From Nostoc sp. T09 (GTDB lineage: Bacteria > Cyanobacteriota > Cyanobacteriia > Cyanobacteriales > Nostocaceae): DNA of 52,668 nt. Where the stretch lies: positions 1 through 52,668 of the forward strand of contig NZ_MTAV01000111.1 in NCBI RefSeq assembly GCF_002154695.1, in the 5' to 3' direction. The notes under the pieces were generated by a model. It saw only the letters and a list, made by a program, of their open reading frames with translations, made no database searches and had not been told where the DNA came from. Shown here in pieces: positions 1 through 52,668 of this stretch (position 1 is the stretch's first letter; each line of letters begins with the position of its first letter). A program made the translations under genes and the position numbers.

Positions 1-31
1 ATACGGTTCAGTTAAGAAAATTCTTCTGTGA

Positions 32-72
32 AGGCAAGGGAACAGGGAACAGGGAACGGGAACAGAGAGAGA
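32..72. repeat. short purine-rich tandem repeat (GGGAACA-type)
   Basis: Several copies of a GGGAACA/GGGAACGG-like unit follow one another here. A closely similar run occurs near 23812-23840, so this is a dispersed low-complexity repeat. I see no coding function. The rest of the first 315 bases is AT-rich apart from the possible gene remnant listed separately. Confidence 0.6.
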
Positions 73-112
73 AAAAACAGGCTTATCTGAACTGTATTGG
101 GTTATAGATCTC

Positions 113-238
113 TCACAAAGTTGCATAATTAGCAGCTTCAGCAAGACGTGGGGAAAGTTTATCTAACAACCTCTCCGCGTCTTTCCTATCAATAGCCCTC
201 AAAGTCTCTATTTCCTCTATGAGGTAGAAAAAGCAATA
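113..238 (-). pseudogene. possible gene remnant, about 41 codons
   Basis: On the minus strand a frame stays open between two TGA stops and reads like a real protein tail: charged, helical, with segments such as IEEIETLRAIDRKDAERLL and LSPRLAEAANYATL. No ATG or GTG begins it. It could be the decayed 3' end of a lost gene, or simply a chance open frame. I do not recognise a family. Low confidence. Confidence 0.25.
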
Positions 239-315
239 TCACGACAGAGGGTAATTTTTTAGTACATTGTTATACGCAATACTATGATATTCTTGCGTTC
301 TTAACCCTGATTGGT

Positions 316-966
316 ATGGTTGAATTGGATGAACAGCTACGCTACTTAGTTGCACAAGCCTGTGAAAACCCACCCGGAAGTCCTCAACGTCAGAAGCTGC
401 TTACGCAAATCATTCGCTTGAGCGCAAGTAGACTCTGGAAGGAAAGTACTTCCTATTATCAAGACGCACTGCAACAAACTTGGTTATATTTTTGCCGCAA
501 CATTTGTGAAGCTAGCACAGGTCAAGCTTACGATCCCACTTATGGGAGTGTTGTAACTTGGCTGAATGCCTATCTAAAACGTCGACTGCAAGACTTTTAC
601 CTCAATCAGCAACGGGAACAAGTTATCAAAGTACCTTTGAAGGTGCGCCATTCTACTTCAGGCGACAATAGTAACACGATTGACCCAGTAGAGAACCTAG
701 CTGCTACCCCGGAAGCTCCGCCAATTTTAGAAAACGTCAGGATCTGGGCAGAAGCCGATACCAGCGGGGAACTATGCAGTACTTGTATTAAAGGGCGTCC
801 AGATGTAAATTGTCAGGTATTAATTTTGAAACGCTTACCCCCAGAAGCTAGTTGGAAAGAATTGTCTGAGGAATTTGGTTTATCAATTCCTACTTTAAGT
901 AGTTTTTATCAGCGTCAGTGTTTACCCCGCTTGCGTAAATTTGCGGAAGTTGAGGGGTATTTATAA
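316..966 (+). CDS. small sigma-70-like RNA polymerase sigma factor
   Basis: The 216-residue product resembles the short ECF-like sigma factors common in filamentous cyanobacteria. The first ~95 residues are helical and aromatic-rich (YYQDALQQTWLYFCRNI, VTWLNAYLKRRLQDFYLNQQ), as expected for sigma region 2, which binds core polymerase and the -10 element. A linker follows. The last ~45 residues (SWKELSEEFGLSIPTLSSFYQRQ) have a helix-turn-helix pattern fitting region 4, which reads the -35 element. No anti-sigma gene lies beside it; the next gene is convergent and ends 9 bp away. The ATG is the first good start in frame. Which promoters it serves cannot be told from sequence. The sigma-like call is fairly safe; whether it is an active sigma factor is inferred. 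Confidence 0.7.
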   Translation: MVELDEQLRYLVAQACENPPGSPQRQKLLTQIIRLSASRLWKESTSYYQDALQQTWLYFCRNICEASTGQAYDPTYGSVVTWLNAYLKRRLQDFYLNQQREQVIKVPLKVRHSTSGDNSNTIDPVENLAATPEAPPILENVRIWAEADTSGELCSTCIKGRPDVNCQVLILKRLPPEASWKELSEEFGLSIPTLSSFYQRQCLPRLRKFAEVEGYL

Positions 967-974
967 ACTTCAGC

Positions 975-1556
975 CTATTCCAACCTGATGTCGCGCCTGA
1001 TTGTTACTGAATTGACAATGCCATCTTCGACACCATGCTCTTGTGGCGTGACATCCGCAATAACTGCACAAGTGCGTGGCATATTTGGAATATCAACCTC
1101 GAAGACTAGTTTAGTTGGTCTATTACTATGAAGCTTTGGTGGTTTGGAATAGCTACCAAAGGCATCACTCAGCATTTTCACTGTAAGTTTATTTGTCTCA
1201 GCTACAATAAGTTCTACGTGTGCTGGCTCATTAGTTCCGACTTGCCGTACAACCTGCGCCTCTTTAAAAGCAGAATTCGATGGTCGAACAATCACAGGCC
1301 AGTCCTTTCCCTGGTCTTCCACAATTGTACCTAGGCTGGTAGCAGCTTCTTGGGCAGTCAAAGGTGCGTTAGATAAAACATTACACAGCTTTTGTAAAGT
1401 CTCAATCATTGTTGTCTCCTGATTCAGCTTTGCCTGTAAGGGTGCGATCGCACTTTTATGCGGTTGGGAAATAGATATTGCACCTGTCTGACAGCTAGCT
1501 AAAGCCCAGAGAGAAATGGCGATTATCTGGAGAAGTTTACTTTTTGAGATAAGCAT
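975..1556 (-). CDS. putative lipoprotein, unknown function
   Basis: The 193-residue product begins with a charged stretch, a hydrophobic core and the lipobox-like LASC at residues 19-22, so it is probably an exported lipoprotein. The ATG chosen has a GGAG 9 bases upstream and places the lipobox correctly. An ATG 30 bases further upstream would put ten extra residues before the signal peptide. After the signal region the protein is soluble, with two cysteines and no domain I recognise. The gene starts inside the last 20 bp of the upstream HExxH-protein gene on the same strand, so the two are probably co-transcribed and translationally coupled. A role as partner or immunity protein for that gene is possible from position alone. 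Confidence 0.55.
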   Translation of the reverse strand: MLISKSKLLQIIAISLWALASCQTGAISISQPHKSAIAPLQAKLNQETTMIETLQKLCNVLSNAPLTAQEAATSLGTIVEDQGKDWPVIVRPSNSAFKEAQVVRQVGTNEPAHVELIVAETNKLTVKMLSDAFGSYSKPPKLHSNRPTKLVFEVDIPNMPRTCAVIADVTPQEHGVEDGIVNSVTIRRDIRLE

Positions 1557-2796
1557 CTGTAACTGCTCCACCCACTCTCCAAGCATCAGCTTCCTCTGGC
1601 AAGTCTCTGTACTTCTCGTATGCTATGTCATACTGCTTCTGAGCTTTATCTAGCTTTGCCTGATTAGCATCTGTAGGAGACTTATCATGCTGCTCTTTAG
1701 CTTTGTCTAAAGCTTTTTGTTTGGTATCGAGATCTGTGAGAACCCGACCGCGATAATCTGCTTTTGCTCCATAAACACTCTCATACCAGCCTTCAGCTAT
1801 GAGTGCTTCCATACTGCCTGATTTGAGTGGGTTGTTGACAGCACTGCTGGCAATATTGGGGGGAATGTCCATTTCTTTGGCGATCGCTTTGGCAGATTTT
1901 CCCTTACCAGCTAGCATCTGCGCCATCATATACCATTGTTCCGCATGTCGGGATTCATGGTAGACCGTATCAGCAATATCAGCCGCCGCTTCATCGGTCA
2001 ATGAGGCTTGGGAAAAAGCTTCTTTGCCTAAATCTAATGTCCAGGTAACAAAATCAAACTGACCTGCATCTGCTCCCAAATCTTTGATGGCTTTGTTACA
2101 AGCAGGTACACCCGCAGCCGTAAGTTGCTTGTTGACTGCTGTTAATAAAGCATCGGCTCGTTCATTTGTAGTTTTCAGTTTTGCCCAATCAGCCTGAACT
2201 TGCTTGGCTTCACCTACATACTCATCAGTAGCATCAGTTGTGGCTAATCCTGTAGGGAATGCTGCTGGTAAGGTTCTTGGTCCTGCTTTACCATCTATCT
2301 TCAGGGGTGGGTGTTCTTGCTGCCATTTTGCCACAGCTTGAATTGTCTCGTCGTCAATCACTCCCGTAGGTGTACTTCCAACTGTCTGCTGAATCTGCGT
2401 AATAATCTCAGGCGTATATTGTTTACTACGGCTAGCATAATAAGCCTTAGCTGAACTCACCTGTGCAGCTGTTAGTAATTTAGCGTCTTTGTCCCCAAAT
2501 CGTTGCACCTCTAGATTAGAAGTAAGTCTCGCTTGGGGACGCAGTGATATCCGGCTAATATCGTGACTTAGAGGCTGTTGTAGTGAAGCTTCTTCTGACA
2601 ACGTTTCACCATCAGACGGCAATGCTTGGGATTTTGACGACTCCCAATCCACTTTTTTAGCCAAAATCCGCTCTGCTGGCAAACCAAAACCGCGTGTTAA
2701 ATTCGCCAACGAAGGGGATGTTGGTGATATTAGCGATGGATTTGTAGATTTGGATGTACCTGCTTTCTGGCGCTGTGCCCTGATGCGCTCACTCAT
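1537..2796 (-). CDS. putative secreted effector: PG-binding-like segment plus HExxH motif
   Basis: The 419-residue product has three visible parts. Residues 1-100 are polar and low-complexity, ending in a HDISRISLRPQ-like stretch seen at the start of cyanobacterial proteins tied to extracellular contractile injection systems. Around 137-175 is a peptidoglycan-binding-type repeat (GVIDDETIQAVAKWQQ, IDGKAGPRT). Residues 280-284 are HESRH, an HExxH zinc-peptidase signature within YHESRHAEQWY, and a later Glu-rich segment near 405 could supply the third ligand. A charged coiled region (about 355-400) precedes the C-terminus. There is no signal peptide, which fits loading into a contractile particle rather than Sec export. 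I chose the ATG over a TTG three codons upstream. Metalloprotease activity and injection-system cargo are inferences; no structural injection-system genes are in the window. Confidence 0.5.
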   Translation of the reverse strand: MSERIRAQRQKAGTSKSTNPSLISPTSPSLANLTRGFGLPAERILAKKVDWESSKSQALPSDGETLSEEASLQQPLSHDISRISLRPQARLTSNLEVQRFGDKDAKLLTAAQVSSAKAYYASRSKQYTPEIITQIQQTVGSTPTGVIDDETIQAVAKWQQEHPPLKIDGKAGPRTLPAAFPTGLATTDATDEYVGEAKQVQADWAKLKTTNERADALLTAVNKQLTAAGVPACNKAIKDLGADAGQFDFVTWTLDLGKEAFSQASLTDEAAADIADTVYHESRHAEQWYMMAQMLAGKGKSAKAIAKEMDIPPNIASSAVNNPLKSGSMEALIAEGWYESVYGAKADYRGRVLTDLDTKQKALDKAKEQHDKSPTDANQAKLDKAQKQYDIAYEKYRDLPEEADAWRVGGAVTDAYLKK

Positions 2797-2961
2797 CTGG
2801 TTCAATCCCCCAACAGTAACCTAGCCACGGCATACTGTTAAGACGCATCATATACTCAACCAAGATGCGATCGCTATCGACTTTAGTATAATTAATAGTC
2901 CCAATATGAAGCGAAGCGATATTGGGAATTATTCTGTTCCCTTGTAATAGAAATATATTAA

Positions 2962-2991
2962 GCTTCCTATAGTTAATTAACCATAGGAAGC
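2962..2991. terminator. near-perfect 30-bp palindrome downstream of the carotenoid protein gene
   Basis: The sequence reads the same on both strands except at two positions: arms GCTTCCTAT / ATAGGAAGC around a GTTAATTAAC-like core. It lies 44 bp past the stop of the minus-strand helical carotenoid protein gene and could end its transcript, although the T-run on that strand is interrupted. It could instead be a protein-binding dyad. Confidence 0.5.
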
Positions 2992-3034
2992 AAGCTTTTA
3001 TTTAACTACTACAGCAGACGCAAAATTTCAGAAT

Positions 3035-3526
3035 TTAAATTTCCGCACCAGCTTTTGGTTCAGCACCCATTGGTGCGACGTAATCGCGGAAAAGAGTAAT
3101 CTGCTGCTCAAAACCTAATCCTTTAATCTTATCTAATAGAGCTTGAGATTGTGAGGGAAGTTGGTAATCAGGAGGTACGGGAATAATAGTACCGTTATCC
3201 ATACCTTGAGATAAGCGATACCAAAATAGTAACTTGGTGGTATCACCAAAAGAACCATATTCACGGGATATTTGGTTATCAACTTTGTTAATTAAATCCC
3301 GTTGAATTTGGAGTTGCTCTTCGTGAGATAATTCTTTAACTTGATTGAACAAACTTTCTGCAATTTCTGGGGAAACAGTGCTGGCACCAGGTGCTGCTGG
3401 TGTAATTGAGCCACCCATTTCTTTGTATATGAACCAAAACAAAGCTAGCTGTTGATCCACATCCAATTTTTGCCAAGCCTGAACATGTTCGCGAATAGTA
3501 GAATCGCTAGTTTGGGTGTATGTCAT
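3035..3526 (-). CDS. hcp: helical carotenoid protein (OCP N-terminal domain homologue)
   Basis: The 163-residue product matches the all-helical N-terminal domain of orange carotenoid protein and lacks the OCP C-terminal NTF2-like domain. Recognisable family segments are LDVDQQLALFWFIYKEMG (21-38), ITPAAPGAS (41-49), TKLLFWYRLSQGM (97-109, the Trp that stacks on the carotenoid ring in OCP), PVPPDYQLP and LGFEQQITLFRDYV. Free-standing homologues (HCPs) bind a carotenoid; depending on the clade they quench singlet oxygen or phycobilisome energy, and some have no known activity. I cannot assign the clade. The cruP-like gene starts 434 bp away and is divergent, so carotenoid function links the neighbours. 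The upstream region carries a 15-bp direct repeat and the downstream region a strong palindrome. Confidence 0.85.
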   Translation of the reverse strand: MTYTQTSDSTIREHVQAWQKLDVDQQLALFWFIYKEMGGSITPAAPGASTVSPEIAESLFNQVKELSHEEQLQIQRDLINKVDNQISREYGSFGDTTKLLFWYRLSQGMDNGTIIPVPPDYQLPSQSQALLDKIKGLGFEQQITLFRDYVAPMGAEPKAGAEI

Positions 3527-3595
3527 TACAAACTCCGCTTATAATTCTTCGATGTTTTATGTCTCAAATAAAGGTAACAAAGTTCTATTTATGAT

Positions 3596-3759
3596 TTAAC
3601 CCTACTGAAGATAGAAGTAGATAAATTAAAGATAAAACTGATAGAAAATTTGCAGAAACACTGATATTGTAAGGGTTACAGATAATAAACTTTACTTTTA
3701 ATAATTAAATTAGGCAATCAAAAGTATCAGATTAAATTTAATTTTTAACCCTACTGAAG
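3596..3759. repeat. 15-bp direct repeat TTAACCCTACTGAAG, two copies
   Basis: Identical copies lie at 3596-3610 and 3745-3759, 149 bp apart, in the otherwise AT-rich 433-bp region between the divergent hcp and cruP genes. They could be regulator-binding sites or a small duplication. Nothing else is recognisable in this intergenic region. Confidence 0.5.
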
Positions 3760-3959
3760 GCAGATATATACTAAGTAGAAATAGAAAATTGAATTGCAAT
3801 TTTTAGTATTTAAATTTTTGCTATTGCTATGAATGCTATGGCAGCCTGATTTACATTGCAGAGATATCGCTGATCAGTTAACCAAGGTTAGTGCATTTAC
3901 CCTCTATGCTGAAAGAGGTCTAGCCTAGTAAGCACAATGATTAGAGGGGATTATTCAAT

Positions 3960-5504
3960 ATGAGCATCACCGAAGATATTCTCTCCCAACTACCAGGCGA
4001 TGTAATGGAAGGCCTGCGTCGTAGCGATCGCATCTTAGCATCGTTGCGGGAAGATCGCGCACCGATACCAACGGTAGTCAAACAGAACGATCAACTTTTA
4101 GACACCGTAGACTGGGATGTCATTGTCTGCGGTGGGACTTTAGGCATTTTAATTGGTTGCGCCTTAGCTGTGCAGGGAGCCAAAGTGGGATTGATTGAGC
4201 GGGGAATCCTCCGTGGTAGAGAGCAAGAATGGAACATTTCCCGCAAAGAGTTAGAAGTATTTTTGGAATTGAATTTACTGACGAACGAAGAATTAGAACA
4301 AGCGATCGCCACTGAATATAACGCAGCCAGAGTCAGCTTTCAAGGTGGTACAGAAGTTTGGGTAGAGGATGTTCTCAATATTGGTGTAGATCCTGTTTAT
4401 CTACTGGCTACATTGAAAACACGATTTTTGGCGGTTGGGGGTGAATTGTGGGAAAACACACCCTTGAGTGAAGCTGTAGTTCATCCCAATGGGGTGATGG
4501 TAAACAACCAATTCAAAACTAGATTACTAATCGATGCAATGGGACATCTTTCTCCCATCGCTCAACAAGCACGTCAAGGAGAAAAACCAGATGCGCTGTG
4601 CTTAGTTGTGGGAAGTTGTGCTCAAGGTTTTCCGGAAAATCACTCGGGTGACTTGTTGTTATCATTTACATCCTTGCACAATCAATGCCAATACTTCTGG
4701 GAAGCTTTCCCAGCGAAGGATGGCAGAACCACCTACTTGTTTACCTACATGGATGCACACCCACAACGTTTAGGTTTAGAAGCTCTGTTTGAGGAATATC
4801 TGCGCCTTCTACCACAATATCAGGGTGTGGAATTGAGTCAGTTAAAGTTTCAACGGGCACTGTTTGGCTTCTTTCCCACTTATCGCCAAAGTCCCCTCAA
4901 AACCCCTTGGAATCGGATTTTGCCAGTGGGAGATAGTAGCGGTAGTCAATCCCCTTTAAGTTTTGGTGGTTTTGGTGCTATGGTGCGTCACCTGAAGCGT
5001 TTAACCTTTGGTATTCAAGAAGCGCTGCAAACCGATCAGTTATCTGCAAAAGCCTTAGCTTTGCTGCAACCTTATCAACCAAGTTTGGCTGTTACCTGGT
5101 TGTTTCAAAAAGCGATGAGTGTTGGTGTGCATCAAAATATTTCTCCAGATCAGATTAATCAACTGCTCTCAGTAGTATTTCAGGAAATGCAACAGCTGGG
5201 TTCAACCGTGCTCAAGCCATTTTTGCAAGATGTAGTGCAGTTTCCCGCACTGACGCAAACACTTTTGAAAACTGGTTTAGCAAATCCTGGATTAGTTGCC
5301 AAAATAATTCCTCAAGTAGGTTTAATTAATTTATTGGATTGGGTGGTGCATTATGGGAATTTAGGTATTTACACTGCCTTATTTTGGCTGAATCCAATGC
5401 TAGAAACATTGATAAAGCACCTACCAAGCCAACAACAATATTATTGGCATCGCCTAGTTGATGGTTGGAAGTTTGGTTCTGGCAGCGATTATGCGGATGA
5501 ATAA
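3960..5504 (+). CDS. cruP: CruP-type FAD-dependent oxidoreductase (lycopene cyclase paralogue)
   Basis: The 514-residue flavoprotein has an N-terminal dinucleotide-binding fold at about residues 53-82 (VIVCGGTLGILIGCALAVQG, then an acidic residue ending the second strand). Mid-protein there is an RLLIDAMG-type FAD motif, and near 320 the sequence ILPVGDSSGSQSPLSFGGFG fits the flavin-contacting region of the CruA/CruP family. CruA is a lycopene cyclase; CruP is its paralogue in oxygenic phototrophs, with weak or no cyclase activity and a reported link to reactive-oxygen and carotenoid balance. The length fits CruP. The first ~45 residues are a polar extension. It ends in a clear rho-independent terminator, so it is probably monocistronic although the next genes share its direction. 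The family call is firm; the biochemical role is not. Confidence 0.8.
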   Translation: MSITEDILSQLPGDVMEGLRRSDRILASLREDRAPIPTVVKQNDQLLDTVDWDVIVCGGTLGILIGCALAVQGAKVGLIERGILRGREQEWNISRKELEVFLELNLLTNEELEQAIATEYNAARVSFQGGTEVWVEDVLNIGVDPVYLLATLKTRFLAVGGELWENTPLSEAVVHPNGVMVNNQFKTRLLIDAMGHLSPIAQQARQGEKPDALCLVVGSCAQGFPENHSGDLLLSFTSLHNQCQYFWEAFPAKDGRTTYLFTYMDAHPQRLGLEALFEEYLRLLPQYQGVELSQLKFQRALFGFFPTYRQSPLKTPWNRILPVGDSSGSQSPLSFGGFGAMVRHLKRLTFGIQEALQTDQLSAKALALLQPYQPSLAVTWLFQKAMSVGVHQNISPDQINQLLSVVFQEMQQLGSTVLKPFLQDVVQFPALTQTLLKTGLANPGLVAKIIPQVGLINLLDWVVHYGNLGIYTALFWLNPMLETLIKHLPSQQQYYWHRLVDGWKFGSGSDYADE

Positions 5505-5521
5505 TTTAACAAAAATTATAG

Positions 5522-5557
5522 ACGCGATGCATCATTAATATGATTAATCGCGTTTTT
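5522..5557 (+). terminator. rho-independent terminator after cruP
   Basis: Arms ACGCGAT and ATCGCGT flank a second inner dyad (ATCAT..ATGAT), and a run of five T follows at once. It lies 18 bp past the cruP stop. Confidence 0.75.
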
Positions 5558-5583
5558 ACTAAAAAACTTGTGTGAGGATTAAG

Positions 5584-6288
5584 ATGATTGAACGGCAATC
5601 TTCAGGAATAAAATACTTTACAGTACTAATTGGCTTACTGCGCGATCGCCAAGCTTTTTTAGAAGAAATTACTCAAAGTGTCAGATTACCAAGTAAAATC
5701 ATTTCTCTTTTAGTTTGCAGTTCCATATTTCTAGCTATCTATGGCGGCATTATTGGCGCGTACCATAGCTGGATGCAAGCTATATCTTCTGCTATTAAAC
5801 TCCCAGCGCTCTATTTAATTACGCTGTTAATTTGTTTGCCAACGCTGTACTTTTCTAACATTATCTTTGGTTCTAAACGTAGTTTTGGACAGCATTTTGC
5901 GCTGGTACTAACTGCGGTTTCTGTAACTAGTGTATTGCTATTTAGTTTTGCACCCATCACACTATTTTTCTTGATTACTACTAATAATTATCAATTTTTA
6001 ATTTTACTCAATGTCCTGATATTCTCTTTTACAGGATTTATCGGAATATCTTCTTTATACCAAGCCACAAGTGTGGTATTGGAACAAGATAATGAAGGTA
6101 GCCAAACACGCCGCAAGATTATACTCTCGTGGCTATTTCTTTATGCTTTTGTGGGTAGTCAGTTGGGATGGACTCTCAGACCTTTTTTTGGCACACCTGG
6201 TTCTGCGTTTCAACTATTTAGAGATAGAGAAGGTAGTTTTTACTTGAGCGTTCTGCAATCTATTGGTCATCTTTTAGGGATTCGTTAA
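5584..6288 (+). CDS. multi-pass membrane protein, paralogue 1
   Basis: The 234-residue hydrophobic protein has about five or six predicted membrane segments (for example SLLVCSSIFLAIYGGIIGAY, YLITLLICLPTLYF, LVLTAVSVTSVLLFSFAPI, ILSWLFLYAFVGSQLGW). The cytoplasmic-looking N-terminus contains LLRDRQAFLEEI. The ATG used has AGGA six bases before it; the in-frame GTG four codons upstream lies ahead of that site and is less likely. The next gene encodes a protein of the same length and pattern, sharing the LLRDRQ-FLEEI motif, the AIYG-IIGA-HSW motif and the C-terminal SWLFLYAFVG-QLGW..RPFFG-PG motif, so the pair is a tandem duplication. I do not recognise a function. A YIP1-like small membrane protein is possible. 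Confidence 0.7.
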   Translation: MIERQSSGIKYFTVLIGLLRDRQAFLEEITQSVRLPSKIISLLVCSSIFLAIYGGIIGAYHSWMQAISSAIKLPALYLITLLICLPTLYFSNIIFGSKRSFGQHFALVLTAVSVTSVLLFSFAPITLFFLITTNNYQFLILLNVLIFSFTGFIGISSLYQATSVVLEQDNEGSQTRRKIILSWLFLYAFVGSQLGWTLRPFFGTPGSAFQLFRDREGSFYLSVLQSIGHLLGIR

Positions 6289-6351
6289 TAAATAATTAGC
6301 AAGTAGTTAATTCATTAATTAAACAATCAAGAATTTACTCATAACACCATT

Positions 6352-7059
6352 ATGCTAGAGAAGCCAAATTACAAAAATAAACAGTTTGGAATTTTAATTA
6401 GTTTACTACGCGATCGCCAGGGTTTCTTAGAAGAAATTAGTCAAGGGATAAGGTTACAAAGTAAAATCAGCGCTTTGTTTGTTTCCAGTTCCATTTGTTT
6501 TGCAATTTATGGTGCAATTATCGGTGCATCTCATAGTTGGGCACAAGCGTTATCTGGTGCTATCAAACTTCCCGCCTTTTATTTATTAACACTGATTATT
6601 TGTTTTCCGACTCTATTCTTTTTTAATGTTTTATTTGGTTCTCGTAGCAGTTTTCAACAGCATTTTGTAGTCTTGCTAACAGCTGTATCAGTAATTGGTG
6701 TGCTGTTATTCAGCTTGGCACCAGTTACCCTATTTTTTATGATCACTGCTCCTAATTCTTACCAATTTTTTAAACTCTTAAATGTATTAATTTTTGGGAT
6801 TACAGGAGTATTTGGTATAAAATTCCTCTATGAAGGAATGCAGTTACTTTCTCAACAAGACGATGTAGGTAAAAAAACGCGCACTACTATTTTAAGATCT
6901 TGGTTATTTCTGTATGCTTTTGTGGGTATGCAGTTGGGATGGTTTTTACGTCCATTTTTTGGTGCTCCTGGCTTTAAATTTGAGCTATTTCGAGCAGTGA
7001 GCGGCAATTTTTATCTTGATATCGTCGCGGCAATATCGGAAATTTTAGGTTTCCGTTAA
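6352..7059 (+). CDS. multi-pass membrane protein, paralogue 2
   Basis: The 235-residue protein is the tandem paralogue of the preceding gene, with membrane segments in the same places and the shared motifs LLRDRQGFLEEI, AIYGAIIGASHSW, LFSLAPVTLFF and RSWLFLYAFVGMQLGW. The gap between the two is 63 bp with no obvious terminator, so they are probably co-transcribed. A GC-rich palindrome follows the stop and separates it from the convergent reductase gene. The start ATG has only a weak ribosome-binding site, but no other Met gives the paralogue-matching N-terminus. The function is unknown; the conserved loop motifs suggest a specific role rather than simple membrane filling. Confidence 0.7.
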   Translation: MLEKPNYKNKQFGILISLLRDRQGFLEEISQGIRLQSKISALFVSSSICFAIYGAIIGASHSWAQALSGAIKLPAFYLLTLIICFPTLFFFNVLFGSRSSFQQHFVVLLTAVSVIGVLLFSLAPVTLFFMITAPNSYQFFKLLNVLIFGITGVFGIKFLYEGMQLLSQQDDVGKKTRTTILRSWLFLYAFVGMQLGWFLRPFFGAPGFKFELFRAVSGNFYLDIVAAISEILGFR

Positions 7060-7080
7060 TATAACTCTAAATTTAATTGT

Positions 7081-7101
7081 AAGGTGGGCAATGCCCACCT
7101 T
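7081..7101. terminator. palindrome AAGGTGGGCAATGCCCACCTT between convergent genes
   Basis: This perfect dyad sits between the stops of two convergent genes and could end transcription from both sides. The core GGTGGGCANTGCCCACC recurs at 45817-45833, so it belongs to a dispersed cyanobacterial palindrome family. Confidence 0.55.
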
Positions 7102-7119
7102 ATCCTGAATTCTGGATTA

Positions 7120-8106
7120 TTAATTATTTTTCAAGTCTGAATTTTGAGTTACTTTAAATTTTTCTTGTCTGACTCGGATTTTCTCATCCAAAAACTTTAG
7201 CTGTTGGTATGTACAGTTAATCTGCGGTAAATTCACACCTGCTGCTTGCGCTTTGCGTAATGGGTTACCAAAAATTGCTTCAACTTCTAAAGGCCGGCGT
7301 TCATCGTAATCAATTTTCATGCTAGTACGATAAGGCTTCATCTTTACGGTGTAATCAAGCATTGTTTGAATGAAGCTATCAGGAATGATGCGATCGCAAC
7401 TTTTAGCCCCTGCTGCCACTTCATACATCAACTGTTCAACTAATTTCCGAGTATGTTCATAAGCCATTAATTCATCTGTTCTAGCGTTGAGAATTACAGA
7501 TAAGCCATTATAGGGGATGTTCCATATCAGTTTTTTCCATCGCCCTAATAATAAATCTTCGGTTAACTCTATCGAGATACCAGCATTAATAAAGTCATTG
7601 GCTATTTGCTGCATCTTATCTGTAATCCCACAAGGCTGATAACTAGCCGCATATTCCCCTAAGGTAATTTGTCCATAGTCGAGGTGGCGGATATGTCCTG
7701 CTGCGACTTTATTGGAACAGAGAAAACACAACCCACCTATAATGCTGACATTGCCAACTATTCTGGCAACTTCTTCCTCCACCGCAAGTCCATTTTGCAA
7801 TACCAACACCACGCCATTATCCTTGACGACGGGTGGTAACATCTGTGGCAATAAATGATTTTGTGTCGTCTTCAGTGCCACCACCACCACATCGCATTGT
7901 GGCATTTTTTCTATATCATCGTAAGCGTTGACTTGCGGAAGGGTAAAATCACCATCTTTCGACTCAATAACTAAACCAGATTTACTGATAAGTTCATAAT
8001 CACTCTTCAGCAAAAACTGGACATCTAAACCAGCTTTTTGCAGTTTGGCACCATAAAAGCCACCTAATGCACCAGTTCCTAGAATGGCGTAACTACGCTC
8101 GGACAT
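7120..8106 (-). CDS. 2-dehydropantoate 2-reductase family protein (PanE/ApbA)
   Basis: The 328-residue protein opens with a Rossmann NADP-binding motif (YAILGTGALGGFYGAKLQKAG, residues 6-26). It then shows family hallmarks: DVVVVALKTTQN (about 71-82), VLVLQNGLAVEEEVARIVG (100-118), and a central GRWKKLIWNIPYNGLSVILNA segment holding the catalytic Lys and Asn of ketopantoate reductases. PanE reduces ketopantoate to pantoate in coenzyme A synthesis. Many cyanobacterial members act on unknown substrates, so the panE symbol is withheld. The C-terminal helical domain is complete (YRTSMKIDYDERRPLEVEAIFGNPL). It has no pantothenate gene beside it; the nearest upstream gene is divergent. Confidence 0.8.
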   Translation of the reverse strand: MSERSYAILGTGALGGFYGAKLQKAGLDVQFLLKSDYELISKSGLVIESKDGDFTLPQVNAYDDIEKMPQCDVVVVALKTTQNHLLPQMLPPVVKDNGVVLVLQNGLAVEEEVARIVGNVSIIGGLCFLCSNKVAAGHIRHLDYGQITLGEYAASYQPCGITDKMQQIANDFINAGISIELTEDLLLGRWKKLIWNIPYNGLSVILNARTDELMAYEHTRKLVEQLMYEVAAGAKSCDRIIPDSFIQTMLDYTVKMKPYRTSMKIDYDERRPLEVEAIFGNPLRKAQAAGVNLPQINCTYQQLKFLDEKIRVRQEKFKVTQNSDLKNN

Positions 8107-8195
8107 TTTGCTAACAAAGAGATTTTTCTATGAAGATCATAAGGCGAATACGTTGTATACAGACAGCCCTATTTCAAGCTAAATTTATTTAACAA

Positions 8196-8226
8196 AACTT
8201 AAAAAGGATTTACTATCCTTTAAGTT
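8196..8226 (+). promoter_or_regulatory. hairpin in the leader of the fasciclin gene
   Basis: AACTT-AA-AAAGGAT pairs with ATCCTTTAAGTT across a 5-base loop. The dyad ends 26 bp before the fasciclin start codon. It may be an operator or a leader hairpin; there is no T-run making it a clear terminator. Confidence 0.4.
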
Positions 8227-8252
8227 AGGATACACGGATTTAGGTAAAATAT

Positions 8253-8654
8253 ATGGCTGATATTGTTGATATTGCAGTTTCTGCTGACTCTTTTAAAACT
8301 TTAGTAACCGCTGTCCAAGCTGCTGGTTTAGTAGAGACATTAAAAAGTCCTGGGCCTTTTACTGTGTTTGCACCAAATGATGATGCTTTTGCTAAGTTAC
8401 CGCCTGGAACTATACAAACTCTGGTGCAAAATATTCCCCAACTAACGCGCATTTTAAAATATCATGTTGTTCCAGGAAAGCTCTTCCAGGCTGATTTAGC
8501 AAAATTAGGTACAGTTAATTCTGTGGAAGGTTCACCAATTAAAATTGATTGTTCTGATGGTTTTGAAGTGAAAAATGCCACTGTTTTAGCAGCAGATATC
8601 GAAGCAGATAATGGTGTGATTCACGTTATCGATACAGTGATTTTAATGGGTTAA
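8253..8654 (+). CDS. fasciclin (FAS1) domain protein
   Basis: The 133-residue protein is a single FAS1 domain. It has the N-terminal [33 protein letters not shown] pattern, the H-box-like [10 protein letters not shown] at about 68-77, and the C-terminal [11 protein letters not shown]. No signal peptide is present, so this is the short cytoplasmic-type form common in cyanobacteria rather than a cell-surface adhesin. FAS1 domains mediate protein-protein or matrix contacts; the role here is unknown. The start ATG has an AGG six bases upstream, and the leader holds a hairpin. A GGTGGG..CCCACC hairpin directly follows the stop. Confidence 0.85.
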
Positions 8655-8662
8655 TTTGCCTA

Positions 8663-8681
8663 TGGTGGGTAATCCCCACCA
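8663..8681 (+). terminator. hairpin after the fasciclin gene
   Basis: TGGTGGG and CCCACCA form a 7-bp stem over five bases, 9 bp past the stop. It lacks a strong T-run and is part of the same dispersed palindrome family as 7081-7101. Confidence 0.5.
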
Positions 8682-8832
8682 CAATAAATATTAAGAATTT
8701 TCAATAGCATAAATTAATTTAAATTATGTTACATATTTAAAGTAGACACTGCAATATGATGCTAAGCTTGGTTCAATTATTTATAAATATATTAAATTTG
8801 TTAGTATATGCGAACATTATCCCAACACATTG

Positions 8833-9168
8833 ATGCTCGATTTTCACACATTAGCTGAGTTCTCCCGCGCCAACTGCGTGAGCATTTGTGCATTTCTAGT
8901 GCCAGCCAACTTGCTAGCCACAGTACTAACAATTATCCTGACGGCATTACATCGTCCATTACATCAAATTTGGCAAGCTGCTGGATTTGCGAGTATTTTC
9001 GCTTTAATCATGGTAATGCACGTATATAGTTGGTTTGCCATTGGCGTGGTGATGCTTCCGACTTATATCTTGCTATGGCTAGCAATTACCTGTTTGTTGG
9101 CTAATTTAATTGCTATTCTCTGGCGCAGACGTTTCGTAAATACCCCTAGCCTCTCCAACAATGCATGA
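8833..9168 (+). CDS. small membrane protein, unknown function
   Basis: The 111-residue product has three hydrophobic segments (about 20-38, 48-68 and 73-97), with short polar ends and a basic tail (WRRRF) that suggests a cytoplasmic C-terminus. An ATG was chosen; a TTG one codon earlier is also in frame. The gene lies alone between the fasciclin gene and the convergent exosortase gene. I recognise no family. The clean alternation of membrane and loop segments supports a real gene. Confidence 0.5.
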   Translation: MLDFHTLAEFSRANCVSICAFLVPANLLATVLTIILTALHRPLHQIWQAAGFASIFALIMVMHVYSWFAIGVVMLPTYILLWLAITCLLANLIAILWRRRFVNTPSLSNNA

Positions 9169-9396
9169 TGTGAGGTAATAGAAGGGTGAAAAACGCGTTT
9201 TTGTATCGCTAGTATTTCATGGGCAGCTCTTGCAAATGTTATTTTTCTGCACATGAAATTATAAATGCACAATGGACACATGCTTCCAGTCTGACGACTG
9301 AACGCAGTGTCCTTCAGATAAACACAGATTTTTACTGATTTAGCCTACATTGGTATTTCTTGGTGGTTTCTATCCATTTAGAATTTTTGTAAGATC

Positions 9397-10257
9397 TTAA
9401 TTAATTGAAGAACTCTCGCTATTGTGATTTTGCTGCTCTTCTTGTTTCAGCAGCAACATGTAGACTAGCCCAAAAATTAGGATACCTAAAACGCCATAGG
9501 AATAGGAGGCTTGTCCTCCGTGCCAGCTATCAAAGGCAGCTTTGTTGGTTCCTTCCATCACTGCCAGCATGGCAATCCTCACTCCATTGATCACAAATCC
9601 TAAGATAATGGCAAAAATCGGTATGAAGAACCGCTTGCTCTTAGCGATGGGAAACATTACCAGAGCAATAATTGAGATACCTAATATATAGTTGATTGTG
9701 TCTATTCCCGAACAGCTATGAACTACCTTGATGCTGCCAGTTGGTAGATAAATATTAACGCCAACATTTGTAACATCAAAGCCTGAGTACCACAAAAGCA
9801 ATGTAGCAAATTTGGCACTCAAAGGTGAAATATCAATTAATAAATCAGCAAGTACGCTGGGCACTCCTAAGAAAAACAGAATAATCAGTTCCTCCCAATA
9901 TTGCTTTAAGCCTTTGAAGCCCGAAGCCAACAAGCTGACACCAAAAGCAGAAGTAAAAGACAAAAGACGAAGGGTATGTTCGAGATTCTGAGTTGCACTC
10001 TGCCATAGCACCCAAATAATTAAGAGCAAGCCCACAATGCTGGAGAAAACATCACTTTCAAAGCGCAATGTATGTCGTTTGTCCCATAATAGGGAGCCTG
10101 TAGCGAACAAAAACAGAATACTCATGCCTAAATGGCCAACATCATCAGCTTTCCAAACTAAGGTAAGACAAATCGCTTCTAGCCCTGCGGTAATACTCAA
10201 GAGCCAGAATGGTTCATTCTTGAATAATTTGGGTGATATTAGGTCAGTAATGTTCAT
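9397..10257 (-). CDS. cyanobacterial-type exosortase
   Basis: The 286-residue polytopic membrane protein carries the three signature positions of exosortases: Cys182 in VVHSCSGID, Arg227 in INGVRIAMLA and His246 in SWHGGQA. Exosortases are membrane transpeptidases that recognise a C-terminal sorting tail (PEP-CTERM type), cut it and anchor or release the protein at the cell surface. About eight membrane segments surround these residues. The short, domain-free form fits the cyanoexosortases. No companion EpsI-like or system-associated gene flanks it, and no product in this window ends in a recognisable PEP-CTERM tail, so the substrates must be encoded elsewhere. It appears monocistronic. Confidence 0.8.
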   Translation of the reverse strand: MNITDLISPKLFKNEPFWLLSITAGLEAICLTLVWKADDVGHLGMSILFLFATGSLLWDKRHTLRFESDVFSSIVGLLLIIWVLWQSATQNLEHTLRLLSFTSAFGVSLLASGFKGLKQYWEELIILFFLGVPSVLADLLIDISPLSAKFATLLLWYSGFDVTNVGVNIYLPTGSIKVVHSCSGIDTINYILGISIIALVMFPIAKSKRFFIPIFAIILGFVINGVRIAMLAVMEGTNKAAFDSWHGGQASYSYGVLGILIFGLVYMLLLKQEEQQNHNSESSSIN

Positions 10258-10759
10258 TACAAGAGTAGGTTTACTAATGTCAAAAAGCTAGGGTTTTAGT
10301 AAGATTTAATAATTGGTAAAGTTAGTTTGCAGCAGGCTATTATCTAAATAAAATTTCGTTTATTAATGCCGAATTACTAAATACTTTGATGACATATTTA
10401 AGATTACTTCTAAAGCATTATTTGGTATAGGAAATATAGGAATAGTATTTGATTTTTGAAATACACGTGGGGGAGCCACTGCGTTGGACATTGCCCACCC
10501 TAAACTTCAACATCTACAATCGCCAATACCATAATCAAGCTACTACCAGATACAAGTGTCATATATGGCTTACCTAAGAATTTTCTGTTAATAAACCGAT
10601 GTATCCGAATGAATATTGTAAGTTTTTGTTATTCTCAGTGTTATCCCTAGGTATTAATGTAGTAAATATTTAAGTAAAGAAACTTAGATTAAATAAAGTC
10701 TTTATAAAGAAAGCTCTAGATTAGATAAATTTTTAGTGAAGCAACGTAAATAAAGTCAC
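10258..10759. other. AT-rich intergenic region, nothing recognised
   Basis: This 502-bp stretch upstream of the exosortase holds only a fragment of the dispersed GCCCACC repeat near 10490. No coding frame, RNA gene or strong hairpin stands out. Confidence 0.6.
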
Positions 10760-12937
10760 TTAATTAATAGCAGCCTCAGAATTAACTGGCACACAAGCAT
10801 TTACCAAAGGTAATAGTGGCCCTAGTTGCTCTTGCCCATTCACAGCTAAATCGCTATGGCACAAATAAACTTTTTCGGATACACGAGAAAGTAAATCTGC
10901 CAAAATCCTTTGCAACCGATGTTCTTCTGCTAATTTCTCATCTTCTGCTGTCCAAGGTGAACCTAACCTATCTTGAAGAAACAAGGGCGCGCCAAATAAG
11001 GTAGCCGCACCACCTTTTGCCCACAGAGGCGAACTAGCATCCAACCAAAAATGCCAACGATGAAATCTTCTACTAGAACGGTACTGGAAGATGGTTGCTA
11101 AGGTAACAGCTTTTCTGGCTGGGCCAATAGGGCGTAAAGGATAGGGGTTGGCAGTAATCGTACCGCGCCGCAATAGTTGAATAAATTCGGCAATGGTGGC
11201 TTCAGCAGAACTCAGCGCAGGTAATTTTGAATTGCTTTGTTGGAGCTTAGTATTAATTTCCCAGTAGTGTTGGGCGGTTTCTAGCAATTCCCGTAAGGCT
11301 GCTAGTTGCTCATAGGGGGGATTGCAATCTTTACAAAGAAAATCTTGAATTGCCAGGTATAACAGGGAAATAGGGCTAGGAATTAATCGCTGTTCTTGTT
11401 GCGATCGCTGTTTTTCTAACCACTGTAATATCTCACTATAAGCTGTTGTGGCTGCATAGCCAATTCGATCCCAGCGCTCGAAGGTTGTCACTGGTAGCAA
11501 ATTAGGGCGTTCTGGATGCGGTTCAAAGCAGTAATCGGCAATCAACCCAGCGCGTACAGGATCGATGTCACTACTGAGTTCTGAGCCGTTGTCTGCTGCT
11601 TTTTGCTTTCTACTCAATATCACAAGCATCTCAGCTACAGCATCCCGATCTACTAAGCGTCCCAAACCAGGATAGACTAGGGCAAGCATAGTGAGTAATG
11701 CTCTAATTGCAGGTGAACTAATCAGGGGACGTTGGTTGTTGAGTGGTTCTACCTGGATGTTTTGCTTGTTGAGGATTTCTATTAGGGTATAACGAGCGAT
11801 CGCATCTAAACCAGGTGCAATTACTGCCACTTCTTCTGGTTCTACTTGTCCTGACTTGATCGCATCCACAATCACTTCTGCTGTTTGCCGCAACAGTTGG
11901 GCACGGGAGGTAGTTTGAATTGACTGTACCGTTTCTGGCAAGCTTAATATCACCGTTGGTTCTGTGGCTAATTCCACCATTTGCGTAGCCAACTCAATTG
12001 CCAAAGACTCTATAGGTGGCCCAATCAACGTTTCTACTTGACAACGCCCTGCCAATCCTTCTAAATAGTTGGGATCTGCACCTAATCCCAAGCGCACTGC
12101 ACCCTCAGGATTGTAGCTAAACGCGCCTACTGCCCCTTGATCTAATAAGAAATCAAACAGGTGACGGGCTATGCCAGGATAATCATCCACATCATCTGCT
12201 AAGACAGCTTGATAACGTTTCGCTAGATGTTGTTGATAATTTTCATTGGTTAACAAGTGGTGATTGTACAGTTCGGTAATAATCCCATAAGTCAGCAATC
12301 CCCTGTGTAAACACCAGTCGCGCCAATCTAGCAACAAAGATGCGAGAAAATCCGGCTCTAAATTGATCGGATTATCTCCTAACCCGCTTGCCAAAATTTC
12401 GGAAATGCGATCACACTTTTCACCGCTGTAGGCTGCTAATTGCAATAAATCTAGGATGCGCCGCACCAAACGATACTCATTTACTCCCGCACGGCGCAGA
12501 GTTTCTTCATCTAACTGCGAACGCCAGAGTTTGGTTGCCAATTCCTGCTCGGTTTCTGGACGTAATCTCACGGGAAATTGGGCGTTTAGCTTGAAAGAAT
12601 CAATCAGCAACGGCCAAAATAAAATTACTTCATCCTGAAAAAAACCCAGAGGTGTTTTAGCTCTTACAGGATATTTACCCAAAGTAGCCGTAACAATTCT
12701 ATCTCCTAATTCTCGGCGGTTATCATCGTTAGCCGCCAAGAGCAAAACTCCTGTTTCTGTTTGGCGAACATCCCAGCGTTTGGCTAAATTTTTACCTTTT
12801 TTTTGCTCTTTTTGGTTAGTATAAAATGATTCAGTATTTTGATTTTCGCTCTGTACCCAACGACAAAACTGCTGAATTAAGCGAGCAGTCTTGCCACTAC
12901 GGCTACCACCAACAATCCAAACAGAATGAGAAACCAC
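10760..12937 (-). CDS. large P-loop protein resembling AddB/RecC-type helicase-nuclease subunits
   Basis: The 725-residue product starts with a Walker A motif (GGSRSGKT, residues 10-17) and has a Walker-B-like strand (AVLADDVDDYPG, near 240). Between them lies FFQDEVILFWPLLI, followed by long helical segments. The middle and C-terminal parts include EEVAVIAPGLDAIARYTLIEIL and a segment beginning LNNQRPLISSPAIRALLTML, the pattern expected where superfamily-I helicase-like proteins bind DNA ends. The overall order resembles AddB or RecC rather than a processive UvrD helicase. I see no clear nuclease iron-sulfur cluster cysteines at the C-terminus. The GTG start has an AGGAGAGG site upstream. 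It is divergent from pxcA and has no AddA/RecB partner nearby. Recombination or repair is an inference from the fold. Confidence 0.5.
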   Translation of the reverse strand: MVSHSVWIVGGSRSGKTARLIQQFCRWVQSENQNTESFYTNQKEQKKGKNLAKRWDVRQTETGVLLLAANDDNRRELGDRIVTATLGKYPVRAKTPLGFFQDEVILFWPLLIDSFKLNAQFPVRLRPETEQELATKLWRSQLDEETLRRAGVNEYRLVRRILDLLQLAAYSGEKCDRISEILASGLGDNPINLEPDFLASLLLDWRDWCLHRGLLTYGIITELYNHHLLTNENYQQHLAKRYQAVLADDVDDYPGIARHLFDFLLDQGAVGAFSYNPEGAVRLGLGADPNYLEGLAGRCQVETLIGPPIESLAIELATQMVELATEPTVILSLPETVQSIQTTSRAQLLRQTAEVIVDAIKSGQVEPEEVAVIAPGLDAIARYTLIEILNKQNIQVEPLNNQRPLISSPAIRALLTMLALVYPGLGRLVDRDAVAEMLVILSRKQKAADNGSELSSDIDPVRAGLIADYCFEPHPERPNLLPVTTFERWDRIGYAATTAYSEILQWLEKQRSQQEQRLIPSPISLLYLAIQDFLCKDCNPPYEQLAALRELLETAQHYWEINTKLQQSNSKLPALSSAEATIAEFIQLLRRGTITANPYPLRPIGPARKAVTLATIFQYRSSRRFHRWHFWLDASSPLWAKGGAATLFGAPLFLQDRLGSPWTAEDEKLAEEHRLQRILADLLSRVSEKVYLCHSDLAVNGQEQLGPLLPLVNACVPVNSEAAIN

Positions 12938-13032
12938 AAACCCTCTCCTTGTAGATTTAGTTAGTATACTTCGTGCGTTAATTTAAGGTTAAGAATTAAG
13001 AATCACCAAATTATGCTGGATGATTGCGGACG

Positions 13033-14343
13033 ATGAATAACTCTGTTTTTAGCCAAAAAATTTACCCTTTCTTGCTGAGTCTTTACCGATGGTACTTACG
13101 AACGCCAGAGCGTTCACTGGATGAGGCTTACAACGCGGCATTAAAGATTAAAGAATTAGAAGATAAACATTTCAATGGTAATAAAATAGACCCTGATTTA
13201 ACCATGTACAGTAGCAATGTCATGGATTATTTTCAGTCAGATCTGAAAAAGCAATTAAAAATTGCTCGGATGCGACTAACAGAGTTTAAAGGTAGCCGTT
13301 GGTTTTTAAACGAAGCTAATCAAAAAGCTGCGAATAAAGCAGGTATAGAATATCCCGAACTTTCCTTAATTTTAGGAAAGCTCAGATTCATCGATCAAGT
13401 GCTTTCAAAATATACCGTTGTTGAGGATGAGGTAAATTCCCTAGCAGTAGTGGATAAACCTCCCAAGATCCAAACTGACTCAGTAGTTGCTCAAACATCA
13501 ATACCAAAAATCCCTAATAACGTCAGAAAAAAGCCTCAAGGTAAAGCGAATACAACGGGGATATTACCAAGGTCGATTTTAAGTACCATTACTCGTCTGC
13601 AAGTTGAATTAGATCCAAATTCTGAACAAGATGTCGTTCAAAATTTTCGCCAAACTCAAAGAAGAACAATCATATCTATTAGGTTTATTTTACTACTAAT
13701 TATTGTACCACTTCTGACTCATCAGTTAGCAAAAGCATTGGTAGTCGGACCCCTTGTTGAACGCTTTCGAGGTTCAGAAGCAGTGCAAATCTTCCTCAAT
13801 GTTGAAATGGAAGAAGAAGCTTTAGTGAGCTTAGAAAGGTTTGAAGAAAGAATAAAATTTGAAAATCTTATTAGCAAAGCACCACCACTATCTCCTGAGG
13901 AACTAGAAACTCACATGAAGGAGAAAGCTAGTGAGATTGCTGAAGAATTCCGCGAAGAAAGCTCGAATGCTATTAAAAATGTTTTTTCAGATATTTTTTC
14001 TGTGGCAGCTTTTATCTGGCTTTTGTTAGTCAGTAAACCTTCTATCGCTATTATCAAAGAATTTTTCGATAATATTGTCTATGGTCTGAGTGATAGCGCC
14101 AAAGCATTTATTATCATTTTGTTTACTGATATCTTTGTAGGGTTTCACTCCCCTCACGGCTGGGAAGTAATTTTAGAAGGTGTCTCTCGCCATTGGGGAT
14201 TACCAGCCAATCGAGATTTTATCTTCTTATTTATTGCTACATTCCCAGTGATTTTAGATACGATTTTCAAATATTGGATTTTCCGCTACTTGAACCGCAT
14301 ATCACCTTCCGCAGTTGCCACATATCATAATATGAATGAATAA
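13033..14343 (+). CDS. pxcA: proton extrusion protein PxcA (CemA family)
   Basis: The 436-residue protein matches PxcA/PcxA, the cyanobacterial relative of plastid CemA, needed for light-induced proton efflux and linked to inorganic carbon uptake. The soluble N-terminal half (SLYRWYLRTPERSLDEAYNAA, LTEFKGSRWFLNEANQKAA) is typical of the cyanobacterial form. The C-terminal half has the CemA core: a first membrane segment (IRFILLLIIVPLLTHQLAKAL, about 213-233), an acidic loop, then three more segments ending in YWIFRYLNRISPSAVATYHNM, the conserved CemA tail. I used the ATG; a TTG three codons upstream is also open. The mltA-like gene follows 29 bp downstream in the same direction and may be co-transcribed. 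Confidence 0.9.
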   Translation: MNNSVFSQKIYPFLLSLYRWYLRTPERSLDEAYNAALKIKELEDKHFNGNKIDPDLTMYSSNVMDYFQSDLKKQLKIARMRLTEFKGSRWFLNEANQKAANKAGIEYPELSLILGKLRFIDQVLSKYTVVEDEVNSLAVVDKPPKIQTDSVVAQTSIPKIPNNVRKKPQGKANTTGILPRSILSTITRLQVELDPNSEQDVVQNFRQTQRRTIISIRFILLLIIVPLLTHQLAKALVVGPLVERFRGSEAVQIFLNVEMEEEALVSLERFEERIKFENLISKAPPLSPEELETHMKEKASEIAEEFREESSNAIKNVFSDIFSVAAFIWLLLVSKPSIAIIKEFFDNIVYGLSDSAKAFIIILFTDIFVGFHSPHGWEVILEGVSRHWGLPANRDFIFLFIATFPVILDTIFKYWIFRYLNRISPSAVATYHNMNE

Positions 14344-14372
14344 AAAAGAGGGAAGGGAAGACGGGGAATTGG

Positions 14373-15635
14373 ATGAGAAAAAAACTTGCCGCCATTACCA
14401 TCAGCCTACCTATTGCTCTCTTGATTTTCCTGGTACGGATGCCATCTTTGGGGTATCGAGAACTCAGTTCGCCAGAATGTCAAGTTAAAAAGTGGGATAT
14501 ACCAGTGTCATTGTCTAGCAATTCTCAGCCAGCAGTACTGATCCAGCGGTTACCAGTTACTTGTTGTCAGGACGATCGCTCTTGTGTTGATGAGGCGCTG
14601 TATGGGGGTGAGAATAATCAACCAGCGGATAAAAAAGCCCTGTTAACCTCCATCGATCGTAGTCTGCGATACCTACAAACTGCTAGGGCGGATGCTGTTT
14701 ACAAGAGTTATCAGGTTTCTGGGGTCACGCGCGAGCGCGTTTACAAAAGTTTAATTAGATTCCGCCAACTGTTACTCAACACTAATTCCGCCGCAACACT
14801 TCATGCAGCGATCGCCAAGGAGTTTGTGTATTACCAGTCAATTGGTAAGGATAGCAAAGGTTCTGTTTTGTTCACCGCCTACTACGAACCACTATATGCT
14901 GCTAGTCGTGTGCCCACAGCAGAATACCGCTATCCTGTTTATAAACTACCTCCAGATTTAGATTCGTGGAGTTTACCTCATCCTACGCGCCTGGAACTAG
15001 AAGGCGCAGATGGTTTACAAGCTGCAAAAGGTAAACTCCGAGGCTTAGAGTTATTTTGGTTTCGCGATCGCCTGGAACCATATATGGTGCAAATTGAAGG
15101 TTCTGCAAGGCTGCAACTGACTGATGGTACTCAGACAAGTATTGGTTATGCAGGTAATACTGCTTATAACTACAAAAGCATTGGGCGGGAACTGGCGAAT
15201 GATGGCAAATTGCCTTTAGAGGGAATGACTATGCCAGTTATTCTCGATTACTTTCAAAAGTATCCGCAGGAATTAAATGTTTATATTCCTCGCGATCCCA
15301 GCTTTGTGTTTTTTCAAGAAACTCAAGGCGCGCCAGCACAAGGTTCTATTAGTCAACCGCTAACAGCAGAACGTTCAATTGCTACAGATAAATCCTTAAT
15401 GCCTCCTGGTGCTTTAGCACTGATTCGTGCTGCTATTCCTTTTGCCAATGATACTGGTAAATTAGAGCATCGGATTGTGAGTCGTTACGTACTCGATCAA
15501 GATACTGGCGGTGCGATTAAAGGCCCTGGCAGAGTTGATTATTTTTTAGGTACTGGGAAATTAGCAGGCGATCGCGCTGGTGTCACAGTTAGTAATGGAC
15601 AACTATTCTATTTACTATTGAAAGATACAAACTAA
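14373..15635 (+). CDS. mltA: MltA-type lytic transglycosylase with 3D domain
   Basis: The 420-residue protein has an N-terminal membrane anchor or signal (residues 5-22) and then an MltA domain (SVLFTAYYEPLYAASR at about 166-181; FFRDRLE-type and VQIEGSARLQLTDGT segments at about 225-250). The C-terminal 3D domain contains the catalytic aspartate block DQDTGGAIKGPGRVDYFLGTG near 375-395. MltA cleaves peptidoglycan glycan strands to 1,6-anhydromuropeptides during wall turnover. Two short cysteine-containing stretches near the N-terminus (CCQDDRSC) are typical of cyanobacterial members. All catalytic elements appear intact. The gene follows pxcA closely. Confidence 0.9.
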   Translation: MRKKLAAITISLPIALLIFLVRMPSLGYRELSSPECQVKKWDIPVSLSSNSQPAVLIQRLPVTCCQDDRSCVDEALYGGENNQPADKKALLTSIDRSLRYLQTARADAVYKSYQVSGVTRERVYKSLIRFRQLLLNTNSAATLHAAIAKEFVYYQSIGKDSKGSVLFTAYYEPLYAASRVPTAEYRYPVYKLPPDLDSWSLPHPTRLELEGADGLQAAKGKLRGLELFWFRDRLEPYMVQIEGSARLQLTDGTQTSIGYAGNTAYNYKSIGRELANDGKLPLEGMTMPVILDYFQKYPQELNVYIPRDPSFVFFQETQGAPAQGSISQPLTAERSIATDKSLMPPGALALIRAAIPFANDTGKLEHRIVSRYVLDQDTGGAIKGPGRVDYFLGTGKLAGDRAGVTVSNGQLFYLLLKDTN

Positions 15636-15880
15636 ATTTATTGGCATTCTATGGCTAGCGAAAATGAGCATAATGCCATGTAAATTTTACCTATAAAAAA
15701 TTTTTACAATTTTACTTTACTAATTCTTTTTATTTAATCTTGGAACTAAAAAAATAACTTTTCGTCATTCCAATTAAAGCGCTATTGAAAAATCTCTTTG
15801 GCAAAATGAGATATACTCTAATCAATGCGTATCAGCTTGTTTATGGCACTAAATTTATCATTGAGTAATAGGGGTTAAAA

Positions 15881-16339
15881 GTGCTCAAAATTTTAGTTGA
15901 TGCTGATTTAATATTAGAAGCTTTAATGAATCGCAACAACTGTGTAGAAGATGTTGGCAAGCTATTAGATATAATACATCCTGTGATTCAAATATATATT
16001 ACAGATGTAGGCTGGCAAAAAATCTACAATTATCTTAGCTGCCTCCAAAATACTCAAATTGCAGAGCTAGTAGTTAATTGGTTACAAGAAAAAATCCAAA
16101 TTTGCCCAATTGACAATAGTATTTTACAACAAGCAAGATCATCACCTTTAAAAGACTTTGAATCTGCTGTTGAACTGGTTTGTGTTAGTAAGCGCCAACT
16201 ACACGCAATTGTTACCCACAAACAAGAAAATTTTGCGGAGGCTACTCATAATTTTTGGATTTGGTCAATAGCAGATTTGTGGTTACGGGCAAATCTAGAA
16301 CTGCGATATATACATACCGAAAAGATAATTCAGTCATAG
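15881..16339 (+). CDS. PIN-like domain protein
   Basis: The 152-residue protein has the PIN-nuclease layout: ILVDADLILEALMNR (acidic residue 1, near position 7), a helical middle, DFESAVELVCVSKRQLHAIVTH (second acidic cluster, about 92-113) and an ENF step after it, where a further acidic residue usually sits. PIN domains are metal-dependent RNases, often toxins. No antitoxin gene is adjacent, and the C-terminal part is divergent, so it may be inactive or serve in another role. It starts with GTG preceded by AGGGG at suitable spacing. It lies 61 bp before the HD-domain gene in the same direction. Confidence 0.6.
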   Translation: MLKILVDADLILEALMNRNNCVEDVGKLLDIIHPVIQIYITDVGWQKIYNYLSCLQNTQIAELVVNWLQEKIQICPIDNSILQQARSSPLKDFESAVELVCVSKRQLHAIVTHKQENFAEATHNFWIWSIADLWLRANLELRYIHTEKIIQS

Positions 16340-16400
16340 AAATTGCACCTAAAAATTGCCGAGCCGTTAAGCTGATTAAGGTAGTATTTGAGAAATCATC

Positions 16401-17000
16401 GTGCAAAGCAACAGACTGACGCAACAAATTCAATTCATCATTGAAATTGATCGCCTGAAGCAAGTCCTGCGTCAAACCCTGCTCACCGACGGATCGCGCC
16501 GAGAAAACAGTGCAGAACATTCTTGGCATTTGGCAGTGATGGCAATGACATTAGCAGAATATGCACCCGTAGGAGTTGATATCTTCCACGCCATCAAAAT
16601 GCTGCTGATTCATGATTTGGTAGAAATTGATGCAGGTGATACCTTTTGTTACGATGTGCAGGCTAATTACAGTAAAGCAGAGAAAGAGTTACAAGCAGCA
16701 TCGCGGCTATTTGGAATTTTGCCAACAGATATAGGTAGTGAGTTGCGTTCATTGTGGGATGAGTTTGAAGCACAAGAAACACCCACTGCTAAGTTTGCCG
16801 TAGCCCTAGACCGGATACAACCTCTACTGCACAACCAGCGCACAAAGGGTGGAACTTGGCGCATTCATGGTATTAGGCGCGATCAAGTTATGAAACGGGT
16901 AGCACCTGTAGAAACAGGCGCACCAGAACTCTGGCCATTTGTGCTGCAATTAATTGATGATTGTGTAACAGCAGGCTATTTGCAAGAGGCTCCTTTCTAG
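16401..17000 (+). CDS. HD-domain hydrolase (YfbR/HDDC2-like nucleotidase)
   Basis: The 199-residue protein carries the HD signature: His in ENSAEHSWHLAVMAM (about 36-50) and the His-Asp pair in LLIHDLVEIDAGD (about 72-84), with a later conserved Asp in AVALDRIQPLLHNQ. This arrangement matches the YfbR/HDDC2 group, metal-dependent 5'-deoxynucleotidases that act on dNMPs. The substrate is not provable from sequence. It uses a GTG start. It is convergent with the lipoate-ligase-like gene, with a short AT-rich gap. Confidence 0.85.
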   Translation: MQSNRLTQQIQFIIEIDRLKQVLRQTLLTDGSRRENSAEHSWHLAVMAMTLAEYAPVGVDIFHAIKMLLIHDLVEIDAGDTFCYDVQANYSKAEKELQAASRLFGILPTDIGSELRSLWDEFEAQETPTAKFAVALDRIQPLLHNQRTKGGTWRIHGIRRDQVMKRVAPVETGAPELWPFVLQLIDDCVTAGYLQEAPF

Positions 17001-17098
17001 TGTTTATCAATATTAAGTGCATCTTCCTGTAGAAATAGTATTTAACTTTTTGCAAACATCGAATAGCAATCAAAGGAACCACAGATAAACACTGATAT

Positions 17099-17815
17099 TT
17101 ACCCCAAAATATCCTCCCATTCTGATTTTGAGAGAGGTTTCACAACTAACTCAATATCAAAACAATAACTGGCAGCAGCCATCAACGCTGTAATTATTAT
17201 TTCTACACTGAGACTTTGGGGTAGTTGCACCTGTGTCCAAGATTCTGCACCAAATACCTGGGCAAACAGTTCAGCATCTTGGTTTAACCGCATAGAACCA
17301 TGTTGCAAAATTGCCCCAGCACGCCGCAGTTGAGCACTACCAATGAGTTTTGCCCCATCGGGTAAAACTAAATCTGCACCTGTAGCAGTACCAAAACAGT
17401 TAGGGTTGTGAATATAGCCTCGCCCAACTGTACCGTATTCCAATTCAACGCCAAGCGATCGCCAACCTTGAATCAAAAACTCACAAATTTGTTGGTAAGC
17501 TTGGAGGCGAGCGCCATTCAGTCCAGATGTGACGACAGTGTAAGTTAAATCACCTTGGTGTAACACTGCCCGTCCACCAGTAGGACGCCTGACCACATCC
17601 AGTTTTTGACCTTGCCAAATTAGATGTTCCCAAAATTCTGGGTATTGGCGTTGATGATAGCCCAAGGAAATAGCGGGTGGCGACCAAGTATAAAACCGCA
17701 GAGTCGGGGGATGTTTTCCAGACTGGTGCTGTGCTAGCAACCAGCCGTCAATTGCCATTTGCACATTGCCAGCAGCTTCTAGCAAAGGAATTAGTCGCCA
17801 CTGCTTGCTATGCAT
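17099..17815 (-). CDS. lipoate-protein ligase A family protein
   Basis: The 238-residue protein has the biotin/lipoate transferase fold motifs: LRFYTWSPPAISLGYHQ (about 39-55), VVRRPTGGRAVLHQGDLTYTVV (about 74-95, the RRxxGGGAVxHD-like adenylate-binding loop) and a conserved Lys in LPDGAKLIGSAQLRRAGAILQHGS (about 146-169). LplA enzymes attach lipoate to dehydrogenase and glycine-cleavage subunits; some family members are octanoyl transferases. The C-terminal accessory domain is short. I used the ATG; a TTG four codons upstream is an alternative. It is 30 bp downstream of the YbjN-domain gene and probably shares its transcript. Confidence 0.8.
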   Translation of the reverse strand: MHSKQWRLIPLLEAAGNVQMAIDGWLLAQHQSGKHPPTLRFYTWSPPAISLGYHQRQYPEFWEHLIWQGQKLDVVRRPTGGRAVLHQGDLTYTVVTSGLNGARLQAYQQICEFLIQGWRSLGVELEYGTVGRGYIHNPNCFGTATGADLVLPDGAKLIGSAQLRRAGAILQHGSMRLNQDAELFAQVFGAESWTQVQLPQSLSVEIIITALMAAASYCFDIELVVKPLSKSEWEDILG

Positions 17816-17845
17816 TCGATAGAGCAAACTCCAATCTCAAATTCT

Positions 17846-18325
17846 TCAAGCTGCACCAAATTCAGATTGTAAAGCTTCGTCGTTATTATCGGCGATCGTG
17901 GCCACGATGGTAATGACTCGGGAGACTTCGCCAGGAGACAACTCTGCTAAAGTGCGTGTCGATATGACCACAACTTGGTTGTCAATAATCCCAAACCGAG
18001 CTTCCAAGGTGCTAGTACAGTTCATCTCCAATAAATGCCGTAATAATCTGGGTTCATCTTTAGCAGGTAACTTTAGCACCACAGACCAAACTGTAATGGT
18101 ATCTTCATCACTTGTACCACTAAGTTGGACAAATACTTCTACACTGCCATATTTAAACTTCCAGAGAAAATTACCATCTGAATTGTGGCTAACCATTGCA
18201 CTGTCATCTTGTTCTAGACTGTCGATGACATTTTCAATGACCTCCACATGGTTAATGCTTGCTGTTTCTACGAGTAACTCATTGACGAGTGGGTTGGTTG
18301 GTAGGGTTTCTTGGTAGTTTGTCAT
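17846..18325 (-). CDS. YbjN-domain protein
   Basis: The 159-residue protein matches YbjN-type proteins, which have a type III secretion chaperone-like fold. The pattern is WKFKYGSVEVFVQLSG, ITVWSVVLKLPAKDEPRLLRHLLEMN, a beta strand ARFGIIDNQVVVIS, and ELSPGEVSRVITIVATIADNNDEAL near the end. It has no membrane segment or signal peptide. YbjN proteins are linked to stress tolerance and membrane functions in bacteria, with the mechanism unclear. It precedes the lipoate-ligase-like gene closely on the minus strand, so the two look like a small operon, and the Rieske gene is divergent. Confidence 0.75.
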   Translation of the reverse strand: MTNYQETLPTNPLVNELLVETASINHVEVIENVIDSLEQDDSAMVSHNSDGNFLWKFKYGSVEVFVQLSGTSDEDTITVWSVVLKLPAKDEPRLLRHLLEMNCTSTLEARFGIIDNQVVVISTRTLAELSPGEVSRVITIVATIADNNDEALQSEFGAA

Positions 18326-18470
18326 ACAGATTTTTTGCTGAATATGGTTACTGATTTATCTACACATACTTTATAGCTTGTAGACGCAGTTAGTTTTAGC
18401 TTCTAAAGTGATAGTCTGATCTTGAGCCATGTCAAATTGACTTTAGACGCCTACAAGAATACGCGATTCT

Positions 18471-19538
18471 ATGTCTTCTATTTCTCAAGCTGTGCAAAGT
18501 CGTGATGTCCGTCAGTTGGGTATCAACCCCAATCACTGGTATGTGGTTGCTCGTAGTAGTGAAGTGACTAAGAAACCTGTGGGTGTGGTACTTTGGCAGC
18601 AGGCGATCGCTCTTTACCGAGATGATACAGGCACAATCCACGCTTTAGATGACTGTTGTCCCCACCGCCAAGTTAAACTCAGTCATGGGCAAGTCGTTGG
18701 TAATGGCTTAGAATGTGCTTATCATGGATGGCGCTTCGATTCATCTGGTAAATGTGTAGCAGTTCCCTACCTAGCAGACAATCAGAAACTACCCAGTTGT
18801 AAAATTCGTCGCTACCCAGTAAAAGAACAAGACGGTTTTATCTGGCTATTCCCTGGAAATGAATCACCATCGGTAGAACCTCTGGGTTTGCCAGAGTGGG
18901 AACACCTCAATTACATTGCCACTGTTTCAGTTATTAATTGTAATGCTCATTATTCCTATTTAATTGAAAACCTGATGGATATGTATCACGGACATTTACA
19001 TCAGGATTTGCAAGCTTGGGCGGAAGCAGCTTTACAAGATATCGATGAAGATGCTAATCGTGTGGATGCCCATTACACAGCACAAAGTTATTATAAAATC
19101 GATAAAATTTGGTCTATATCCCAATTATTTTTTCCGGCTTTGCGGCGATTGCATCCTGAACCTTTGGATGTGAGTTATATCTATCCTCATTGGGCTTCAA
19201 AATTGGGACAAGATTTTAAAATTTACTGTCTGCTTTGTCCAGTCAATGAAACACAGACAAAAGCTTATTTAATTCATTTCACATCATTAAATGCTTTTTG
19301 GCGGTTACATAAATTACCTGTGCGGTTTCGGCGCTTTGTCAAAGATAGTTTATTTGGTGCAGCACAGAAACTACTTGATGGTTTAGTGGTTCAAGATGTG
19401 AAGATGATTGAGGAAGAACAGCAGGCTTATCTGCAAAATCCAGATAGGCGCAATTATGAACTGAATCGAGCTTTAACAAGTGTCCAAAGGTTGATGAAAA
19501 GTCAGGTTGAGAGAATAGAGTCATCCCTAAAGCACTGA
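18471..19538 (+). CDS. Rieske non-heme iron oxygenase
   Basis: The 355-residue protein has a complete Rieske 2Fe-2S site (Cys63, His65, Cys82, His85, in CPHR and CAYHGW) and the mononuclear iron motif ENLMDMYHGHLH near residue 163-174, with the usual acidic bridge. This is the alpha-subunit layout of ring-hydroxylating oxygenases and of the pheophorbide oxygenase-like group found in cyanobacteria. The substrate is unknown. No ferredoxin or reductase gene is next to it, so a general electron donor is likely. The ATG is the only good start. It stands alone. Confidence 0.85.
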   Translation: MSSISQAVQSRDVRQLGINPNHWYVVARSSEVTKKPVGVVLWQQAIALYRDDTGTIHALDDCCPHRQVKLSHGQVVGNGLECAYHGWRFDSSGKCVAVPYLADNQKLPSCKIRRYPVKEQDGFIWLFPGNESPSVEPLGLPEWEHLNYIATVSVINCNAHYSYLIENLMDMYHGHLHQDLQAWAEAALQDIDEDANRVDAHYTAQSYYKIDKIWSISQLFFPALRRLHPEPLDVSYIYPHWASKLGQDFKIYCLLCPVNETQTKAYLIHFTSLNAFWRLHKLPVRFRRFVKDSLFGAAQKLLDGLVVQDVKMIEEEQQAYLQNPDRRNYELNRALTSVQRLMKSQVERIESSLKH

Positions 19539-19698
19539 ATAATAAAAAGATGTCTAAAGCTTTCAATTTTTACATCATTAATAATAGCGCCTACCTTTGA
19601 TTAGGCAGACGCTATATATTTCCATTTAATTTCAGGGATAAATAATATCTACACGAGCTCCCTGAACTTTATTCATAATGGAGTTATAAGTTAATTTC

Positions 19699-19971
19699 TT
19701 AGACAGTACTGCCGCGGTTTAACAAGTTCCACAGGAAGACGGCGATGATTGCGCCAATAACCGCGACTATAATACCCGTAATGCTGAGAGTAGGAGCGGT
19801 TAATGCCAACGTTCCCGTAGTAAAGAAAATACCTAAACTACCGCCAATAAAAGCACCGATGATTCCCAGCAAAATGGTTCCAAGAATTCCACCACCTTGA
19901 TGACCGGGATAGATAGCTTTTGCGATCGCACCAGCTATTAGACCTAAAACGAGCCAAGCAATAATGTTCAT
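19699..19971 (-). CDS. GlsB/YeaQ/YmgE family membrane protein
   Basis: The 90-residue protein is almost entirely hydrophobic with the family pattern: IIAWLVLGLIAGAIAKAIYPG, a glycine-rich middle (GGGILGTILLGIIGAFIGG) and a final segment ending in LLNRG. These small inner-membrane proteins are associated with stress response (transglycosylase-associated family name). Three membrane segments are likely. It stands alone, and a direct repeat ACGAAC lies just upstream of the start. Confidence 0.9.
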   Translation of the reverse strand: MNIIAWLVLGLIAGAIAKAIYPGHQGGGILGTILLGIIGAFIGGSLGIFFTTGTLALTAPTLSITGIIVAVIGAIIAVFLWNLLNRGSTV

Positions 19972-20590
19972 TGTTTGTTATTCACGAACGTTTTTTACGA
20001 ACAACTTAAGATTATCAATTTCCCTATTAATAACCAATCTGCCATAAGAATTATTTATCCATATATCCAAAGAGGAATATGAACAATACTATGCCTTTTG
20101 ATATACACCGTTAATTTTATGAATAAAAATTTTAAGAAAAAGCTCCTAGTAGGTCTAAGACTAGGGGCTTATAAAATTATTGCTTGGTAAATAGTAGTAT
20201 ATGTATTTATGGTTACTTCTCTCCTCTACTTTAAGAATTAAGCCGTAGTATTTCAAAAGTATTGTTAATTTTAAGAGCCACAACATAAATATAGATATTT
20301 TTAAGTAAAAAATCTTATTGTAACTGTCGCCAATCATATTCAAAGTGACTAGTTGTGAAAATCATTTTCTACCTCTGGACAGAGGTTTATTTATTTGTGG
20401 TTCGTAAAAATTTAATTTAAAGAATTTACATTGTTTTGCTTTTTTATTGTTCAATTAGATACAAATAAAGCAATCAGTTTTTATCGAAAATTTTACTCAA
20501 AAGTAATTTTGATTTAAATGTTCATGGCTTAATCCTTTATTGTATAGCATTACCAGCGCTAAGCAAAAGAATTGTTCCAAGGAGCAAAAA
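19972..20590. other. AT-rich intergenic region with one hairpin
   Basis: The only clear structure is a hairpin at 20141-20169 (AGCTCCTAGT / ACTAGGGGCT, one wobble pair). No supported gene lies in these 619 bp between the divergent GlsB-like and hemerythrin genes. Confidence 0.55.
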
Positions 20591-21064
20591 ATGGCTAAAT
20601 CTCAAACCCAAAACATTCTATCTTTGATAGAAGCAGAGCATCGCCAAGTTGAAAAGCTATTTGCAGAGGTAGAAAAGGCTGATGCCAATCAATTATATGA
20701 GTGCTTTAATGAAATATATAAAGCATTGACATTACATGCTAGATCTGAAGAGTTAGTCTTTTATCCAGCAATGCAGGAGTATGAAGAGACTAAACAATAT
20801 ATCGAAGAAGCTGAAGCCGAACATGAAGAGGCTAAAATTCTTTTAGAAGAAATTAAGTCTCTGAAACCAACTGATTCAGAGTTTAAAACAAAAATTAAGG
20901 AACTAAAAAAGGCAGTTCAACATCACGTTGAAGAAGAAGAAAGTGAAATTTTTAAAACTATATCTGAGTGTATGAGCGATCAGCAATTAGCTGATCTGGG
21001 TAAGGAGTTTCAAACAACTAAAGGTAAATTAGAGGAAGAAGTTAAAGCAGCTATGACAACATAG
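20591..21064 (+). CDS. hemerythrin-domain protein
   Basis: The 157-residue protein shows the iron-ligand spacing of bacterial hemerythrin HHE domains: EAEHRQVEKLF (His near 17), ALTLHARSEELVFYPAM (His near 50, Glu near 54), EAEAEHEEAKILLEEI (His near 77) and VQHHVEEEESEIF (His/Glu near 109-115). Such proteins bind a di-iron site for O2, NO or redox sensing. The ATG with AGGAG six bases upstream is clearly preferred over the in-frame ATG 17 codons earlier. It is convergent with the PTOX gene, and a strong hairpin lies between them. Confidence 0.9.
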   Translation: MAKSQTQNILSLIEAEHRQVEKLFAEVEKADANQLYECFNEIYKALTLHARSEELVFYPAMQEYEETKQYIEEAEAEHEEAKILLEEIKSLKPTDSEFKTKIKELKKAVQHHVEEEESEIFKTISECMSDQQLADLGKEFQTTKGKLEEEVKAAMTT

Positions 21065-21152
21065 GGCAATTTTGATAATCCTTTGTTGAAAAGCCTTTAA
21101 ATGTTTACTTTCCTGTTAATTAAGCAAAAACGAAAGCTCTATACCATACAAA

Positions 21153-21199
21153 TTTAGGTAGGTTCCTGATATTACTTGGATATTAGTAACCTACCTAAA
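21153..21199. terminator. long hairpin between hemerythrin and PTOX genes
   Basis: TTTAGGTAGGTT and AACCTACCTAAA form a 12-bp perfect outer stem, extended by CTGATAT / ATATTAG after one mismatch. It could end both convergent transcripts. Confidence 0.6.
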
Positions 21200-21351
21200 C
21201 ATTATGAAATTGACAATCAGCTACATCAACTAGATTTAGTAGGTATCTTTAGATCAGGGTTTTGGTGGGCGATGCATACCCTACATATACTAATATCAGT
21301 AACCTACCTAAAGATTTTAAAATTGGCAATCAGCTACATCAACTAGATTTA
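21180..21351. repeat. 59-bp direct repeat, two copies
   Basis: Copies at 21180-21238 and 21293-21351 match at 54 of 59 positions by my count. The first includes the right arm of the hairpin at 21153-21199. The copies lie 40 bp before the minus-strand PTOX stop. Confidence 0.65.
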
Positions 21352-21390
21352 TGAAGATTTATAGAATTTCCCATGATTTAAATACTTGTT

Positions 21391-22098
21391 TTATTGAGTA
21401 GATAACACTTCAGAATTACCAACCGCAGATTTTTCTAGCATTACTGTCTCGGCTTCGAGGCTATGTGGACTTTTGAATGAAAGTTGAGCATTACTTTTTT
21501 GACAAGCGACCATAGTTTTTACATGCTCCATCTCATCATCTCGAATTGCCACAAATACATCATAGAGATTGTCAATTGCAGGACGGCGTTCGGCTGGAGT
21601 ATGAGATGTTTGGAATTCATCAAACAGATAAAGGTCTCCATTACGGTAGTAACTTATTGCTATCTCAGGTGCAGGTTGTGCCTTCAACTCTGTCTCATTA
21701 TCTGTGAGGAATTTGTGATAGCTACTGTAAGCGTGCTCTTCGACCAATTCCATAAAATGATAGGCAGAACGAGGAGAAATCATATACAACGCTACAATGA
21801 TCCAGTAGTAAACCAATGCAGTTGTTTTCGCTAAAAAGCGATCGCCCCAAAATGCTGCACCTCCCAAAGATTCCATAATCAACAGATGGTGCAATTCATT
21901 CCAAGATTCTGCAAAGTGAACCTTGAGCCAATCAGCTTTGCGCCAAAATCCCAGAGTTTCGTAGAGGTGTAAAACTGAGAGATAAGAAAAGTAGGGTACT
22001 CGCGCCACAGTTTCCAAGACATAGAAGCGAGGATAAGGGCGATCGCGATAAATTGTATTGACAACAAAAACTAGAACGCTAACTAGTAAGCGAATCAT
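21391..22098 (-). CDS. ptox: plastoquinol terminal oxidase (alternative oxidase family)
   Basis: The 235-residue protein has the di-iron ligand motifs of alternative oxidases: LYETLGFWRK, HFAESWNELHHLLIMESLGG, LVEEHAYSSYHKF and RDDEMEHVKTM, with two hydrophobic stretches between them for monotopic membrane binding. The form is closest to PTOX (IMMUTANS), which oxidises plastoquinol with O2 as a safety valve in thylakoids. The ATG chosen has GGAG six bases ahead; that site itself overlaps an earlier ATG that would add four residues. The C-terminal ~35 residues past the last ligand are variable. It is divergent from the DUF4336 gene. Confidence 0.85.
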   Translation of the reverse strand: MIRLLVSVLVFVVNTIYRDRPYPRFYVLETVARVPYFSYLSVLHLYETLGFWRKADWLKVHFAESWNELHHLLIMESLGGAAFWGDRFLAKTTALVYYWIIVALYMISPRSAYHFMELVEEHAYSSYHKFLTDNETELKAQPAPEIAISYYRNGDLYLFDEFQTSHTPAERRPAIDNLYDVFVAIRDDEMEHVKTMVACQKSNAQLSFKSPHSLEAETVMLEKSAVGNSEVLSTQ

Positions 22099-22475
22099 GC
22101 AACTCTCCATGAATTATAGTTATTAGCGCGAATTGAACTGAAATCAAGAAATTTGGTGCATCCTTGACTCCTGCCTATCACATCCGCAGTTATAAAGAGA
22201 AAAGTTGAGTATCTTGTGAGGAATACGGGCAATGTCAGCAAAAATAAATACAGTAATTAATTTAGTACTTGGAAACTATGTTACTGCCCAATCACAAATG
22301 TGTTCATCTTTCTTAAGATATTGCTTTACTAAAAATGTGGGTATTCTAATTCCCTCATTTGTTGGTCGTCAGAGACTAGAATTTTGATTAGAACTAGGTT
22401 ATTGATTCAACAATTTGCTAAACTCCAACTTTTGGAGAGCAAATATAGCATTGGGAATGCGGAGGGGTTCGCAAA
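22099..22475. other. intergenic region between divergent PTOX and DUF4336 genes
   Basis: These 377 bp must hold promoters for both genes. I see no strong dyad, operator or coding frame that can be named. Confidence 0.5.
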
Positions 22476-23708
22476 GTGGCTCAAGAAGAACGTACAGGCA
22501 ACATAGAACAAATTGATCAAAGGGACTTTTCATGGTTCTTCTGGTTCACTTTGCCACTTTACCCATACGGCAATCGGCGGACAATCCGCAAAGAAGTAGT
22601 TAAAGATACAGTCTGGACTTTTGACCAAATGCAGGGCATATTTTATGTTGTCGTGCCCATTCGTATGACCGTTGTCAAGCTAGAGGCTGGGGGGCTTCTG
22701 GTTTATGCTCCTGTTGCCCCAACCCGAGAGTGTATCCGGTTGGTTAATGAGTTGGTAGCAGAACACGGTGAAGTCAAGTACATTATTCTGCCAACTATTT
22801 CTGGATTGGAACATAAAGTCTTCGTTGGTCCCTTTGCCAGATTTTGTCCCAAAGCACAAATATTTGTCGCTCCCAGCCAGTGGAGTTTCCCGCTAAATCT
22901 GCCACTTAGCTGGCTTGGTTTACCCCCAAAAAGAACTCAAATACTTCCAGAAGATAGCAAAATAGCACCTTTTGCTGACGAGTTTGACTATGCAATCCTC
23001 GGCCCCATCGAGTTGGGGCCGGGTAGGTTTGCGGAAGTCGCATTTTTCCACAAGCGATCGCATACTTTGTTAGTGACAGACTCAGTAATTTCTGTACCAG
23101 AAGAACCGCCTGCGATCGTTCAATTAGAGCCATATCCTTTATTATTTCATGCCAAGGAGAATGCCTGTGAAATCGTCGCAGATAATCAGGCAAACCGCCG
23201 TAAGGGATGGCAACGGATCTCACTATTTGCTTTGTACTTTCAGCCAAGTGTGTTGGAGGTGATTGGATTAAGTCAAGTAGTGCGTGATGCTATTAAAGCA
23301 CCAGAGCGTACTAAAAAAGCTTATTTTGGGTTGTTCCCCTTCAAATGGCAACAAGATTGGCAGCGTTCATTTGATGCACTGCGAGGCGATGGCCGGATAT
23401 TTGTAGCGCCAATATTACAGACTCTCATTCTCAACCGCGCACCACAGGAAACTATTGATTGGGCTAACAAAATAGCAAGTTGGGATTTTCAGTGGATTAT
23501 TCCTTGCCACTTTGACTCACCAATCAAAGCTGGGCCATATCAGTTTCGCCAAGCATTTTCTTTCTTAGAACAGCAACCAGCTGTGAGTGCTGGCTTGTTT
23601 AACAGTAGTGGTTATCCCTTGCCGCAAGAGGATTTTAAAATACTCAGGGATATTGATCGCGATCTAAATAAGTTTGGGATTGTACCACCAGCGAAGGATA
23701 AGGTGTAA
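22476..23708 (+). CDS. DUF4336 domain protein
   Basis: The 410-residue protein matches the DUF4336 family found in cyanobacteria and plants. Residues 60-230 look like a degenerate metallo-beta-lactamase-type fold: MTVVKLEAGGLLVYAPVAPT, VKYIILPTISGLEHKVFVGPFARFCPKAQIFVAP, and later LLVTDSVISVPEEPP. The usual HxHxDH metal site is not present as such. A second block (EVIGLSQVVRDAIKAPERTKKAYFGLFPFKWQQDWQRSFDAL and WIIPCHFDSPIKAGP) is typical of the family. The activity is unknown. It has a GTG start with GGAGGGG nine bases upstream. No partner gene is adjacent. Confidence 0.75.
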   Translation: MAQEERTGNIEQIDQRDFSWFFWFTLPLYPYGNRRTIRKEVVKDTVWTFDQMQGIFYVVVPIRMTVVKLEAGGLLVYAPVAPTRECIRLVNELVAEHGEVKYIILPTISGLEHKVFVGPFARFCPKAQIFVAPSQWSFPLNLPLSWLGLPPKRTQILPEDSKIAPFADEFDYAILGPIELGPGRFAEVAFFHKRSHTLLVTDSVISVPEEPPAIVQLEPYPLLFHAKENACEIVADNQANRRKGWQRISLFALYFQPSVLEVIGLSQVVRDAIKAPERTKKAYFGLFPFKWQQDWQRSFDALRGDGRIFVAPILQTLILNRAPQETIDWANKIASWDFQWIIPCHFDSPIKAGPYQFRQAFSFLEQQPAVSAGLFNSSGYPLPQEDFKILRDIDRDLNKFGIVPPAKDKV

Positions 23709-23901
23709 GACTCTTGTATAAGTCGATTTTTTGAATATCAAACCACAGACGAACACAGATGCACACAGATAAATATCAGTGTTTATCTAGCTTTAAAATG
23801 GAGAACAGGGAACAGGGAACGGGGAACAGAGGAAGAAGGATTTTCATCCCTTGTTTGTGGGATTTTCCCGTAATTGACTGTCTTAAAAAGTTCTGTTCGT
23901 C

Positions 23902-23930
23902 GGAGACGTTGGCGTTCGCGCAGCGTCTCC
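23902..23930. repeat. dispersed palindrome GGAGACG..CGTCTCC
   Basis: The 7-bp arms surround TTGGCGTTCGCGCAG; the flanking GGAGAAG and GGCGAT segments suggest a longer interspersed element of the kind common in Nostocales genomes. Confidence 0.6.
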
Positions 23931-24583
23931 CTTAGGAGAAGCCATCGCCGGAAGCGGGCGATCCGACTTTTCGCTGTGTGTATCTGTGGTTTTTTATTCT
24001 TATTCTGATTTTTGCAAGGACAATTGGTAAGTTCTATATGCCTCAGTTTTTATTAACCAAATTTTAATCATAAATCGATTTTGTAATTTAAAGCTCTAAA
24101 CTTAAATTTAAAATCTGAGTTGATTTACCTGTAAGCAAATTTTTGTATTTAAAATTCTAATTTAGCTACACTGCTTCCAATCTAAAGCCTGCATTTTTTC
24201 ATTTTTAACTCTTACTCTATATAGGTTAGCCACAGTGGAAAGCCTTTTGTAGTTTAGCAGTATTCCTGTTTCTACTAGACTTAACAATTTCCCAAAACGT
24301 CTTAACCTAAATTTGTACCGATTTTAACTCAACCTTTGCTAATCCTGTAAGCCTTAATAAGAAGATTGTGAAGTCAATATGCTAAAATACGGTATCCCGA
24401 TTGGAGTTTAGATGTATTTATTTCATGAACCCAGAGCTAAAATTCAGATGATAGGCTCTTACAAGTTGCTTTGCAATACTTTCAGGGCATTAGATTCAGA
24501 ACATAAAACTCTTTAAATAGTTTATTTTCTGAGCAAAGCAAGTAGAGTGTAGACTTACGAAGTTTATAAATACAAAGAGTTAG

Positions 24584-24608
24584 AGGAAACTGCGTTGCAG
24601 GGTTTCCT
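24584..24608 (+). promoter_or_regulatory. leader hairpin AGGAAAC..GTTTCCT
   Basis: A 7-bp perfect stem with an inner CTGC/GCAG dyad lies 155 bp ahead of the hydroxylase start. It might be a leader structure or the end of an untranslated transcript. Confidence 0.35.
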
Positions 24609-24763
24609 TAGTAGCACTGTGCAAAGAAAGTTTAGAACAGATGTTGACCTCTTTTATCGTGAATAACATCTTTCTATAGCCAGTGTTTTTAGCGTCTACA
24701 TCTAAAGCATGACATCTGCATTTTTTTCTTTGGAGTTTTCTTAACTAGATGTGAGGAGTACAA

Positions 24764-25264
24764 ATGCTTGAGGCTATCGCTGTTGCTTGGCTATTATTAT
24801 TTTTTGGTGATTTCCTTTCAACCTTCGTTTACCATGTACCCGAGCATGTTTTTGGTAGCCTCCACCTGAAAACGCACCATTCTTGGAAAAAAGACTTCCG
24901 CCATTATGCTATTTTGACGTTAAATCCCCAGGTTTTATTAGATGGTATTCTGGGTGCTTTGCCTTATTTAGTAATGGCAGTAATTTTGTGGACTTTCTCT
25001 CCAATCGGTGTAATTTCTGGGCTAGTCTTGGGTCAGTTTCATGTTTGGTGGAGACACATCAGTGTTTTGGATTGGCAAACTCCAAAGCCTTTGACTATTT
25101 TGTGCCAGTTTTTCTTCATCACTACTCCTGAGAGACATTGGTTACACCATCAGAAAACTAACCAGGGTTTTGGCGATATTTTTACTTTCTTTGAGCAACC
25201 GTCACTCATCTGGTTGCGTTGGTTACGCCTGCTCAGGATTCGTTTTCGCTACTCGCGTGTCTAG
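24764..25264 (+). CDS. fatty-acid-hydroxylase superfamily membrane protein
   Basis: The 166-residue protein has the histidine clusters of the sterol desaturase / fatty acid hydroxylase superfamily: HVPEH (about 24-28), HLKTHH (34-39), HVWWRH (near 89-94) and HWLHHQ (near 124-129), separated by two or three hydrophobic segments. These clusters bind a di-iron site for O2-dependent C-H oxidation of lipids or carotenoids. It is shorter than typical members but all four clusters are present. The ATG has GAGGAG six bases upstream. The substrate is unknown. A perfect 11-bp inverted repeat follows about 70 bp downstream. Confidence 0.8.
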   Translation: MLEAIAVAWLLLFFGDFLSTFVYHVPEHVFGSLHLKTHHSWKKDFRHYAILTLNPQVLLDGILGALPYLVMAVILWTFSPIGVISGLVLGQFHVWWRHISVLDWQTPKPLTILCQFFFITTPERHWLHHQKTNQGFGDIFTFFEQPSLIWLRWLRLLRIRFRYSRV

Positions 25265-25335
25265 CTGAAGCTAACATTTAATGGGAGCATCCCATTTATT
25301 TGGTAATACAGCCAAGATAAAAATAAATACACTCG

Positions 25336-25365
25336 ATTCTGAATTCTGGCTGTTGAATTCAGAAT
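25336..25365 (+). terminator. inverted repeat downstream of the hydroxylase gene
   Basis: Arms ATTCTGAATTC and GAATTCAGAAT are perfect over an 8-base loop. No long T-run follows directly. The remaining bases up to the next gene show nothing I recognise. Confidence 0.5.
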
Positions 25366-25688
25366 TTAGTATTAATCAGTGGCACTTTAAATCCCCACTA
25401 ATTGTTTTGCAGCAAAGTGAAAAAATGGTGGTTTTTTTAACATATTTATTCATTTGCAGCTAGCTCCTCCTGAATTATTTTTGTTTATCATGGTTGTAGT
25501 TAGTGTTAAAAATATAATTTTATTGCTAATCTTTTTTTGATATCTAGGTTGAAACATAAAAACTGGTACTCTGCATAATATAAGTAGATAAGCTAGCGTG
25601 ATGCTTAGAAGCGATCGCGTGATTTGGATTAGTTCTGAACAAGCAGATTCAGTAAATCATAATTTTGCAACATCAAGCAGAGCAGTCG

Positions 25689-25925
25689 CTATTTTTCATC
25701 ATCATAGTCGAAGGATACACAGGGACTGTCAATTTCCTGGGCGGGTTGGAATGAATTGCAGAAAATAATGGTAGAACAATTAACCTCAAATTCGTCAGGG
25801 TGAGTACAATCTATCGCTCCTTCTACCTTGCTGGAAAAAATACAGTCTTGGCAAATAGTTTGACGCGGCGATGGTTGGCAATACTCTTGACTTAACTGAT
25901 CCTGGTAGTTTATTGAGCCTGACAT
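25689..25925 (-). CDS. small cysteine-rich protein, unknown function
   Basis: The 78-residue protein has seven cysteines (positions 16, 25, 28, 40, 49, 56 and 69), including a CQDC pair, and an acidic C-terminus. The spacing suggests a metal or Fe-S site but no named family comes to mind. It is soluble with no signal peptide. The ATG is the first in frame. It is divergent from the VOC gene. The cysteine pattern makes a chance frame unlikely. Confidence 0.55.
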   Translation of the reverse strand: MSGSINYQDQLSQEYCQPSPRQTICQDCIFSSKVEGAIDCTHPDEFEVNCSTIIFCNSFQPAQEIDSPCVSFDYDDEK

Positions 25926-26065
25926 AAGTCGAAATCCTGATTAAAGATGTGAATCGTTTAGATGCTGCTAATCCTTAACTCTCATCTTGCCACCTCTTTT
26001 TCAGAGATGATCTGTGGTTGAAATTAAGTCAAAATTTAAATAAACGCGATCGCAACTCACAGACA

Positions 26066-26425
26066 ATGCAAATTACCAACAGTCTTCATACCGCCATTCT
26101 TGTTACTAACCTCGAACGCTCCGAACACTTTTATGGCAAAGTATTAGGACTAGCCAAAATTGATCGCTCCCTGAAATACCCTGGTGCATGGTATCAAGTC
26201 GGCAATTATCAAATTCACCTGATAGTCGCACCCTCATCTCCCACAGACGAGCAAAACGAAAAATGGGGACGCAATCCTCATGTTGCTTTCTGTGTTGCTA
26301 ACTTGGACATCGCCAAACAAGAATTGCTCGATCGCAATTATCCTATTCAAGCCAGCGCCTCTGGTCGCCCGGCTCTCTTCACCCAAGATCCGGATGGGAA
26401 TATTATCGAACTGAGTCAGCAGTGA
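26066..26425 (+). CDS. VOC (glyoxalase/bleomycin-resistance) family protein
   Basis: The 119-residue protein is one vicinal-oxygen-chelate unit pair: HTAILVTNLERSEHFYGKVLGL at the start, YQIHLIV, HVAFCVANLDIAKQELL in the middle and FTQDPDGNIIELSQ at the end. The His of the first strand, His in YQIHL, His in PHVAF and the Glu of IIEL fit the usual metal ligands. Members include glyoxalases, dioxygenases and resistance proteins; the substrate is unknown. I chose the internal ATG because the domain begins right after it; a TTG 16 codons earlier is open. A G-rich tandem repeat lies directly after the stop. Confidence 0.85.
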   Translation: MQITNSLHTAILVTNLERSEHFYGKVLGLAKIDRSLKYPGAWYQVGNYQIHLIVAPSSPTDEQNEKWGRNPHVAFCVANLDIAKQELLDRNYPIQASASGRPALFTQDPDGNIIELSQQ

Positions 26426-26426
26426 C

Positions 26427-26492
26427 GGAGGGGAGGGTGGGGAGTGTGGGGAGTGTGGGGAGAGTGGGGAGTGTGGGGAGTGTGGGGAGACA
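26427..26492 (+). repeat. G-rich 9-bp tandem repeat (GGGGAGTGT)
   Basis: About six partly degenerate copies lie between the VOC gene and the recombinase gene. They are followed by an AATGACTAATGACCAATG-like short repeat that runs into the recombinase start codon. Confidence 0.7.
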
Positions 26493-26558
26493 AGGGAGCC
26501 AGGGAAGAAATGCTCAATGCCCAATACGCAATGACAAATGACTAATGACTAATGACCA

Positions 26559-27851
26559 ATGAAAATCATTGCTTACAGTTACACCGATCCTTTAATAGAC
26601 TCTTCTTTTGAGCCAGGTGATTGGGGATGGGATGTGGATCGGGTTTATCTTGATTTGGGACAGCGATTGCAATTACAACAATTGTTTGCTGACTGCAAAG
26701 CTGAACCAGCAAGTTATCTCTTGATCCGGCGCTTGGAAGAGTTGGGTGATACTGTCAAGGAAGTGAGCGATCGCCTCAACGAACTAGAAGCAATGGATAT
26801 AGTGGTGATTGCCACCGAACAACCTTACACTTCAGAAAAAGGGAATCTCCGCGCCGAATTGCTGAAATTGCTACAGGAGATCCAACGCCAGCAGCGTAGT
26901 CGTCGTATCCGTCAAGGACATGCGCGCAATCGTCTGGAAACTTCACCACCACCAGGTAAGCCACCCTATGGTTACCGCAGAAGTAAAGATAAATATATTA
27001 TTGACCGGAGTACTTCTCCTGTAGTGAAAGATTTTTTTGAGCAATTTTTACTTTATGGTTCTTTGCGGGGAGCAGTTCGTTATTTAGCTAAAAAATACGG
27101 TAAGAAAATCTCTGTAACAACAGGGAGGCGCTGGCTAACTAATCCAGTGTATCGGGGAAATACTGCTTATAAAGATGACGAAATTATTTCTAATACCCAC
27201 AGTCCGATAATTTCCCAAGAAGAAGCCGCCCAAGTGGACCGATTGTTACGCCGTAACAGTCGTTTACCATCTCGCACTGCTAGTGCGCCGCGATCGCTGG
27301 CGGGGTTGGTTGTTTGTGCAGAATGTCAATCCCATATGACTGTGACCCGTGTAACCCAGCATCGTCAAGACAAAGAGTATCTTTATTTACGTCCGATTAG
27401 CTGTCCTCAAAGTCCCAAGTGTCGCGCCATCGCTTATGAGAAAGTTTTGGACAAGACAATTACCAAGGTTTGTCAAGACTTACCCCTAGCTGTGGCTGGA
27501 ATGAATTTTCCCCAATTAGATGCAATTAAGAATAGTTTAGGAGAAGCGATCGCTCGCCAACAAGAAATACTAACTCAGTTACCTGCTTTAGTCGAAACTG
27601 GGGTATTAGATGCAGAAACAGCAAAGTTACGCACATACAAACTCCGCACAGAAATATCTGCACTTCAAGCAAAGTTGGCTACGCTTCCACCAGTAAATTT
27701 GCGTTCTGTTGCTCAAGCTGTTTCAATTCCGCAATTTTGGTTAGATTTGTCAGAATCAGAGCGACGATTTTATTTTAGAGAATTTATTCGGCAAATTGAG
27801 ATTGTTCGTCAGGCTACAGACTGGAACTTACAAATTATTTTCATCTTTTAA
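26559..27851 (+). CDS. large serine recombinase-like protein with atypical catalytic region
   Basis: The 430-residue protein has the architecture of the large serine recombinases: an N-terminal resolvase-like domain (1-115), a Recombinase domain (about 130-230: PPYGYRRSKDKYIID, LRGAVRYLAKKYG, GRRWLTNPVYRGNTAYKDDEI), a zinc ribbon (LAGLVVCAECQSHM .. CPQSPKC, about 245-290) and a coiled-coil tail. However, the N-terminus reads IIAYSYTDPLID where active enzymes have a Y-x-R-V-S-T/Y motif, so the nucleophilic Ser and its Arg partner are not evident, although RRLEELG keeps the later Arg. It may be an inactive or repurposed recombinase such as a directionality or DNA-binding factor. No att-site-like repeats or phage genes flank it. 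Confidence 0.75.
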   Translation: MKIIAYSYTDPLIDSSFEPGDWGWDVDRVYLDLGQRLQLQQLFADCKAEPASYLLIRRLEELGDTVKEVSDRLNELEAMDIVVIATEQPYTSEKGNLRAELLKLLQEIQRQQRSRRIRQGHARNRLETSPPPGKPPYGYRRSKDKYIIDRSTSPVVKDFFEQFLLYGSLRGAVRYLAKKYGKKISVTTGRRWLTNPVYRGNTAYKDDEIISNTHSPIISQEEAAQVDRLLRRNSRLPSRTASAPRSLAGLVVCAECQSHMTVTRVTQHRQDKEYLYLRPISCPQSPKCRAIAYEKVLDKTITKVCQDLPLAVAGMNFPQLDAIKNSLGEAIARQQEILTQLPALVETGVLDAETAKLRTYKLRTEISALQAKLATLPPVNLRSVAQAVSIPQFWLDLSESERRFYFREFIRQIEIVRQATDWNLQIIFIF

Positions 27852-28641
27852 TGGTAACCAGTAATTAATTTTAAATTACAGATTATATTTTTACTGTCTA
27901 TATGCCGTTATATATTTGTGCTTTTGTATAGCGAGAATTAAGCAATAAGCCACGAAGATACTAAGAAAAAATAGTTATTATCTATCCTAGTTTATTTAGT
28001 TGGCGATCGCTACTTAGTAACTATTAAGCGAGCAGTTTGCTAGAGTAACTGAAAATTTTACCTAGCTAATTTAATTGCTAGATATACAAGCAAATTACCT
28101 CTGCTCCTACTGAGTGTTGAAGAAACTGTGGAGGCGGGTTTTGTTTATGTGAGGCTGTTTCTAACGATTTATCATGGATTTTATTTTCACTTTGTAATTA
28201 AACTAGCTAATTTTAAGTTTTTCAAATTACAAGTCAGAGAAATTTAATTAATTACCTTAGTTTGACAGTTAATCTTTGAAACACTGTAGCTATCAGTTCC
28301 TGAGATTTTACGAAACAAACTCGTAGTAATTAAATAACTAGATATCAAACCATATAAGAGTTTTCATAAAAAATATAGAGTAATTACCAATAAATACTAG
28401 AGGCAAACAGTGCTTTGAAAACTGTATTATTTATATCTTTTATTGAAAAAATATTCTTGATAATAGTAAGGTGAAAAAACTTAGATTATTTTCTCAAAAA
28501 AATTATTACTATTTTGAAAAAATGAGTTAATTTGGAATCTAGCAATTGCTAAACACACAGGTTATTACTGGGTGGCAACATTAGAGATTCGCTCTAATCT
28601 CTATGTAATCAAACCAGAAAGCAAAATGATTATCATAGAAT
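27852..28641. other. AT-rich intergenic region, nothing recognised
   Basis: These 790 bp between the recombinase and the glycosyltransferase contain no supported gene, RNA or strong dyad. The composition is markedly AT-rich. Confidence 0.55.
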
Positions 28642-30261
28642 ATGCAAGAAGGAAGCTTTATTTGGGGTCATCTAGGAAAGCAACATCGCACAGTTGATAA
28701 ATTGATTGATGGCATATGGCTAATTGTCCTGCTATTGGCAGCAGTGTTACTGTTTAGCGTCAATCTTGGGGGAGTACCACTACGCGATTGGGATGAGGGT
28801 ACTGTCGCACAGGTCGCCCGCGAAATTTTGCGATCGCCAGCAGGTTCTCTGGGTTGGCTTTACCCAACATTGGGCGGTGAACCTTATCTTCACAAGCCGC
28901 CTTTGATGCATTTGCTAGTTGCTTGGGCTTATCAGCTGGGAGGTGTCAATGAATGGACTACCCGCATACCAGGAGCAATTTTAACAGCTTGTTCAGTACC
29001 TTTACTGTATTGCATTGGTCGAGAAATATTTCGCCAACGTTGGGCAGCTATTTATAGCGCCTTGATTTACCTAACAATGCTACCTGTAGTGCGTCATGGG
29101 CGATTGGCAATGTCAGATGGCGCAACGGTAATTTTTCTGATGGTCATGATGTTGTGTGTATTGCGATCGCGGCGCGATTTGCGTTACTGTCTGGGCATTG
29201 GACTCGGCTTGGGATTAATTTGCCTGACTCAAGGGATATTCGGCATATTATTAGGTGCGATCGCAATTGCATTTCTGTTTTGGGATACGCCCCGACTACT
29301 TACTTGTTACTATCTGTGGATAGCAATCTTCATTGGTATTTTACCAGCGCTGTGTTGGTATGGTGCGCAGTTAGTACACTACGGTCATACTTTCCTCCAG
29401 ATTGCCTTTATCAATCCATCCATCAACCGAGTTGGGGCATTTTCACAGGATAATTTCCAGCTATCTTGTTACTATCTCAAAGAAATTTTGATGTATGCAT
29501 GGCCCTGGCTACTGTTTTTACCGCATAGCTTACGCTTAACCTGGGAAAATCGCAATCTTAGCTGGGCAAAACTCGTACTGATCTGGAGTGGTGTCTATCT
29601 GCTGATAATTTCCTGCATGGGTAGCAAACTTCTCTGGTACCTGTTCCCAATTTACCCAGGCTTGGCTTTAGCTTTGGGTGCTCAAATCACAGAAACGGAA
29701 AATTTACCTTTACTAACAGCCTATCCCCGGTCTTGGGTAGCTGGTTTGGCAATACTGGCTTTAGCCGCTTCTGCTGGTAGCGTTTTTTTTAGTTCAAGTG
29801 GAACGCCTAAAACAGACTTACAGGTAATTTTTGCGGCAGTTGCTTTAACTATGACTTTAGCAGCGATTTACGCAGAGCGAGGCGACGGGCAATTCCTGAA
29901 AATTCTGTTTTGGGGAAGTTATATTTCGCTGTTGCTGTTGATGAAAACCAACTACTGGGTTTGGGAATTATGGGATGCTTATCCAGTTAAACCAGTTGCC
30001 AGCATGATAGCACGGGCAAATCCAGCAGTCAGGAAGATTTACACATCTTTTCCTTACAGTCGTCCTTCCTTAGATTTTTATAGCGATCGCACGATTATTC
30101 CTGCTTCTTTCGGGGAACTGCAATACTATTGGCACTACAACGGCCAACCCTATTTCCTGGTAAACGCTTCTGCCTACAACAATCTCCAACTGGATTCGAT
30201 TAAGCTAATTGACCAAGCTGAAGGTTGGAAACTGATTACCAAGGATATCAATCGGCTATAG
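28642..30261 (+). CDS. GT39/ArnT-type membrane glycosyltransferase
   Basis: The 539-residue polytopic protein has the acidic first-loop motif LRDWDEGTVAQVAREIL (about 48-64) used by polyprenyl-phosphate-dependent GT-C enzymes, and the following YLHKPPLMHLLVAWAYQLGG segment typical of ArnT/PMT-like proteins. Ten or more membrane segments follow. The C-terminal ~90 residues (after about 450) form a soluble domain. Such enzymes move a sugar from a lipid carrier onto a lipid or protein on the outer side of the membrane. The donor and acceptor are unknown. Isolated gene with a weak ribosome-binding site. Confidence 0.8.
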   Translation: MQEGSFIWGHLGKQHRTVDKLIDGIWLIVLLLAAVLLFSVNLGGVPLRDWDEGTVAQVAREILRSPAGSLGWLYPTLGGEPYLHKPPLMHLLVAWAYQLGGVNEWTTRIPGAILTACSVPLLYCIGREIFRQRWAAIYSALIYLTMLPVVRHGRLAMSDGATVIFLMVMMLCVLRSRRDLRYCLGIGLGLGLICLTQGIFGILLGAIAIAFLFWDTPRLLTCYYLWIAIFIGILPALCWYGAQLVHYGHTFLQIAFINPSINRVGAFSQDNFQLSCYYLKEILMYAWPWLLFLPHSLRLTWENRNLSWAKLVLIWSGVYLLIISCMGSKLLWYLFPIYPGLALALGAQITETENLPLLTAYPRSWVAGLAILALAASAGSVFFSSSGTPKTDLQVIFAAVALTMTLAAIYAERGDGQFLKILFWGSYISLLLLMKTNYWVWELWDAYPVKPVASMIARANPAVRKIYTSFPYSRPSLDFYSDRTIIPASFGELQYYWHYNGQPYFLVNASAYNNLQLDSIKLIDQAEGWKLITKDINRL

Positions 30262-30399
30262 ACTTAGTACCGCTACGTGGAAGTCAAAAGCCAAGGGTCA
30301 CGGCATCATCTATTGCTATGGCAGCAAAATACATCCGCAGCGATCGCTAACCAGAATCGTTAAAATATTAAGTAAGGTAAAGATATTTATGAAAAATCA

Positions 30400-31068
30400 A
30401 TGGCATTATTTGGATTTGGCAAGAAAGCAGTAATACCCACCCCTGAGGAAGCTTTACCAGGAAGAGCACAATCAATGCGGGTTCCTGCTAATCACTATGT
30501 TAACGGTCATCCGCTAACACCTCCTTTTCCTGAAGGATTAGAAAAAGCTTTATTTGGCTTAGGCTGTTTTTGGGGTGCAGAACGCAAATTCTGGCAACTT
30601 AACGGAGTTTACACTACCGCAGTAGGTTATGCTGCTGGTTTAACGCCCAACCCCACCTATGAAGAGGTATGTACCGGATTGACCGGTCATAATGAGGTGG
30701 TATTGGTAGTATTTGACCCAACAGTGATTAGTTATTCCCAACTGCTGAAAGTTTTTTGGGAAAGCCACAACCCCACCCAAGGGATGCGCCAAGGTAATGA
30801 TGTTGGCACACAGTACCGCTCTGGAATTTACGTATACTTTGAAAATCAACGCCAGCTAGCAGAAGCATCACAAGAAGCTTATCAACAAGCTTTAAAAGAT
30901 GCAGGCTATGGAAAAATTACCACAGAAATCTTGGATGCACCTGAGTTTTACTACGCCGAAGGTTACCATCAACAGTACCTTGCCAAAAACCCGAATGGGT
31001 ATTGTGGTTTAGGTGGGACAAACGTTTCTTGTCCAGTGGGGATTGCCGAAACACAGGTGAGTGGGTAA
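30400..31068 (+). CDS. msrA: peptide methionine sulfoxide reductase MsrA
   Basis: The 222-residue protein carries the MsrA active-site motif GCFWGAE with the catalytic Cys56, followed by family blocks [55 protein letters not shown] and [26 protein letters not shown]-terminal cysteine pair (GYCGLGG, SCPVG) can resolve the disulfide. MsrA repairs the S-form of methionine sulfoxide in proteins, using thioredoxin. The N-terminal extension of ~45 residues is the usual cyanobacterial type. Two hairpins lie 105-190 bp downstream. Confidence 0.95.
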
Positions 31069-31173
31069 GCTATCTAGCTCAAAATTATGAGCGATCCGTA
31101 CAGAAACTTACGTGCTTGGACTTGATGATCTGTTTTCAACATCCTGTCCACCTGGGAGAAACCAGTACCAATT

Positions 31174-31260
31174 GAAGCCTCTGTAATTTAGAGGCTTCCA
31201 ATTGCTGCTGTGTTGTACAAAAAAGCTGTGCCAAATAGCTTATAGGTTAATTGGCACAGC
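31174..31260 (+). terminator. two successive hairpins downstream of msrA
   Basis: GAAGCCTCT / AGAGGCTTC (31174-31198) and GCTGTGCCAA / TTGGCACAGC (31225-31260) form perfect stems of 9 and 10 bp. Neither is followed at once by a T-run, so they may be structured RNA or a repeat rather than plain terminators. Nothing else is recognisable between msrA and the next small gene. Confidence 0.45.
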
Positions 31261-31673
31261 AGTAACGTACTACATACAAGCTTGTATTGAGTCGCTGCAT
31301 TTTTATGTTCACAGACCTTGTACAGTAAGGTTTTAAGCCCCAAAGTTTTTACTTAAGAAGAGAAACAACTAATCTTCAGCCACAGACTGCATAATGAGCG
31401 CGATCGCACTTTGTTGGATCAAGATATCTACATATCTACACCAAAAAAGACTGGTTAGACCCAAGCTCATGAGAAGGTGCGACCGCATACAAGTGTTGCG
31501 ATGTCATAGCTCAGCAAGGTGGGGAAGTATTAATTAAAACATGACTCAATTATTATTTTAAAATGGCTTAAAATCATGTTTTATCTAGAATAAAGCTGTA
31601 AATTGAAGAACTTAAGCTAAAATTAACCATTTTCAAGTATTGCTGATTATAGCGTACCAAGGAGTACTGGTCA

Positions 31674-31856
31674 GTGCCATCAAATGAGCTTAAGGTTGAT
31701 AAAATCTATGAAATTGAATTTCTTAATGGTTCGAGATTGGTAGCAAAGTTTACAGGTTTTAAAAATGGGCGTTACTATTTTCGCGATCAGGACGGACATG
31801 AGTTTTCGATCGCTAACAGCACCATTGAGTATCACCATTTTTATCGATTAGATTAA
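31674..31856 (+). CDS. small basic protein, unknown function
   Basis: The 60-residue product reads as a compact beta-rich domain (KVDKIYEIEFLNGSRLVAKFTGFKNGRYYFRDQDGHEFSI), resembling small Sm/SH3-like barrels. It starts with GTG preceded by GGAG at about 10 bases. The sensible residue pattern and ribosome-binding site argue for a real gene in this otherwise empty region. I recognise no family and no function. Confidence 0.5.
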   Translation: MPSNELKVDKIYEIEFLNGSRLVAKFTGFKNGRYYFRDQDGHEFSIANSTIEYHHFYRLD

Positions 31857-32433
31857 AAAAGGTTTGACGATATCGCTGCTAATGCTTAATACACACGAAC
31901 TTGAGGCATTAGCTGCTCGCTAGAGGGGTGCGATCGCATAGACCATTCAAAAAGTAACCATGCTCACACAAAAGCTTAATGGTTATATCTGTCCTATGGG
32001 GCTGCAAGAATCAATAGCAACGAATGAAACTAGAAAAAGGAAAAGACAAAACCTGAAAAGTTTCTCCCTCGTAAGCGGTATATCATCGCTCACGAGGCTT
32101 TGTTTGTCTAAGTGCGATCGCTCCCGTTAAAACTTAAAACCCAGTTGTAATAAGAGACAATTTATAAAGTAAATATTAAGTAGGGGAGGCAAAAAGCGGT
32201 GTGGATGTTCCTCCCGCTTTATTGCCGTTGTGTTACGGCTATGCAAGGATTTAGGAGTTTGAGAGAGTGATTATTAGCCGTAACGCACCATCTTTCTCGG
32301 TGCGTTAAGCGTTGCTATAACGCACCCTACGATTTAAGCTTTACTTTATAAATAACCTCTAAATGTTTAGTTGTTGATTACTAAATCGGTATTCTAGTAG
32401 TTGGCAATTCAGCACCAACTACTAGCTTTATTG
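31857..32433. other. intergenic region with two hairpins
   Basis: It holds CCTCGT / ACGAGG (32067-32097, a T-rich run follows) and TAACGCACC / GGTGCGTTA (32281-32307, a dispersed cyanobacterial palindrome). No supported gene is seen here. Confidence 0.5.
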
Positions 32434-34320
32434 CTAATGAGATACAGCTATTTTTTCATCAGCTACCTGAGCATGTTCGGCAACAATTTTGCGGAATAGT
32501 TCGCCTTCAATTGTTTCCTGGTCTGACAACAAATCTACCAAGTGCTCTAAAGCTACACGATTTTCTTCCAATATTGATTTTGCAGTTTGGTAAGAATTGC
32601 TGATAATTTCCCGAACTTGTGAATCAATCTTGGCAGCAATTTCTTCAGAATACTCTGATTTATTCATCCAATCGCGGCCTAAAAAGACTTCTCCGCTCTG
32701 ATTTTCTAGAGATAAAGGGCCTAAGGTGGACATCCCAAAGCGCGTTACCATTTGTCGTGCTAAATTTGTTACCTTTTGCAAGTCGTCTCCTGCACCAGTA
32801 GTTACTTCTGGCTTCCCAAAAACAACTTCCTCAGCCGCGCGACCACCCAAAATAGAGGTAATTCTGCCTTTAAGTTGGGCGCGGGAAATTAAACCTTGTT
32901 CTTCGTTAGGAGTAAACCAAGTCAATCCTAATGCTTGTCCTCGTGGGATGAGTGTGACTTTTTGTACTGGGTCGTGGTCTTTGAGCAATGTGCCTACCAA
33001 AGCATGTCCAACTTCGTGGTAAGCAATTAAACGCTTGCTCTTACTATCTACCAAAGCAGTTCCTTCCATCCCAGCGACTACCCGATCTACAGCATCATCA
33101 ATTTCGAGGATGGTAATCGCTTCTTTGCGGCGTCTGGCGGTGAGAATTGCCGCTTCGTTGAGTAGGTTAGCTAAATCTGCACCTGTAAATCCAGGTGTGC
33201 GCCGCGCGATCGCATCTAAGGATACGCTAGAATCGATTTTCTTATTCCGGGCATGGACTTTCAAAATGTCCAAGCGCCCTTTGAGATCGGGTGCATCAAC
33301 AATTACTTGGCGGTCAAAGCGTCCGGGACGCAATAATGCTGCATCAAGTACATCAGGACGGTTAGTGGCAGCAATAATAATGATGCCTGTGTTACCTTCA
33401 AAACCATCCATTTCGGTGAGCAATTGATTTAGGGTTTGCTCTCTCTCGTCGTTACCGCCTCCAATCCCAGCACCCCGCTGTCTACCTACAGCGTCAATTT
33501 CATCGATGAATATTAGACAGGGGGCATTTTCTTTAGCTTTCTTGAATAAGTCGCGGACGCGGGATGCACCAACACCCACAAACATTTCCACAAATTCCGA
33601 ACCGGAAATGCTGAAGAATGGGACACCTGCTTCCCCAGCGATCGCTTTTGCCAGTAAAGTCTTACCTGTGCCAGGAGGACCAATTAACAACACACCTTTA
33701 GGAATACGCGCACCTACAGCAGTAAATCTTTCTGGCTGTTTCAGGAATGTGACGACTTCTTGCAGTTCTTCTTTCGCTTCTTCTACCCCTGCAACATCGT
33801 CAAATTTTACTCCTGTTTTCGCCTCCATTTGAAAGCGAGCGCGAGATTTGCCAAAGTTCATCGCTTGGCTAGAGGCATTGGTGGAGCGCCGCAAGAACAA
33901 TAGCATTAAAGCCACCAGTGGCAATATCCACATCAGGTTAATCAATAACCCCACGGCTGCTCTACTATTAGCAGAGGAAACCTCAGCAAAATCCACATTT
34001 TTTTCTTTGAGTCTATTAATTAACTCTGTGTTTTGCTCTAGAAGTTTTACCTGGATTGGCGTATCTTTTTGACCAACCAAATATACCTTTGCTACATGTT
34101 CAGCTTCATCAAGCTCGACTTTTGCAACTTCCCCTTTTTCTGTTTTCTTGATCAACTCCCCATAAGTCAAGGAGTTGCGCTCTGCTTTTTGTTGTGCCAA
34201 GACTGGATTGCCAGCTAAAATCCCTGGCAGTAAGATCAAGCTGGCGGCTAATGCACCAGCCCAAGAAACACGCTTTGCCGATAGCTGTTTGTTCAATGCT
34301 TTTTTACCTAAAACTGTCAT
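32434..34320 (-). CDS. ftsH: ATP-dependent zinc metalloprotease FtsH
   Basis: The 628-residue protein has two N-terminal membrane segments (about 20-37 and 121-143) around a lumenal domain, an AAA+ module with Walker A GPPGTGKT (214-221), Walker B FIDEID (271-276) and the second region of homology around RPGRFDR, and the M41 protease motif HEVGH (435-439) with the distal Asp region [15 protein letters not shown]. The sequence resembles the thylakoid FtsH2-type subunit that degrades damaged D1 in photosystem II repair; FtsH proteins form hetero-hexamers. All catalytic parts are intact. It is a single gene with no close partner; its upstream region of 423 bp shows nothing recognisable. Confidence 0.95.
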
Positions 34321-34743
34321 AATAATTACCCTTTTCCTGCTGGCAAAAGCTGAGCGCTAATTTTATGCCTATTCTTCTAGCAAAAATTGAAATAACGGGA
34401 AATAATTGTTTTCTCATCTAGTTTAACTTCCACATAAAACCATTTCCCAGTCTTTCTCCATCAGCTTTTAGGAATACACCTCTATTAATAAGGGGAATGA
34501 CCATCAAAACTGGTTTTTAGCTCCCAGATTGGTTTGTGTCAGCATACATAGTATCTATTCTGTCTAAATTCTGATTTAGCTGTGTTTTTACTCACTTACC
34601 ATCAAATTATCCCTAGTATTGTAATTTGACATATTACGCAACAAATCGCTACTATAAACATAGTCGTAATGATTCCGTTTTTCAAGAACTCTAGTGAGAA
34701 TAGTTGATTAGTAAATTGTGTTACTTACTTTGTAGGTGAATTT
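34321..34743. other. intergenic region between divergent ftsH and FMN reductase genes
   Basis: AT-rich, must contain both promoters, no clear dyad or operator seen. Confidence 0.5.
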
Positions 34744-35289
34744 ATGGTAAAAATTGTTGGCATTGGTGGTAGCTTAAGACCCAACTCCTATACCCAGATT
34801 GCTTTACAACTAGCAGCGCAAAGGGTAGAAGCACTAGGAGCAGAAGTAGAAATTCTCGATTTGCGACAGTTGCAGTTACCATTTTGCAACGGTGGCAAGG
34901 AATATCCAGATTATCCAGACGTTCAACGGTTACGGGATATTGTGGCTCATGCCGATGGTTTGATTTTAGCCACACCTGAGTATCATGGCGGCGTGAGTGG
35001 TGTACTGAAAAATACACTAGATTTGTTAAGTTTTGAAGAACTGTCCGGTAAGGTGACAGGACTAATTAGCGTATTGGGAGGACAGTCGAATAGCAACGCC
35101 CTCAATGAACTCCGGCTAATTATCCGCTGGGTACATGGATGGGTGATTCCCGAACAAATTGCTATTGGACAAGCTTGGGGTGCGTTCAATTCTGAAGGTA
35201 AGCTGCTAGATGAAAAACTCTCCCAAAGGTTTGATCAGTTTGCTCAGAGTTTAGTTGACAACACTCGCAAGTTACGTGGAGTTAGTTAG
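34744..35289 (+). CDS. NADPH-dependent FMN reductase family protein
   Basis: The 181-residue flavodoxin-like protein has the phosphate-binding GGSLRPNSYTQIAL loop (about 8-21), an aromatic-flanked LATPEYHGGVSGVLKNTLDLLS block (about 79-100) that holds the isoalloxazine ring, and the GQSNSNALNELRLIIRWVHGWV segment typical of the family. Members reduce FMN, quinones, chromate or azo dyes with NADPH; the natural substrate is unknown. The ATG has an AGGTGA site seven bases upstream. A structured repeat element and a terminator follow. Confidence 0.9.
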   Translation: MVKIVGIGGSLRPNSYTQIALQLAAQRVEALGAEVEILDLRQLQLPFCNGGKEYPDYPDVQRLRDIVAHADGLILATPEYHGGVSGVLKNTLDLLSFEELSGKVTGLISVLGGQSNSNALNELRLIIRWVHGWVIPEQIAIGQAWGAFNSEGKLLDEKLSQRFDQFAQSLVDNTRKLRGVS

Positions 35290-35306
35290 AAATATAAGTT
35301 CAAACT

Positions 35307-35506
35307 TTTCAACGCGAACAAAAATATTACTTTTTTTCGGGCAGCACGATCGGTTTCTAAAAGCCGTGCATCTGAAAAATAGCGGTGTTTCCCTTCCATA
35401 ATCAGAGGTTTCCGCTTTTTCTTTACACCTCTGGATGCTTCATACCTGATAACGCTACAAGGGGCTTTGACCCCATAAAAAATTAGTTTGTTTGTTCGCG
35501 TTGAAA
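35307..35506. mobile_element. 200-bp element with 16-bp perfect terminal inverted repeats (MITE-like or structured RNA)
   Basis: TTTCAACGCGAACAAA at 35307-35322 is matched exactly by its reverse complement at 35491-35506. Between them are several stems, such as GCACG..CGTGC, CAGAGGT..ACCTCTG and GGGG..CCCC. I see no target-site duplication or transposase. It could be a non-autonomous transposon remnant, or an RNA with a long closing stem. On the minus strand a 65-codon open frame without a clear start spans it. Confidence 0.5.
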
Positions 35507-35528
35507 TTGCAGTTCTGCGATCGCACCT

Positions 35529-35560
35529 AGAGACGTTCCAATGGAATGTCTCTAGTTTTT
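35529..35560 (+). terminator. rho-independent terminator
   Basis: AGAGACGTTCCA pairs with TGGAATGTCTCT (one wobble pair, very small loop), followed by AGTTTTTTG. It lies 240 bp past the FMN reductase stop, downstream of the 200-bp element, and would fit the 3' end of a short transcript covering that element. Confidence 0.65.
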
Positions 35561-35743
35561 TGTTTTGTCATCGTTATTGAGATTAAAAGTTTCAGATTTT
35601 ATCTAGTTATTCAAAAAATACTAACAGTTATATTTTTTACAAAAAATTGTTATGCATTTACTAATAATTTTTAAGTAGATTACATAGAAATCAACTTCAA
35701 TGAGACAATCTGAACTTATCTTCTTCAAAAATTAACCGAAGAT

Positions 35744-36019
35744 ATGGACGATCGCAAAAAAGCTCTCCAATCTATTGCTAATGACCGCTGGCGGGTGTCT
35801 CTGCTTCTAAGTGGAGCCATGATGTTGATTTATTTTGGCTTTATTCTGCTGATTGCATTTAATAAGCCTTTATTAGGGTCAATAATCTTTCCAGGGTTGA
35901 GTCTTGGCATTTTGTTAGGGGCACTGGTAATTGTCTCAGCGTGGGTATTAATTTTTCTTTATGTGCGCTGGGCAAATAATAAATATGACGAACGAATCAA
36001 TAATCTGACACGCAAGTGA
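35744..36019 (+). CDS. DUF485 membrane protein, partner of the symporter
   Basis: The 91-residue protein has two membrane segments (about 21-43 and 50-73) in the layout of DUF485/YjcH proteins: a short basic N-terminus, LLLSGAMMLIYFGFILLIAFN, then LSLGILLGALVIVSAWVLIFLYVRWAN. These small proteins are encoded directly before ActP-type acetate symporters. That gene follows 56 bp downstream here, so the pair is very likely one operon. The exact role is unknown. Confidence 0.85.
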   Translation: MDDRKKALQSIANDRWRVSLLLSGAMMLIYFGFILLIAFNKPLLGSIIFPGLSLGILLGALVIVSAWVLIFLYVRWANNKYDERINNLTRK

Positions 36020-36075
36020 ATTGGCTAAAAACTATTAGCTATGTGTGTATCAAAAATCCAAAATTGTAATCAAAT

Positions 36076-37653
36076 ATGGGCATAAATAGTGTTTGGTATA
36101 ACTTTCCACTAGCTGTTGGGAATCTTACCAGTCTAGGGCATTTCAATCCTTTGGCGATCGCCTTCTTCTTGCTGTTTGTGGCGTCTTCCCTTGGTATTAC
36201 TTTCTGGGCGGCAAAGCGGACTAAAAGCACATCCCACTTCTATACGGCTGGAGGTAATATCAGCGGTTTCCAAAATGGGCTAGCTTTAGCAGGAGACTTC
36301 ATGAGTGCAGCTAGCTTTTTAGGAATTGCTGGGCTAGTTGCACTCAATGGCTTTGACGGCTTAATTTATTCCATCGGCTTTTTGGTGGGCTGGCCCATCG
36401 TGATGTTTCTAATTGCCGAACCACTGCGAAATCTAGGTAAATATACTTTCGCTGATGTGGTAGCTTATCGCTTGCAGCAAAAACCTGTACGCATTGCCGC
36501 TGCAATTGGGACATTAGCAGTAATCAGTTTTTATTTAATTGCCCAGATGGTAGGTGCGGGTGAACTGGTCAAATTGCTGTTTGGTTTTGATTATGAATTA
36601 GCCGTAGTCATCGTTGGTGGCGTGATGATGGCTTATGTAATTTTTGGTGGCATGATTGCTACTACCTGGGTACAAATTATCAAAGCAGTTCTGCTGTTAG
36701 GCGGGACTATCTTGTTATCTGTTTTGGTATTGGCAAAATTTGGTTTTAATCCTTTAAATCTGTTCGCCGCCGCCGCTGAAAAGTATTCAGGTGTATTGGC
36801 CCCAGGTAAACAAGTTTCCGATCCCTGGGATGCAATTTCCTTGGGGATGTCATTGATGTTCGGGACTGCGGGATTACCTCACATTCTGATGCGCTTCTAC
36901 ACAGTACCGGATGCCAAAGCTGCGAGAGTTTCTGTCACTTACGCTACAGCTTTTATTGGCTTTTTCTATCTTCTCACCTTTATCCTGGGCTTTGGGGCAA
37001 TGGTGCTGGTAGGTCAAGATGCAATCAAGCAAATTGGTACTGGTGGTAACATGGCTGCGCCGATGTTAGCCGAATTTCTCGGTGGTGACGCATTCCTAGG
37101 CTTTATTGCTGCTGTATCTTTCGCCACAATTTTAGCGGTAGTTGCAGGTTTAACACTTTCTGGCGCAGCGGCATTGTCCCATGATTTGTGGGTAAATGTG
37201 GTGCGAGGAGGTCATGCCAATGAGTCAGAACAGCTAAAAGTAGCTCGCGGTGCAACAATGCTTTTAAGTGCATTGGCAATTATCCTGGGTATCTTATTCA
37301 AGGGACAAAACGTAGCTTACATGGTGGGTTTAGCATTTGCGATCGCAGCTAGTGCTAACTTCCCAGCTTTACTGCTATCGATGCTGTGGCGACGCTTTAC
37401 TACCAATGGTGCGGTAGCAAGTATGTTAGTAGGAACCTTCGCCTCTTTAATATTGATTTATTTCTCTCCCACAATCCAGGTAACAATTCTCAAGCACGCT
37501 GATGCACCTTTCCCATTAAAAAATCCTGGCTTGGTGACTATTCCCCTAGCATTTATTGTCGGGATTGTGGTTTCTCTAATGTTTAGCGAAAAACAAGCAG
37601 AAGAAAAATTTGCAGAAGTTGAGAACCGCATCCACATCGGTTCCCAAAATTGA
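36076..37653 (+). CDS. sodium:solute symporter, ActP (acetate permease) type
   Basis: The 525-residue protein shows the 13-segment sodium:solute symporter pattern with ActP hallmarks: [33 protein letters not shown] (about 56-88), [18 protein letters not shown], and [20 protein letters not shown] near 275-294. ActP takes up acetate and related short monocarboxylates with a cation. The preceding DUF485 gene supports the subfamily call. The true substrate in this organism could be another small organic acid. A hairpin-type terminator follows the stop. Confidence 0.85.
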
Positions 37654-37674
37654 GTAACGGATTTTTTGTTTTCT

Positions 37675-37703
37675 TATGGGGTGAGGGCAAAACTCATCCC
37701 ATA
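37675..37703 (+). terminator. hairpin after the symporter gene
   Basis: TATGGGGTGAG and CTCATCCCATA form an 11-bp stem with one wobble pair, 21 bp past the stop, followed by an AT-rich stretch. Confidence 0.6.
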
Positions 37704-37926
37704 ATTATTTCTATCAAACTTGAGATCGTTACTTAGCCAACACTTTAGTACTATTTGTATTCTTTTAATCGAATCTTAATAAAGATGAAAAGCTGTAAAA
37801 ATAAATGCAATATTGTACGCTACCCTGTAACCTGTTGCCTATGATGATATAACGCAAAGATAGAGTTTCTATTCATAATGAAATAAAACTACCATACCAC
37901 GCAAAAAATAGCTCTAAACTCCACCT

Positions 37927-39213
37927 ATGCAACTTTGGACACCCAATCAATCATTGCAAAACGGACGCTTTATTGTGCAAAAAGTCCTTGATAGCGGTGG
38001 TTTTGGTATTACTTACAGTGCCCTTGAACAACGCACAGGTCAATTATTTGTCATCAAAACCCTGAATCACCTGCAACAAACACGAGCAGACTTTGACGAA
38101 CAACAGGTAAAATTTATCAACGAAGCAGTGCGGTTAGCCCAGTGTAGTCATCCCCATATTGTGAAAGTTAACGAAGTCTTCAAAGAAGGTGAACTTTGGG
38201 TAATCGTAATGGAATATATTAATGGGCAAGATTTAGCTAATTATATTGATGAGCGTGGACAGTTATCAGAACTTGAGGCGCTACGCTACATAGAGCAAAT
38301 TGGACAAGCTTTAGAATATATCCATGCCAAGGGATTTTTACATCGGGATATCAAGCCCAATAATATTTTATTGCGACGCAGTACACAAGAAGCTGTATTA
38401 ATTGACTTTGGGCTAGTCCGTGAGTTTCAAGGCGGGAAGACGGGTAGCATGACAAATGCCAAAACTGAAGGTTATGCACCGATAGAACAGTATGAAAGAC
38501 GGGGAACTTTTGCTGCTTACACAGATGTTTATGCTTTAGCCGCGACAATGTATAGTTTGCTAACTGCGGAAGTTCCCTTACCAGCTAATTTTCGCAAAAG
38601 TGGTATAGCTTTACACCCGCCAAAGCAATTTAATTCAGCGATTAGCGACAGAGTGAATAAAGCAATTCTCCAGGGGATGGCGTTGAAAGTGGAAGAACGT
38701 CCTCAGACTGTGCGGGAATGGTTAGAATTACTCAATTCTAAATTGGAAGTTGACAGTCTCAAATCTGCTGTGGGGATGAACTACACGAGACTGCGTGACT
38801 TACTTGTAGTAGGGAAGTGGCGAGAAGCGGATGAAGAAACAACGCGTGTCATGCTAGCTGTAGCGGGGAGAGAAAAGGAAGGCTGGCTTCGAGTTGAAGA
38901 TATTGATAACTTCCCTTGCGAAGGCCTGCGCACAATAGACCAGTTATGGGTAAAATACAGCAATGGGTGCTTTGGCTTCTCTGTGCAAAAGCGCATTTAT
39001 CAAAGTCTGGGTGGAACCAGAGAATATAACTACGAAATTTGGAAAGCCTTCTACGTCGCAATAGGCTGGAGAAAGGACGGAACGTGGATGTACTATAAAG
39101 ACCTAACTTTTGACCTCACAGCACCAGTAGCCCACCTCCCTAAGGAATTTTGGTATTTTGGGGAAGGAGTTGTTTTAGGTCTGTTCTCTCGCTTCGAGAC
39201 TTGTAAACTTTAA
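37927..39213 (+). CDS. Ser/Thr protein kinase fused to a GUN4 domain
   Basis: The 428-residue protein has a complete eukaryotic-type kinase domain at residues 14-270: glycine loop LDSGGFGITY, Lys44 in VIKTL, catalytic HRD (139-141) with KPNN, and DFG (160-162), then TEGYAPIEQY in the activation region. Residues about 280-425 are a GUN4 domain (YTRLRDLLVVGKWREADEETTRVML, WLRVEDIDNFPCEGLRTIDQLW, FGFSVQKRIYQSLGG). GUN4 binds porphyrins and activates Mg-chelatase in chlorophyll synthesis, so the fusion may sense tetrapyrroles and phosphorylate targets. There is no membrane segment. Both domains look intact. It stands alone upstream of a toxin-antitoxin-like pair. Confidence 0.9.
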   Translation: MQLWTPNQSLQNGRFIVQKVLDSGGFGITYSALEQRTGQLFVIKTLNHLQQTRADFDEQQVKFINEAVRLAQCSHPHIVKVNEVFKEGELWVIVMEYINGQDLANYIDERGQLSELEALRYIEQIGQALEYIHAKGFLHRDIKPNNILLRRSTQEAVLIDFGLVREFQGGKTGSMTNAKTEGYAPIEQYERRGTFAAYTDVYALAATMYSLLTAEVPLPANFRKSGIALHPPKQFNSAISDRVNKAILQGMALKVEERPQTVREWLELLNSKLEVDSLKSAVGMNYTRLRDLLVVGKWREADEETTRVMLAVAGREKEGWLRVEDIDNFPCEGLRTIDQLWVKYSNGCFGFSVQKRIYQSLGGTREYNYEIWKAFYVAIGWRKDGTWMYYKDLTFDLTAPVAHLPKEFWYFGEGVVLGLFSRFETCKL

Positions 39214-39364
39214 CATATAAAGCTTACAGAAAATTTTTCAGATTTATAAACCCATCATTTTCCACGAAGCCTTGCGGGTTGTAGCTTTCTGTTACCTGGC
39301 ACTGGGCATTCTCCCTATGCTTGGTAGAATTTTGTAGTCCGGCAAAATCCCTACCTGACACAGG

Positions 39365-39646
39365 ATGTTCGATGAAATTCTACAAAGAATGCGAGAGAAA
39401 GTTACATTACTTCAGTATGTAATGACACTCCACGCAGAAGAAGAAATGAACGATGACAATTTAACAATTTATGATATTGAACAAGCTATTCTTTCAGGCG
39501 AAATACTAGAACGTCAAAAAGATAAAGTAACTGCTGAATCCAAATACCGTATTCGAGGTACAAATGAAGATGGCTTAGAAATGGAAGTTGTTGCCAAGCT
39601 AGGTGTGACTGGAAAGTTAGTTATCATTACAGTATATCAATTATAA
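39365..39646 (+). CDS. DUF4258 protein (putative RelE-fold toxin)
   Basis: The 93-residue protein matches DUF4258: LHAEEEMNDDNLTIYDIEQAILSGEILER followed by KYRIRGTNEDGLEMEVVAKLGVTGKLVIITVYQL. This small fold is related to RelE-type toxins. The next gene, 16 bp away in the same direction, encodes a YgiT-type zinc-finger protein, an antitoxin-like partner. That toxin-first order is the usual one for this pair. Toxicity is inferred from family and context only. Confidence 0.75.
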   Translation: MFDEILQRMREKVTLLQYVMTLHAEEEMNDDNLTIYDIEQAILSGEILERQKDKVTAESKYRIRGTNEDGLEMEVVAKLGVTGKLVIITVYQL

Positions 39647-39662
39647 GACGGGAAAATATTAT

Positions 39663-39914
39663 ATGAAATGTGACTTTTGTGGCAACGAAGAAGTAAATAT
39701 TCGTAAGGTTGCAAGGAGTTATGGCAAAGGTAAAGATTTACTAGTAATTGAAAATATTCCTGTTATTAGTTGTCCTGAATGTGGCGAGAGTTATCTCACA
39801 GCAGAAACTTTGCATGAAATTGAAAGAATTAAAAGTAATAGAAAAAGTTTGGCGGTTGCACGTTTTGTAGAAGTGGCTAATTTTGGTGAAGAAAATCCAC
39901 CTGTCGCTGTCTAA
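39663..39914 (+). CDS. YgiT-type zinc-finger (MqsA-like) putative antitoxin
   Basis: The 83-residue protein has two CxxC pairs (CDFC near 3-6, CPEC near 37-40) around a short beta region, then a helix LHEIERIKSNRKSLAVARFVEVANF. It is the zinc-binding N-terminal part of MqsA/YgiT proteins without the long helix-turn-helix C-terminal domain. Such short forms are common next to DUF4258 toxins. It probably neutralises the preceding gene product. Confidence 0.75.
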   Translation: MKCDFCGNEEVNIRKVARSYGKGKDLLVIENIPVISCPECGESYLTAETLHEIERIKSNRKSLAVARFVEVANFGEENPPVAV

Positions 39915-39973
39915 AATGTAGGGTATGTTATGCCGTAGGCTAACGCACCGTCAATTGCTTTTCTAGACATTGA

Positions 39974-40351
39974 CAACTTGATCGTGATGCAACAAAGTTT
40001 GAAGTACTCCAACACGATGTTGAAGACGATCAAAACGATATTGATGACGATCAACACGATATTGACGATGATAAATACAATGTTGATGACGATCAACACG
40101 ATGTTGATGACGATAAATACGATATTGACGACGATAAATACGATATTGATGACGATAAATACGATTTTCAAGTACTTCAACACAAAAAGTGGAAGTTGTT
40201 GCCCAGAGGTGATAAAGTCTGGATTCAATATGATGGTTGTGCCGAACCTTTAGCACAAGCACTGATATGTGCAGATGTACCTAAATAAGATATTGTATTA
40301 GCTTTCCATCCAGAAGAATTACGAAAATCTACGGGTTTTGCGCTGTCTTGA
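39974..40351 (+). pseudogene. decayed gene with seven heptapeptide repeats
   Basis: A frame open from just after a TGA reads QLDRDATKFEVL, then seven repeats such as KYDIDDD, QHDVDDD and QNDIDDD, and then a natural-looking tail (VLQHKKWKLLPRGDKVWIQY, CAEPLAQALICADVPK). It hits a TAA at 40286 and then continues for 20 more sensible codons to a TGA. No start codon opens the frame. I read it as the remnant of a gene whose 5' part is lost and whose end carries a nonsense change. I do not recognise the family. The long hydrophobic frame on the opposite strand is its shadow. Confidence 0.45.
40010..40156 (+). repeat. seven tandem copies of a 21-bp unit
   Basis: Consecutive units such as AAATACGATATTGATGACGAT differ by only a few bases and stay in frame, coding for (K/Q)(Y/H/N)(D/N)(I/V)(D/E)DD heptads. 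The seven copies are exactly 147 bp with no indels. Confidence 0.85.
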
Positions 40352-40458
40352 ATTCTTATTTAAGGTTAATTATTTTGAAGCACATAGGTAAGGGTTTAGC
40401 ATTGCTGATTGGTGTCAACTTAAGCTAAAAATAGCCTCTCTCTTAGCTTCCTCATCCG

Positions 40459-40657
40459 CCTGGGAATGAATTCCCAGGCTAATAACTCAAGTCTACTGAA
40501 GTAGACTAAGGATTTGGAGAGAGATTTAGTCATCTTAAGATGACTTTCGCTATGAGCAAGGAACTGAAGTTCCTTGCGGGACATCATCGGTTAATAATTA
40601 CGAATTACGAATTACGAGAGGCGCAGATTCCCGACTTCTTAAAAAAGTCGGGAATCT
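40459..40657. repeat. array of five perfect or near-perfect hairpins
   Basis: Palindromes occur at 40459-40478 (CCTGGGAA..TTCCCAGG), 40490-40507 (AGTCTACTGAAGTAGACT), 40528-40545 (AGTCATCTTAAGATGACT), 40558-40575 (AAGGAACTGAAGTTCCTT) and 40625-40657 (AGATTCCCGACTT..AAGTCGGGAATCT). The first four have almost no loop. The last could be the terminator of the minus-strand retropepsin gene. A short AATTACG tandem repeat lies between the fourth and fifth. Confidence 0.7.
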
Positions 40658-40693
40658 AATTATTCAAGAATGATTTAGTACTGCTATATTTTT

Positions 40694-41110
40694 TTATTTA
40701 ATCATCGCTACTGGATAATCAGGATTAGCTGGATTTGGTATTAATATTTGATTTTTACAGTCCACCAGTAAATCCAATTTTTCTAAAATTACCTGTCCAA
40801 TTAATACTTCATTACCAACCACTAACGCCTCATCAATTGTTGTACGTCCTTCACATTCAATAATAATGGGGCCAGTTACACCTATAGTTTCTTGACTACC
40901 ATTTGCATATTGTGCAACTCGTTGTCCGACAATTCTTAACCCCAGTTGTTCTACTCTCTCTGGTGGAATTACTAAAGAAACTGCGCCTGTATCTACTAAT
41001 CCGATAACTTCACATTCTCGGAGTAGATTAGGTGCTAGTAAGCCGCGAAGTATTAATTCTTCATCAACTGCATTTTTTAATTTGATTGCAACTCTCACTG
41101 CGCCCATCAT
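40694..41110 (-). CDS. retropepsin-like aspartic protease
   Basis: The 138-residue protein has the single-lobe aspartic protease pattern: the catalytic Asp40 in GLVDTGAVSLVIPPERVEQLGL, an equivalent flap region (QYANGSQETIGVTGPIIIECEGR), and the hydrophobic-hydrophobic-Gly motif in EVLIGQVILEKLDLLVD. Such clan AA proteins dimerise to form an active site. The target is unknown; cyanobacterial members are often small and isolated. Two ATG codons overlap at the start; either may be used. A strong hairpin is at its 3' end. Confidence 0.8.
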   Translation of the reverse strand: MMGAVRVAIKLKNAVDEELILRGLLAPNLLRECEVIGLVDTGAVSLVIPPERVEQLGLRIVGQRVAQYANGSQETIGVTGPIIIECEGRTTIDEALVVGNEVLIGQVILEKLDLLVDCKNQILIPNPANPDYPVAMIK

Positions 41111-41172
41111 TTACTTTACCCTCATTAACCATCAACTTACAGCGGATTTCATATGAATAAGGTACACCCGTA

Positions 41173-41189
41173 GCGGGCAAGATGCCCGC
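41173..41189. repeat. dispersed palindrome GCGGGCAAGATGCCCGC
   Basis: A 7-bp stem with a 3-base loop, followed by ACCACAAGAG, is a common type of cyanobacterial interspersed palindrome. It lies between the divergent retropepsin and FHA-kinase genes. Confidence 0.5.
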
Positions 41190-41331
41190 ACCACAAGAGT
41201 TATATTGTTGATTTTTATATCTCATGTACCTGCAATCTGCTGTAATTTAAAAATTTTGTGTTGCAGAAAATAACGCAACCTATGTACTACTACAATAAAA
41301 TATACTGAAGTCAAAATTACACATTTATTAT

Positions 41332-41358
41332 GAGACCATTTATAAAGTAAATGGTCTC
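41332..41358 (+). promoter_or_regulatory. perfect 11-bp inverted repeat enclosing a start codon
   Basis: GAGACCATTTA (41332-41342) and TAAATGGTCTC (41348-41358) are exact reverse complements around TAAAG. The ATG of the FHA-kinase gene lies inside the right arm, so in mRNA the start codon would be paired, and no ribosome-binding site is evident in the loop. As DNA it could be an operator. Confidence 0.65.
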
Positions 41359-42715
41359 TAAAGTTACCCTCACTATTACTAAAAGCCAACTTCCCGGAAG
41401 ACAATATACTTTTGATTCGCGCACTCTTTGTATTATTGGCAGAAGTAATGAATGCAATATCCAACTACCAGATGATGCAGAACATCGGACAATCTCCCGT
41501 TATCATTGCCTGTTAGATATTAACCCACCTGCAATTAGGATTCGGGATTTTGGCAGTAAAAACGGTACTTACGTCAACAATGAAAAAATCGGTCAGCGTC
41601 AACCCGATCAAACGCCAGAAGAAGCAGCGAAATTAAAATTTCCAGAGTATGATTTATGCTCAGGCGATGACATTAAACTCGGTAATACTATTTTTACACT
41701 TAATATTGATAATCCCGAAGAAATTATTATTCCTAACTTTTTTCCTCAGACAGTTAATGCGAATCAAGATTTAACCCAACCACCAAATTTTTTAGAGGTA
41801 ATTAAACGCTGGCTAGGTTTGGCGGCGAATGGTAATCAAAATTTGCAAATGATTCGCGGTTACAATCTCATCAAAATATTAGGGAAGGGTGGTTTTGGCG
41901 AGGTTTATTTAGCACAGCATCATACTTCTGGTAAATTTATTGCTTTGAAGGTAATGTTACCTGCGATCGCAGCCAATGAAGATGCTGTACAAAGGTTTTT
42001 ACGGGAAACCGAGAATACGAAAGCTTTGCAGCATCCCAATGTGGTGCAAGTGATCGATTATGGCTTTTTTGAAGGCATTTTCTTTTTTACAATGGAATAT
42101 TGCTCAGGCAGCACTGTTTGGGATTTAATGCAGCAGCAAGGTGGGAAATTAGCTGTTGATATTGCTGTCCCAATTATTCTGCAAGTTCTCAACGGGTTGG
42201 AATATAGCCACAATACAGAAATTCCTTATGTGAAATTAAAGGATGGTGGCTTTGGTAAAGGTAGGGGTTTAGTTCACCGCGATTTAAAACCGGGTAATAT
42301 ATTTCTCACCTACAATGATGGCGAATTAACTGCAAAAATCGAAGATTATGGTTTAGCTAAAGCATTTGATTTAGCAGGTTTAAGTGGGCAAACTATGACA
42401 GGAACTAAAGCCGGAACTCCTGTATTTCTTCCCAGACAGCAATTACGAAATTTTAAATATGTGCAACAAGATGTAGATATTTGGGCGACTGCGGCTTGTC
42501 TTGATAATATGTTGACAGGGACTTATCCAGGTAATTTTAGCGGCAATGACCCATTTTTGGCAGTGTTGCAAAATGATCCTGTACCAATTCGCCAACGTGA
42601 CACAAGTATTCCACCCAAGTTAGCAGAGGTGATTGATTTGGGGTTGTTAGAGAAGCCGGAGATTTACTTTAAGAGTGCAGTAGATTTTAAGAATGCCCTA
42701 CTAGCTGCATTTTAA
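41351..42715 (+). CDS. FHA domain fused to a Ser/Thr protein kinase
   Basis: The 454-residue protein has an N-terminal FHA domain (about 5-120: GR at 30-31, SRYHC at 49-53, NGTYVNNEKIG at 71-81), which binds phosphothreonine, and a kinase domain (about 169-454: LGKGGFGEVYLAQH, Lys200 in ALKVM, HRD at 309-311, KPGN). The DFG motif reads DYG (332-334), a conservative change. The substrate-side region GTKAGTPVFLPRQQL has an unusual activation segment. FHA-kinase fusions often control secretion systems or cell division. The gene is convergent with the peptide-export operon and is next to it, which hints at a link but proves none. Confidence 0.9.
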   Translation: MVSKVTLTITKSQLPGRQYTFDSRTLCIIGRSNECNIQLPDDAEHRTISRYHCLLDINPPAIRIRDFGSKNGTYVNNEKIGQRQPDQTPEEAAKLKFPEYDLCSGDDIKLGNTIFTLNIDNPEEIIIPNFFPQTVNANQDLTQPPNFLEVIKRWLGLAANGNQNLQMIRGYNLIKILGKGGFGEVYLAQHHTSGKFIALKVMLPAIAANEDAVQRFLRETENTKALQHPNVVQVIDYGFFEGIFFFTMEYCSGSTVWDLMQQQGGKLAVDIAVPIILQVLNGLEYSHNTEIPYVKLKDGGFGKGRGLVHRDLKPGNIFLTYNDGELTAKIEDYGLAKAFDLAGLSGQTMTGTKAGTPVFLPRQQLRNFKYVQQDVDIWATAACLDNMLTGTYPGNFSGNDPFLAVLQNDPVPIRQRDTSIPPKLAEVIDLGLLEKPEIYFKSAVDFKNALLAAF

Positions 42716-42794
42716 TAATTCTTTAGCTTTCTACCTTAATTTCATACAAGCGATCGCACATCATCCCTGACAATAGCCCTATTCGGATTTTTGC

Positions 42795-45719
42795 TCAAAG
42801 CATTTGTCTTGCCATTAGTTGAGCAAATAGCCCTGGTTGATTTGCCAATTGTTCAAAACTTCCCTGTTGCACAACTCTACCGCCTTGCAACACATAAATG
42901 CGGTGAGCATTACGAATGGTGCTGAGACGGTGAGCGATCGCAATTCGGGTGACTTGTAATCTTTCTAAACTTTCACTTACAATTGCCTGGGTTCTATTAT
43001 CTAAAGCACTCGTAGCTTCATCAAATAGCAATATCCGGGGTTTCAAGGCTAAAGCACGGGCAATCAACAGCCGTTGTCTTTGTCCTCCTGAAAGGTTAGT
43101 ACCCCCCTCACTGACAACAGTGTGCATCCCCATTGGCATGGTTTCGATATCATCAGCTAAACCGGAAGCACGGGCAGCTTCCCAAGCTTCATCCATTGTA
43201 ATTAAAGCGCCACTAGCAATATTATCGAAGATTGAACCTGACATCATGCGGCTATTTTGCATCACCACACCTAATTGTCGGCGAACAGCATTGACATCTA
43301 ACCCAGCTAAGTCTTGTCCATCGTAGTAAATAGTGCCAGATTCAGGGAGGTCAAAACCTAGTAGTAACCGGAACATAGTCGATTTGCCACTGCCAGAAGG
43401 ACCGACTAAGGCGATAAATTCTCCAGGTTCCGCCTTGATTGTCACATCATCTAAAATCAGGGGACCATCATCTCGATATCGGAAAATCGCATGGTCTACT
43501 AGCAGTTTACCTGTGAGTCTACCGGGGTCGGTTTTGCTAGCAGCTACTTCTGGTATGGCTTGGAGAATCGGCTGGGCACGTTTCCACGCAGGTAAGACTT
43601 GCAACACGTCTACTATTGTCGTGCTGAGGTTGGTAGCACCACCAATAAAGCTGCCAAAAGCCGCATTAAACGCGAGAAAAATCCCTGTAGATAAGCCTGT
43701 TCCTGGCTGTGATGTTTGCTGAATCATCGTAGCCGCCACCCAAAAGAGTAGAGCATTGGTTAAAGCTGGCAGTACTTTATTAATAACGGCAACAGAGTCT
43801 TCAATGCCTTGGGTACTCAGCATGAGTTTTAATTGATCGGTATACTGTTTACCCCAATAGGCAAAAGCCCTGGCTTCCGCGCCAGCAACTCGCAGCTTTG
43901 TGACGCCATTAATTAACTGCACCATCAAACCAAAGATTTGTCCTTCTTGTTCTAGTAAAGGTCGTACCTTGCGCACGGTGAGTGTACCAGAAACGACGGT
44001 GACACCAATATTCACAATCGCGATCGCACAAGCCAAGAGAGCTAAAGCACCACTGTAATAAAACAGTAGCCCCAAATTGAGCAAGGCAAAAAAGCTGGAG
44101 AAAATCGTTTTAAGTACCGTGCTACTCAGTTTATGGTGAATTTGCGAGATGGAACTAACCCGAGATTTCAAATCCCCAATCGAGTACTGGCGGAAAAAAG
44201 ACGCCTTCAGATTCAATAGCCGATCCCATACCGCCGCTTGGGTAGAAGATTCCGCAAACGTTTCTAGTCTGATGATTGCAAATGCCTGGGCAAGTTCAAA
44301 CAGAGTTTGTCCAAAAGCTGCTGCTAACAAACCCAAGGCGATTTGGATTAATAATGCCCGGTTAGCATCTGGAATAGCGTTATCTATCAGGATGGCAGTA
44401 GCTTGTGGTGTCAGCATCCCCAGTACGGTGGTGCAAACTCCAGTCACCAAAATTAACACTAGCTCCTTCTCATGACCTCGCACCGCAAACTGTACCAAAT
44501 CTTGGAGATTTAATTTTTTCTCAGGCAAAGGTCGATAAAATGCGTATGCTGTCGGGGCTAGCTTGGCAGCACTGCGAGCATCTACAGGAGTGCGGGTCAT
44601 AGCCCAAGGATCGTAAATCTCGTAACGATTGCCTGCAACCCGCAACAATGCCACAGGATGGTCGTCCTCCAGAGTGTAAGTCAGCATGGGGCTGGAGTCT
44701 TTTTTCCACCATTTATCAGTTAAGGAGACACGACGCATCCGAATTTGCGAAGCCCGCGCGATCGCTTCTAGGGGATCTTGTAACCGTTTGAGGTTTTCTG
44801 ACTTAGCTGGTGGACGAATAGTTATTCCCATCGCTTTGCCCACCGCACCAGTCGCCACAAGTAAAGCTTGGTCTGGATCGTCAACTGGTATCGCTCCCGG
44901 AGCCAAAGCTGTTTTCCGGCGTTGCAGCACGGAAGACAGTTCTCCCAACGTCTCCTCCATCACTTGATAATTGAGACGTTCCTTCTCCTGAAATCTACGT
45001 AACTCCGAGAACATCTCTGACTGCTCTAGCAGGTCGATAACCAAGAGAAAATGGTTTGTCAACCGAGATAAACTATCCAATAAGCCTTGAGTATTTTGGA
45101 TATCTAAGGTACTAGCAGTTGCCAGTTCAACTATGTCATCTGCTTGCAACCACATATCTTCACTCATGGGTAACAGTCCGGATGCAAAACTCAACGGCAC
45201 CTCCGCCAAACCCATCCAACTGGCGCATCCTTGCTGAATTTGTACCCAAGAGACTGCACCTAGTTGGGGCTGAAAGATATCACCTTTGCGTAAGGAATAG
45301 TAATTAATTGTCTCTGGTTTGACTGCCATTGCCGGAGCAGCGATTTCTGATATTGTCAAGCCTAGATGCTGAATCCAGCCCTCTAACATCTCCACAGCTT
45401 CTTCATCGGCATTAGTAATCAACTTGCTAAAATCTTCTGCCGATACTTTGACAACAGTTGTTTCCTCCATTGACACCGCTAGGATTTGGCGCTGTTCCCC
45501 GCTAGTAGAGGTAGCGAACATCGCTTCTTTGTCGCCGATGGTAAATAAATAGCGGCGAGAACCCTCCGGCACGCCATTCTTCACCGTCACGGCGAACATT
45601 GCCATCGAACCGGTTTTCACTAGCCAAACAGTCTGCGGGTCATTTAGGAGTATTGGCTCATTACCTTTAACAATATATTGTTCTGCTTGTGGAATGATGA
45701 GTCTGATTTGCTCTAGCAT
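42795..45719 (-). CDS. NHLP-type peptide export ABC transporter (permease/ATPase, CRP-like N-terminus)
   Basis: The 974-residue protein is the peptidase-free ABC subunit of NHLP-type bacteriocin export systems. Residues 1-130 form a CRP-like sensor domain (LLNDPQTVWLVKTGSMAMFAV, SRRYLFTIGDKEAMF). A long linker follows, then a six-helix permease (about 410-700) and an ATPase with Walker A GPSGSGKS (773-780), LSGGQ (876-880) and Walker B LLFDEA (897-902). It has no C39 peptidase. It is the last gene of the minus-strand operon, 200 bp after the C39 transporter; that gap contains a dispersed palindrome that may weaken readthrough. It probably forms a hetero-oligomeric exporter with the C39 subunit; the sensor domain may couple export to a signal. 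Confidence 0.88.
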   Translation of the reverse strand: MLEQIRLIIPQAEQYIVKGNEPILLNDPQTVWLVKTGSMAMFAVTVKNGVPEGSRRYLFTIGDKEAMFATSTSGEQRQILAVSMEETTVVKVSAEDFSKLITNADEEAVEMLEGWIQHLGLTISEIAAPAMAVKPETINYYSLRKGDIFQPQLGAVSWVQIQQGCASWMGLAEVPLSFASGLLPMSEDMWLQADDIVELATASTLDIQNTQGLLDSLSRLTNHFLLVIDLLEQSEMFSELRRFQEKERLNYQVMEETLGELSSVLQRRKTALAPGAIPVDDPDQALLVATGAVGKAMGITIRPPAKSENLKRLQDPLEAIARASQIRMRRVSLTDKWWKKDSSPMLTYTLEDDHPVALLRVAGNRYEIYDPWAMTRTPVDARSAAKLAPTAYAFYRPLPEKKLNLQDLVQFAVRGHEKELVLILVTGVCTTVLGMLTPQATAILIDNAIPDANRALLIQIALGLLAAAFGQTLFELAQAFAIIRLETFAESSTQAAVWDRLLNLKASFFRQYSIGDLKSRVSSISQIHHKLSSTVLKTIFSSFFALLNLGLLFYYSGALALLACAIAIVNIGVTVVSGTLTVRKVRPLLEQEGQIFGLMVQLINGVTKLRVAGAEARAFAYWGKQYTDQLKLMLSTQGIEDSVAVINKVLPALTNALLFWVAATMIQQTSQPGTGLSTGIFLAFNAAFGSFIGGATNLSTTIVDVLQVLPAWKRAQPILQAIPEVAASKTDPGRLTGKLLVDHAIFRYRDDGPLILDDVTIKAEPGEFIALVGPSGSGKSTMFRLLLGFDLPESGTIYYDGQDLAGLDVNAVRRQLGVVMQNSRMMSGSIFDNIASGALITMDEAWEAARASGLADDIETMPMGMHTVVSEGGTNLSGGQRQRLLIARALALKPRILLFDEATSALDNRTQAIVSESLERLQVTRIAIAHRLSTIRNAHRIYVLQGGRVVQQGSFEQLANQPGLFAQLMARQML

Positions 45720-45816
45720 CAGTCACTTTACTCCCCGGAAAAAGTTTTAATTTAAATTTTTTAGATAAAACTTACGTACATTTTCTAAATTATTGGCGGT
45801 TCTATACCCAGAACAT

Positions 45817-45833
45817 GGTGGGCACTGCCCACC
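45817..45833. repeat. dispersed palindrome GGTGGGCACTGCCCACC
   Basis: A perfect 8-bp-arm dyad between the two ABC genes of the export operon, the same family as at 7081-7101. Confidence 0.6.
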
Positions 45834-45919
45834 CTACAAATACCTTCGCGCACTTCGCGTCTTTGCGGTTCATTAATTTCATCCTTAATTTGTGCAACAC
45901 CAAAATTTTTTTGAACTTC

Positions 45920-48142
45920 CTAAAGTGCTTCTCCTTCACTACGAATTAATCGCAAATATGCACCTTCAACTTCCTTTAATTCATCATGTGTGCCCCGTTG
46001 CACGACTTTGCCCTTTTCCATGACAATAATTTCATCACAATCGCGAATGGTGCTGAGGCGGTGCGCCACGATAATACAAGTACAACCCCGTTGGCGGAGT
46101 TTGCGATCGATGATTTTTTCTGTTTCACTATCAAGGGCGCTGGTGGCTTCATCCATCACCAGAATCGCCGGATTATTTACTAAAGCGCGGGCTATTTCCA
46201 ACCGCTGACGTTGTCCGCCACTTAAGTTAGCTGCCCCTTCTAACAGTTGGGCACCATAGCCGCCTGGTAAGGAAATCACAACATCGTGAATAGCCGCATC
46301 TTTACAAGCACGGATTAAATAGCTATCCGGAACGGTGGTATCCCAAAGTGTTAAGTTATCTCGCACACTCCCAGCAAACAGAAAAATATCCTGCTCTACT
46401 AGAGCCAGAGAATTGACTAAAATTTGTCGGGGAATTTGCGATCGCGTTTGACCATCAAACAAAATGTCTCCCTGCCAAGGTTCATACAATCCCGCTACTA
46501 GTTTGGCTACGGTAGACTTGCCAGAACCACTCCCCCCGACCAAGGCGACTCGCTGCCCTGGTTTGAGAGAAAAATTAAAGTTTTCAATTAATGGTTGACC
46601 AATGCGGTTGTAGCCAAAGGTAACATTGTGTAAATCGACATATCCTTGCAGACGCACAACAGGGTTTTCGGCGGAAGCGAACTGGATATTTTCCCCAAAT
46701 CTCTGTACCTCTCGATCTACTTGTGCATCTGTGGGGTTGCGTAAGACATCATCTAACCGCGTGATATCGCCTTCCACTCTCTGGAGGTCGCTTCCTAGGT
46801 TAACAAGATTATTTACAGGTAGTAAAAATTGTTGCATTAGCCCCTGAAACGCCACTAGCATCCCAATACTGAGATGCCCATCGATAACTCTGAGACCACC
46901 GATGACAATTAGTAGCATGGATGACATGGTAGTTAGGAAAGATGGCAAGACTCCCAAAGTCTGGTTTGTCACATCCATTTCCTGTTGAGAGTTGACTGAC
47001 TTGGCATAGTAACCAGCCCAACGGGAAAAGAAATCTGATTCCAAGCCTGATGCTTTTAGGGTTTCCATACTCTGAAGACCAGAGATGGACACACCAGCAA
47101 CTTTTCCTTGATCCTGTTGCAATCTCATGTTGGCATCGATGCGCCGCCGAGCTACCCACTGCAATGCTAGGAGGTTGATGGCGACAAAAGCTACACCAAT
47201 TGAGGTGAGTACTTTGTCATATTGCAACATCACCACTCCATAAAAAATCACCGTCACGACTGCGATCGCAGTTGTCGCTAATCTCCCGGAAAGAATGCTA
47301 GCTAAGGAGTCGTTAAGGTTAACGCGGCTGCTGATTTCTCCAGCAAATCGTTGATCGTAAAAACTGACTGGGAGGCGGAGAATGTGCCAGAGAAACTGAC
47401 TCGACATCCCCACAGACAGCTTGATTTTCATGCGGCGCAGGGATTGTAATTGCAGTAAGGTCAAAAATCCCGTGACGCAAGCTGTGATCAAAATTCCCAA
47501 AATCAGCGGTGATAACCATTCCTGGCGACGCTCAATCAAAACATTATCGACAAACACCTGGGCAAATGTGGGCATCGCCAACCCAGGAATCACCAATAGC
47601 AAACCTGCCAGCACACAATAAGCCAGCGCCCACAAGGAAAACCGCAATCGTTGCCATAAAGCCTGGATAATGCTGGGTTTGCTTCCCCCTTTTTTGAAAT
47701 CCGGCCCAGGCTGTAAAACCAGGACTACACCAGTGTAGGCATTGCTGAATTCTTCTATGGAGATGTGACGCGGGCCGCTGGCGGGGTCATTGAGATAAAC
47801 GCGCTGTTTGTTGTATCCCTCTACTACTAGGAAATGGTTGAAGTTCCAAAACACGATAAAGGGACATTCCATTTCCATCAGCTGGTTCAACTCTGCCTTA
47901 AAACCTTTGGCATTTAATCCGTAGTTACGACCAGCATTGAGGATATTGGAGGCTTTACTCCCATCCCGCGATACCCCGCAATCTTGACGCAGTTTTGCTA
48001 AGGGGACAATGCGACCGTAGTAACCCAGAATAATTCCCAAAGCCGCTGCACCACATTCTACCGCTTCCATTTGCAGCAGCGTCGGGGTACGACGGCGAGC
48101 GCCTTTACGTTTCAGGAGTTTTGGCAATTTGGGCAGCGACAT
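45920..48142 (-). CDS. NHLP-type peptidase/permease/ATPase ABC transporter (C39)
   Basis: The 740-residue protein has an N-terminal C39 peptidase domain with the triad Cys30 (EAVECGAAAL), His103 (FNHFLVVEG) and Asp119 (LNDPASG). This domain cuts double-glycine leaders. Next are a six-helix permease (about 165-440) and an ATPase with Walker A GGSGSGKS (536-543), LSGGQRQR and the Walker B MDEATSALD. It is the processing and export engine for the GG-leader peptides encoded upstream. The ATG I use directly follows the stop of the HlyD gene; a GTG five codons earlier would overlap that stop by 14 bp. Either way the two genes are translationally coupled. Peptidase residues are all present, so it should be active. 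Confidence 0.93.
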   Translation of the reverse strand: MSLPKLPKLLKRKGARRRTPTLLQMEAVECGAAALGIILGYYGRIVPLAKLRQDCGVSRDGSKASNILNAGRNYGLNAKGFKAELNQLMEMECPFIVFWNFNHFLVVEGYNKQRVYLNDPASGPRHISIEEFSNAYTGVVLVLQPGPDFKKGGSKPSIIQALWQRLRFSLWALAYCVLAGLLLVIPGLAMPTFAQVFVDNVLIERRQEWLSPLILGILITACVTGFLTLLQLQSLRRMKIKLSVGMSSQFLWHILRLPVSFYDQRFAGEISSRVNLNDSLASILSGRLATTAIAVVTVIFYGVVMLQYDKVLTSIGVAFVAINLLALQWVARRRIDANMRLQQDQGKVAGVSISGLQSMETLKASGLESDFFSRWAGYYAKSVNSQQEMDVTNQTLGVLPSFLTTMSSMLLIVIGGLRVIDGHLSIGMLVAFQGLMQQFLLPVNNLVNLGSDLQRVEGDITRLDDVLRNPTDAQVDREVQRFGENIQFASAENPVVRLQGYVDLHNVTFGYNRIGQPLIENFNFSLKPGQRVALVGGSGSGKSTVAKLVAGLYEPWQGDILFDGQTRSQIPRQILVNSLALVEQDIFLFAGSVRDNLTLWDTTVPDSYLIRACKDAAIHDVVISLPGGYGAQLLEGAANLSGGQRQRLEIARALVNNPAILVMDEATSALDSETEKIIDRKLRQRGCTCIIVAHRLSTIRDCDEIIVMEKGKVVQRGTHDELKEVEGAYLRLIRSEGEAL

Positions 48143-48143
48143 A

Positions 48144-49586
48144 TCAATAAATCCCACTCCAGGATTTCAGGATAGGTAACACAAAGGTAATGGGTGCTTG
48201 TTCTTCGATAGTGACTCGCACAGAGGTGGTGGTTCCCGGAGACATTTTGACTTGGGGACCAGTTGAAGAAGACCATTGATAGCCGCTGAAGGTGGCAGGA
48301 TCGGGCTGAAGTTCTGCTAAAACTTGAATTTGTGGTTCTGAGCTTACTAGACTGCCGACAATGTCGGGATTACCAACTAGACTAGCTGCGGCTTCTTTGG
48401 TCACAGGGAAGGGTGAAACATTGGTAATAGTACCGACAATACCACCAAATCGTTCCCGCTTGACTGTGGAAGGAGTGATTTGTAACTTCATGCCTTTTTG
48501 CACTTTTTTACCTTCACTCACTGGTAAAAATGTCACTCCCAGCAATTTAGCAGAGGACTCTTGGGCTTCGATAGAGCCGATGCGGCTACCGGGAGAGAGA
48601 AGTTGCCCGGAAGTTACAGTCAGTTCTAAAATGCGTCCGGTGCGATCGCTCTTAATCTCGCTACTACCTGTTAATTTTCGTTGCAGTTCGGCAATACCCC
48701 GTTTCAAATCTTGAATTTGATTGGTGCGGTTAATCGAAGTTTGAAAATTTTGTTCGCTGAGAGTTTTTTCCTTAGCATCCAATTGTTTTAACTGTGTTTT
48801 CAAGTCGGTGATTTGTCCCAGATTCTCGCGGTAAGACTTTTCTGCCTGAACTTGGTTAATATCTAGTTGTTTTAATTGGCTTTCAATATTGGCGATTTTG
48901 GCGATGCTATCGAGGTAAGTTTGTTGGGCTTCTAAAACCTGATCGGCGGAAATTGCTCCTTCAGCTTTCAGCGCTTTGCGGCGTTCGAGTCTATCTTTGA
49001 GAGTAGGAGCTAAAGACTTAGCTTCTTCCCAACGTTGCTGTAAGTTGGTTCGTTGCTGGGCGATCGCGCCGATATCCTTATCTCTGATAATTGGACTCAG
49101 AGATTGAGTTTCAACTAGCCGTTGTTGTAATCCTAAACGCTGCTGGGCGATCGCTCTGACTTCCAATTCACTGCGCTGACCCTGAAGTGAATTAGCGTTG
49201 AGGTCTTGGGCTTCTAATTCTGCAAGTTTGGCTTGCTGCTGGAGGAGTTGCTTGTGTAGTTCATCTTGGTCGATTGTGGCTATAACTTGTCCTTTCTTCA
49301 CAAAATCGCCAACACGAACATTTACTACCTTTAACTTCCCTTCGACAGCGGGGAATTGCAATGGTAGAACCTTACTGGGATAGACAAGTACACCCCTACC
49401 TTCTACCGTAATTGGAATCCGACCCAAAATACTCCAGGCCAGTCCTGCTGCAACCAAGGTCCCTAGAGCAGCCAAGGGTAACCAATTCATCGGACTGACT
49501 ACTTGCATGATCTGGTCTAAGCGCTCGGGAGAGGATGAACGCTCTAAAGCTTGTTTGCGAAACAGGTTGTTCCTGTGAGTGACCAT
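48144..49586 (-). CDS. HlyD-type adaptor of the NHLP peptide export system
   Basis: The 480-residue protein has one N-terminal membrane anchor (about 35-54), a biotinyl-lipoyl-like half motif (VVNVRVGDFVKKGQVIATID), a long coiled-coil hairpin (about 110-310), the second lipoyl half (SDRTGRILELTVTSGQLLSPGSRIG) and a beta-barrel C-terminal region. This is the periplasmic adaptor layout of type I secretion. The family-like C-terminus ends in a short hydrophobic stretch (ITFVLPILKSWSGIY). It links the inner-membrane ABC exporter with an outer-membrane channel such as TolC, which is not in this window. Clear GGAAGG ribosome-binding site. Confidence 0.92.
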   Translation of the reverse strand: MVTHRNNLFRKQALERSSSPERLDQIMQVVSPMNWLPLAALGTLVAAGLAWSILGRIPITVEGRGVLVYPSKVLPLQFPAVEGKLKVVNVRVGDFVKKGQVIATIDQDELHKQLLQQQAKLAELEAQDLNANSLQGQRSELEVRAIAQQRLGLQQRLVETQSLSPIIRDKDIGAIAQQRTNLQQRWEEAKSLAPTLKDRLERRKALKAEGAISADQVLEAQQTYLDSIAKIANIESQLKQLDINQVQAEKSYRENLGQITDLKTQLKQLDAKEKTLSEQNFQTSINRTNQIQDLKRGIAELQRKLTGSSEIKSDRTGRILELTVTSGQLLSPGSRIGSIEAQESSAKLLGVTFLPVSEGKKVQKGMKLQITPSTVKRERFGGIVGTITNVSPFPVTKEAAASLVGNPDIVGSLVSSEPQIQVLAELQPDPATFSGYQWSSSTGPQVKMSPGTTTSVRVTIEEQAPITFVLPILKSWSGIY

Positions 49587-49743
49587 TTAATACCTTCCTA
49601 ATTTATCCAAAATATGCATGGGATGTAGAGTCAAAGTCCATGCAAAGCTGTGAAGTTAAATACTGTTTTAAATACAAACTCGAATATTAATTTCCCAGAA
49701 ATGAAACAAAACTTTAATGAGATCGTCTACATTGTGTCTGGGT

Positions 49744-50041
49744 GAAGGCAGAAGGCAGAAGGCAGGAGGCAGAAGGCAGGAGGGAAGGAAAAAGGTAGTT
49801 TAATGGGGATTGTGGGCGAATTAGAAGTAATACCTTTCACTATCCTTAAATCCCGCCGTCATCATAGAATCGTGCTGTTGCACATAGGCGCATAGCAGCT
49901 TCCCGCAGGGTAGGCAGGCTACTCTGCGGGAACGTCTTTGACAAACGCAGGCTCAGAAATTCAGCCTGCGAAGACATAGGAATAAGCTTTTTCTTCCTTG
50001 TCCTCCTGCCTCCTGCCTTCTGCCCTCTGCCCTCTGCCTTC
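49744..50041. repeat. imperfect ~50-bp inverted repeat flanking a palindromic element
   Basis: The left arm (49744-49795) is a GAAGGCAGAAGGCAGGAGG-type run; the right arm (49987-50041) is its near complement and abuts the stop of the CRP-like gene. Between them is a palindrome at 49900-49932 (TTCCCGCAGGGTAG / CTACTCTGCGGGAA, 13 of 14 pairs). This block fills the 457-bp gap between the CRP-like and HlyD genes. No gene is evident. Confidence 0.65.
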
Positions 50042-50043
50042 AC

Positions 50044-51141
50044 TTAACTCCGGCGAATTCTTTTAAGCATCCAATCAAATCTGGCTCCAGCTAGCGCCAC
50101 CTGAGCTAAAAAATCGGAACTCAGTTCATTTTCATATTGTGAGCTTTGATCTAAAGATTGATCTTTGCTGTAACTGAGTCTGCCATAACCAAGACGACTG
50201 ACAATTGCCCGCTGTTTATCTGCTAGCAACACTGCAAGTACTCGGTAAAAACGTGCAGCAAAAGGTAAATCGTGTAAAAGCTTTGCCGCTATTCGCCATT
50301 GAGGAATGGATAATACCCAAGAGTCTTCCGCAGCTTTCACAGAAAAAGAAGGTGGAGGCGCTTCGATAAAAGGTGTTTCTCCCACAATGTCGCCTCGGGA
50401 TAACCTAGCAAACTCACGTTCTGGAGATTCGCCACCTTCCAAACTTGAAAATGCCCTAGCTAAAGGATTGCGATCGTCTTCTGAAGCTGAAAGTGTTAAT
50501 TTTCCTTCTAATAAAATATGCAGCGCCTCGACAGGTCTACCACCAGGAATGAGCACAGTACCTGCGGTAATTTTGCTCACTGTGCCGGCAACAACCAACC
50601 AATCGATATCGCTATCACGTAATTCTGCAAAGATAAATAAGATTTCTCTAAGTTGCGGTTGACTAAGAACAAGTGTGCTATTACCTAGCTGACTGATGAT
50701 TTGCTCTAGTCTGTCTGATAGCAGAATCGCACTTGCTCGATAAAGATGAGCTGCGAAACTGATATCTTCTTTTAATTTTGTCGCTAGCTGCTTTTGCGGA
50801 ATTGCTAATACCAGTGAGTTAGTCAGCGCTTTCATAGTAGTAGAAGGTAGATAGGTATCGAGAAAGGGAATTTCTCCTACCATATCTCCGCTTGATAATC
50901 TCGCAATCTCACGCCCTGACATTTCACCACCTTCTAGGGCAGCAAAGGCACGACCTAAAGGATTATTATCCGGTTGTGAGAGAGAAACTATTAATTCTCC
51001 ATCCAATAAAATATATAGTGCATTTACAGGTTCGCCTTGACGGATAAGAACTTTGCCTGCGGCAACTTCTTCCTTAGTACCTGTGGTCAACATCCAGTCG
51101 ATATCGCTATTACTCAGTTCCTTTAGCAGAACTTCTCTCAT
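50044..51141 (-). CDS. tandem CRP-like (cyclic-nucleotide-binding-fold) protein of the export operon
   Basis: The 365-residue protein consists of two clearly duplicated CRP-like domains, about 1-165 and 173-340. Each has SDIDWL/M, GTxxxITAGTVLI, VEALHILLEGKL and NPLxRAFxxLEGGExxxREIARLSxGDxVGExPF. In both, the stretch where cyclic-nucleotide binders have a conserved Arg-Ala (PxRxA) reads PSTTMKA or PPSFSVKA, so cAMP binding is doubtful. No DNA-binding helix-turn-helix follows; the C-terminus (VALAGARFDWMLKRIRRS) is short and basic. Together with the CRP-like N-terminus of the last ABC protein, it suggests a dedicated sensor or scaffold. It starts with a GGGAG site eight bases upstream. Confidence 0.85.
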   Translation of the reverse strand: MREVLLKELSNSDIDWMLTTGTKEEVAAGKVLIRQGEPVNALYILLDGELIVSLSQPDNNPLGRAFAALEGGEMSGREIARLSSGDMVGEIPFLDTYLPSTTMKALTNSLVLAIPQKQLATKLKEDISFAAHLYRASAILLSDRLEQIISQLGNSTLVLSQPQLREILFIFAELRDSDIDWLVVAGTVSKITAGTVLIPGGRPVEALHILLEGKLTLSASEDDRNPLARAFSSLEGGESPEREFARLSRGDIVGETPFIEAPPPSFSVKAAEDSWVLSIPQWRIAAKLLHDLPFAARFYRVLAVLLADKQRAIVSRLGYGRLSYSKDQSLDQSSQYENELSSDFLAQVALAGARFDWMLKRIRRS

Positions 51142-51360
51142 AATTTAACTCCCTGATGTTTGTAAGGGCGGGAGAGTTTTGTCGGTGGTTGTAAGTACCC
51201 AAAATCAGGAATTGAAAACTGAGTTGGTTTGCTCTGTTCACCTTGATCCATCTTAATACTGGCTGAATGTTTTGCTGAATGCAGATATTCACGGAACAGA
51301 ATTCCCAGTCCCAAAAAATCCGATAATACTTGATTTGATTCGCTTTGCTCTACTGTTAAG

Positions 51361-51567
51361 TTATATACTTATCGTAATTAAATGTAAAGCGGTGGTGATT
51401 TTATTCACAGACTTGATAACTGAATCGGGATGACTTTTCGCTACAAACTTCACGTCTTCTTGAGAGTAAGAGCTAGAAATCGAAACGTCCTTACCACCAG
51501 CAACAGCATTTAATTCCTCCTCATGTAATTCAACGACTTTACTATAATTAATGTATTGCTCTGACAT
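51361..51567 (-). CDS. double-glycine precursor peptide 1
   Basis: The 68-residue peptide has a leader ending in ELHEEELNAVAGG (residues 13-25) followed by a core of about 43 residues rich in Ser, Lys and Val, with no cysteine. C39 peptidases cut after such Gly-Gly motifs, so the encoded C39 transporter gene in the same operon is the obvious processor. The ATG has AGGAG six to seven bases upstream. The core contains no Cys, so lanthionine or thioether cross-links are impossible. The peptide activity is unknown; a bacteriocin or signal are the usual options. Confidence 0.8.
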   Translation of the reverse strand: MSEQYINYSKVVELHEEELNAVAGGKDVSISSSYSQEDVKFVAKSHPDSVIKSVNKITTALHLITISI

Positions 51568-51652
51568 GATTGACTCCTTGATTGGTTATTTAGGGTAAAA
51601 AAATGAATTGAATTTATAGGAGAATTAGTTAGATGAATTAATATCTGCTCTC

Positions 51653-51901
51653 CTAGCTAGACTGACCAAATTGACTAGGTGTGTCTCCCAAAAATAAGCC
51701 CTGAATAGCAAAAGTTCTGATATCTCGCGTTGCAATTAAAGAACTTGTAGAACTACCGTTAGGGCCAGACTGAGTATTTTGAAGAATTACGCGATCACTT
51801 TGCTCAAAAAAGGTAGCAGCAAAGAAGAAATTGAAACCACCTGCAATCATATCTAGTTCTTCATCGGCTAATTCGATAGCAACTTTATTTTCATCTAACA
51901 T
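51653..51901 (-). CDS. double-glycine precursor peptide 2
   Basis: The 82-residue peptide has leader ELADEELDMIAGG (residues 10-22) and a 60-residue core beginning FNFFFAATFF, hydrophobic at first and then polar. The core holds the motif QNTQSGPNGSST, which recurs in the incomplete peptide at the right edge as QNTQSGPQGSST. No cysteine. The ATG has AGGAG six bases ahead. The aromatic stretch could insert in membranes. Confidence 0.82.
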   Translation of the reverse strand: MLDENKVAIELADEELDMIAGGFNFFFAATFFEQSDRVILQNTQSGPNGSSTSSLIATRDIRTFAIQGLFLGDTPSQFGQSS

Positions 51902-51990
51902 AGCTTACTCCTATGTGTATATTGATTTTTTTAATAGAAACAGAAGTTTAATACTAAAAAAATATTAATTAGATTAAATAACCTCTGCTA

Positions 51991-52194
51991 CTAAGTCAGC
52001 GTATACTTCTTGTTGCGTTCATTTTCCATCCATCTGGAAGTACCATCCTGAAAAAGAGATTTTTTTATTTCTTTAAAATGCTTGTAACCCTCATGTTCAT
52101 TTAACTTATCTACAACCAGTGAATCAGAGCCACCTGCAACTACATCTAATTCTTGCTCAGATAATTCGATAGCGTCTAGATTTTCATTTGACAT
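51991..52194 (-). CDS. double-glycine precursor peptide 3
   Basis: The 67-residue peptide has leader ELSEQELDVVAGG (residues 10-22) and a charged 45-residue core (KLNEHEGYKHFKEIKKSLFQ) predicted to be an amphipathic helix, with no cysteine. The ribosome-binding site is GGAAAGAG. The leader is almost the same as in the neighbours but the core is unrelated, which is typical of a locus that diversifies cargo behind a conserved leader. Confidence 0.8.
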   Translation of the reverse strand: MSNENLDAIELSEQELDVVAGGSDSLVVDKLNEHEGYKHFKEIKKSLFQDGTSRWMENERNKKYTLT

Positions 52195-52309
52195 AACTTA
52201 CTCTTTCCTTTGTAAAGACTGATTTTGATTCTAATAAAAGCAGAGGTTTTATCTGCAAAAAAAGTTATTTAGTAGATTAACCTCTGCTATTTAATTAGTC
52301 ATTGGAATT

Positions 52310-52516
52310 TTAATAATATACTACATCCCCTCCAGTGGGAGGAAAAGGATTAGGTATAGTTCCATCCCAAGAACTTGGAAATTTTACTTCTGGTAATTGT
52401 TTGAATATATTGCCAGGAGGGAGAGGATTGGGAGCAAACGATTCATCTGCACCACCTGCTACTACCTCTAGTTCTTGCTCAGATAATTCAATGATGGTTT
52501 GATTTTCAATTAACAT
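52310..52516 (-). CDS. double-glycine precursor peptide 4 (proline-rich core)
   Basis: The 68-residue peptide has leader ELSEQELEVVAGG (residues 10-22) and a proline-rich 46-residue core (PNPLPPGN, PSSWDGTIPNPFPPTGG) ending in VVYY, with no cysteine. I used the ATG with GGAG seven bases upstream; a TTG two codons earlier is also open. Proline-rich cores are unlike the other precursors here. Confidence 0.78.
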   Translation of the reverse strand: MLIENQTIIELSEQELEVVAGGADESFAPNPLPPGNIFKQLPEVKFPSSWDGTIPNPFPPTGGDVVYY

Positions 52517-52547
52517 ATTCAACTCCTATATTTATGTTTCCTAAGAG

Positions 52548-52668
52548 TTAGAGACCTAATCCAATAAAGTGAACAGCACTAGTATTGATTTTTTGCTGTG
52601 CTACTGTGGAAGTTGTCGAACTACCTTGTGGACCAGACTGGGTATTTTGTCCAACGATTAAAGTATCG
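52548..52668 (-). CDS. double-glycine-type precursor peptide 5, 3' part only
   Basis: The frame enters from the right edge and its last 39 residues are visible, ending GLGL. It contains IVGQNTQSGPQGSST, almost identical to part of the core of precursor 2, so it is probably the same type. The leader lies outside the window, so the Gly-Gly motif is not seen. The spacing and strand fit the series. No cysteine in the visible part. Confidence 0.7.
   Translation of the reverse strand, partial: DTLIVGQNTQSGPQGSSTTSTVAQQKINTSAVHFIGLGL

What the first reader, a model, noticed from the sequence alone, without database searches (positions are those of the whole stretch)
42795..52668. NHLP-type secretion operon with five cysteine-free double-glycine precursors
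The sequence shows, on one strand, at least five small genes in a row with a conserved ELxEExLxxxAGG leader or matching core, a CRP-like protein, an HlyD adaptor, a C39-ABC exporter with its triad intact and a second ABC exporter. NHLP systems are usually discussed with modified peptides, but none of the visible cores has a cysteine and no modifying enzyme is in the window. This may be an unmodified multi-peptide secretion system of unknown purpose. Its right border is not seen.
Basis: partly seen in the sequence, partly recalled or inferred. Interest (0 to 1): 0.75.

Follow-up and report, generated by a model that had tools for sequence, protein, structure and literature searches.

The report
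Cyanobacterial Gly-Gly peptide export operon
A Nostoc-type cyanobacterium carries an operon that should trim and export a set of small cysteine-free peptides; this kind of gene cluster is already known, but its peptides may be conserved extracellular building blocks rather than the antibiotics they are named after.

Summary
On the minus strand lie four complete Gly-Gly precursors and the 3' part of a fifth, cut by the contig end, then a double cNMP-domain protein, HlyD, a C39-ABC exporter (C35/H108/D124) and a second ABC exporter. The precursors have no cysteine in the part present; no LanM, YcaO or radical-SAM hit lies on the contig. It is a member of a known kind: NHLP export cassette (TIGR03794/03796/03797) plus TIGR03896, precursors wholly or partly of NCBI's 'CTB family bacteriocin' (NF038167), layout as group V of Wang et al. 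2011. The right neighbour is probably contig C82, which ends in a CTB gene behind a divergent LuxR-type regulator; one relative holds this order uninterrupted, and 17 ORFs scanned in C82's last 20 kb include no RiPP-type modification enzyme. New here: cores under purifying selection (dN/dS 0.14 and 0.26 against two relatives); a CTB core predicted as one long beta-hairpin; a second peptide type kept beside the cNMP gene in seven genomes. I favour an extracellular structural role, as for the EbfG biofilm peptides, over a bacteriocin, at moderate confidence.

The parts
52548..52668 (-). p5: last 39 codons of a CTB precursor (core only), cut by the contig end
   Evidence: NF038167 34.7 bits over profile 36-72; translation
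52310..52516 (-). p4: Gly-Gly precursor, Pro-rich core
   Evidence: leader ELSEQELEVVAGG; NF038167 30.3 bits, leader part only, below cut-off 32; core found elsewhere only in Nostoc sp. 106C among the small ORFs held
52236..52291 (-). intercistronic hairpin between p4 and p3
   Evidence: 13-nt arms, 92% complementary; folding z -2.7, and -3.8 for the 106C counterpart
51991..52194 (-). p3: Gly-Gly precursor, charged core
   Evidence: NF038167 33.4 bits, leader part only; core found elsewhere only in 106C among the small ORFs held
51653..51901 (-). p2: full-length CTB precursor, core predicted as a beta-hairpin
   Evidence: NF038167 72.7 bits over all 72 positions; AlphaFold2
51361..51567 (-). 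p1: precursor next to the cNMP gene, core unlike CTB, weakly helix-like
   Evidence: NF038167 26.7 bits, below cut-off; positional relatives in six other genomes
50044..51141 (-). bimodular cNMP-binding protein, no DNA-binding domain found
   Evidence: TIGR03896 306.6 bits, cut-off 161; PF00027 two stretches
48144..49586 (-). HlyD-type adaptor
   Evidence: TIGR03794 399 bits, cut-off 156
45920..48157 (-). C39 peptidase-ABC exporter, overlaps the HlyD gene by 14 nt
   Evidence: TIGR03796 1175 bits, cut-off 853; PF03412; C35/H108/D124
42795..45719 (-). second ABC exporter without C39 domain
   Evidence: TIGR03797 1040 bits, cut-off 709; no PF03412 match

Best explanation
It is a cyanobacterial group V (NHLP-cassette) export operon. 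Precursors are made with a short acidic Gly-Gly leader, the C39 domain cuts after GG while exporting, and the two ABC exporters with HlyD carry the cores across the envelope; the cNMP-domain protein probably tunes export. The cargo is a mixture of cysteine-free peptides, probably unmodified: several CTB peptides (predicted beta-hairpins), one conserved peptide of another type (p1) and two found only in the nearest relative. Their most likely role is outside the cell, as conserved matrix or surface building blocks like EbfG1-4 of Synechococcus elongatus, rather than as a weapon. Shown here: genes, families, active-site residues, absence of LanM/YcaO/radical SAM on the contig, selection on the cores, the structure prediction. 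Inferred: cleavage, export, lack of modification, contig order, and the extracellular role.
For: All four exporter-side genes exceed their curated cut-offs, and the layout equals group V (PMC3140520). Cores against Nostoc sp. 106C (p1-p4): 7 nonsynonymous and 13 synonymous changes, dN/dS 0.14 (p = 4e-5 against neutrality), leaders 0.86; against Goleter (p1, p2, C82 copy) cores 0.26. AlphaFold2 puts the p2 core into one hairpin (strands 23-46 and 49-72, GG at 21-22), block means of pLDDT 88-94 over residues 31-70; a member of another subfamily, with 15 sequences that exclude the window's type (12 of the 15 also in the first alignment), gives a hairpin with the turn at the same P-N. In the 52 of 80 loci with the cNMP gene within 600 bp of hlyD, 125 of 133 detected precursors have cysteine-free cores, and none of the 24 loci with two or more precursors has a LanM hit. 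Tandem near-identical copies occur in several relatives. Precedent: EbfG1-4, four tandem Gly-Gly proteins needing the C39 transporter PteB, biofilm function, EbfG1-3 amyloid-forming (PMC4997328 part 1, PMC9981879 passages).
Confidence: 0.42

Rival explanations
1. Unmodified class II-like bacteriocins: a multi-peptide cocktail that harms competing cyanobacteria, as the family name says.
For: Family names in NCBIfam; LuxR-type regulator beside the probable first gene; induction of one CTB operon in P-starved Nodularia, read by its authors as allelopathy (PMC9846622); p1 has a weakly helix-like amphipathic core (z 1.9 at 100 degrees, one of 20 single-peptide tests); some CTB peptides next to the cNMP gene in relatives end in cationic tails such as FAKLFGRR.
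Against: No immunity gene was recognised; the cores are conserved, not hypervariable; CTB cores average slightly negative net charge (-1.2, sd 3.7, n=60); I met no tested activity of this family in the search listings and passages I saw.
Confidence: 0.3
2. RiPP modified in trans: enzymes encoded elsewhere in the genome act on these cores before export, as proposed for LanM in Prochlorococcus.
For: The genome has one LanM (C108, on the contig of another C39-ABC), one YcaO (C71) and 29 radical-SAM hits; p2 has 15 and the C82 copy 14 Ser/Thr in the core; related cassettes have LanM in 8 of 80 loci, and L122 has radical-SAM genes.
Against: No cysteine, so no lanthionine; none of the 24 loci with two or more such precursors has a LanM hit in the DNA held, which is at most 10 kb on each side.
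Confidence: 0.13
3. Secreted signal peptides for filament or colony behaviour, with the two-component regulator as part of the circuit.
For: A LuxR-type response regulator is divergent to the precursors on C82, in 106C contig C227 and in the contiguous locus L116; in L116 a phytochrome-like histidine kinase gene lies next to it; the C39 exporter HetC serves cell differentiation in Nostoc and its cNMP domain binds ppGpp (PMC10986499).
Against: Several parallel peptides of different kinds and tandem near-identical copies suggest amount rather than information; no receptor was recognised, and no histidine kinase among the 17 C82 ORFs scanned.
Confidence: 0.1

Closest known systems
Group V bacteriocin gene clusters of cyanobacteria (Wang, Fewer, Sivonen 2011, PMC3140520; example Npun_R1804)
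   Same: HlyD, short C39-ABC, extra ABC without C39, bimodular CAP_ED protein, several Gly-Gly precursors, no LanM in the cluster
   Different: That paper counts 11 NHLP, 10 N11P and 16 other among 37 group V precursors and reports very little core conservation overall; here the precursors are neither NHLP nor N11P and the cores are conserved between relatives
NHLP export cassette (Haft et al. 2010, PMC2887384, passages seen)
   Same: TIGR03794, TIGR03796 and TIGR03797 all present above cut-off
   Different: Precursors are neither NHLP nor Nif11 type, and no tailoring enzyme is clustered
CTB family bacteriocin, NF038167
   Same: p2, the C82 copy and the p5 remnant match in the core; p3 passes by its leader
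   Different: p1 and p4 fall below the cut-off; p3 and p4 share only the leader
EbfG1-4 / PteB of Synechococcus elongatus (PMC4997328, PMC9981879)
   Same: Tandem small Gly-Gly proteins, C39 exporter, no modification mentioned in the parts I saw
   Different: No sequence relation detected; a cluster of another group (the table of PMC3140520 gives this species one group I and one group III cluster, no group V); function there shown by experiment, here inferred

Membership tests
Wang 2011 group V | bimodular protein of two CAP_ED (cNMP) domains | tested here: met
   TIGR03896 306.6 bits and two PF00027 stretches
Wang 2011 group V | short C39-ABC, extra ABC without C39, and HlyD | tested here: met
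Wang 2011 group V | no LanM in the cluster (else group IV) | tested here: met
   the only PF13575 hit of the genome is on contig C108, so none on C54 or C82
Wang 2011 group V | C39 exporter falls in clade V+VII of their tree | not tested
   no tree with their sequences was built
NHLP export cassette (TIGR03794/03796/03797) | all three models above curated cut-off, adjacent | tested here: met
NHLP or N11P precursor families | match to TIGR03793 or TIGR03798 | tested here: not met
   neither is listed for the four complete precursors at E<=1
CTB family bacteriocin (NF038167) | score of 32 bits or more | tested here: met
   p2 72.7, p3 33.4 (32.0), p5 remnant 34.7, C82 copy 86.2; not met by p4 (30.3) and p1 (26.7)
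EbfG matrix proteins | sequence relation to EbfG1-4 | tested here: inconclusive
   S. elongatus, one of the 14 control genomes (named), did not ring with NF038167 at E<=1; no direct comparison was possible
EbfG matrix proteins | fibril or amyloid formation, biofilm phenotype | not testable with these tools
   needs bench work
Bacteriocin | antimicrobial activity and immunity | not testable with these tools
   no immunity gene recognised, but such genes are often unrecognisable

The most novel reading that the evidence does not exclude
The 'CTB family bacteriocins' of heterocyst-forming cyanobacteria are not bacteriocins but a family of secreted beta-hairpin peptides that assemble into extracellular fibres or sheath, made in bulk from tandem genes, with the conserved p1-type peptide next to the exporter genes as an accessory (anchor or nucleator). 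Group V clusters of this type would then be matrix-export operons.
Probability: 0.27. Interest if true: 0.65.

Novelty: new member of a known kind. Interest (0 to 1): 0.36.

Why it matters
CTB matches occur in 30 of 58 genomes searched among own and relatives and in 44 of 386 sampled genomes of the phylum, own included, often in arrays, and they are named bacteriocins although I met no tested activity. If the cores are conserved structural peptides, a block of 'antibiotic' annotation in cyanobacteria is misleading, and the question how filamentous cyanobacteria build sheath and colony matrix gains a concrete, deletable set of genes.

Tried and rejected

CRP-type transcription factor reading of 50044-51141: rejected, as no DNA-binding domain was found.

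Promoter and terminator scan of 49500-52668: 5 promoter-like sites against 7.1 expected and 3 terminator-like against 2.3; uninformative. PHROGs: four precursors, best E 0.064. Plasmid search: HlyD relatives in 24 records, all under 60% identity; no further lead. A first leader pattern missed ELSEQELDVV-type leaders and was widened; one search used a still wider one. Phylum search scored at most 14 candidates per genome, so its counts are lower bounds.

Literature: full-text searches. I saw parts 1-3 of 5 of PMC3140520, part 1 of 5 of PMC4997328, passages of PMC9981879, PMC9846622, PMC9679502 and PMC2887384, and outline, abstract and passages of PMC10986499. Others only as search listings. One search was wasted: its underscored names matched unrelated words.

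Full report
WHAT IS THERE. The window is a whole contig (C54, 52,668 bases) of an 8.25-Mb genome in 270 contigs. The nearest named relative returned was Nostoc sp. 106C (HlyD 98% identical; records of the own genome may be left out there). On the minus strand, in order of transcription, lie a precursor remnant p5 (52548-52668), p4, p3, p2, p1, a 365-aa cNMP protein, HlyD, a C39-ABC exporter overlapping HlyD by 14 nt, and a 974-aa second ABC exporter. Stretches that look like ribosome-binding sites precede p1-p4 (by eye). The leaders recur with surrounding DNA: an 88-nt stretch covering leader and start region of p2 is repeated at 73% and 70% identity in p3 and p4, whose cores did not match that of p2, so leaders seem to have been copied onto different cores.

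WHAT IT IS. The exporter genes score above the curated cut-offs of TIGR03794, TIGR03796 and TIGR03797, and the cNMP protein above that of TIGR03896. The precursor family is NF038167 'CTB family bacteriocin': p2 matches in full (72.7 bits), p3 by its leader (33.4), p4 (30.3) and p1 (26.7) fall below the cut-off of 32, and the p5 remnant scores 34.7 over the core half. None of the four complete ones matches the NHLP or Nif11 precursor models at E<=1. The set of genes is group V of Wang, Fewer and Sivonen (PMC3140520, parts 1-3 of 5 read), where bimodular CAP_ED proteins and the extra ABC exporter are named for this group. The finding is therefore a member of a described kind.

RIGHT BORDER. Contig C82 (88,535 bases) ends in a CTB gene on the plus strand (from 88302) whose core is nearly the same as that of p5, behind a divergent LuxR-type response regulator. 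In 106C the same regulator (97% identical) stands with CTB copies at the start of contig C227, and another contig, C101, starts with a CTB copy followed by the orthologous operon. In L116 (the same contig as L102) the order regulator, precursors, cNMP protein, HlyD, C39-ABC, ABC2 is uninterrupted; there a phytochrome-like histidine kinase gene adjoins the regulator. I infer that C82 runs into C54 and that tandem CTB copies broke both assemblies. Seventeen ORFs in the last 20 kb of C82 were scanned with Pfam: protein kinases, an AAA_26 protein, an M20 peptidase, a translation GTPase, PRPP synthetase, Uma2, HD domain, GST, polysaccharide deacetylase, DUF309, ferredoxin-thioredoxin reductase, DUF58, T2SSE-type ATPase, one ORF without a match, the regulator and the precursor (no Pfam match); no RiPP-type modification enzyme. 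In the genome the single LanM hit is on C108, the single YcaO hit on C71, and of 29 radical-SAM hits none is on C54 and one is on C82 at 4.7 kb, more than 80 kb from the precursor. Twenty further ORFs of the window were scanned: no RiPP-type enzyme was named, five of the twenty had no match, and not every ORF was scanned.

RELATIVES. A scan of species genomes for HlyD relatives kept the best 80 of 313 loci. In 52 of 80 the cNMP gene lies within 600 bp upstream of hlyD; 34 of these 52 have at least one Gly-Gly precursor within 6 kb upstream and 24 have two or more; 133 precursors in all, 8 with cysteine in the core. LanM hits (tblastn with the one LanM of this genome) lie in 8 of 80 loci: 4 of the 52, 2 of 13 with a distant cNMP gene and 2 of 15 without one upstream; none of the 24 with two or more precursors has one. 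The precursor pattern was tuned to CTB-like leaders, and flanks are at most 10 kb and often shorter, so both counts are limited. In L117-L121, close relatives of the exporter, no such precursor was found upstream of the exporter genes, and L122 has two radical-SAM genes and a Nif11-domain peptide on the opposite strand. The exporter is thus not tied to one cargo.

SELECTION. Against 106C, the four complete cores carry 13 synonymous and 7 nonsynonymous changes (dN/dS 0.14; p = 4e-5 against neutrality), the leaders 3 and 10 (0.86). Against Goleter (p1, p2 and the C82 copy) cores give 0.26 and leaders 0.38. The leader/core contrast is significant only for 106C (Fisher p = 0.03 and 0.32). For scale, the cNMP protein and HlyD are more constrained still (0.06 and 0.04 against 106C, 0.07 and 0.11 against Goleter). 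So the secreted part is kept. p3 and p4 cores, however, were found only in 106C among the small ORFs held.

STRUCTURE. AlphaFold2 with 45 CTB precursors (alignment) predicts for p2 a short leader helix (13-19) and two long strands, 23-46 and 49-72; block means of pLDDT are 88-94 for residues 31-70 (74 for 21-30, 56 for 71-80), mean 74.9, pTM 0.40. The first strand begins at the residue after Gly-Gly, and the turn (P47-N48) lies in the conserved GPxG. A member of another subfamily (L187), with 15 sequences that exclude the window's type but of which 12 were also in the first alignment, gives strands 39-57 and 60-78 with the turn at P58-N59, block means 80-90 over 41-70, mean 65.6, pTM 0.31; here the 14 residues after Gly-Gly are disordered with pLDDT under 50. 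Structure searches gave only weak matches. Hydrophobic alternation is lower than in shuffles, which speaks against a membrane-spanning hairpin and does not decide about stacked fibres.

A SECOND PEPTIDE FAMILY. p1, next to the cNMP gene, has a core unlike CTB. A profile of the p1 cores of the window, 106C and Goleter found as its best other hits, among 3,773 small ORFs (number, copies in overlapping loci included), L123 (E 0.0019), L125 (0.0032), L071 (the same gene as in L097; 0.022) and L124 (0.065), with the next at 0.16. In all of these the ORF is the precursor nearest the cNMP gene. With the window, that is seven genomes. The single matches are weak; their shared position is the stronger argument.

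MECHANISM AND RANKING. Export after Gly-Gly cleavage is the safe part, though inferred. For the role outside the cell I rank an extracellular structural function first (0.42), bacteriocin second (0.30), in-trans modified product third (0.13) and signal fourth (0.10). The precedent for the first is EbfG1-4 with PteB (PMC4997328 part 1; PMC9981879 passages): small tandem Gly-Gly proteins whose motif is typical of secreted antibiotics, needed for biofilm, EbfG1-3 forming amyloid. This is likeness of design; descent is not shown. The precedent for nucleotide control of export is HetC, whose cNMP domain binds ppGpp (PMC10986499); for the protein here it is inference only. Against my ranking, the one expression report for CTB genes that I saw (PMC9846622) reads them as allelopathic.

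Noticed in passing
window 49744-50041: Heptamer repeats GAAGGCA and, 200 bp further, TTCTGCC in opposite orientation, in the 457-bp gap between the cNMP gene and hlyD; the gap is 427 bp in 106C and 72 bp in Goleter, so this may be a small inserted repeat element.
   Followed up: partly
window 40010-40165: Tandem array of a 21-nt unit (7.2 copies, TRF), open in reading frames on both strands.
   Followed up: no
L055 (G000:C104) 719-1734: A second CTB array of three genes in the same genome; none of the genome's 11 C39-peptidase hits lies on this 25-kb contig, so its exporter is on another contig.
   Followed up: partly
L027 (G009:C38) 612-1713: Four CTB precursors with identical protein sequence in tandem, pointing to recent duplication or gene conversion.
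   Followed up: no
L122 3813-6805: Two radical-SAM genes and a Nif11-domain peptide gene on the strand opposite to a close relative of this export cassette.
   Followed up: partly
L116 2695-6182: A phytochrome-like histidine kinase gene (GAF, PHY, HATPase domains) convergent with the LuxR-type regulator that stands before the precursors: light might control the operon.
   Followed up: partly
L159, L163, L169, L175, L181, L182, L187-L190, L192, just upstream of the cNMP gene: The CTB precursor nearest the cNMP gene has a C-terminal extension, mostly ending in a cationic tail (for example FAKLFGRR), unlike the other copies.
   Followed up: no
window 9397-10257: Exosortase (EpsH family) gene; its sorting targets were not looked for.
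   Followed up: no
window 37927-39213 and 41351-42715: Two Ser/Thr protein kinase genes, one with a GUN4 domain and one with an FHA domain, next to and convergent with the operon.
   Followed up: no
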